Shown here piece by piece: positions 1 through 34,500 of a stretch of 34,500 nt of DNA (the first letter of the stretch is position 1; every line of letters starts with the position of its first letter). This stretch comes from a virus, in IMG/VR virus record IMGVR_UViG_3300032116_000727, positions 1 to 34,500 of that record; one strand, 5' to 3'. The notes under the pieces were generated by a model. That model did not search any database, was not told where the DNA came from, and saw nothing but the letters and a program-made list of their open reading frames with translations. A program made the position numbers and the translations under genes.

Positions 1-89
1 TTATCATAAAACTTTTGAAAGAAGTCAAGAAACGCAATACTGTCATTGCGAGCACCAAAGTGTTGGTCAGTTATAATTGCTACTTTCAA
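1..89 (-). CDS. gp47: gp47-like recombination endonuclease subunit (SbcD/Mre11-type), N-terminal fragment
   Basis: Only the first 29 codons are inside the window; the gene continues past the left edge. The N-terminus reads MKVAIITDQHFGARNDS, which has the metal-binding D-x-H of calcineurin-like phosphoesterases (DQH) and matches the start of gp47 proteins of marine T4-like phages. T4 gp47 pairs with gp46 as the Mre11/Rad50-like nuclease for DNA end processing and recombination-dependent replication. The start is a TTG at 89-87, preceded by AAGGTGG at 103-97 with 7 bases between. It overlaps the TGA stop of the upstream ATPase gene (TTGA), suggesting translational coupling. The position after uvsW and gp55 is the usual synteny. 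The family call is strong despite the short fragment; the rare start codon is inferred. Confidence 0.8.
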   Translation of the reverse strand, partial: MKVAIITDQHFGARNDSIAFLDFFQKFYD

Positions 90-1291
90 ATAAAACCCAC
101 CTTTCTATTTGTTTTAGCGGTATGTGCTTGTTCACTTTGCTGATTGAAGATCTCAGCAATAGAATACTCAACAACCTCACCTGTCTTCTTCTCAGGAATA
201 GTAGTGTTAAGTTTGTTTGCTAATTTATTGGCGTCTTTAATAGACAATGGTTTAAATTCAACAATATCAAAGCATCTTCCTGGACGAATAAGTGCAGAGT
301 CGATGTCACGAATGCTTGGAAGATTGGTAGAGAAAATCATCTTCTTACCTTTGGTTGTCACAAGACCATCACCCACATTAAGGAAACGATGCATCATTGT
401 GTTACCATCACTACGAGATTTTAAGAAGGCATCGCTGTCCTCGAGAACCATAACCTCTGCATCATCTTCGATGAAGCGAGCAAAGAACCCATCCTTCTCA
501 AGGATACCTGCATCATATGTAACGATAGCAGAACAAGAACGATGTGCAAGAAGACCACGAATGAATGTAGTTTTACCAGTTCCAGGTGGACCAATTAAAA
601 GAAGAATATTTGCAGAAGATTCCATATAGCGATCGTAGTAATCGCCAAGAGATTCACCTTTTAAAAATGGATACATTTCTTCAATAGGAAGACGATCACG
701 ATTCAATGGTACGTTAACAGAATTACCATCACTACCATAAATCCATTCGATATAAGATGTAACAACCGAGAAATTAGTTTCAACTAGTTCAATCATATCA
801 TCGGCAAATTGTTCATTACCAAAAGCACGAACTTCTGTTGAATTGCTGTTCACACTAAATTTAATAAAGTTGTGTGTTTCTTGTTCGATAATAAATCCAG
901 AGGAAGAATTAGTTTGAACAAATAGAAAATGTTTGAATTCATTTTCTGCCCATCTCTTCCAAGTATCACGATTACAAAGAACTGTTGTTTCTCTTTGTAC
1001 TGTTGTTAGGTTAGCGTCGACCCTACGACGCATTACTTCAGAAGTTACCAGATCTTCAAAATCTGATACACCTAAGAAAATTTTATCATTATGTGTTTCC
1101 ATAGCAACTTTCGGATTTACCATATTATCGAATACATCCCAAGTATAACCCCTTAGGAATTTCTTATTTTTATTTCTATTTCTAATACCTCTTGTAATAC
1201 GCCTTCTTCTTAATCTTGCATCTCTAATAACTTCTGGATAACTCATCCCGAGTTTTCCAAGTAATTCACTTATCGATTTCGTTGGGCTCAT
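86..1291 (-). CDS. BCS1-like AAA+ ATPase
   Basis: This AAA+ ATPase has a clear core in its C-terminal half. Numbered from the upstream GTG at 1300, it shows Walker A GPPGTGKTT (about residue 237), Walker B VMVLEDSD (about 283-290), sensor 1 FSTNL (about 323) and a second-region-of-homology segment ALIRPGR (about 336). The LED form of Walker B and the ALIRPGR motif resemble BCS1-type ATPases. The N-terminal 200 residues are basic at first and not recognised. I prefer the ATG at 1291 because AGGTGA lies 5 bases upstream; GTG at 1300 would add three residues. It overlaps the end of gp55 by 26 bases and ends inside the gp47 start. Its substrate is unknown. The position between a sigma factor and a recombination nuclease suggests a DNA or protein remodelling role, but that is inference. 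Confidence 0.85.
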   Translation of the reverse strand: MSPTKSISELLGKLGMSYPEVIRDARLRRRRITRGIRNRNKNKKFLRGYTWDVFDNMVNPKVAMETHNDKIFLGVSDFEDLVTSEVMRRRVDANLTTVQRETTVLCNRDTWKRWAENEFKHFLFVQTNSSSGFIIEQETHNFIKFSVNSNSTEVRAFGNEQFADDMIELVETNFSVVTSYIEWIYGSDGNSVNVPLNRDRLPIEEMYPFLKGESLGDYYDRYMESSANILLLIGPPGTGKTTFIRGLLAHRSCSAIVTYDAGILEKDGFFARFIEDDAEVMVLEDSDAFLKSRSDGNTMMHRFLNVGDGLVTTKGKKMIFSTNLPSIRDIDSALIRPGRCFDIVEFKPLSIKDANKLANKLNTTIPEKKTGEVVEYSIAEIFNQQSEQAHTAKTNRKVGFI

Positions 1292-1817
1292 CAGTGTCAC
1301 CTATAAATTCATCAAGAGTCTGTTGTTTCTTTTTTCGCTTTTCTTTTTTTCGTTCCATAAATGTATCGTCAAAGGTATGATTGCTTTGCATAAAGTCAAG
1401 ATATGCATTGTGATATTCTGCATCATCCCCTTCTTGCACTTCAAATGCCTCAAATGGCATGTCTTGAATTAGTTTACCTTTAATATAACTTTGTTTCTTT
1501 TCTTTGGCAATCCTACGTAAAAATGCATAGTAGATAATTTGTGTAAAATAAGCAAAGGGATTATTAGATTTAGAAGGATCAAAGTTATCAATATATTGAA
1601 TACAATTTTCTACACCATCGAGAATCATATCATCTCGATAGGAATAGTTTATAAAATTGGGTTTGTAAGATAAATGCGTTGCGATCTTAAGAATACACTC
1701 ACCAATGTAATTGCTAACAATTGGCTTTGGTTTTCCTTCCGATGTTGCAAGAGAACACTTCGCTCTATAATCTATAAGTGCTTGTAAAAAATCAGCGTTA
1801 TTTACATAATGTGCCAT
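1266..1817 (-). CDS. gp55: Late-transcription sigma factor gp55
   Basis: This is a 183-residue protein, close to T4 gp55 in length. The central segment, with SYRDDMI, NFDPSKSNNPFAYFTQI and FLRRIAKEKK (about residues 60-110), is the hallmark of the gp55 family, a highly diverged sigma70 relative. In T4, gp55 directs host RNA polymerase to late promoters (TATAAATA) together with gp33 and the gp45 sliding clamp. The C-terminus is strongly charged (KKEKRKKKQQ) and ends in an acidic tail, as expected for a polymerase- or clamp-contacting segment. A sigma70-like promoter sits 37-65 bases upstream, so this gene is probably expressed before the late genes. No strong ribosome-binding site precedes the ATG. 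Several matches to its expected target octamer occur elsewhere in the window. Confidence 0.93.
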   Translation of the reverse strand: MAHYVNNADFLQALIDYRAKCSLATSEGKPKPIVSNYIGECILKIATHLSYKPNFINYSYRDDMILDGVENCIQYIDNFDPSKSNNPFAYFTQIIYYAFLRRIAKEKKQSYIKGKLIQDMPFEAFEVQEGDDAEYHNAYLDFMQSNHTFDDTFMERKKEKRKKKQQTLDEFIGDTDEPNEIDK

Positions 1818-1853
1818 GCATTGGATTCTTTCATATAGTTCAAGTTATTTCAT

Positions 1854-1882
1854 ATTATACAACATCTTATCTGTAAAGACAA
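1854..1882 (-). promoter_or_regulatory. Sigma70-like (early/middle) promoter upstream of gp55
   Basis: On the minus strand, TTGTCT (1882-1877) is followed after exactly 17 bases by a perfect TATAAT (1859-1854). The predicted transcript would begin near 1847, about 30 bases before the gp55 ATG. The same hexamers and spacing occur upstream of uvsY, which makes chance less likely. The 145-base gap that holds it contains no convincing gene. Confidence 0.75.
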
Positions 1883-1956
1883 GTTTTATTTTATTACAAA
1901 ATAAATTTGCTTTTTTATTTGACTTGGGGCATAATTCAGGGTGTTGGGGTTCATAT

Positions 1957-1978
1957 CGATACTTAATTAATCGTATCG
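1957..1978. repeat. Inverted repeat at the end of the uvsW-downstream gene
   Basis: CGATAC (1957-1962) and GTATCG (1973-1978) flank a 10-base AT-rich loop that contains TTAATTAA. The structure overlaps the stop codon of the 153-residue gene and has no T-run, so it is not a standard terminator. It may be an mRNA 3'-end stem or a protein-binding dyad. Confidence 0.4.
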
Positions 1979-2424
1979 TTACCTTGTACGAAATTTCGTG
2001 GTATAGTATTTTCTTCTTCTGTTTCATCTTGCTGTAATAAACTCTGTAACATATCAATCTGTTTCACAGCATCTTCGACAGTCATCGTTTCATTATCATT
2101 TAAATGTTCTGTTTTATCTTTCGTCACAAAAGATTGTTTTTCATGTTCAGCAACTATCTTTTGATAATGTGGGATAAACACGTGATGTAATTTTTTACAG
2201 AACATAATATCTTTTTTATGAATAACAAAGATCTTGTCATCTGAGAATTGGCATAAAGGTGATGCAGTTACATGCTCTCGAGAAGTTTCAAATACAGGAA
2301 TAGTTCTTATACACATTGGAGTCTCGAGTAATATACGATCTTCATCTTCTTCTTTAAGAATAGCCATCACTTGCTCGCCAGAAGACAATTTTAATATTAC
2401 GTATAATTCTGAGCCTGTTAGCAT
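1963..2424 (-). CDS. Conserved small protein, possibly Sm-like fold, between uvsW and gp55
   Basis: This is a 153-residue protein of a type I associate with this position in marine T4-like phages, with no established function that I know. The N-terminal half (LYVILKLSSGEQVMAIL, then LLETPMCIRTIPVF) has the short alternating strands of an Sm/LSm-like beta-barrel. It is followed by a conserved-looking stretch with IMFCKKLHHVFIPHY (about residues 75-92). The C-terminal third is charged and probably disordered. It overlaps the end of uvsW by 7 bases, so the two are likely co-translated. The Sm-like suggestion rests only on sequence pattern and could be wrong. An RNA- or DNA-binding accessory role would suit the neighbourhood but is speculative. 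Confidence 0.75.
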   Translation of the reverse strand: MLTGSELYVILKLSSGEQVMAILKEEDEDRILLETPMCIRTIPVFETSREHVTASPLCQFSDDKIFVIHKKDIMFCKKLHHVFIPHYQKIVAEHEKQSFVTKDKTEHLNDNETMTVEDAVKQIDMLQSLLQQDETEEENTIPRNFVQGNDTIN

Positions 2425-3896
2425 AGATCCACCTCTATTATTTTAGTTTTGAATTCTTCTTCAGCATACGTTTTATATCTTTCAGCTGCATGATTCAGAG
2501 TGTGATTCTTCCAAGATTTCCAGTGTAAGTCATCTGCTATATCATATAGATTACATTTAGTTTTTCCATCTTTCAATCTTAATCCACGCCCAATACTTTG
2601 CAGATTGCGGATTTTACTTTTTGAAGGACTTGCGAAAATGACATTCTCAATCGAAGGTATGTTGATACCTGTCGAGAATGTCCCGAAAGAAGCAATGATG
2701 ATAGCATCTGTTTCTCCTTCCGTGATATGTCTAATTGATTCACGATCTGAAGTTTCTGTTCCTCCGTACACAAAGAAAATTTTCCTGGCATCATGAGTTT
2801 TATTTTTAATAAGATCGTAGAGAACTTTGCCGTGTTTTTCAACGAATTGAAAAAGTACCAGCGTATTACCTTTAGAAGTTACTGCCAAGTTACGTATAAA
2901 TTTGTTACGTTTCTCATTAGAAACTAACCAATCTATCTCTTCTTGGTACGTTTTATTTTTGCGTTCCTTACGAATGTCCTCAGAATATTTAAGAATAATA
3001 CACATTATATTTAGGTTAGACAATCTTCCTGAGTCCATTAACGCTTTGGTAGTAGTAACTTTATGCACTTTGCCAAAAACACCCTCAAGAACTAGCCGAT
3101 GAATTTTCTTATCATCTAATGTACCAGTCGTACCAATACGATGAGATATAGTATCCATCTTTTCCATAACACCAGTTAAAGATTTCGCTTTAAAGTTGTG
3201 CGCTTCATCTCCAAACATAACATTAAATTGTTTAAACCAAGCACGTGGCTGGAGATAGATTGATTGCCATGTAGTAATCAATACGTCCTTGCTAAACTCT
3301 TTGGGGAATCCACTGTATAGTTTTTGACAATGAGAACTAACTTGCCATTGATTAACTGAAGAATAATCTTCAAAATCAGAGTACATCTGTTCAACCAAGG
3401 AAGTAGTTGGAACTATTAAGATGCATTTGCGACCTTGATCTAAATGCCATCGCATAATGCTGTATATAATAAATGATTTACCTGATGCAGTAGGAGATAA
3501 TAAAAGAGTTCTTTGTTTATCTAAAGCAGTGGTTATTGCTTCAATTTGATAATCACGTATCTCAATTTTTTCGGGTAGATCTAAAGATCTAACATATTGT
3601 TCTATTTTTTCTGTAGTGTATCCGTGTGTTAACTTTAAATCTGATTTCCAAGTTAACGAATAATTATTTCGTTCGCAGAATTGTTCGACATATTCTATTA
3701 AGCCAATGTAAAGAGTTTTTCTAATTTGATCATATAAACGAACTTTACCATCCCAAAGTCTAGCACGATACTGCGGTGTGAACCTAGCACCTGGATATTC
3801 ATAAGTGAAGAAATCAGATAATTCTTGTTCTATGCTCGCATCAGAAAATATACGAACATATACTTCATCTAATTTTTCTATTGTCAGTATCGCCAT
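2418..3896 (-). CDS. uvsW: UvsW ATP-dependent DNA helicase
   Basis: This is a superfamily 2 helicase. In T4, UvsW unwinds R-loops and branched DNA and drives the switch from origin- to recombination-dependent replication. Visible motifs in the 492-residue form are Walker A SPTASGKS (about 134), DEAH box GDEAH (about 229), the TGTL segment after it, FGTFSTGINIP, and motif VI QSIGRGLR near residue 450. The N-terminal domain with FFTYEYPGARFTP and WDGKVRLYD matches the UvsW N-terminal DNA-binding region. I chose the ATG at 3896 because it overlaps the uvsY stop as TAATG, has AGGG upstream, and gives the usual N-terminus. An in-frame ATG at 3923 would add nine residues inside uvsY. Length is close to T4 UvsW (about 500 aa). 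Confidence 0.95.
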   Translation of the reverse strand: MAILTIEKLDEVYVRIFSDASIEQELSDFFTYEYPGARFTPQYRARLWDGKVRLYDQIRKTLYIGLIEYVEQFCERNNYSLTWKSDLKLTHGYTTEKIEQYVRSLDLPEKIEIRDYQIEAITTALDKQRTLLLSPTASGKSFIIYSIMRWHLDQGRKCILIVPTTSLVEQMYSDFEDYSSVNQWQVSSHCQKLYSGFPKEFSKDVLITTWQSIYLQPRAWFKQFNVMFGDEAHNFKAKSLTGVMEKMDTISHRIGTTGTLDDKKIHRLVLEGVFGKVHKVTTTKALMDSGRLSNLNIMCIILKYSEDIRKERKNKTYQEEIDWLVSNEKRNKFIRNLAVTSKGNTLVLFQFVEKHGKVLYDLIKNKTHDARKIFFVYGGTETSDRESIRHITEGETDAIIIASFGTFSTGINIPSIENVIFASPSKSKIRNLQSIGRGLRLKDGKTKCNLYDIADDLHWKSWKNHTLNHAAERYKTYAEEEFKTKIIEVDLC

Positions 3897-4333
3897 TACA
3901 TCCCTACTAAAAACTTCTTCCACTCAACTGCAGTTTTGATTTGCCAGTCTCTGGCTTTAATTTGTTGTAGGATAGATTCAAGTAGATAAATCATAGTTTC
4001 TAGATAATCTATTTTAACTTTAATTGTAACTAATTCTTTATCGCCTGATAGGAATTCATCCATCTCATTCTTTAATGGTTTAACACCTTGCCATTGTTCC
4101 CAACCAAGATTTGATAGTTCATCACGAGATAGTTCACCACGATACAAACGAAATTTATTTTTTCGTAATAGTAGATAATCTGATTGGAGTTTTGTATGTT
4201 TGAGTTTTATCTGCACTAAGATTTTAACATACTTAGCGTGTAGTTTTGGAGTTGCCGTGGAATTTTCGCCAAGATACTTATCATCAATCTCGCAATCAGT
4301 GTCCCACATTTCTTGCAATTGTTCAATATTCAT
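3896..4333 (-). CDS. uvsY: UvsY recombination mediator
   Basis: This is a 145-residue, highly charged, mostly helical protein. UvsY loads the UvsX recombinase onto gp32-coated single-stranded DNA. The N-terminus (NIEQLQEMWDTDCEID), the central KLQSDYLLLRKNKFRLYRGE segment and the C-terminal helix LESILQQIKARDWQIKTA match the UvsY family pattern, including the I-K-x-R-x-x-x-I-K near the C-terminus. The gene is followed directly by uvsW through a TAATG overlap, the usual pairing. GAGG lies a few bases before the ATG, and a strong sigma70-like promoter lies 28-56 bases upstream, so this gene likely begins the replication/recombination transcript. Confidence 0.93.
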   Translation of the reverse strand: MNIEQLQEMWDTDCEIDDKYLGENSTATPKLHAKYVKILVQIKLKHTKLQSDYLLLRKNKFRLYRGELSRDELSNLGWEQWQGVKPLKNEMDEFLSGDKELVTIKVKIDYLETMIYLLESILQQIKARDWQIKTAVEWKKFLVGM

Positions 4334-4360
4334 AATAACCTCAAGTTTTAGATTACTATA

Positions 4361-4389
4361 ATTATACAGTAATCTTACAAAAAAGACAA
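4361..4389 (-). promoter_or_regulatory. Sigma70-like promoter upstream of uvsY, with overlapping dyad
   Basis: On the minus strand, TTGTCT (4389-4384) and TATAAT (4366-4361) are separated by 17 bases, exactly as in the promoter before gp55. The predicted start is near 4354, giving a leader of about 20 bases to uvsY. A 7-bp inverted repeat (GATTACT at 4351-4357, AGTAATC at 4368-4374) flanks the -10 box and could be an operator. Confidence 0.8.
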
Positions 4390-4396
4390 GTTTGAC

Positions 4397-4921
4397 TTAG
4401 TAGAATTTATAGTATCCATACCTAAATGTTGCATTACCAACTAGGTATTGGACGTCTTGATTAGTTCCTGCAAATTGCAATGATTCTATACCAATTGGAA
4501 ATAAATCATGAAACACTATTGTTCTTGCAGTTTGATTGTTTGAATTTAGTATTTGTAAAGTAGCATCAGAATAGTTTCTTGCCAATTCTGAGTAATTAGT
4601 ATTATCACCATTAATAAATGTTGTATACTGATCGTATGTTTCTGGGAATCCTAATGCAACAATCCAATTATATATCCCAACATAATTTAACATCTGCTCG
4701 TCTACTAAAAAATTAACAGTTAGTTGATCGTATGTTAATGTTTCACCAGGAATTGGTGCTACATTAAATGGGTTACCAAATTCTGGTGCGCCTAAAGTTA
4801 TACCAGGAAGTTGTATTGTTTGACAGAAAAATGTTAAATCAGGTAATTTACTGATGTTAAACATAAACCCATTAGGAGATAATGGATTAACATTTGATGG
4901 GAATGGGCAAGTAGTAGTCAT
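4397..4921 (-). CDS. Tail-tube-fold structural protein (candidate gp3 tail completion protein)
   Basis: This 174-residue protein follows the major capsid gene. It has the pattern of the phage tail-tube superfamily: SPNGFMFNISKLPDLTFFCQTIQLPGI near the N-terminus, a P-G-E-x-L-x-Y-D-x-L-T-V-N-F-L-V-D segment (about residues 60-75), an NWIVALGFP helix, and a closing beta-rich FRYGYYKFY. The same layout is visible in gp19 in this window. Length and position between gp23 and uvsY would suit the tail completion/terminator protein gp3, but a tube-initiator or a minor tube paralogue (gp54-like) is also possible. It sits just after a terminator, has no visible ribosome-binding site, and has no well-placed promoter. 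The nearest in-frame alternative start is at 4864. Confidence 0.8.
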   Translation of the reverse strand: MTTTCPFPSNVNPLSPNGFMFNISKLPDLTFFCQTIQLPGITLGAPEFGNPFNVAPIPGETLTYDQLTVNFLVDEQMLNYVGIYNWIVALGFPETYDQYTTFINGDNTNYSELARNYSDATLQILNSNNQTARTIVFHDLFPIGIESLQFAGTNQDVQYLVGNATFRYGYYKFY

Positions 4922-4935
4922 ATTATTATTTAGGA

Positions 4936-4967
4936 AATAAAAAAGGGGAACCGAAGCTCCCCTTTAA
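4936..4967 (-). terminator. Rho-independent terminator after gp23
   Basis: On the minus strand, arm AAAGGGGAGC (4965-4956), tetraloop TTCG (4955-4952) and arm GTTCCCCTTT (4951-4942) form a 10-bp stem with one G-T wobble. The stem is followed by TTTATTT. It ends about 30 bases after the gp23 stop codon. This is the strongest terminator in the window and marks the end of the capsid transcript. Confidence 0.9.
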
Positions 4968-4996
4968 AGTACCTATCTTACGTAGGTTTCTAACTA

Positions 4997-6295
4997 TTAC
5001 ATCAAGTTAGTAACTTTAACTCTACGATAGTAGTAATTTGCGTTAGCAGTTAGGTTGTCCTGACCAGCTGCGCCATCGTCAAGATTAACGAATGGATTAG
5101 CAACTAGACCGTAACGTGTCTTGAAACCAATCTTTGGCTGGAAGCTGTTTGGATCAACTGCACGAACCATTTGTAGAGGAACGTATGGGCAGTAGAATAA
5201 GCCAGCGTCAAAAGCAGATGCGCCTTTGTAACCAACAACGAAGAACTGAGTAGCAGATACGTTTGCAGTATATGGATCAACATAAACTTTGTACTTACCG
5301 TTTAGAACACCTGCAAAAGTAGTAGAAGTGTCATCAACAGTTAAGTCATTCTTACCAGTTAAACCAGAAGAGTAATCTAGAACACCAGCCATCGCTAAAG
5401 CAGAAGCAACGTCTGCAGAAGTGATGATGATGTTACCACGACCACGACGTGTTTGCTGACCGATCGCATTGGCTTCACGTTCGATTTGGAACATTAAACC
5501 TTTAAATTTCTCAACAGACCAACGACCATTAGAATCAACGTCTAGGTCGAAAGTACCAGCTGTAGCAGTACCAACAGCAGCACCAGCTTTAGCAGTTTTG
5601 TAAATTGTGCGAATAACTTCACGATTGATTTCAGCAAGAATTTCTGTAGAAAGAATGTTGCTTAGTTCGCCTTCAGCGTCAAGACCATGAACAGATTTCA
5701 TGTCTTGTGCTAATTCAACTGAGTACTCAGCTTTTAGAGCACGTGTCTTAGCAGTAACGCTGGTTTTCTCGATTGAGAAAGCCATTGCACCGAAAGAACC
5801 ATCACCCTGACCACCTTGGCCAAGACGCTCGCCATCAGCAGTTGCTAGACCAGAACCAGTAGTTTCAGAACCACTGAAATCATAAGCACCACTATGTGTA
5901 CCTGTACCAGCGAAATCTGTATCGGCTTCGTTGAAAAGAGCTTCGTCACCACCTTGAGTGCTATAACGGCTCTTCATTGCGAAGATTAAACCTGTTGGCT
6001 GAGTCATTGGCTGAACACCGCAAACGTCGTAAGCGATCATTTGTGGCATTGCACGACGGACTAAGCTAATAAGAACTGGGTCAAACTTAGCGAAACCACC
6101 AGTGTCACCATATGAACCAACTGCGTTAGCTGGAGCAGCTTCAAACAACGCTTCACGTTGCTTAGCCATTTCACGCTCTTGGTTCTCTAATAGAACAGCA
6201 GTAACTTCTTTACGATAATTGTCACGAATTGCAGGTGCACCTTCGTGATTTAACACTGGTGCCCATTTTTCGATTAATTGTTGACGTGTTGTCAT
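4997..6295 (-). CDS. gp23: Major capsid protein gp23
   Basis: This is the major head protein of T4-like phages, 432 residues (T4 gp23 is about 520). Recognisable segments are the N-terminal EKWAPVLNHEGAPAI, FDPVLISLVRRAMPQMIAYD, VQPMTQPTGLIFAM, and the C-terminal PYVPLQMVRAVDP with FKTRYGL. The precursor is expected to be trimmed by the gp21 protease: LFE|AAPAN at residues 50-53 fits the (L/I)-x-E|(A/G) rule and would remove the first 52 residues, compared with about 65 in T4. AAAGGA lies a few bases before the ATG. It is the last gene of a gp22-gp23 unit driven by a late promoter at 7355-7348 and is closed by a strong terminator. Confidence 0.97.
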   Translation of the reverse strand: MTTRQQLIEKWAPVLNHEGAPAIRDNYRKEVTAVLLENQEREMAKQREALFEAAPANAVGSYGDTGGFAKFDPVLISLVRRAMPQMIAYDVCGVQPMTQPTGLIFAMKSRYSTQGGDEALFNEADTDFAGTGTHSGAYDFSGSETTGSGLATADGERLGQGGQGDGSFGAMAFSIEKTSVTAKTRALKAEYSVELAQDMKSVHGLDAEGELSNILSTEILAEINREVIRTIYKTAKAGAAVGTATAGTFDLDVDSNGRWSVEKFKGLMFQIEREANAIGQQTRRGRGNIIITSADVASALAMAGVLDYSSGLTGKNDLTVDDTSTTFAGVLNGKYKVYVDPYTANVSATQFFVVGYKGASAFDAGLFYCPYVPLQMVRAVDPNSFQPKIGFKTRYGLVANPFVNLDDGAAGQDNLTANANYYYRRVKVTNLM

Positions 6296-6314
6296 GTTAT
6301 TTCCTTTGCTTTAA

Positions 6315-7313
6315 TTAAATTTTGTTGAGTGCAGATAGATAAGCAGACATTGTTGGATCAAGTTTAACTTGTTTTTCCTCAGTCAATGCTTCTACAGGAG
6401 CATCAGTAACTACAGATTTAACTTCTGTAGGTTTATTTGTGAAATAATTCTCACGAATAGTCTTAACCTTATTCTCAAAAGTTTCAGCATCTTCATAAGA
6501 AAGTTCTTCAACTAATCCCATAAACTTTTCAGTTTCTGTATCAGTCAATCCCTCACTTACTGTCTTAACGATTTCTGCTTTCTTTTGTTCAGCAATATTT
6601 TTGCTTAACTCGATATTAGCAGCAACTTGCTCATTAAGTTTTGCTTCTAGTTCTTCTAATCTAAGTTCCATTTCGCCAAGCGCATCAAACTGTTCTTCTG
6701 GAACATCGATGTAATGCTCTTCAAATAGATTTTTTAGACCAGCGACAAATCCTTCAAGAATGTCGGATTTAATACCACGCTCAAGGGCTATTTCATTCTG
6801 TGCCATCCACTGCTCAGCTACGTAGCCGAGATATCCATCAACTTGTTCAACAAGACCCTCTGTATTCTTTGCAACTTGCTCAGCAAGTTTGCTTTCGAAT
6901 TCTTCTTCAATACGAGCAACTTCTGCTTTTACACGAGCCATAACCGCTGCTTCGTAAATAGTAGTTGCTTTTGTTTTAAATTCTTCTGTTAATTCTTCGC
7001 CATTAAATAATGCATCCATGTCTTCTTTAACAGTATTACCTTGACGAACAGGAGACTGGTCACCATTGTGAGGATTCATAGATCCTGTTGGTGCATTCTC
7101 TGCTTCTTTTTCTTGGTCTACGTTATTACGTGCATTATCTGGATTAGGGGTTTCGCCACCATTAGGAACAGCGTTACCTTTGCGGACTACTGCTTTATCA
7201 GCAGCGACAGCACCATGAGTACCTGGATCGTTACCACCTTCTGATCCATGGACTTTGAATTCATCTAATTTAGATTCAGCCAAAATCTCTGCAATTTTTT
7301 GTTCGATTGACAT
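6315..7313 (-). CDS. gp22: Prohead scaffold protein gp22
   Basis: This is a 332-residue, very acidic and largely helical protein lying directly before gp23, the standard position of the main prohead core (scaffold) protein. Coiled-coil stretches are visible around residues 122-155 and 205-250. The first 100 residues are low-complexity and polar, with a G-N-x-V-P-N-G-G region likely to be disordered. The TIYEAAVMARV segment near 118-128 includes a plausible gp21 cleavage site (IYE|A), consistent with the scaffold being degraded during head maturation. AGGAG precedes the ATG. A perfect TATAAATA late promoter lies 35 bases upstream, so gp22 heads the gp22-gp23 transcript. Confidence 0.92.
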   Translation of the reverse strand: MSIEQKIAEILAESKLDEFKVHGSEGGNDPGTHGAVAADKAVVRKGNAVPNGGETPNPDNARNNVDQEKEAENAPTGSMNPHNGDQSPVRQGNTVKEDMDALFNGEELTEEFKTKATTIYEAAVMARVKAEVARIEEEFESKLAEQVAKNTEGLVEQVDGYLGYVAEQWMAQNEIALERGIKSDILEGFVAGLKNLFEEHYIDVPEEQFDALGEMELRLEELEAKLNEQVAANIELSKNIAEQKKAEIVKTVSEGLTDTETEKFMGLVEELSYEDAETFENKVKTIRENYFTNKPTEVKSVVTDAPVEALTEEKQVKLDPTMSAYLSALNKI

Positions 7314-7347
7314 CGTTTTCTCCTGTAACTGGATAGTTCTATTGAAT

Positions 7348-7355
7348 TATTTATA
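7348..7355 (-). promoter_or_regulatory. Late promoter (TATAAATA) for gp22-gp23
   Basis: A perfect match to the T4 late -10 octamer TATAAATA lies on the minus strand in the 44-base gap between gp21 and gp22, 35 bases before the gp22 start. This octamer is recognised in T4 by polymerase carrying gp55, which is encoded in this window. Confidence 0.85.
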
Positions 7356-7357
7356 AT

Positions 7358-8008
7358 TTATCTGATTTTACTCAGAAACTTTTGGAAAGCCAGAATCTTC
7401 GCTTCCTCTAAATTACGAGAAGAAGTTTTCTTAATAGTTGTTCTAACTTCCTCGATATGTTTTTCCACAAACTTTCCATCAACAAAAACCCAATCTTTAC
7501 TCTCCATAATACCACGCACAAATGCGTCTGGAGCAGATGGGTCTGCAACGATATCTGCTGCTGTTGACAGCATAAAATCGTCCTGAACAATTTGGACACC
7601 ATCAGATTCTTTTAGTGTACCAAGTGCTCTACTAGAAACACCAAGATTAGCACCACCATCTAATAAACCACGTGCAATGTTACCCATAGGTGTTTCAAGA
7701 ATTTTTGCTTTGCCTACATAGTTAGTACCTTCTTTACGAAGAGAAACTATTAAATGAGATACACGATCTAAATTAATAGATGGAGTGTCTGGATGACCTA
7801 ACTCACCGTAAGCACGATTACTATCTACTTGTTCTTTCATGTAACGTGCAACTTCTTTATCCATAACTGATTCTGGATACATACGTCCGTTACGATTTTT
7901 TAATTCTGATTGAAGAAAGATTCCTTCAATAAAATATTCTTTACCCTTACCTAATTTGCTTTCAACTACAAATTGAGTAGATTCTACAACTTCTCTGATT
8001 AGTTTCAT
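7358..8008 (-). CDS. gp21: Prohead core protein and protease gp21
   Basis: This 216-residue serine protease matures the prohead. The catalytic regions of the family are visible: His in GELGHPDTP (His72) and Ser in LGVSSRALG (Ser125 or 126), with the DRVSHLIV and SKLGKGKEYFIEGIFLQ segments around them. It degrades the scaffold and trims gp23 and other head proteins. An internal site fitting the protease rule, NLEE|AK at residues 199-204, lies near the C-terminus and could be an autocleavage site. The start codon overlaps the stop of the preceding gene as TAATG. Confidence 0.95.
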   Translation of the reverse strand: MKLIREVVESTQFVVESKLGKGKEYFIEGIFLQSELKNRNGRMYPESVMDKEVARYMKEQVDSNRAYGELGHPDTPSINLDRVSHLIVSLRKEGTNYVGKAKILETPMGNIARGLLDGGANLGVSSRALGTLKESDGVQIVQDDFMLSTAADIVADPSAPDAFVRGIMESKDWVFVDGKFVEKHIEEVRTTIKKTSSRNLEEAKILAFQKFLSKIR

Positions 8009-8436
8009 TATGCCCCTACCTGCGATTCGTTATCGTAAGCACCATAAGTAGCAGGTTCAACTTTAGTTGCCCATCCAGCTACTTTGCGTAACACTAAAAA
8101 CCCTGTAACATCTTTTGCAGCACCATTGGTGACAACTATGTCACTAGTGTTATCGTTAGTGATCGGAATACCCCAGGCATTTGCTTCCATATATGGAGCA
8201 TTTTCTGGAGCAGCTGCAATAACAATTTTGCTATTGCGATTAATTGTAACTTTAGAACCAAGTTCACCAGAAATACTCCACTTTACAATATTAACTGCTG
8301 GAGTGTCAGCATTTCTTGCCTGTGAAGATGCAGCTAAATTGGCAATAGTGATAGTACCAGACTCTGCTGCCGAAGAAGTAAAATGAATTACTGTTTCTTG
8401 GTTAGTATTCTTGACAGTAGTAAATGTCATTGGCAT
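8008..8436 (-). CDS. Putative head-associated structural protein (unassigned)
   Basis: This is a 142-residue, small-residue-rich, probably all-beta protein inserted between prohead core genes and the protease. Segments such as TVKNTNQETVIHFTSS, ITIANLAASSQA, VNIVKWSISGELGSKVTINRNSK and DIVVTNGAAKDVTGFLVL have the strand pattern of a small virion or decoration protein. No signal peptide or membrane segment is present. T4 has no obvious counterpart at this place. Its location within the head operon and the tight TAATG coupling to gp21 suggest that it is a head component, perhaps decorating the shell. I do not recognise a named family with confidence. Confidence 0.7.
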   Translation of the reverse strand: MPMTFTTVKNTNQETVIHFTSSAAESGTITIANLAASSQARNADTPAVNIVKWSISGELGSKVTINRNSKIVIAAAPENAPYMEANAWGIPITNDNTSDIVVTNGAAKDVTGFLVLRKVAGWATKVEPATYGAYDNESQVGA

Positions 8437-8439
8437 GTT

Positions 8440-8985
8440 TTATCTTCCTATTTTTTCTAATACATACATAAAATTTTCTTTAGATTCACGCATGTATTCA
8501 ACAACTTCTTTATGATTTTGTAATAGATTATTTAGCTGCTCTTGAGTTCTTATATCTATAGCGACAGTGCTATTATCTTTAAGAACATAATGTAATTTAT
8601 TTTCTACTAAACGATCTAATTTATTTAAAGAACGAATACGATGAACTACTGGATCTATACTAAAAATGGTAGAAGAAGCCAACTCGATATATGATTCTAC
8701 CAATGTATCTGTAATTTTAACTTTATGATATTCTTTTATAATACTAGCAACTAGTGTATCGGACATTTCTTCGTATAATTCTTTAGTTGCTTGTTCTTTT
8801 AATTTATTAGTTATATGATTAACTTTAATATTATTTCTGGCTTCTTCTAAACTTTCATATTGAGTTTCAACTCCATCTACTAAAATTTTGTTATGTTTAA
8901 TTTCAATAAGATGACCAAAAGATCTAATGCATTCATCTGCATCAGATCCTTTAATAATTTTAGTGTAATGTTTATAATCTAACAT
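8440..8985 (-). CDS. Uncharacterised head-operon protein (gp68 position)
   Basis: This is a 181-residue, mainly helical and charged protein. No nuclease, ATPase or membrane motif is visible. It lies between the gp67-like core protein and the putative head protein, so by position it could play the part of T4 gp68, a minor prohead core protein; sequence resemblance is not evident to me. It contains a possible gp21 cleavage site, SLEE|AR at residues 45-50. The gene is particularly AT-rich. Three bases separate it from the next gene and six from the previous one, so it is part of the same operon. Confidence 0.65.
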   Translation of the reverse strand: MLDYKHYTKIIKGSDADECIRSFGHLIEIKHNKILVDGVETQYESLEEARNNIKVNHITNKLKEQATKELYEEMSDTLVASIIKEYHKVKITDTLVESYIELASSTIFSIDPVVHRIRSLNKLDRLVENKLHYVLKDNSTVAIDIRTQEQLNNLLQNHKEVVEYMRESKENFMYVLEKIGR

Positions 8986-8991
8986 TAAATA

Positions 8992-9453
8992 TTATCTACC
9001 AACGATAGCCTTTTGTGCACCACCACGTCCAACATTGTAAGCACCACCAATCGCTGCTGGAGTTTGACGAATTGCACCGACAGTTTTAGCAACTCCGCCT
9101 ACAGCTTTACCTGCTAAACCAGCTGTACCTTTAACAACATCACCTGCAGCATCGGCTACTTTATTAACTACGCCAAATGCTTTGTTAATAATACCTTCTT
9201 CAAGTTCAACTTCGATTTCTTGATAGTTTGCTTTTTCTTCTTCAGATAAAGCATTGTATTCTTCTTCAGAAATATATGCGATTTCTTCAGCTACTGGCTC
9301 TGGTTGAGCAAACATATTTTTTGCAATATCGCCACGCAGTTGTTCTATTTTAGTAGATAATTTTTCAGCCATAGCATCAGAAAATGATTGCTCAGTTGCT
9401 AGAGCATCACCTGACTTAATAGCATTAATTAAATTTTGTACTGTTTCATTCAT
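8992..9453 (-). CDS. gp67: Prohead core protein, gp67-like
   Basis: This 153-residue protein directly follows the portal gene, as gp67 does in T4. The N-terminus (NETVQNLINAIKSGD, then FSDAMAEKLSTKIEQLRGDIAKNMF) resembles the core protein found at this place in marine T4-like phages. The middle is very acidic (residues 53-87), and the last 65 residues are Gly/Ala/Lys-rich and basic. LEE|GI at residues 84-88 fits the gp21 cleavage rule and would separate the acidic and basic halves, as expected for a core protein processed into internal peptides. The identity rests on position and composition more than on strong motifs. Confidence 0.75.
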   Translation of the reverse strand: MNETVQNLINAIKSGDALATEQSFSDAMAEKLSTKIEQLRGDIAKNMFAQPEPVAEEIAYISEEEYNALSEEEKANYQEIEVELEEGIINKAFGVVNKVADAAGDVVKGTAGLAGKAVGGVAKTVGAIRQTPAAIGGAYNVGRGGAQKAIVGR

Positions 9454-9465
9454 ATGAATCTCCTG

Positions 9466-11187
9466 TTAATTTGGCCAAGTACCAGTTTTTAATTTAGTGA
9501 CTTTACCTGTATCTCTTTGGTTATTATCACTAGGTTTTTTTGAATCTTGCTGATTATCGACTTCACTACTATCTTGATTTGCCTGAGCATCATTTCCTTG
9601 TTGAGCTGCTTGTTGTTCTGCTGCCTGTTGCTCTGGTGTAGGTAATGCATTCTGAGTCGCAAAATTTTGAGAGGCAGTTTGCACAGCACCTTGAATCATT
9701 CCATCTTGTTCTGCTTGTGATAATCTTAATTCTTTTTCTTGTTCAATTTGAGAATCTATTTCTTTAATTTGTGCATCATCTAATTGAAGAACATTTTTAC
9801 GAGCCCATTCCATTGAGTAATATTTACCAATGTATGGATCCAACAATTGTAACAATCCCATTCTTTGTTGTAAAATTTCAGAATCTTTTAGTTCGCTATA
9901 ATGATTGTCTTCAATATAATCATATTTTATCGCTTCAACTATATCATCCCATTCATCGGGTTTAATAATATTTTTAGCAATCAATTGTATTCTTAAAGAA
10001 TTTGAAAACAACATAGAAAATTTTCTACGAAGTCTTACAATAAATTTATTAAATTTAACCTCGTCACGAGAAATTTCTGTAGAACGTCCAATACTAAATC
10101 CCTGTTGCTGTTGCAAACGAGAAATAGGCACATTTAATGCATGATACAGTTTCTGTTGGAAATATTCTATGTCTTGAATTTCACCTAAATTCTGACCACC
10201 TGGAAGTGTAGTAATTTCAGTTCCTTTACCACCTTCACGACGTGGCATCCAGAAGTCTTCCATCATTGACAGGTGACGACGATCGTCACGTGTCTCACCA
10301 GTAGTTGCATCATAAACAATTTTATTACGAAACTTGTTCATGATATCAGAGACATACTGCTCTGCTTTTAACTTTGGTAAGTTACCAACATCAACGTAAA
10401 AGATTCTTCTTTCAGGTGCACGGCTAATACGATAGATGACTAATGAATCTTCAATCATCTTTAATTGATTTACTGGTTTAATAGCCTTATGTAAATAAGA
10501 CATTGCCATACCAGTATTTGAGTCTACGTAACCAGAAGGCACATAAACTACAGAATCTAATGCAAGTTTAACACCATGTGTTGTTTGCTCTGTAATACCT
10601 TTATCATTATACAAATAATATTCTTCAATTTCTTTAACAACTTCTACACCTTGTGGTGTTCTTTCTTTTTTAATATTTTTAATACGACGTATTTTTCTAG
10701 GGTCGATATATCTTAGTTCTACAATACCCTGTTTGACATTATTTTCGTCTATTAAAATTTGATAATATAATCTTCCGTCAATATACCAAGAACGAAAAAT
10801 CTCATGCGCTCTATTATTAAATTTAAGAATTTTTAATATAGTTTGAAACTCTTCTCTAATTTTAGTTTTTATAGAAGAAGAAACTTTAACATCATCTAAT
10901 ACAATTTCAACGGATTGTCGTTTCTCATCTGCTACAATAGCTTCATTAATAATATCTTCAATAGCACCATCACAATCACTATACTGAGAAACTTCACGAT
11001 AGCGACGAATTAAATCATTTTCATTTTTAATAATTCCTTCAAGATCCATGACCATACCATAATAACCACCAGCATTTACACCAGTGTTTACTACAGTAGC
11101 CCCAGTTTCTTGAGAACTTGGAGGAACTACGCTAGGAAGCGCAGTGTCCTCTTTTTTACGAGTTATCTCGAATCCAAAAATTTGCAT
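9466..11187 (-). CDS. gp20: Portal vertex protein gp20
   Basis: This 573-residue protein is the portal of T4-like phages (T4 gp20 is about 524 aa). It forms the dodecameric ring through which DNA is packaged and where the neck attaches. Diagnostic stretches are YSDCDGAIEDIINEAIV (about 65-85), RSWYIDGRLYYQ, ELRYIDPRKIRRI, RISRAPERRIFYVDVGNLPK (about 250-270), MEDFWMPRREGGKGTEI and LPGGQNLGE. The last 70 residues are a Gln/Asn/Asp-rich low-complexity tail, which accounts for the extra length. It follows gp19 after 25 bases. Confidence 0.96.
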   Translation of the reverse strand: MQIFGFEITRKKEDTALPSVVPPSSQETGATVVNTGVNAGGYYGMVMDLEGIIKNENDLIRRYREVSQYSDCDGAIEDIINEAIVADEKRQSVEIVLDDVKVSSSIKTKIREEFQTILKILKFNNRAHEIFRSWYIDGRLYYQILIDENNVKQGIVELRYIDPRKIRRIKNIKKERTPQGVEVVKEIEEYYLYNDKGITEQTTHGVKLALDSVVYVPSGYVDSNTGMAMSYLHKAIKPVNQLKMIEDSLVIYRISRAPERRIFYVDVGNLPKLKAEQYVSDIMNKFRNKIVYDATTGETRDDRRHLSMMEDFWMPRREGGKGTEITTLPGGQNLGEIQDIEYFQQKLYHALNVPISRLQQQQGFSIGRSTEISRDEVKFNKFIVRLRRKFSMLFSNSLRIQLIAKNIIKPDEWDDIVEAIKYDYIEDNHYSELKDSEILQQRMGLLQLLDPYIGKYYSMEWARKNVLQLDDAQIKEIDSQIEQEKELRLSQAEQDGMIQGAVQTASQNFATQNALPTPEQQAAEQQAAQQGNDAQANQDSSEVDNQQDSKKPSDNNQRDTGKVTKLKTGTWPN

Positions 11188-11212
11188 TATGTAAAACCTT
11201 CAGAAAATTATA

Positions 11213-11800
11213 TTATAATGGGAAAGAGCCAACTGGTGTGTCGATAGAAACATTGACACCGAATCCAGCAGCTGCCCCAGTGTTCGAAGTAAAGAAGTTG
11301 TATTGGAACTCTACATCAAACTGTTCGATAGCATTTTGTTGTTCGTAATCTAATCCTACAGCAGAAATTGCAGTTGGGAATGCATCCACAAATTTATATG
11401 ATTTAATAGTAGCACCATTACGATCTAATTGATGTACTTGTAAGTCTACTTGATAGTCAGTAGGATTGACACGACCATTAGTAGTATTATAGTTTTGAAT
11501 ACCAGATTGCCACTGTTCTAATGCATTACGAATACCGAATGTAGTATCGTTGTAAATTGTTACAGTCCATGGCTGGAATGTACGCTCGCCTGCAAAATTT
11601 ACTGGACGACCACGATATAACACAGGTAATGTTTCGATAGTAGAAGCAGGTAATTGTGCAGCTTTACATAAGAACTGTGCACGTTGTCCAGCCACTATAC
11701 CTAATGTGACATAAGACGGGAATGTTAATTCAACACGGAATTGATTAGGGCGTGCACCGCCACCAATCATCTGTGCCTTAAAATCAGCAATATTTGCCAT
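11213..11800 (-). CDS. gp19: Tail tube protein gp19
   Basis: This 195-residue protein is the major tail tube subunit by order (gp18-gp19-gp20) and sequence: NQFRVELTFPSYV, CKAAQLPASTIETLPVLYRGRPVNFAGERTF (about residues 45-78), WTVTIYNDT, and a closing IEQFDVEFQYNFF. It stacks in hexamers inside the sheath. T4 gp19 is 163 aa; the extra residues here are at the C-terminus (NTGAAAGFGVNVSID). AAAGGAG precedes the ATG, and a late-type GATAAATA lies 22 bases upstream. Confidence 0.94.
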   Translation of the reverse strand: MANIADFKAQMIGGGARPNQFRVELTFPSYVTLGIVAGQRAQFLCKAAQLPASTIETLPVLYRGRPVNFAGERTFQPWTVTIYNDTTFGIRNALEQWQSGIQNYNTTNGRVNPTDYQVDLQVHQLDRNGATIKSYKFVDAFPTAISAVGLDYEQQNAIEQFDVEFQYNFFTSNTGAAAGFGVNVSIDTPVGSFPL

Positions 11801-11822
11801 TTAAATCTCCTTTGTTCTTTCT

Positions 11823-11830
11823 TATTTATC
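11823..11830 (-). promoter_or_regulatory. Late-type promoter (GATAAATA) for gp19
   Basis: The minus strand reads GATAAATA in the 35-base gap between gp18 and gp19, 22 bases before the gp19 start. One base differs from TATAAATA at the first position, a substitution also reported for marine T4-like phages (NATAAATA). Confidence 0.65.
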
Positions 11831-11835
11831 CGTTA

Positions 11836-14022
11836 TTATGCACCGACTTCTGTAAAGTTAATAGAAGAACGAGCAGCAACAAAGTTAAGAGTGATAAAGT
11901 TGATAGAACGATTTGGTTTAACGAAGATGTCAGCGACAAACTCGTTACGATCAATCACTTCACCAGTGTTGTTGGACTCATCGCACTTAACAACGAAATC
12001 AGTAATACCACGACGACCTTGTACATCACGGAGGAATGGCTCTACTAAATTGCGGAACTGTGCACGAGTAAATGTATCGTTAAATTCGAACAATTGAAAT
12101 TTAGCAGCAGTTGCAATCGCTTTTTCCATAACAATGAATAGACGACGCACGTTGATACGATCAAAAGCAGATGGCTTTGCTAACATAGTTTTATCGCCAA
12201 AGAGAACAGTGCCTTCTCCTGGGAAAGAAACAACTGGGTTAATACCTGCTTTATACAATGTATCACGTTGTGTTTTGTTAGGATTAACAGCTAAACGAAC
12301 AGTGCCTTTAATCTGTCCACGATTTAAACCACCAGGAGAGAACCATGGATCATTTGTATAATCTGTACGTGCACATAAACCTGCAATATCAGCATTTAAT
12401 GCAACATAACGATACTTGTCGTTATAGCGATCGTACTGATATTTGTAGCCAGAATCCATAACACCGTAAGAAGTGCTCTTTCCTACTGCTGTCTTGTATG
12501 CTATAATTTTATTAATTTCTGTAGAAGTTGAACCAACAATAGCATCACCACTACTTACATCTTCTGGAGAAATAAATCCTACGCAGTCTAAACGTGACTC
12601 GCAAATATTGCTTAGAATATAATTTGCTACAGTAGCTGATGCTTTGCCAGCTAAAACTAAACTAATATCATATAATTCAGCGTTTGAGAATAATTCAAAT
12701 GCCGTTTGTTTTTCACCATCAGTTAAAGCGTAGTCATCTGTACCACCAGATAGACTTCTAGTAACTGCAGCAACTAATGTTTTAAATGCAGTAGCAGCTG
12801 CTGGTTGACCCCATGGTGTACCAGCATTTAAATTGGTTGGGTGATCCATCCACCAGATCCACTCAGAAGAAGTATTAATTACATTTTTGTAATAGTTATT
12901 AGTTCCATCTGGTTTTTTAGCATCAGTTGCTTTAGAAGCAAATGCAAATTTTTCTAGAATAGCATTTTGTGTTCCAGAAATAATACCATCTTCATCAATA
13001 ACAATAATGTGAACTTCATCATTAGAGCCACCAACACTAGCTGCATAAACAGAAGTTCCTGGTGCACCATCAAATTCGTCTTTATAAGTCCACGTTGCAT
13101 ATGTTGCGCTATCTGCCATAGAAACTTTTAAAGAGTTACCTAAAGTTCCTGGATATTTTGCAGCAAACTCACCAACAATAGCAGAGCCATTTGAGTATGT
13201 ATTTAAATATGTTTCACCATTATTAATTTTTAAACCGATAGTAGTAGTTACTGTCGATGTTGCAGCAGCATTAGTACCAGATGGAGGCGCAGCAATTGTT
13301 ATAGTTGGCGCTACAGAATAACCAGTACCAGCGTTAGTAATATTAATTGCAGTAACTGTCGAGGCAGAAAGAGTAACAGTTGTAATAGTAGCACCAGTTC
13401 CATCACCTGTGATAGTAACAGTTGGAGTTGTTTTGTAACCAGAACCAGCATTAGTAACTGTTATACTAGTGATTGCACCACCTGCAATAGTAGCAGTAGC
13501 AGTAGCTTGAACTCCACCAGCAGCTGGAGCAGAAATTGCAACAGTAGCAGTAGTATAACCAGACATAGTTCCGCCAATAACAATAGAACTAATTCCACCA
13601 CCAGAAATTACAGAAGTAGCAGTAGCTTGAACTCCGCCATCTAAATCAGGAGCAGAAATAGTAACAGCAGGAGCAGCAGCAGTAGAAATATATCCGCTGC
13701 CAGCAGCAGTAATATTAATCGCAGCAATACCACCTGTAGCTGCGGCAACCGCATTCAAGTGTCCAGCGTCTGCACGAACTAGTAAAAGATTATTTGTATA
13801 TGATAGGAAGTTCGCTGCTGTAAAAAAAGAATTAAAATTGGAATCGTTTGGTTTTCCAAAACGACGAACCAACTCGTTTTCAGAAGCAACAGTAGTTGGC
13901 TCTAAAACTGGACCCCATTGAAAAGCGCCAGCAAAAGCACCAATTGAACTTGATACAGCTGGAACGATAGAGGTGAAATCTTTTTCTACGACTGCAACGC
14001 CTGGAGATAATTGAAACGGCAT
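11836..14022 (-). CDS. gp18: Tail sheath protein gp18 with inserted beta-repeat domain
   Basis: This 728-residue contractile sheath subunit has a family N-terminus (PFQLSPGVAVVEKDFTSIVP) and C-terminus (GRRGITDFVVKCDESNNT, NRSINFITLNFVAARSSINF). The C-terminal core includes NRGQIKGTVRLAVNP and ALRR-like INVRRLFIVMEKAI. T4 gp18 is 659 aa. Between LLLVRADAG (about 80) and GEFAAKYPGTLGNSLKV (about 284) lies an insertion at residues 98-262. It is built from four repeats of about 40 residues, each with a (G/S)GY turn followed by PTVTI-like strands and a GG-ATAT segment. It probably projects from the outside of the sheath, where T4 gp18 has its variable protruding domains. AAGGAG precedes the ATG. 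Confidence 0.95.
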   Translation of the reverse strand: MPFQLSPGVAVVEKDFTSIVPAVSSSIGAFAGAFQWGPVLEPTTVASENELVRRFGKPNDSNFNSFFTAANFLSYTNNLLLVRADAGHLNAVAAATGGIAAINITAAGSGYISTAAAPAVTISAPDLDGGVQATATSVISGGGISSIVIGGTMSGYTTATVAISAPAAGGVQATATATIAGGAITSITVTNAGSGYKTTPTVTITGDGTGATITTVTLSASTVTAINITNAGTGYSVAPTITIAAPPSGTNAAATSTVTTTIGLKINNGETYLNTYSNGSAIVGEFAAKYPGTLGNSLKVSMADSATYATWTYKDEFDGAPGTSVYAASVGGSNDEVHIIVIDEDGIISGTQNAILEKFAFASKATDAKKPDGTNNYYKNVINTSSEWIWWMDHPTNLNAGTPWGQPAAATAFKTLVAAVTRSLSGGTDDYALTDGEKQTAFELFSNAELYDISLVLAGKASATVANYILSNICESRLDCVGFISPEDVSSGDAIVGSTSTEINKIIAYKTAVGKSTSYGVMDSGYKYQYDRYNDKYRYVALNADIAGLCARTDYTNDPWFSPGGLNRGQIKGTVRLAVNPNKTQRDTLYKAGINPVVSFPGEGTVLFGDKTMLAKPSAFDRINVRRLFIVMEKAIATAAKFQLFEFNDTFTRAQFRNLVEPFLRDVQGRRGITDFVVKCDESNNTGEVIDRNEFVADIFVKPNRSINFITLNFVAARSSINFTEVGA
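13237..13731 (-). repeat. Four GSGY-type repeats inserted in gp18
   Basis: Encoded repeat units begin at about residues 101, 144, 184 and 223. Each contains an I-x-(I/V)-T-x-A-G-S-G-Y-like turn, a P-x-(V/I)-T-I strand and a small-residue ATA stretch. Two related units occur in gp14. The copies have diverged too far for a recent slippage duplication. Confidence 0.8.
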
Positions 14023-14076
14023 TGTAATTCTCCTTGTTTAATAAGTTTAACTTTAGACAAAACTAATGTCTACTGT

Positions 14077-14084
14077 TTATTTAG
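14077..14084 (-). promoter_or_regulatory. Possible late promoter (CTAAATAA) for gp18
   Basis: The minus strand reads CTAAATAA within the 77-base gap between gp17 and gp18, about 55 bases before gp18. It differs from TATAAATA, but the gap has no better candidate and gp18 needs strong late expression. Confidence 0.45.
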
Positions 14085-14099
14085 TTTTTATACAATTTC

Positions 14100-15677
14100 T
14101 CAAAAGTTTAATGGGGGTTTTTCTGGTTTTCCATCTTCAAAAAACCCAAACGGGGTTAATTCTTCTTCGATCGCTTGCATTTGTTTTTTGTACATCGACT
14201 CTCTTAAATTAACATTATTTAAATCTTTAAAATAAGAATTTGAAGTTAACCACCCAAATAAAACTAGAGGCATAACTAAGTCATCGTGATATCCTTCATC
14301 GGCTTCATACGATCCTTTTTTCTCAATAAAAGTTGATATTTCAGAGATTGTATCAGCGTCGTTTATAATTAGTTTATTTTCCTCAACTAGTGCCTTAAAA
14401 TTATGGCACCCAATTCTTTTAATTTTTTTATCTGTATTTACACCTAACTGAGTTTTACCACCACCGAATCCACCAGAGACTGTTTGTCCCATGTTCATTC
14501 TTGTAACCATCAATATATTCTCATATTCTAACTCAGAATATAAAATATGAGCGACCTGTTCAGAGACATTTATCTCTAAAAGAACCCAAGCATTATTATA
14601 ATCTTTTCCAACTTTATAGATAACATTTGGGTATAGCAAAGGACTTATTTCATTATTTCTGTACTTCGCTACAATTCTATAAGGAACTTCAGTAATATCG
14701 ACTACTTGAAAAGCAGAATAGTCGCCTCCTACTCCTTTGGCTATATCTGCAACCAGACAATATGTATGACCAGATTGCGGTTGAACATATACGTCTAAAC
14801 CATCTTTTTGATATACAATAACATCTGGGCTCATTTTTGATATACAATCAGCTCTAACCAATGTTAAAGACGAACCTAAAAAATTACATAAAACTTCCTG
14901 TGTAAATTTTAGCTCACCTAAGGCTGCCTTTTGCTCAGCTGCCCATTCTTCAGTACGCCCAGGAATTTCCCAATATGGAATGAATAGTGGAACAAATCCA
15001 TTTCTTCCTTTTTCAGCGTCTGTCCAAAACTTCCAAAAATGATTATATCCTAGTGGCGTAGATGAAAGTAGAATTTTTGTAGTTTGTCCAGCAGAAATTG
15101 TAGGATAGACTGATGTGAAAAATTCTTCTGCCACATTATTTGGAATAATTGCAGCCTCATCGACATACAATAAGTTTACCGATTTACCACGAATACCTGA
15201 TTTTCCTGTGGCTGCAGTAAAAACTTTAGAACCATTTTCTAATTCTATATCACCTTTATTCCAAGTTAAAACTCCCTGTTGCATCCACTTGGGTAACATC
15301 TCATACATAATCTGATAACGATCTAAAACTTCTCGAGCAGCGTCTTTTTTGTTCGCTAGAATCGCTACATTTTTATTAGGTTGGAATACCGTATACCAAA
15401 GAATATAAGCTGCAGAAGTTGTAGTTTTACCCTGCTGTCGCCCTTCCATTAGAATAACACGACGATTATTATGAATAACATCTATCTTCTTTTTTTGGCA
15501 ATCATATAATTTAAATAATTGCAATCCGTGATCTAATGTAACAATATAACAATAGTTCTCAATAAAATATGTTGGGTCTTGAGAACATTTTAAATATTCT
15601 TTAATGTCATCGGGTGTAAACTCAACACTAACCCCAGCTGCTTTTAAGTTGGAGTTTGAATTATAAATTTCTGCCAT
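14100..15677 (-). CDS. gp17: Terminase large subunit gp17
   Basis: This is the DNA-packaging motor ATPase and headful nuclease, 525 residues (T4 gp17 is 610). Visible motifs are Walker A MEGRQQGKTTTS (about 77-88), Walker B LLYVDEAA (about 169-176), the coupling motif LLSSTP (about 203-208), and the RNase-H-fold nuclease metal site VADIAKGVGGDYSA (Asp311) with further acidic residues downstream, e.g. YHDDLV near residue 480. The N-terminus contains the YFIENYCYIVTLDHGL adenine-binding region typical of the family. It starts two bases after gp15 ends. The shorter length is due mainly to the termini; the catalytic motifs are all intact. Confidence 0.97.
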   Translation of the reverse strand: MAEIYNSNSNLKAAGVSVEFTPDDIKEYLKCSQDPTYFIENYCYIVTLDHGLQLFKLYDCQKKKIDVIHNNRRVILMEGRQQGKTTTSAAYILWYTVFQPNKNVAILANKKDAAREVLDRYQIMYEMLPKWMQQGVLTWNKGDIELENGSKVFTAATGKSGIRGKSVNLLYVDEAAIIPNNVAEEFFTSVYPTISAGQTTKILLSSTPLGYNHFWKFWTDAEKGRNGFVPLFIPYWEIPGRTEEWAAEQKAALGELKFTQEVLCNFLGSSLTLVRADCISKMSPDVIVYQKDGLDVYVQPQSGHTYCLVADIAKGVGGDYSAFQVVDITEVPYRIVAKYRNNEISPLLYPNVIYKVGKDYNNAWVLLEINVSEQVAHILYSELEYENILMVTRMNMGQTVSGGFGGGKTQLGVNTDKKIKRIGCHNFKALVEENKLIINDADTISEISTFIEKKGSYEADEGYHDDLVMPLVLFGWLTSNSYFKDLNNVNLRESMYKKQMQAIEEELTPFGFFEDGKPEKPPLNF

Positions 15678-15679
15678 AT

Positions 15680-16426
15680 TTAAAAATTATCTTCCCATGA
15701 CTCACTAGTAACAGTAGCGTTGGTTACATCTCCCTCTGCTGTAAAAATTCTATTTGGACTACTAAAATCTTCATTTTGACCGACGTTAGCGTTAACTGTA
15801 TCGATAACATTACGATTAGAAATTGGACCAAATAAATTAGTTTTCATTTGAAAATTTAATGTGTGAGTAACAAATCTTCGAGTTTGAAAATCTCCATCAT
15901 ATTCATCCATTACTGATACACTATTTAACACAACAGGCACATCTACTTTTAGATTCATGTCTGGAATTACATTAACAGTTAAAGTGTACTCTGGAGTAAA
16001 TGTAGGTAAAATTTGTTCAATAATTTGAAGACCATCTTCTTGTGTTTTAGTTAAAACGTAAAGAGATAAATCTATATTATAAGGAACAGGGCTATAAACA
16101 GTAGAAACTGCACCTGCTCCCTCACCACATTTAATTTGTTGCATACGATTTAATTTACGAGAATTATCATATGTATAAGCAATTATCTCAAATGACATTC
16201 TAGGCAAAGAAACATAAGTATGATTTTCTAAATTAGGATCTTGATCTAAGCGAACTAACCATTTTTCTTTTGGAGCATATGCCAAAGGAACTTGCAATCT
16301 TTGTGCAGTAGTTCCCGAGACTGAATCGCCTTCTTTTCTATCAATATAGATATCACTAAACAATCTCCCAAACGCAACTATAGATTTGCGAATTATTCCG
16401 TGATAGAAAACATTATTATTGAGCAT
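15680..16426 (-). CDS. gp15: Proximal tail sheath stabiliser gp15
   Basis: This 248-residue protein matches the T4 gp15 pattern: N-terminal NNNVFYHGIIRKSIVAFGRLFSDI, then RLQVPLAYAPKEKWLVRL, LPRMSFEIIAYTYD, IDLSLYVLTKTQEDGLQIIEQILPTF (about 118-145) and VSVMDEYDGDFQTRR. In T4, gp15 forms a hexamer at the top of the contractile tail and joins it to the neck. It is coupled to gp14 by a TAATG overlap and lies in the usual order before gp17. Confidence 0.93.
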   Translation of the reverse strand: MLNNNVFYHGIIRKSIVAFGRLFSDIYIDRKEGDSVSGTTAQRLQVPLAYAPKEKWLVRLDQDPNLENHTYVSLPRMSFEIIAYTYDNSRKLNRMQQIKCGEGAGAVSTVYSPVPYNIDLSLYVLTKTQEDGLQIIEQILPTFTPEYTLTVNVIPDMNLKVDVPVVLNSVSVMDEYDGDFQTRRFVTHTLNFQMKTNLFGPISNRNVIDTVNANVGQNEDFSSPNRIFTAEGDVTNATVTSESWEDNF

Positions 16427-17343
16427 TACTTAATCTCACCAAAAGGATTAGTTTCACTAAACAGTATATCAACTGCTTCTGATTTAAATTTATTATTGTC
16501 AGCAAAAGATTCTACTTTATCTACATTTGCTTCGATAGTCGCAGTAGCTGTTGCTGTAACACCCCCAGCTGGAGGATTTGAAAATGTTAAAGAAGGCGCA
16601 GAAGTATATCCCGTGCCTGGATTGGTTATGTCAACACGTATAACTTTACCAGCATTTGTACCTGTACCTAAAACTGCAGTAGCTGCTGCTCCAGTGCCAT
16701 TAGCAGAAATAAAAGTTATTGTTGGAGCAGTTGTATAACCAGAACCTCGATTTGTGACTGCAATAGATACAACTTCACCATATTTGGATCTTGTCGTATT
16801 TGTAGTGAATGATTTTAATGTTTCAAATTCATCTATCGAAGAAATACCAGTATCAATGCGTTCAGAGCTATATTGGAACAGCTCAACTTGCAATTTGTAA
16901 ACATAAAGTTTACCTAGTTGATAAAATGGATCTTGGTGTTGAACAAATTTAATTTCAAACAAACCTTTTGATAGAGGGAAATAGATTAGATCTCCCTCAT
17001 TCGGTCTAGTAGGGATAATTGTTTGCCCATAACGACCAATTAACTGCTCCCATCTTCTTCTTGCCACAACTAAAGTGGCAGATTGTTCCATCATTAAACC
17101 AAATTTTTGAATAAATGCGCCTTGGCCAGAAAATGAATCTACATCTTCAAAGTACATTTCAATAGGAAAAGAAGATTTAAATTGACTTAATCGATCTTCT
17201 CCTAAAATTTCGTCTTTTGAAACTAATGTTCTTGGGATATAGAAAAACTCTTGACCATAAATCTTTAATGATTCTATGATTATATCTTCAATCAGGTACT
17301 GTTCGTTTTTAGTTCCCTGTGTAAAATAAACATTGGTAGGCAT
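16426..17343 (-). CDS. gp14: Neck protein gp14 with two inserted GSGY repeats
   Basis: This 305-residue protein (T4 gp14 is 256) belongs to the neck, which closes the filled head and docks the tail. It resembles T4 gp14 in IIIESLKIYGQEFFYIPR (about 21-38), GEDRLSQF, SGQGAFIQKFG, RPNEGDLIYFPLSKGLFEI (about 113-131) and DPFYQLGKLYVYKL. The C-terminal FSETNPFGEIK corresponds to T4 NSPFNPD-like endings. Residues 190-273 are an insertion of two GSGY-type repeats (NRGSGYTTAPTITF and NPGTGYTSAPSLTF). They match the repeats in the gp18 insertion and account for the extra length. Confidence 0.93.
   Translation of the reverse strand: MPTNVYFTQGTKNEQYLIEDIIIESLKIYGQEFFYIPRTLVSKDEILGEDRLSQFKSSFPIEMYFEDVDSFSGQGAFIQKFGLMMEQSATLVVARRRWEQLIGRYGQTIIPTRPNEGDLIYFPLSKGLFEIKFVQHQDPFYQLGKLYVYKLQVELFQYSSERIDTGISSIDEFETLKSFTTNTTRSKYGEVVSIAVTNRGSGYTTAPTITFISANGTGAAATAVLGTGTNAGKVIRVDITNPGTGYTSAPSLTFSNPPAGGVTATATATIEANVDKVESFADNNKFKSEAVDILFSETNPFGEIK
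16525..16776 (-). repeat. Two GSGY-type repeats inserted in gp14
   Basis: Two units of about 40 residues (VVSIAVTNRGSGY and VIRVDITNPGTGY, each followed by a P-T/S-I/L-T-F strand and an Ala/Thr-rich tail) lie between the conserved body of gp14 and its conserved C-terminal end. They are the same type as the four units in gp18. Confidence 0.8.
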
Positions 17344-17345
17344 TA

Positions 17346-18305
17346 TTATCCTAAGAAAAAATCAAGTGGCGCAGATTTATTTTGAAGTTCGTCTTCTAAT
17401 TCTTTAATTTCTGTAGTAGATTCCTGATATAATTTATCCCCATCTAATGTAACCCCACCTGGAAGTTGTAATCCACTGAACTTTTTAAGATTTGTAGCCC
17501 ATTGTTTTTTAAATAAAGCAGTAACATAATGTTTTAACCATGGCTCATTCCAAACTTTAGTCCATGTTGTTGGATCCATCGCACGATAACTTTGGATAAT
17601 AATGTAATCACCAAGAATAAAATCAGTAGCCCAATTGGCGTCAAGATATAATCTATTTGATAAACGATTAAATCTAAATGATTGATGACCATTTAATTCT
17701 AAATCTAAAAGAGCTAAGTGCCCCATTACGGTTTTGTAATAAATTAATGAAGTGGATGTTAGATCGTATAGGTCATTTAAACGTAATTGATATTGTAAAT
17801 CAAAAATATTTTTAGATGACGATGCTTGCCCTATACTTAATATTTTAGTAACACCCCATACATAATCTGGTATCTCAATATATTTGTTATCATATTCTCT
17901 TAATGTTATTGATACTGTAGTAGCTGTTTGGTTTGAAGAAGATGACGTAATAGCCTCTCCAGCAGTAAATGTTCCAGTTATATCTTTTACTAATAATAAT
18001 GTTCCAGAAGAAACACGTGTAGACTCTCTAACTACTTTTGCTGTAGCACCAGATGTTACACCAGTAATAGTTTCAGCTAGTTGATAATTACCAGCAACAG
18101 AAGTAGTTAAAACGATTTCAGAAGCACGAATAGGATGCTTCATATAAATTTGTTCAATACCCTCATAATGATAAAGACGCCAGTAATCTAGAGCTTCATC
18201 AATACGATCCTCTAATTGATCATCATCTACGTTAATTTCAAGTACAGGAGCACCTAACGCTCTTAAACAATATTCTTTTAAAGTAGATCTAGAATTAACA
18301 GCCAT
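17346..18305 (-). CDS. gp13: Neck protein gp13
   Basis: This 319-residue protein has the pattern I associate with gp13 of marine T4-like phages: an N-terminal helical region RSTLKEYCLRALGAPVLEINVDDDQLEDRIDEALDYW interrupted by no gap, then YIEIPDYVWGVTKIL, NIFDLQYQLRLNDLYD, RFNRLSNRLYLDANW, and the C-terminal KKQWATNLKKFSGLQLPGGVTLDG. T4 gp13 is about 309 aa and forms the neck with gp14. Residues 68-136 (ETITGVTSGATAKVV to GTFTAGEAITSSSS) look like an inserted small beta module unrelated to the GSGY repeats. The start overlaps the preceding fibre gene by TAATG, and gp14 follows after 2 bases. Confidence 0.85.
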   Translation of the reverse strand: MAVNSRSTLKEYCLRALGAPVLEINVDDDQLEDRIDEALDYWRLYHYEGIEQIYMKHPIRASEIVLTTSVAGNYQLAETITGVTSGATAKVVRESTRVSSGTLLLVKDITGTFTAGEAITSSSSNQTATTVSITLREYDNKYIEIPDYVWGVTKILSIGQASSSKNIFDLQYQLRLNDLYDLTSTSLIYYKTVMGHLALLDLELNGHQSFRFNRLSNRLYLDANWATDFILGDYIIIQSYRAMDPTTWTKVWNEPWLKHYVTALFKKQWATNLKKFSGLQLPGGVTLDGDKLYQESTTEIKELEDELQNKSAPLDFFLG

Positions 18306-19930
18306 TAGAATTCATCTCCAAGAGCAAGACCAAGAGCAAGAACATCAGCACCACTAGGTGTATTACCATAAACTAGCCAAGAAGTTCCGTTGTAAATAAT
18401 ATCTACTTTGATTCCTGTATAATTTAATGCTACGTTAGATGCAGCATTATTAATTAAATTACCATTTCTACCTAAAATTAATGGATTAGATTGAAAATCT
18501 GCACCATCTACTACAGTAATCTGAGCACCAATAGATGGCGATGGTGGTAATGTTAATGTCCAACTACCACCTGACGTATTAGCAATAATAGATTCACCTA
18601 CGTTTGCTGACCAGTTTGCAGATTTGTTTAGCCATCCACCCGCTCCAGCTGTAAATGTTAAAGTTTTAGTAGAATTATCTGTTTGAATAGACATACCAGA
18701 ACCAGCCACAAATGTTAACGATTCTGTATTAGATGCAGCTGCTATAGTAGTTTGACCAGCCACAACGATATTTTTAAATATAAACTGACTAGAACCTTTA
18801 TCAGTATTTTCTATTGTGATAGCAGTAGATCCATTATAAGAAGTTCCAGATAATCCAGTGCTAATTGTTAACGCAGGAAGATTATTACCTAGTGTAACTC
18901 CTGATATTGTATTGGCAGCAAGTTTAGAAACAGCAATTGCAGCTGATGCATTAATATCAGCATTTACAATTGTTCCATCTGCAATCATAGCAGATGTAAC
19001 TGTTCCAGTATCACTAGAGCCTACTAACGTACCAGTAGCTGGAACAGTTACAGAGGAGCCACCAGCAGGGGCAGTAATTGTTAAATTACCAGTGTTAAGA
19101 GTTATAGTTCTACCGCCATTATTAACACCAGTACCACCATAAGTTGAATCGACAACTGTTCCTTGCCAAGTACCAGTAGCTATTGTACCTACAGAAGTTA
19201 AAGAAGAACTAACTACGCCAGATCCAAGAGTAGTTGCATTTAGAACAGAATTACCAGCAATATAATATGCTTTGCCAGTTAATAAATTTAAATGTTCAGA
19301 AGATGTCCAGGCATCAGTTAAGTCTACCCAGTTAAATGTTTTATCAGTAGTGCCTTTTAGTGTGATACCACCGCCATCAGCACTAACATCTGTTGGCGAA
19401 GCTGTAGAACCTAATTCAATGTTTTTATCATCTACAGATAAAGTAGTAGAATTTAAAGTAGTTGTAGTTCCATTAACTGTTAAATCTCCAGTAACAACTA
19501 AATCTTTATTAACAGTTACTGTTCCGCCATCATTATCACCAAGATTAATATTAGTTGTAGAACCTGCTGCTCCACCAGTACCAATATTAATAGTTTTAGT
19601 ATTACCAGAAGCAACCGCTCCAGTAGAAATATTTGTAGTAGATGACGAAGTGCTAGCATAACCTATTGTTATCGTAGTAGGAGTAGCAAACGCAGCAAAA
19701 GTCGCATCATTAGAATCTACACTTGTTCCAATAATTGGTGTAGTTAAAGTTTTATTTGTAAAAGTTTCAGTGCCAGCTAGAGTAGCTAGTGTGCCAGTAG
19801 CAGTAGGTAGGGTTAATGTAGCACCATTATTATAAATGCCACTGCCTGTTAAGTCCATGTTATCAGCGACTGCAAGCTCCCTTACAGTTTCTGAAACTGC
19901 GTCAACAATTAAAGGAAAACGATTTGCCAT
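18305..19930 (-). CDS. Tail-fibre-like structural protein, 541 aa
   Basis: This is a Thr/Ser/Gly/Ala-rich protein of short beta repeats, typical of phage fibres. Residues 36-66 hold a GTLATLAG-x-ETFTNKTLTTP unit. Residues 150-201 hold the cassette VNGTTTTLNSTTLSVDDKN..IELGS..ADGGGITLKGTTDKTFNW, which recurs in the 840-aa fibre. The C-terminal region (WTLTLPPSPSIGAQITVVDG, NPLILGRNGNLINN) resembles the end domain of many phage fibres. It lies between another fibre gene and gp13, joined to both by TAATG overlaps, so it is translated with neck proteins. Whether it forms neck whiskers/collar fibres or tail fibres is open. Confidence 0.8.
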   Translation of the reverse strand: MANRFPLIVDAVSETVRELAVADNMDLTGSGIYNNGATLTLPTATGTLATLAGTETFTNKTLTTPIIGTSVDSNDATFAAFATPTTITIGYASTSSSTTNISTGAVASGNTKTINIGTGGAAGSTTNINLGDNDGGTVTVNKDLVVTGDLTVNGTTTTLNSTTLSVDDKNIELGSTASPTDVSADGGGITLKGTTDKTFNWVDLTDAWTSSEHLNLLTGKAYYIAGNSVLNATTLGSGVVSSSLTSVGTIATGTWQGTVVDSTYGGTGVNNGGRTITLNTGNLTITAPAGGSSVTVPATGTLVGSSDTGTVTSAMIADGTIVNADINASAAIAVSKLAANTISGVTLGNNLPALTISTGLSGTSYNGSTAITIENTDKGSSQFIFKNIVVAGQTTIAAASNTESLTFVAGSGMSIQTDNSTKTLTFTAGAGGWLNKSANWSANVGESIIANTSGGSWTLTLPPSPSIGAQITVVDGADFQSNPLILGRNGNLINNAASNVALNYTGIKVDIIYNGTSWLVYGNTPSGADVLALGLALGDEF

Positions 19931-22452
19931 TAAACTAGTACCCCTATATTTTGTGTTCTACCATAGACTGTTAATTGTCCACTAGAAATAACAATTGGAG
20001 TAGCACTACTTGGAGCCACATCACCTCTCTTATATACTAAGAATTTAGATGACGAGGCAGTACTCTCAATAGTAATTGTGTTAGCATCAGTCCTTGTAAT
20101 ATTTATGTTAGATCCAGCAGCAAGTTTTACATCATCAGTACTTGCGTTAGAATCAGTTAAACGAATATTCGCACCACCAGCTACGGTTTCTGCTGATATG
20201 CTATATGTTGTATTTGAAACAGATTCACTTGCAGTACTATAAGATTGAACATGACCATATGTATCAAATGTTAATCCTGTAACATATGTTCTACTGCTTG
20301 CAGTTAAATTACTAACAGAAGAAGTATCTGCGTGGGCTACTGTAAAAGATGTTCCCTCACCAGCTGCACCAGTTACAGTTATTCCATTACCTTGAATAAC
20401 TTCTGAAGCATAATTTCCTGTAGTATCAACACCGAGAGCAACAGAGTTTGCTGCAATTGTAGCTGTTAATGTTCCACCAGCTAGATTAGTTAAAGTTAAT
20501 GATCCAGTTAAATCTCCACCTAATGTAATAGTTGGAGAAATTCCAGTTATAGTTGGAGAAACTAAAGTTTTATTTGTTAAACTTTGTGTGCCACTGGTAG
20601 TAACAATTGGAACTAGATTATGAGTTAATGTTCCAGAAATAATATTGTAATCACCATTACCTTGAGTTCCATTACCACCACTAGCATTAATTCTTACATC
20701 AAATGCTACAGGTGTCGAACCTGTGTTATAATTAATAGTGGCAGTAGAACCTGTTGCAGAATAAGTTGTTGTTCCGCTTAATGTAACTGCAGATAAAGTT
20801 TTATTTGTAAGAGTAGCAGTACCAGTTTCTGTTACTAATGTATGACCGCCTCCACCAACTGGTAAAAGTGTAGTATTAGTGCTATGAGTAAACGCTATGC
20901 CAGACGCATGCGTTTGCATAGAAGTCTGATTTAAAAATAAACTTGAACCAGAAAGATATAAATCTTTAAATTTGTATGTAGAAGAACCTAGATCATAAGT
21001 TGCATCAGCACTTGGAATTAAACTGCCAGATATTGTAGCTCCAGCAATTGTCTTATTTGTTAATGTTTGTGTATCTGAAGAACCAACAACATCACCAGTG
21101 GGTAAAGATTTGCCTAAAACTTGTGTCGCAGAAAGAACTGTTGTTCCATTTATTTTATAAGTTTTACCTGATGCTAAATCAAAATTTTCTGACGATGTCC
21201 AAGAACTTGATGCTTGAACCCAATTAAATGTTTTATCAGTAGTACCTTTTAAGGTAATACCACCGCCATCAGCTGTATTATCTGTAGGAGTTCCAGTAGA
21301 ACCTAGTTCTAAATTTTTATCATCAACGGTAACTGTTGTAGAATTTACAGTTGTTGTAGTTCCATTAACAATTAAATTTCCACCAACAGTTAAATTTCCT
21401 GTCGTAGTAAGAGCAGCAAATGTAGGTGAATCGTTTGATCCAATTCCAAGATCTGGTGTATAACTTGTTCCAGCAGAAGTGCTAACAGTTAGAACACCAG
21501 TTGCAGAGTCAAAAGAAACTCCAGAAACTCCAGCAACTGCAGTAGTGCTCGCAGCTGTAATTCTACCCTGTGCGTCTACAGTAATAACTGGAACTGCAGA
21601 AGAAGTACCATATTGCCCTGGAGTTACTGCAGTATTATCTAAATTAACAGTTACTGTATCTGTAGTAACAGAAGTAGATAAACCAGTACCACCAGAAATA
21701 GTAAATGTATCAGTTGCTAACGCTACGCTAGTATTAGAGCCAGAATCTCCAGCTACTGTTAATGTTGTTGAAATTGATGCTGTACCAGCTGCAGTTAAAC
21801 GTCCTTGCGCATCAACAGTAAATGTTGGTATTGCTGTTGCTGATCCATAAGATCCAGCAGTTACTGTAGTATTATCAAGATTTAATGTTACAGTATTATT
21901 TGTTACAGCAGAAGATAAACCAGTACCACCAGAAACAGTTAATGTATCTGTTAGCATGCTAACAGAATCAGTTCCAGTATCACCAGCAATGTTTAAACTA
22001 GAGGCTACAGATGCAATAGTAGCTGCAGTTATTTGACCTTGTGCATTAATTGTTAGTACAGGAATCTCAGTAGCAGATCCATAAGAAGCAGCAGTTACTC
22101 CTGTATTTGATAAAGCAATTGTTACTGCGCCTCCACCATTATATGATGTTCCAGATAGACCAGTACCAATTGTTAAAGAGTTTGTAGCTGTGGCAGTAAT
22201 TGTTGTAGAGCCACCAAGAGAAACAGTCTGTCCATTAATAGTTATAGAACTGTTAGCTAATTTTGCGTTTAATATTGCACCATTAGCTAAATTGGCAAGA
22301 TCTTTTCTAAGAATTTCATAACCACCAGGAGTAGTGCCGTCATGAAGTCTTAATGCATAATTGGTAGTATCAACTGTGAGTTCAGCATTTACACCAGTAA
22401 ATGATGTATGTTGAGCTGCTGTACCTCTTCTAAGTTGAATTTGAATCGCCAT
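19930..22452 (-). CDS. Long tail fibre-like protein, 840 aa, with tandem ~78-residue repeats
   Basis: The N-terminus QIQLRRGTAAQHTSFTG with LTVDTTNYALRLHDG is the anchor module also found in the three glycine-rich adhesins. Residues about 118-300 contain tandem repeats of roughly 78 residues (x-V-T-A-x-S-Y-G-S-A-T-x-I-P, V-D-A-Q-G-x-x-T-A-A, ISGGTGLS). Further on is the VDDKN..LELGS..ADGGGITLKG cassette shared with the 541-aa fibre, and several TLTNKT units. The protein is almost entirely beta-prone, has no enzyme motif, and is probably a trimeric fibre shaft. It begins 10 bases after the 84-residue gene. Confidence 0.82.
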   Translation of the reverse strand: MAIQIQLRRGTAAQHTSFTGVNAELTVDTTNYALRLHDGTTPGGYEILRKDLANLANGAILNAKLANSSITINGQTVSLGGSTTITATATNSLTIGTGLSGTSYNGGGAVTIALSNTGVTAASYGSATEIPVLTINAQGQITAATIASVASSLNIAGDTGTDSVSMLTDTLTVSGGTGLSSAVTNNTVTLNLDNTTVTAGSYGSATAIPTFTVDAQGRLTAAGTASISTTLTVAGDSGSNTSVALATDTFTISGGTGLSTSVTTDTVTVNLDNTAVTPGQYGTSSAVPVITVDAQGRITAASTTAVAGVSGVSFDSATGVLTVSTSAGTSYTPDLGIGSNDSPTFAALTTTGNLTVGGNLIVNGTTTTVNSTTVTVDDKNLELGSTGTPTDNTADGGGITLKGTTDKTFNWVQASSSWTSSENFDLASGKTYKINGTTVLSATQVLGKSLPTGDVVGSSDTQTLTNKTIAGATISGSLIPSADATYDLGSSTYKFKDLYLSGSSLFLNQTSMQTHASGIAFTHSTNTTLLPVGGGGHTLVTETGTATLTNKTLSAVTLSGTTTYSATGSTATINYNTGSTPVAFDVRINASGGNGTQGNGDYNIISGTLTHNLVPIVTTSGTQSLTNKTLVSPTITGISPTITLGGDLTGSLTLTNLAGGTLTATIAANSVALGVDTTGNYASEVIQGNGITVTGAAGEGTSFTVAHADTSSVSNLTASSRTYVTGLTFDTYGHVQSYSTASESVSNTTYSISAETVAGGANIRLTDSNASTDDVKLAAGSNINITRTDANTITIESTASSSKFLVYKRGDVAPSSATPIVISSGQLTVYGRTQNIGVLV

Positions 22453-22461
22453 TGTTATTCC

Positions 22462-22716
22462 TTACGCTATGGTTCCACCATCTACGAGTGCAACTGCATT
22501 TATTGATTCGGTTATAAATCCAGCATCTAAGTAAGGAGATCCGCTTGATCCACCTCCACCAGCACCAGCTGAAAATGACTCTATTTGATTGTTGGTATTT
22601 TTAAAGTATAGTTTTCCATCAGCGTAGTTAATTGCTAACTCGCCATATTCTAAGTCTGTGGTTAATGGAACTTTAGCCGCAACAGACGACTTTTTAAGTA
22701 AAACTTTATTTGCCAT
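22462..22716 (-). CDS. Small fibre-type protein, 84 aa
   Basis: This is a short protein with the N-terminal fibre anchor pattern (LLKKSSVAAKVPLTTDLEYGELAINYADGKLYFKN) followed by a glycine-rich linker and a short C-terminal end. The anchor resembles modules at the start of long phage fibres, so this may be a stand-alone anchor or cap protein in the fibre assembly. It may instead be the remnant of a longer fibre. It lies between two very long fibre genes; a hairpin separates it from the upstream one. Confidence 0.65.
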   Translation of the reverse strand: MANKVLLKKSSVAAKVPLTTDLEYGELAINYADGKLYFKNTNNQIESFSAGAGGGGSSGSPYLDAGFITESINAVALVDGGTIA

Positions 22717-22747
22717 TCTATACCTTAAAAAAGGAATTCACAAAGAT

Positions 22748-22767
22748 AAGGGAGTAAAAACTCCCTT
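22748..22767 (-). terminator. Hairpin between two fibre genes, possible weak terminator
   Basis: An 8-bp perfect stem (AAGGGAGT/ACTCCCTT) with a 4-base loop lies 11 bases after the stop of the 1036-aa fibre gene. On the minus strand it is followed by ATCTTTG rather than a clear T-run, so termination would be partial. The T-run is better on the opposite strand. Confidence 0.55.
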
Positions 22768-22778
22768 TTACTTTCTAT

Positions 22779-25700
22779 TTAGTATGTACCACCATCAATG
22801 TTAAATCCATCTAAAGTACTAGAACTTGCGCCAGCACCTGTTAGATTTGCTGATAAAGTAACATTTCCAGTAACACCTAATGTTCCAGATGCACTAAGAT
22901 TAGTAAATGCACCAGTGCTTGCAGTAGTAGAACCAATTGGTGTATTATTAATAGAACCACCACTAATAGAAGATCCAGAGAATGTTTTATTAGTGAATGT
23001 TTCAACACCTGCCAAGGTAGCTAATGTACCAGTAGTTGGTAATGTTACATTAGTAGCTGCAGTTGTAGTTAATGTTAATGAATAAGCACCAGCAGTTGTA
23101 AATGCGCCTGCTGTTGTAATATTACCACCAAGAGTTATGGTGTTAGAACCATTATTAACTCCAGTGCCACCATATGTTGGATTGATAATATTAGCATTCC
23201 ACGCACCAGTAGTAATTGTGCCTAGTGTGGTAATTGTAGATTGGCCGATATAAGTTGATGCGATATCGATAGCATCAGCAGTAACAGTAATTCTGTCGGC
23301 AGTGCCACCAATATCGATAACACCAGAAGTATACGTTAAACCATTACCAGCGACCGAAGATTTTAATTGTAATGCATCAGACGCAATTTCAATACCACCA
23401 TTAGCTGCAACTACAACATCTAACTGATTACCAGTTTTAGTGATAGCATCTCCAGCAATAATTTGCCCTGCGCCAGAGAATTGAGTAAAGATTAATGGAT
23501 CTGTTCCAACAACTTGTGGATTATCAGAAGTGATAACGAAGCCAGCATCAGCATTTACTGTACCTTCTTCAACGAAGAAGAATACTCCAGCTGTAACTTC
23601 ATAAGGTTCATCAAAGTCAGTAGCACGTGACCACGCTCCAGCTGCAACAACATAGACACCATTTTGCGAAGATGTTGTTTGATTTTTAGCCAGAACACGA
23701 TTACCAACAACTAACGATACGCCATCAACTGTCTGAACACCAGACAGTGTTAGATTTGCAGTAGAAGCAGCACGAACAGATTGTTTTACATCTAGACCAG
23801 AACGAGCAGCATCAACATATGATTTAGTTGCAGCGTCTTGTGGATTTACTGGATCAGCAAGATCAGTAATTCTATTGGTTGTTCCTAGAGAAACATTACT
23901 ACTAAATGTAGAAGTTCCAGAAACTGCAAAGGTTCCACCAACACCAGTATTACCTGTTTGGGCATCTACTGTAAATTTATTAGTATTAACTGCCAAATCA
24001 TCAGCAATTCCAACAGTTCCACTAAATGTAGTATTACCTGTTACACCTAATGTTCCACTTACTGATACATTGCCAGTTAAAGTAGAAGCACCAGTAACAC
24101 TTAATGTACCAGCAACAGCAGTATTTCCTGTAGTAGCGTCTATTGTAAATTTATTAGTATTAACGCTTAAATTGCCTGTAACACCAAGAGTAGAAGTTAC
24201 TGTTAAATCAGAATTTACCGAAACTGAACCAGTTCCATTTGGATCTAATGTAATATTGCCATTAGTATCTGTAGAAGAAATTGTATTACCATCGATACGA
24301 ATATTATCAACATCAAGTTGAGTAATGCCAGCTAAAGATGTCGAAGTAGCACCAAGAGAAACAGTTGTAGAACCAAAAGTTACAGAACTGTTAGTAAGAG
24401 ATGCATTACCAATATTGGTTAAGGTATTAGTAGAACCACTAATAGATTTATTTGTTAATGTATCGGTAGTCGCACGACCAACTAATTGGTCAGTTGCAGC
24501 TGGTAGGGTTAATGTGCCAGAAGCAGTTGCCGATGCAACAACTTGTGTTTCACCAGTAGTACCACCAAAATAAGCACCAGTAGCAGTAGTACGAAGGCTA
24601 GTAATAGTTGGACTGCTGGATAAAACAACATTAGCACCACTACCAACATAAGAACTAATAGAGTTGCCTTGAATTTGAAACACATTACCAGTAGCAACTG
24701 CAATATCAATTGTTTTATTGGTAAGTGTATCTGTAGTCGCACGACCAACTAAAGTATCTGTGCTTGTTGGTAATGTTAATGTTCCAGTATTTACAATTGT
24801 AGAAATAACTGGAGAAGTTAAAGTCTTATTGGTAAGAGTTTGTGTGCCAGTAAGAGTCGCTACAGTGCTATCGATAGCAATTGTAGATGTATTACCAACA
24901 TCACTATTAGTAACAGTAATACCAGTGCCACCAGTAACTGCTCCACCAACTGTATCGTAAATGTATTCAGCGAGAGTATCTGCACCAATATTTACGCCAC
25001 CATTAAATGTAGCTGCTCCAGTAAAAGTAGAAGTGCTGCTGGCAGATAGAGTTGTAAAAGCGCCAGTGCTCGGAGTTGTATTACCAATTGGTGTATTATT
25101 AATACTAGAGAAAGTTGCTGATTGCGCAGTGATGGCAGAACCAACATACAATGAACCAGCAATACCAACTCCACCATCAACAACTAATGCACCTGTAGTA
25201 GTGCTAGAAGAAGCAGTAGTTGCATTAATATTAACAGTTGTAATTTTAGAATCAATGTCTAGACTATCAGTGTCTAGAGACATTGCATTAGTGCCATTAG
25301 TTACAAATGTTAATGTGTCGTCAGAAGCACCTGGAGAAGATTCGGCTGAAATGTATGTTAAACCATCAACAGATTTAACACCACCTAATGAACCCCAAAC
25401 TGTTCCAGAATAACCTTCGAAAGAAGATGTATCAGTATTATAACGAACAGTTCCTTGAATAGCTGGTCCACGTTGAGCAGTGGTACCAACTGGAATTACT
25501 AAACCATTTGTTCCAACAATCTCAACATATCCAGTTCCATTAGGATCTAGTGTAATGTTACCATTTGTATTTGTAGAACTTAATGTATTTCCATTTAAAT
25601 CTAAATTATCAACTTTTAAATTATCTAATTTAGAATCTGAATCTACCACCAAAGCAGAATTTGCTGTTAAAGTTCCTTTGGTATGATCCAACATATCGGT

Positions 25701-25889
25701 AAAGAATTTACCACCGATAATAACATGATTGGCTGCATTACCAGATGTTTCACTACCCATACCAATGTATAGGCGATCACCACCATTTGAGCCATTATCT
25801 GCTAATGCTGAATACGCTAGTTCACCTGCTCCTAGCGTAGCTGGGTTACCAGATGTAGACGATCTTTTAATTCTTATAATTGACGCCAT
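22779..25889 (-). CDS. Long tail fibre protein, 1036 aa
   Basis: This is the largest complete gene in the window. The N-terminal IRIKRSSTSGNPATLGAGELAYS module (about 1-75) is a common fibre anchor in marine T4-like phages. A unit with NGNT(L/I)SST(N/D)TNGNITLDPNGTG occurs twice, near residue 100 and near 530. TLTNKT and NNTPIG(N/S)TT.STGAFT units also recur at both ends. Around residues 676-780 is a different segment (QDAATKSYVDAARSGLDVK, then RVLAKNQTTSSQNGVYVV), familiar from other phage fibres. The C-terminus ends in SSTLDGFNIDGGTY. No enzymatic domain is visible. It is likely a trimeric, beta-rich adhesion fibre. Confidence 0.85.
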   Translation of the reverse strand: MASIIRIKRSSTSGNPATLGAGELAYSALADNGSNGGDRLYIGMGSETSGNAANHVIIGGKFFTDMLDHTKGTLTANSALVVDSDSKLDNLKVDNLDLNGNTLSSTNTNGNITLDPNGTGYVEIVGTNGLVIPVGTTAQRGPAIQGTVRYNTDTSSFEGYSGTVWGSLGGVKSVDGLTYISAESSPGASDDTLTFVTNGTNAMSLDTDSLDIDSKITTVNINATTASSSTTTGALVVDGGVGIAGSLYVGSAITAQSATFSSINNTPIGNTTPSTGAFTTLSASSTSTFTGAATFNGGVNIGADTLAEYIYDTVGGAVTGGTGITVTNSDVGNTSTIAIDSTVATLTGTQTLTNKTLTSPVISTIVNTGTLTLPTSTDTLVGRATTDTLTNKTIDIAVATGNVFQIQGNSISSYVGSGANVVLSSSPTITSLRTTATGAYFGGTTGETQVVASATASGTLTLPAATDQLVGRATTDTLTNKSISGSTNTLTNIGNASLTNSSVTFGSTTVSLGATSTSLAGITQLDVDNIRIDGNTISSTDTNGNITLDPNGTGSVSVNSDLTVTSTLGVTGNLSVNTNKFTIDATTGNTAVAGTLSVTGASTLTGNVSVSGTLGVTGNTTFSGTVGIADDLAVNTNKFTVDAQTGNTGVGGTFAVSGTSTFSSNVSLGTTNRITDLADPVNPQDAATKSYVDAARSGLDVKQSVRAASTANLTLSGVQTVDGVSLVVGNRVLAKNQTTSSQNGVYVVAAGAWSRATDFDEPYEVTAGVFFFVEEGTVNADAGFVITSDNPQVVGTDPLIFTQFSGAGQIIAGDAITKTGNQLDVVVAANGGIEIASDALQLKSSVAGNGLTYTSGVIDIGGTADRITVTADAIDIASTYIGQSTITTLGTITTGAWNANIINPTYGGTGVNNGSNTITLGGNITTAGAFTTAGAYSLTLTTTAATNVTLPTTGTLATLAGVETFTNKTFSGSSISGGSINNTPIGSTTASTGAFTNLSASGTLGVTGNVTLSANLTGAGASSSTLDGFNIDGGTY

Positions 25890-25903
25890 CTTTTATTTCT
25901 CCG

Positions 25904-26155
25904 TTAAAATTCTCCACCTTCCATGTTTTGAGCATCGAGGGTGCGTGTGGATGTCCATTTATTTGTGTTAGTTTTATATACCAATAAAGAACCATTTAAA
26001 ACGCCTTGAGATGTAACATCTACATCTCCTATGCTAGAAATCGATTCTACTACTGCAGGGTTGGCTAAAGTACTAGAAGCAAGTATAAATGAATTCTCTG
26101 ATACTGCTACAGATAATGATTCTTCTGGACTAACTACTGCTATTGTGTCTGCCAT
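25904..26155 (-). CDS. Small virion-type protein, 83 aa
   Basis: This is a short protein lying between the 110-residue beta protein and the 1036-aa fibre. It has a hydrophobic/Val-Ser-rich N-terminal half and a C-terminal stretch GSLLVYKTNTNKWTSTRTLDAQNMEGG. That stretch resembles the tail-fibre motif in which a label-like (L-V-Y-x-x-x-x-x-x-W) hairpin is followed by a short tail. A role as a fibre accessory or connector is inferred from position. No named family is recognised. Confidence 0.6.
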   Translation of the reverse strand: MADTIAVVSPEESLSVAVSENSFILASSTLANPAVVESISSIGDVDVTSQGVLNGSLLVYKTNTNKWTSTRTLDAQNMEGGEF

Positions 26156-26156
26156 T

Positions 26157-26489
26157 TTATCTTGTTATCTCTGGTGTAACTGTTACGATACCTTCAACTA
26201 CTCGAGTTTTAACTCCAATAGGTGAAGTGATTTCTACATCATATAACCATCTACCAGCAGGAATAGCTGATGATTGTGAGTCAGTTAATTGTAATCTAAC
26301 TTTACCTTGTACTGCCTGATAAATTGATGCTGTAAAATTGTAAACTGTTGTAGATTGATAAGACTTTCTCATTGAGGATGCAACAGTGTATCCAGTTAGA
26401 TCTAATGCTTGACCATTAGTTGCTGAAACTGTGATTATGTTACTGTAAGTTGATCCAGCGTCTACGAAAAGATTGCTGATAGTTGCCAT
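26157..26489 (-). CDS. Small beta-sandwich-like virion protein, 110 aa
   Basis: This protein reads as a single Ig-like or BppU-type beta domain: NLFVDAGSTYSNIITV, LDLTGYTVASSMRKSY (about 30-45), GKVRLQLTDSQSSAIPAGRWLYDVEI (about 62-88) and VEGIVTVTPEI. The LTGYTV..S.(M/I)RK and AG.W.YDVEI motifs are common in phage baseplate or fibre-associated proteins. It heads a unit with a perfect late octamer 28 bases upstream and is followed at once by two further fibre genes, including the 1036-aa fibre. It is probably an anchor or spacer for that fibre. Confidence 0.7.
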   Translation of the reverse strand: MATISNLFVDAGSTYSNIITVSATNGQALDLTGYTVASSMRKSYQSTTVYNFTASIYQAVQGKVRLQLTDSQSSAIPAGRWLYDVEITSPIGVKTRVVEGIVTVTPEITR

Positions 26490-26516
26490 GTAGAATTCCC
26501 AAACTTGTATACTTCT

Positions 26517-26524
26517 TATTTATA
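26517..26524 (-). promoter_or_regulatory. Late promoter (TATAAATA) for the 110-aa protein and 1036-aa fibre unit
   Basis: A perfect TATAAATA octamer lies on the minus strand 28 bases before the 110-residue gene and directly downstream of a terminator. It therefore marks a genuine transcription unit boundary. Confidence 0.8.
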
Positions 26525-26540
26525 ATTCCACATACTGCAA

Positions 26541-26568
26541 ATAAAAAATCCCTCGTCAGAGGGATTCT
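26541..26568 (-). terminator. Rho-independent terminator within the fibre cluster
   Basis: On the minus strand, AATCCCTC (26566-26559), loop TGAC, and GAGGGATT (26554-26547) form an 8-bp perfect stem followed by TTTTAT. It lies 26 bases past the stop codon of the 85-residue gene and just before a late promoter. Confidence 0.85.
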
Positions 26569-26591
26569 TTATTAAAAAATTATAGAAAATA

Positions 26592-26849
26592 TTACTCTGG
26601 GGTTTGTTCGGTTTCTTCAGCTTCTGGCTGAACTAAATCGATTCTTCCTTCAGTAATACTCCAAACATAAGTAAAATCTGGATTTGAAAATGTTCCATCA
26701 GCAAATTCCCAACCAATACCGACTGGAGCATCTGCGATTTCGACAAATTCTAAACCTTGTTGATTAATGTCAGTTTGTTGAGGTACAGTTGCATAAACTG
26801 TAACATTTTCTACAATACCATTTCTAATATGAGCTACATTGTGTGCCAT
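26592..26849 (-). CDS. Small fibre-accessory protein, 85 aa
   Basis: This is a short acidic protein with the pattern AHIRNGIVENVTVY...GIGWEFADGTFSNPD, seen in small proteins encoded next to phage tail fibres, often described as fibre assembly or structural accessory proteins. The C-terminus is rich in Glu, Thr and Pro and likely disordered. It is the last gene before a strong terminator and follows the third glycine-rich adhesin after 13 bases, so it may assist folding or attachment of those adhesins. Confidence 0.6.
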   Translation of the reverse strand: MAHNVAHIRNGIVENVTVYATVPQQTDINQQGLEFVEIADAPVGIGWEFADGTFSNPDFTYVWSITEGRIDLVQPEAEETEQTPE

Positions 26850-26862
26850 TTAATTTCTCCTT

Positions 26863-27624
26863 TTACCACAATCCGTAAATTTCTTCAACAATAACAGAAC
26901 CATTTGAACCTGCTGCACTAAATCCGCCACCAGATCCATAAATTCCTTTACCTGCTACGCTCGATGATCCACCGCCAGGTCCACCACCAGATCCAGTAAA
27001 TGCATATGATTGCGCACTTGCCTGTGGGCTAAAATATCCGCTTTCACCTTGTGGAACGAAAAATCCATATGCCCCATAACCAAATTGCGAACCACCAACA
27101 CCACCCTGACCACCTGCTATTAACGCCCCAGAACCAGATCCAGAACCACCAGATCCACCTGTATTGCTACCACCAGCGCCACCACCTGTTGCAGCTACAT
27201 ATGCTCCAAAAGATGAAGTGCCACCACTTGCGTTTACACCACCACCAGCACCAACAGTAACAGTAACAGTTGTAGTAATTTCTGATATATCTAAAACTCT
27301 AATTGCAATACCACCAGAACCACCACCACCACCGCCACCTGCGTTAGATCCACCACCCCCGCCACCATAACAAGTAACACGGATACGTTTTAAATCAGTT
27401 TTACCAGTAGTAGAATATGTAGCAGAGCCAGCAGTTGTAAAATATTCTGTTCTTGTCCAACCACGTGCGCGATCTTGACGAGCTGTAGGAAAACCGCCAG
27501 CAGTAACTCCATCGTGAACAACTGTTACTTTTTTGTCGGTATCTAGTGTAACTTCACCCAATACGCCTGTAAAAGCTGCATGTTGAGCAGTAGTACCTCT
27601 TCTTAATTTAACTTGTTTTGACAT
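26863..27624 (-). CDS. Glycine-rich putative adhesin A (253 aa)
   Basis: This is the last of three tandem paralogues. Residues 1-50 form the anchor (LRRGTTAQHAAFTGVLGEVTLDTDKK, VVHDGVTAGG). It is followed by a strand region with TDLKRIRVTCYGGGGGG (about 74-90), then long poly-Gly/Ser stretches (about 85-250) separated by short beta strands such as VTVTVGAGGGVN. The end is GSVIVEEIYGLW. Polyglycine-rich loops of this sort occur in T4-like gp38 adhesins, where they form glycine-helix bundles holding receptor-binding loops. Similar function here is inference. This copy has the longest and most aromatic variable region (FGYGAYGFFVPQGESGYFS, about 175-195). Confidence 0.8.
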   Translation of the reverse strand: MSKQVKLRRGTTAQHAAFTGVLGEVTLDTDKKVTVVHDGVTAGGFPTARQDRARGWTRTEYFTTAGSATYSTTGKTDLKRIRVTCYGGGGGGSNAGGGGGGGSGGIAIRVLDISEITTTVTVTVGAGGGVNASGGTSSFGAYVAATGGGAGGSNTGGSGGSGSGSGALIAGGQGGVGGSQFGYGAYGFFVPQGESGYFSPQASAQSYAFTGSGGGPGGGSSSVAGKGIYGSGGGFSAAGSNGSVIVEEIYGLW

Positions 27625-27636
27625 AGTCTATTTTCC

Positions 27637-28356
27637 TTATACAAATCCGTAGAATTCTTCAACAATAATACATCCTTGTGCACCAGAAGCACCATTACCA
27701 CCTCCGCCACCACGAACGCCAGTTGCTGATACACCAGAACGATTGCCACCAAATCCAGCACCAACCATTCTGCCTACAGAATAAGAAGAATTTCTAGCTG
27801 GGTATTGTGAAGTTTCTCCCTGACAAGCGCCTTGACCACCTAATGTATAAACTGGATTTCCAGAAACACCACCACCAGCACCACCAGCACTTCCACCAGC
27901 ACCACCAGAATATCCAGAACCTGGACTACCACCTGTTGCACTAATATAAGATCCAAATGAAGTAGTTCCACCAGAAGAACCTGAACCAGCACCAGAACCA
28001 ATAGTGACAGCTACGTTAGTAGTTAAATCGGTTACTTCTAAAACAACTTGAGAAATACCACCGCCACCACCACCAGATTGAGCACCACCGCCACCACCAC
28101 CACCATAACAAGTAACACGGATACGTTTTAAATCAGTTTTATTTGTTAACGTCCAGGTACTATTAGAAGTAAAAATTTCCATTCTAGTCATACCACGTGG
28201 GCGATCTTTTCTTAATAGTGGAATACCACCAGCAGTAGTTCCGTCATGAACTACTGGAACATCTTTATCTGTATCTACAGTCAATTCTCCTGCGACACCA
28301 GTAAATGATGCATGTTGAGCAGTAGTACCTCTTCTAAATCTAACTTGTTTTGACAT
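27637..28356 (-). CDS. Glycine-rich putative adhesin B (239 aa)
   Basis: This is the second paralogue of the triplet. It has the same anchor (RFRRGTTAQHASFTG, VVHDGTTAGG), the same TDLKRIRVTCYGGGGGGG strand, a Gly/Ser-rich body and a closing GCIIVEEFYGFV. Its distinct part is about residues 165-205, with ACQGETSQYPARNSSYSVGR, which includes an extra cysteine. The DNA encoding the KTDLKRIRVTCYGG region is nearly identical to that of copy A over about 40 bases, suggesting recent duplication or gene conversion. It may act as an alternative or co-assembled receptor-binding tip. Confidence 0.8.
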   Translation of the reverse strand: MSKQVRFRRGTTAQHASFTGVAGELTVDTDKDVPVVHDGTTAGGIPLLRKDRPRGMTRMEIFTSNSTWTLTNKTDLKRIRVTCYGGGGGGGAQSGGGGGGISQVVLEVTDLTTNVAVTIGSGAGSGSSGGTTSFGSYISATGGSPGSGYSGGAGGSAGGAGGGVSGNPVYTLGGQGACQGETSQYPARNSSYSVGRMVGAGFGGNRSGVSATGVRGGGGGNGASGAQGCIIVEEFYGFV

Positions 28357-28371
28357 TTTTGTTATCCTCTA

Positions 28372-29064
28372 TTATACATAACCATAGATTTCTTCAACAA
28401 TAACTGATCCTGATCCACCAGAAGCTGTTGGTCCACCACCACTGCCGTAAACTCCTTTGCCAGCCTCACCATATCGACCACCACCCCATGGACCACCACC
28501 ACGTCCTTGTCCGCTACCCAATCCAACGCCAGCTACTCCAGCTTGTGAACCAAGATTAATTACACCTGTTCCAGAAGAAGAACCAGGAGTAGAAGAAGTT
28601 GATTGAGATCCTTGATTTCCATTACCACCACCAGTACTAGAAATAAATGTACCAAAAGATGAAGTGCCACCATTTGTGTTTACACCACCACCAGCACCAA
28701 TAGTAACAGCTGTAGTAGAAGATAATGAAGAAGCCTCAATAGTTACAACTCCAGCACCACCTTCAGCACCACCTGAACTGTCACCACCACCGCCACCACC
28801 GCCACCACCGCCATAGCACCATACACGAACTCGTTTTAAATCAGTTTTACCTGAAATGCTATATGTACCATTTGATGTAAAACTTTCTACTTTTGTAAAA
28901 CCACGTGGGCGATCTGCACGAGCAGTAGGAACACCACCAGCAACTACACCATCATGAACAACTAATACTTCTTCGTCAGTATCTACTGTAATTTCTCCAG
29001 CTGGTCCAGTGAAAACACTGTGTTGAGCAGCAGTACCTCTTCTAAATCTAACTTGTTTTGACAT
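28372..29064 (-). CDS. Glycine-rich putative adhesin C (230 aa)
   Basis: This is the first paralogue of the triplet in transcription order. The anchor (RFRRGTAAQHSVFTG, VVHDGVVAGG) and the strand region (TDLKRVRVWCYGGGGGGGGGG) match copies A and B, but Trp replaces Thr before the Cys. It has the longest uninterrupted glycine run (ten), a middle GGGNGNQGSQSTSSTPGSSSGTG region, and the end SVIVEEIYGYV. It begins 13 bases after the 320-residue protein. Function as a receptor-binding tip protein is inferred from composition and location. Confidence 0.8.
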   Translation of the reverse strand: MSKQVRFRRGTAAQHSVFTGPAGEITVDTDEEVLVVHDGVVAGGVPTARADRPRGFTKVESFTSNGTYSISGKTDLKRVRVWCYGGGGGGGGGGDSSGGAEGGAGVVTIEASSLSSTTAVTIGAGGGVNTNGGTSSFGTFISSTGGGNGNQGSQSTSSTPGSSSGTGVINLGSQAGVAGVGLGSGQGRGGGPWGGGRYGEAGKGVYGSGGGPTASGGSGSVIVEEIYGYV

Positions 29065-29076
29065 TTTTTATTCCTC

Positions 29077-30039
29077 TTATTTACCAATAAATTGTAAAGT
29101 CATCTGAGACAAGTTTGGATGATTGTAGTCATATGCTCTAACTGTTCTATTAACTAAAGAACCTACACCATCGCACATTGCATATAATCTTAATGTTTCA
29201 TACTTGTTTAGATAAACAACACGATTTGCATAAACTTCATTATTCGCAAAAGTAATTGTTCTATTATCAATAGGAGATTGGCTTCCACCTAATGCAAAAT
29301 AAACATCGTTATCGGAAAAGATAGAAATATGAACTAGATACCAACCTTCATAATTTGTAGTAAAATATCCACCAGCGAAAGTTCCCAGACGAGAATCAAT
29401 AATTCTAGCAGTATCAAATGGAACTGGTGTTGGAGTACCTTGTGGAATTAAAGTATCATTAGTTTTTAGTAAATGAATTAAACCTTGTTGAGCCGAATTC
29501 ATATTTTCAAAATCTAAATTGTTTCTAGAAGCTGCCATGTGTTTGACACCAGCACGTGTCACACCATCATAAACTGTAAATGTAAACCAAGTTGGGTCGA
29601 TATAGATATCGCCTTGTGTACCTTTATTAACTAAAGATAACTGAAACCAGTCTTCTGTAGAATCTACTGGGGATGTAATTAAATCCCAGTCATCTGTTAA
29701 GTTAACAGCTTCTGTTAAAGTGGCATAGTCTTCAACATCTAAAGTTTCTACACCTAATGTATTAATTTGGAAATTTGGGTTTTGAGCAGTTGAAAGAGTA
29801 ACCCAAGTAGAACCATTGGAGTAATAAACTCTTTGTGTATCTTGCACATAAACAACTCTACCTGTATTTTGAGCAGCAGCTGGTAGACTTGAATATAAAG
29901 CATAAGTTGTCATAACCCCATTATCAAGAGATTCTAATGCTTTTGCCAAATAAATGACTTCTTTACTATCACTGCTGCTAGTAAGAGCGTCTAATTTATT
30001 CTGGATAATTGTTTCTAATGAAGAAATATTTACAGTCAT
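29077..30039 (-). CDS. Putative tail fibre/adhesin, 320 aa
   Basis: This protein starts with a helical segment (SLETIIQNKLDALTSSSDSK, about 7-26), followed by the fibre motif YALYSSLPAAAQNTGRVVYVQDTQRVYYSNGSTW (about 46-79). Its C-terminal two-thirds look like a globular beta-sandwich (GGYFTTNYEGWYLVHISIFSD, YLNKYETLRLYAM), somewhat like TNF/C1q-type heads found on phage fibres. It differs from the repeat-rich fibres by its ordinary amino acid composition. A TATAAATA octamer lies 31 bases upstream, so it heads its own unit with the three glycine-rich genes behind it. Confidence 0.75.
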   Translation of the reverse strand: MTVNISSLETIIQNKLDALTSSSDSKEVIYLAKALESLDNGVMTTYALYSSLPAAAQNTGRVVYVQDTQRVYYSNGSTWVTLSTAQNPNFQINTLGVETLDVEDYATLTEAVNLTDDWDLITSPVDSTEDWFQLSLVNKGTQGDIYIDPTWFTFTVYDGVTRAGVKHMAASRNNLDFENMNSAQQGLIHLLKTNDTLIPQGTPTPVPFDTARIIDSRLGTFAGGYFTTNYEGWYLVHISIFSDNDVYFALGGSQSPIDNRTITFANNEVYANRVVYLNKYETLRLYAMCDGVGSLVNRTVRAYDYNHPNLSQMTLQFIGK

Positions 30040-30070
30040 TTTATTGTTCTCCGTTGTTCTGACTTTATAC

Positions 30071-30078
30071 TATTTATA
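30071..30078 (-). promoter_or_regulatory. Late promoter (TATAAATA) for the 320-aa fibre and glycine-rich adhesins
   Basis: A perfect TATAAATA lies on the minus strand in the 56-base gap between two fibre-cluster genes, 31 bases before the 320-residue gene. Confidence 0.8.
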
Positions 30079-30095
30079 ACTAGTTTATCTTGCTA

Positions 30096-30389
30096 TTATA
30101 AACCCATAATAGCAATAGTTAAACCCTCTTCGACAGCTGGTCCTGCGATTGAATCCCATTTAGTGCCATCATATCCTAAAAATTCGGTTCTCAATCCATT
30201 ATTGACTACACAAACCATCCCAACAGTTGGGGTCTGTAAAGCTGCATCACGAGCAGCAGTAGATGTGTAATAAGGGACTTTTAGATAAGATGCGCCAGTA
30301 CCACCTGGGTTCTGGGCTATTTCTAGGCTAAGTAACGAGCCGTTTTTATTGTCATCAATTACTGTGACATTTTGAATTTTAATTGCCAT
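30096..30389 (-). CDS. Small fibre-cluster protein, 97 aa
   Basis: This is a short protein with a segment STAARDAALQTPTVGMVCVVNNGLRTEFLGYDGTKWDSI (about 43-81). It is the same beta-hairpin label motif (x-M-V-x-x-V-x-...-Y-D-G-x-x-W) that occurs inside longer phage fibres and in the 320-residue neighbour. It could be a minor fibre or cap protein. GGGAG lies upstream of the ATG, and a TATAAATA octamer stands 37 bases before it, so it has its own late promoter. Confidence 0.65.
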   Translation of the reverse strand: MAIKIQNVTVIDDNKNGSLLSLEIAQNPGGTGASYLKVPYYTSTAARDAALQTPTVGMVCVVNNGLRTEFLGYDGTKWDSIAGPAVEEGLTIAIMGL

Positions 30390-30425
30390 CTTCGCTCCCT
30401 TAGAACTCGGCTAGTTTTCTGTTAT

Positions 30426-30433
30426 TATTTATA
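30426..30433 (-). promoter_or_regulatory. Late promoter (TATAAATA) for the 97-aa protein
   Basis: A perfect TATAAATA octamer lies on the minus strand in the gap after the S74-fibre gene, 37 bases before the 97-residue gene. Confidence 0.78.
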
Positions 30434-30435
30434 AC

Positions 30436-31344
30436 TTATTTGTTTTCAATTTTATCATTTAATTCTTTTACAGCATTAATTAAAAATGCTATTAGACCCA
30501 AATAATTAACAGATTTTATTCCGTTATCTTCTTCGACTAACTGAGGTAGAATTTTTTCTACTTCCTGCGCCATAACACCAAACGAATCTTTTCCTGTAGA
30601 ATTCCAACGGAAAGATTTACCTTCTAATAATTTAACGGTATCAATAGCATTAAGAACTGGTTCTATATTGTGCTTTAATGCCATGTCTGAAGTAGCATTA
30701 AAGTTTGCTGCAGTAATATCACCACTAAACACATTTCCAGCAGCATTTAGTCTTGGAATATTTGATCCTATCGTTACAGAAACATCTCCAGCGACTCCAT
30801 CTGCATTACCAATAAGAATTTCATTTGTTGATCCAGTTAAAGATCTAGTTACTGCAGTACCATTTCCTGTTCTTACGATTAATCCTGTAGTCGTTAAACT
30901 AGATAACGCAGATAAATCTACATCAAATGCCTGAACCTGAGAACCTAATGTTAAACCTAAATTAGCTCGAGCAGTAATTGCGCTTGGAAGATCGCTAAGG
31001 TTTTTAGATCTTTCTAGTTTATCTACATTTAAACGAAGAAAATTAGTATCTATTTCTGGATTGTTTAATGGTGCGTTTTTAAGGGTTGCACCAGAAGGAA
31101 GTATAATATATGAATCTGAAGATGTATTAGCAGTAGCATTAACAGATAACGTAATATTAGTATCACTATTAATAGTAGCTACAGTACCGATGGTTGCACC
31201 ACCAGTAGTTTTTAAAATATAACCTACTACAGTTTCAGTGGTAAAAGAAGTTCCTATACCTGTTACAGTAGGGCTACTAGTAGTAGAAGTGATAGTGCCA
31301 GATCCAGCTACAGTATCAGTAATTCTTGTTGTAATTGCAGACAT
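30436..31344 (-). CDS. Tail fibre with C-terminal S74 intramolecular chaperone domain, 302 aa
   Basis: The C-terminal about 84 residues are an endosialidase-type intramolecular chaperone (Peptidase_S74). TSDMALKHNI carries the Ser219/Lys224 dyad with the usual five-residue spacing, followed by FRWNSTGKDSFGVMAQEVEKILPQLV and VNYLGLIAFLINAVKELN. The family trimerises the fibre and then cuts itself off before the Ser. The middle (LGSQVQAFDVDLSALSSLTTTGLIVRTG) is a common fibre repeat also present in the 397-aa fibre. Residues 12-82 form a small beta module (GATIGTVATINSDTNITL) that recurs in the protein at the right edge of the window. Confidence 0.88.
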   Translation of the reverse strand: MSAITTRITDTVAGSGTITSTTSSPTVTGIGTSFTTETVVGYILKTTGGATIGTVATINSDTNITLSVNATANTSSDSYIILPSGATLKNAPLNNPEIDTNFLRLNVDKLERSKNLSDLPSAITARANLGLTLGSQVQAFDVDLSALSSLTTTGLIVRTGNGTAVTRSLTGSTNEILIGNADGVAGDVSVTIGSNIPRLNAAGNVFSGDITAANFNATSDMALKHNIEPVLNAIDTVKLLEGKSFRWNSTGKDSFGVMAQEVEKILPQLVEEDNGIKSVNYLGLIAFLINAVKELNDKIENK

Positions 31345-31356
31345 TTATTTTTCCAA

Positions 31357-31803
31357 TTATTGGTTTTCGATTTCAATAACTTTTTCTAACAGTTCATCTA
31401 TATCAACTATATTGTCAACTATTTTTGTTAAATCTTTTAATTTATTTCTTTCTTTAACTGCATTATTGATAGTTACCTGATTGGCAGTTAACATTGCATC
31501 TCTAATAACTATATCATTTTTTTCAAAAAACTTTTCTCTTGCTGCACGAATTCTATTCTTAGCTATCTCTTTGGCTTTATCTAAATCGATATGAACCTTA
31601 GGTTGTCCTGGACTATCAAAATCTGCTGTAAGAGCATCAAAAAAGTTACTTAAATGTTCTGCACATGGCAGATGGTCATCATTAATAATAACATATGGTA
31701 AGCCAACAGGAACCATTTTTTTTAATTCTTGAATAGTGACACCAGTCGCCCCAGAAAGTATGGCAACTTTTTCATTTTGTTGTAAATATAAAATTTTGCT
31801 CAT
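31357..31803 (-). CDS. Putative tail fibre assembly/accessory protein, 148 aa
   Basis: This is a soluble, charged protein just downstream of a fibre gene. VPVGLPYVIINDDHLP (about 32-47), FFDALTADFD and LDKAKEIAKNRIRAAREKFFEKNDI (about 74-98) match a family of small proteins commonly encoded behind phage tail fibres, in which a P-x-x-I-V-D-x-x-x-L-P segment is followed by a helix of type D-x-x-K-A-K-x-I-x-x-x-x-I-R. The C-terminal half is helical. It is likely an accessory or assembly factor for the 397- or 302-aa fibre. The exact role is not established. Confidence 0.65.
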   Translation of the reverse strand: MSKILYLQQNEKVAILSGATGVTIQELKKMVPVGLPYVIINDDHLPCAEHLSNFFDALTADFDSPGQPKVHIDLDKAKEIAKNRIRAAREKFFEKNDIVIRDAMLTANQVTINNAVKERNKLKDLTKIVDNIVDIDELLEKVIEIENQ

Positions 31804-31811
31804 TTTTAACC

Positions 31812-33005
31812 TTAATTGAACATGGCCACACGAACAACGCCATTATTAACTTGTGGCGTCGCAGCATTAAAAGTTGGAAGCATTGTATTAATGACCAATG
31901 CATTAGCGCTTGAGTTAACAAATGTAACAAACCTATTGCCAGTAGCTAATCCGAATGCTACAAAGTTGGCATTGCTAAATGTACCTACTGAGATATTTAT
32001 TGTGTATTGTCCAGCGCCATTGGCAGAAACGCTAGTTACATTATTGCTAGCTAATATTGTACCTGTGTTTCCGTCAAAAACTGCCCACGCTTTGGCAATT
32101 CCTACTATACTATTAAATCTATTGTCAGTATAAACTTGTTGTGCAGTATCCCCAGTTGTAACTGCGTTCGTTACAAATGCTGTAGTTGCTAATTGAGTTG
32201 TGCTAGTTCCTGCTGTTGCAGTTGGAGCGGTAGGTGTTCCTGTTAGTGCAGGACTAGAGATTAATGCTACTGTAGGATTACCAGAAATCCCATCATTGTT
32301 TGTTATGCTAATATTAGAACCAGCTACAAAATTTCTAGTAGAAACTAATCCTGAACCTGTTTTAACTATAAATCCATTTGTCCCTAAAGCTGATATATTA
32401 GATAGGATAGGATCAAAACCCTGTACATCTGTACCAATATTTAAACCAAGATTAACTCTAGCAGCCGTAGCATTATTTGCGCCTGTTCCACCAACTAGAA
32501 TTGCTAATGGATTTATACCAGTAATAGTACCACCACCAATGTTAACATTATTAGAATCTTGTAATGCAAGAGTTCCAAGTTCTAAAGCAGTTCTTGCTGC
32601 AGAAACAGATGTAGCACCCGTTCCACCATGGTCTATAGTAACAACTCCGCTAACATTAGTTGCGCTTCCTGTCCATGTACCTTGTCCATTACCAGTAATA
32701 TTACCAGTAACATTACCAACTAGGTTGGCAGTTACTGTAGTAGCTGAAAAATTACCAGAATTGTCTCTTAATACTAACGTATTAATAGTATTAGTAGATG
32801 CTATATTTTTGCCCTGAATTCTATCAGCATCTAATCCAGAATTAAGTCCATCTACAGTTAGTAGTTTAGCAAGAACATCTGATGCAGTATAAGTAGCAAT
32901 ATCAAGTTTACCACCCAATTCTATATTAATGTTCTGGATATTTGCATCAGCTTCTGCGATAGTTAGAGGACTACCCTTAACTGATCTTAGCACAATACTA
33001 GCCAT
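31812..33005 (-). CDS. Tail fibre protein, 397 aa
   Basis: This is a typical short-fibre architecture. It has an N-terminal SVKGSPLTIAEADANIQNIN anchor, a VLRDNSGNFSATTVTANLVGNVTGN shaft segment (about 78-103), and two GGTGA(T/N)...AAR..L(G/E)L repeats (about 127 and 172). A GTDVQGFDPILSNISAL repeat follows, then a phage-fibre repeat GTPTAPTATAGTSTTQLATTAFV (about 256-278), and a C-terminal AKAWAVFDGNTGTI beta domain that is likely the tip. It shares its middle unit with the S74 fibre. It overlaps the small coiled-coil gene upstream by TAATG. Confidence 0.88.
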   Translation of the reverse strand: MASIVLRSVKGSPLTIAEADANIQNINIELGGKLDIATYTASDVLAKLLTVDGLNSGLDADRIQGKNIASTNTINTLVLRDNSGNFSATTVTANLVGNVTGNITGNGQGTWTGSATNVSGVVTIDHGGTGATSVSAARTALELGTLALQDSNNVNIGGGTITGINPLAILVGGTGANNATAARVNLGLNIGTDVQGFDPILSNISALGTNGFIVKTGSGLVSTRNFVAGSNISITNNDGISGNPTVALISSPALTGTPTAPTATAGTSTTQLATTAFVTNAVTTGDTAQQVYTDNRFNSIVGIAKAWAVFDGNTGTILASNNVTSVSANGAGQYTINISVGTFSNANFVAFGLATGNRFVTFVNSSANALVINTMLPTFNAATPQVNNGVVRVAMFN

Positions 33006-33256
33006 TATTTACCCTTTTGTGTTAATAGATACAACATGTTTTTTATCGTTTCAAGATCTTCTTTCATAGAATTTATTTCAACTTGCAGAGTTTCAACATT
33101 TGTTTTAGTTGCAGTTAATTCTTTAATATTTTTCATTGCTATATTTTTTGATAATTTATATTGATCATATGAATTTTTGTCAACATTAATAACTCCTCCA
33201 TTACGAAGATCTTTAACAAGATTTGAATTTCCTTCAATTTTAACTATGTTATCCAT
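33005..33256 (-). CDS. Small coiled-coil virion-associated protein, 83 aa
   Basis: This short protein has the N-terminal motif KIEGNSNLVKDLRNGGVINVDKNSYDQY, followed by a coiled-coil helix (TNVETLQVEINSMKEDLETIKNMLYLL, about 52-78). Proteins of this pattern are familiar from T4-like marine phages, where they sit next to baseplate or fibre genes; their function is not known to me. TAATG overlaps on both sides tie its translation to the large upstream structural protein and the downstream fibre. A trimerising or connector role is plausible. Confidence 0.75.
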   Translation of the reverse strand: MDNIVKIEGNSNLVKDLRNGGVINVDKNSYDQYKLSKNIAMKNIKELTATKTNVETLQVEINSMKEDLETIKNMLYLLTQKGK

Positions 33257-34500
33257 TATGAATGCGCAATCATTCTTAAATTTTTAATTTTTGGAACTTG
33301 CGATGGATCTGTTGAACGCATTACTATTTTTAATGATACATTAGTAAATTGTGTTAAATTAGACAAATCAATATTTCTTTCAGTAAAAATATCTTCCTGG
33401 TTAAATTGAGAATTCTCCCAACCAGTATCTATCCAACGTAAATATCTTAGATCAGCGTCACCACCCCAAATTCTATAGTACACTTTGACTGTTGTCTTGG
33501 CAAGAATACATGCATCAAATATAATTTTTAATGCTTCTGCTGCATTAGCCAAAGAAAGAGGTCTTGTTATGTAGTTTGCTGCATTAGTAGAACCGATAGG
33601 AGCAAAATCTTCAACATATTTATCTTTCATAACGATACTAAAATCATTATCTGTTATCATGTCAATACTAGCTGAACCAGGAAACGCTGGCGATACAATA
33701 ACATTAATCTTATCAAGTTCGCTATTTCCAGAGAAGGTACTACTATCAGTTTGATTGATAACATTTTTAATTACATATGTACCATTGACATTAGAATGTG
33801 CATTAGAAATAGTAATATATTTTCCAATAACAGCATTAGATAATAAATTATCTGCAGTATCAATATTAGTGCTGATTATACCTGTATCTCCACTATTTGT
33901 AAATGATAGTGTTGCAGGAGAGGAAATATTATAAGAAACAGGACTGGCGATAGTAATCGCTGCATTACCTGTCAAAGTAATACTTGTATTGCTATTAACA
34001 GTAGAAACAGTTCCTATAGTAGCACCATCGCTAACACGCTTTAATATATTACCAGCAGCTACTTGAGTTAAGAATAAAGTTGATGTACCAGTAATAGCAG
34101 TAGAGGCAGTTGAGCTGGTTAATGATCCTGTTCCTGTTGCTGTGACGTCTCCGTCAACAATATTTGAATATTGTAACAGAGATCTGTCATCAATTACGCT
34201 AACATTAGTATTTGATTGAGTTTTATTATCAATCATATTAGAAATAACATATGTAGTTAATTTTTGTAAATCTATAACAGGAGATACGTTAGGATTTGTA
34301 GAAATCATAGTAGCTGCAAATGTTAAAGAAGATTTCTTTAACAGAGGGCTTACTGTTATTACTGCTTGATTTTCATATGATTTAATATGTTTTCTTGTAT
34401 TAAAATAATAATTAGAATTAGGTACAATTTGCAGAGGTCCAGTAAATAATCCACTAGTATCTTCAATATCTAAGGCATATGATAGAGCTGTATCTTGGAA
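33256..34500 (-). CDS. Large virion structural protein, C-terminal part (5' end beyond window)
   Basis: The reading frame is open from the stop at 33256 to the right edge without interruption, so the ATG at 34308 is internal and not the start. The 64 codons upstream of it encode ordinary protein (for example DTALSYALDIEDTSGLF and NSNYYFNTRKHI). A beta module near 33919-34149 (GATIGTVSTVNSNTSITL) also occurs at the N-terminus of the S74 fibre. The C-terminal domain, with VKVYYRIWGGDADLRYLRWIDTGWENS and LKIVMRSTDPSQVPKIKNLRMIAHS, resembles the end of the very large structural proteins of marine T4-like phages, usually placed in the baseplate/fibre region. The exact family is uncertain. Confidence 0.8.
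   Translation of the reverse strand, partial: FQDTALSYALDIEDTSGLFTGPLQIVPNSNYYFNTRKHIKSYENQAVITVSPLLKKSSLTFAATMISTNPNVSPVIDLQKLTTYVISNMIDNKTQSNTNVSVIDDRSLLQYSNIVDGDVTATGTGSLTSSTASTAITGTSTLFLTQVAAGNILKRVSDGATIGTVSTVNSNTSITLTGNAAITIASPVSYNISSPATLSFTNSGDTGIISTNIDTADNLLSNAVIGKYITISNAHSNVNGTYVIKNVINQTDSSTFSGNSELDKINVIVSPAFPGSASIDMITDNDFSIVMKDKYVEDFAPIGSTNAANYITRPLSLANAAEALKIIFDACILAKTTVKVYYRIWGGDADLRYLRWIDTGWENSQFNQEDIFTERNIDLSNLTQFTNVSLKIVMRSTDPSQVPKIKNLRMIAHS

Follow-up and report, generated by a model that had tools for sequence, protein, structure and literature searches.

The tail sheath protein gp18 and the neck protein gp14 of a T4-type virus share one repeat, which we mapped with a repeat HMM as four units of about 40 residues in gp18 (residues 96–262) and two in gp14 (residues 188–275). 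The sharing of the repeat, its strand content, the slot it fills in gp18, its sequence variability and its independent gain and loss are all seen by computation. On the whole, we lean toward the view that it is a mobile surface domain that folds by itself and serves in many virion proteins, with a pair of units as the working unit.

The sheath and neck proteins carry the same repeat

The window, i.e. the whole stretch of DNA that was analyzed, is a 34.5-kb virus record (IMG/VR IMGVR_UViG_3300032116_000727, positions 1–34,500). It holds a T4-type block on the minus strand with gp13, gp14, gp15, gp17, gp18, gp19 and the portal protein. The gp18 tail sheath protein (728 aa; 11836–14022, minus strand) matches PHROG 23, tail sheath, at E 1.5e-125 and contains the Pfam sheath domains Phage_sheath_1, Phage_sheath_1C and Gp18_domIII_N; its structure model superposes on that of T4 gp18 (3foa) with a Z of 24.7. 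The neck, or head closure, protein gp14 (305 aa; 16426–17343, minus strand) matches Pfam T4_neck-protein (PF11649, E 1.5e-32) and PHROG 460 (E 9.2e-87).

The unit consensus is approximately G.VtsItVTn.GSGYtsAPtVtitgg.G.gAtATAvi. In gp18, the units span residues 96–143 (13594–13737; 35.1 bits with the repeat HMM), 141–183 (13474–13602; 26.2 bits), 181–221 (13360–13482; 42.7 bits) and 220–262 (13237–13365; 42.8 bits), and in gp14 residues 188–230 (16654–16782; 54.3 bits) and 231–275 (16519–16653; 56.2 bits), all encoded on the minus strand. A preliminary description of this DNA had assigned a GSGY turn to every unit, which is true of all but unit 2 of gp18, where the motif is degenerate and reads TMSGY. 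The same description had placed the repeats in the span 13237–16776; they are indeed there, but gp17 and the tail sheath stabilizer gp15 (15680–16426, minus strand; Pfam T4-gp15_tss, E 1.5e-70), which lie inside that span, are repeat-free. The repeat HMM gave no meaningful score in any other tested open reading frame of the window, gp15 and gp17 included.

A homology match between the gp14 protein and the gp18 array was found at E 1.7e-12. We then built unit HMMs from one protein only, excluding the window's own sequences, and compared each with 1000 shuffles. The gp14-only HMM recognized gp18 at 58.3 bits (best shuffle, 0.1) and the gp18-only HMM recognized gp14 at 60.6 bits (best shuffle, 3.8). 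These results bear out the claim that one and the same repeat occurs in both proteins, and the shuffles rule out chance or composition as the origin of the similarity. Since the six window units are 56–74% identical in DNA, a fresh duplication is excluded.

Pfam places the usual sheath family body on both sides of the gp18 array. In gp14, the T4_neck match covers residues 10–182 and the pair lies within the C-terminal arm, so the repeats interrupt conserved family bodies in both proteins, as had been described. Nothing recognizable is replaced by the pair: at its site, gp14 of T4, phiM12, DLP6 and Cr30 has just a short stretch, and gp14 of HTVC008M, Melnitz and P-RSM4 carries other sequence. 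The repeat columns are far more variable than the bodies that flank them, with a mean pairwise identity of 56% in the gp18 array versus 88–89% in the core, and of 58% in the gp14 pair versus 88% in the gp14 body, which fits a surface part. Positions that are conserved in the repeat are mostly Gly, Pro, Ala and the motif Tyr, and look structural in role.

Scans of Pfam (up to E 10) and NCBIfam (up to E 1) yielded no convincing match to the repeat and no Ig-family match. The consensus repeat found nothing as a tblastn query, for which low-complexity filtering is the probable cause, and a text search for GSGY repeats in phages returned no paper describing them. Sequence matches in the PDB to BurrH and to proteasome chains were dismissed as chance.

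Other features of the gene block were noted. The gp15 and gp17 genes directly adjoin at 15677–15680, and gp16 (small terminase) is absent between them, unlike in T4. Directly upstream of gp13, three large low-complexity structural genes occupy 18305–25889, the place held in T4 by fibritin (wac) and gp12; none of the three has a fibritin family match. The window gp13 itself contains an extra segment (residues 61–135; 17901–18125) with a different motif, GE.ITG..SGATA, which is not in gp13 of T4, Mosig, HTVC008M or P-SSM2 and which matches the tail fibre families phrog_693 and phrog_9851. Fibritin-binding domain III of T4 gp13 is defined as the stretch 190–239 (PMC12270204). In the window gp13, as in that of other Kyanoviridae, the corresponding stretch is clearly reduced in length.

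A pair of units as a predicted six-stranded domain

AlphaFold models were built on shallow alignments of 28 and 34 relatives. They show three confident strands per unit in both gp14 and gp18 (pLDDT about 85–94), at residues 189–198, 208–212 and 220–226 of unit 1 and residues 234–241, 251–254 and 265–272 of unit 2 in gp14. With three strands per unit, the two units of a pair add up to a domain of six strands. The model of the gp14 body has a pLDDT of only about 30–45, which is too poor for the pair to be placed on the neck.

Copy numbers, too, suggest that the units come in pairs. Four, two or no units are present in the complete gp18 genes of the window clade, save four genes that score three; in these four, unit 1 falls under the cut-off, yet its motif is present. 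Three unrelated sheath proteins carry two, two and four units. In all 13 gp18 proteins of 13 that carry it together with the array, a second, unrelated module (GTLGGTGTITGY...TYKVS) sits exactly between GSGY units 2 and 3, that is, between the pairs (L028, L036, L041, L047, L048, L054, L058, L062–L065, L074 and L076). Where the GSGY array is absent, the same module is found at a later gp18 site (L009, L021, L026, L035, L044, L051 and L052). The pair rule is not strict: among 74 P-SSM2-like gp14 proteins, 69 have four units, four have five and one has six, so that four of the five scoring five or six units are odd counts.

Relation to domain I of the T4 sheath protein

In T4 gp18, domain I (residues 98–188) is a six-stranded barrel with a helix (PMC3004832). 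Alignments made with phmmer and MAFFT start the window array at about residues 96–98 and T4 domain I at 98. The array thus occupies a slot after residue ~97 of gp18, within domain II, as the exterior domain I of T4 does, which fits the earlier suggestion that the repeats, like the variable domains of T4 gp18, are on the outside of the sheath.

The idea that a pair corresponds to domain I was drawn from the sequence before structures were searched. The search then matched the gp14 pair (residues 192–270) with T4 gp18 (3foa, residues 99–186) over 75 residues with an rmsd of 3.0 and a Z of 5.2, which is below 8 and can be given by a common arrangement. T4 gp18 was the only row with a Z of at least 5 for the gp14 model, the next rows lying outside the repeats. 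Foldseek of the gp14 model against the PDB returned nothing significant, the T4 match coming from the second structural search only. The ends of the match set the GSGY that begins at G200 of gp14 opposite the GSNY of T4 (residues 107–110, G107 first). When the profile of the pair was compared with that of domain I, the score was 18.6 versus a maximum of 16.8 in 200 column-shuffled controls, with both motifs in register. The hhalign probability was only 2.9% with these deeper sets and 0.6–2.5% with shallower ones, and a profile centered on gp14 failed its controls, as 13 of 200 shuffles scored as high. Applied to gp18 of T4-type phages, the pair HMM had its best placement at the beginning of domain I in many sequences. 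PF22639 (Gp18_dom_I) matched T4 at residues 96–188 and left both the window gp18 and the array unmatched.

We consider it quite likely that the GSGY pair shares the fold of T4 domain I, family membership being unproven. T4 domain I (3foa/3fo8) resembles the window pair in its sheath slot, in its six strands per domain and in its two GSN(Y/W) motifs, and is the best structural match of the gp14 pair. The window differs in having two successive domains of shorter (~40 aa) units, whereas T4 adds an alpha helix. The preliminary description had taken the gp18 array for an insertion in an otherwise ordinary core protein, a view that homologous T4 sequence at the same place would refute. Alignment finds domain I at the site, which in part contradicts a simple foreign insertion, and of the solved structures domain I is also the one that the gp14 pair matches best. 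What was called an insertion in gp18 is thus better understood as domain I in a doubled and diverged form. The gp18 pairs are likely exposed on the sheath.

Distribution of the repeat among phages and bacteria

In the clade of the window, gp14 has two units in 66 of 66 complete genes, while complete gp18 genes have four, three, two and no units in 30, 4, 1 and 4 cases, respectively. Both proteins carry the module in 29 of the 33 clade members with both genes complete. Repeats are absent from all HTVC008M-like proteins (0/74 gp14, 0/26 gp18). P-SSM2-like cyanophages have them at the same place in gp14, usually as four units rather than two (4–6 units in 74/74), and none in gp18 (0/3).

Six phages of the window clade keep the gp14 pair and lack the gp18 array. 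Their gp18 proteins form one clade (100/100) among array-bearing relatives, the surrounding nodes being moderately supported; the simplest reading is that the array was lost in this clade. Units are most alike when they hold orthologous positions, and a gp14 copy is no closer to a gp18 copy of its own genome than to those of other genomes. We therefore reject a recent transfer of units between the two genes by copying or gene conversion.

It had been proposed that the gp14 and gp18 copies act jointly as one continuous coat over neck and tail. The presence of the module in both proteins, in the window and in most of its relatives, would suit such a coat. The proposed check of co-occurrence across phages went against it, with P-SSM2-like phages having repeats in gp14 only, HTVC008M-like phages in neither protein, and the six relatives without a gp18 array keeping the gp14 pair. 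The arrays are thus independent across phages, same-genome copies are no more alike than others, as expected without exchange within the genome, and in the virion gp14 is separated from gp18 by gp15 (PMC3004832, PMC12270204). We regard a joint coat as highly improbable.

Outside the T4-type phages, the unrelated 44-kb myophages Persinger, FoX5 and KA2-1 have two, two and four of the same units, i.e. one pair or two, in their sheath proteins (L109, 2560–3993; L110, 2560–3999; L111, 2320–3996, respectively). The loop of the sheath core that holds these units is not the one used in gp18: it immediately precedes the Phage_sheath_1 match, which indicates independent acquisition. Units are also present in many PHROG virion families and in cyanophage proteins predicted to be fibre, structural or baseplate hub components, as well as in bacterial proteins whose N-termini are signal-like. 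One Marinilabiliales protein with a lipoprotein-like N-terminus consists largely of GSGY-like repeats (L304, 2017–5106), and several such repeats occur in a short Verrucomicrobiae protein whose N-terminus is signal-like (L307, 2923–3738).

The tailspike Dpo31 of the marine podovirus Carin-1 (PDB 28lx) provides a sequence relative of the pair: its residues 446–530, part of the D3* insert, match positions 2–83 of 86 in the pair profile at E 3.3e-4. This insert protrudes from a conserved body, as the repeats here probably do, and has been described as Ig-like and as soluble and monomeric when isolated (PMC13317679). It differs in that its host protein is a beta-helix depolymerase and not a neck or sheath protein, and in the Ig-like label given by its authors. 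Outer add-on domains on sheath proteins are already known, in the form of Ig-like accessory domains that are outward, exchangeable beta domains on a conserved core (PMC9230969). The window repeat is like them in this arrangement; unlike them, it is covered by neither a Pfam nor an NCBIfam model and matched no Ig family in the scans.

Possible roles of the paired repeat

We propose that two ~40-residue repeats fold together into a beta domain with six strands and ~85 residues. The gp18 slot that T4 fills with its single domain I would take up two of these domains, both projecting outward, and gp14 would have one in its C-terminal arm, close to the neck–tail joint. Residues 178–256 of T4 gp14 are disordered in the free neck and bind gp15 after tail joining (PMC12270204). 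By analogy with this arm, the gp14 pair is probably on the outer face of the neck–tail joint. Parts of the same virion could then dock on these domains, above all fibres of the tail or neck in their folded position along the tail, as in T4, where domain I protrudes from the sheath and binds the retracted long tail fibres, a function known for T4 only (PMC3004832). We put this role forward tentatively. No fibre of the window phage was found as a partner, and the six relatives described above live without the gp18 array, both of which speak against docking.

Our main reason for favoring the docking of virion parts over host binding comes from T4 mutants. The gp18 substitutions G106S, S175F and A178V inhibit tail-fibre retraction (PMC3004832). 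Gly, Ser and Ala are found at positions 106, 175 and 178 only under a Met-less numbering of T4 gp18, and the mutated residues are then the first GSNY glycine and two residues of the segment SSGLAA, which the profile alignment pairs with GxxATATA in the second unit. The mutations would thus lie on the matching motifs, as we infer across a distant relation. It is conceivable, if somewhat doubtful, that the pair and T4 domain I form one uncatalogued family, reused on sheath, neck, baseplate and fibre as a part that docks the phage's own fibres, and that the retraction mutants are motif mutants.

Alternatively, the domains might mediate adhesion to the host or to particles by binding polysaccharide or other surfaces weakly, so that the tail would come to rest on the cell, as has been proposed for phage Ig-like domains. 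The same fold is predicted in cyanophage tail fibres, the repeats occur in surface or secreted bacterial proteins, the Dpo31 insert is distantly similar to sugar-binding domains according to its authors (PMC13317679), and sheath add-on domains have been proposed as adhesion aids (PMC9230969). The isolated Dpo31 domain, however, has no depolymerase activity (PMC13317679), and the conserved Gly, Pro, Ala and Tyr positions look structural. We hold adhesion to be rather unlikely but, like the ornament considered next, a serious alternative to docking.

The repeat might also, no more probably in our judgment, be an ornament or spacer that the virion can do without. It would then be a module that folds by itself, spreads between virion genes since it leaves assembly undisturbed, and adds bulk or protection with no specific partner. 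That one clade has cleanly lost its entire gp18 array, that sequence constraint is low and that the module occurs in many unrelated virion proteins all agree with this, and the additional T4 sheath domains are supposed to be non-essential for sheath formation (PMC9230969). Retention of the gp14 pair in every complete gene of the clade, with nearly invariant motif residues, instead indicates that it is under selection.

Variable outer domains are known on sheath proteins and their origin is unclear. What is new here is the doubled form of the domain, its sharing by neck and sheath, and an uncatalogued repeat tied to T4 domain I. Should T4 domain I be a diverged pair of this module, which also occurs in neck, baseplate and fibre proteins, the fibre-retraction phenotype of T4 would gain a family-wide explanation, and a laboratory phage could be used to test what the repeat, recurrent among marine phage proteins, does. 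Annotation pipelines would also obtain a domain model that they now lack.
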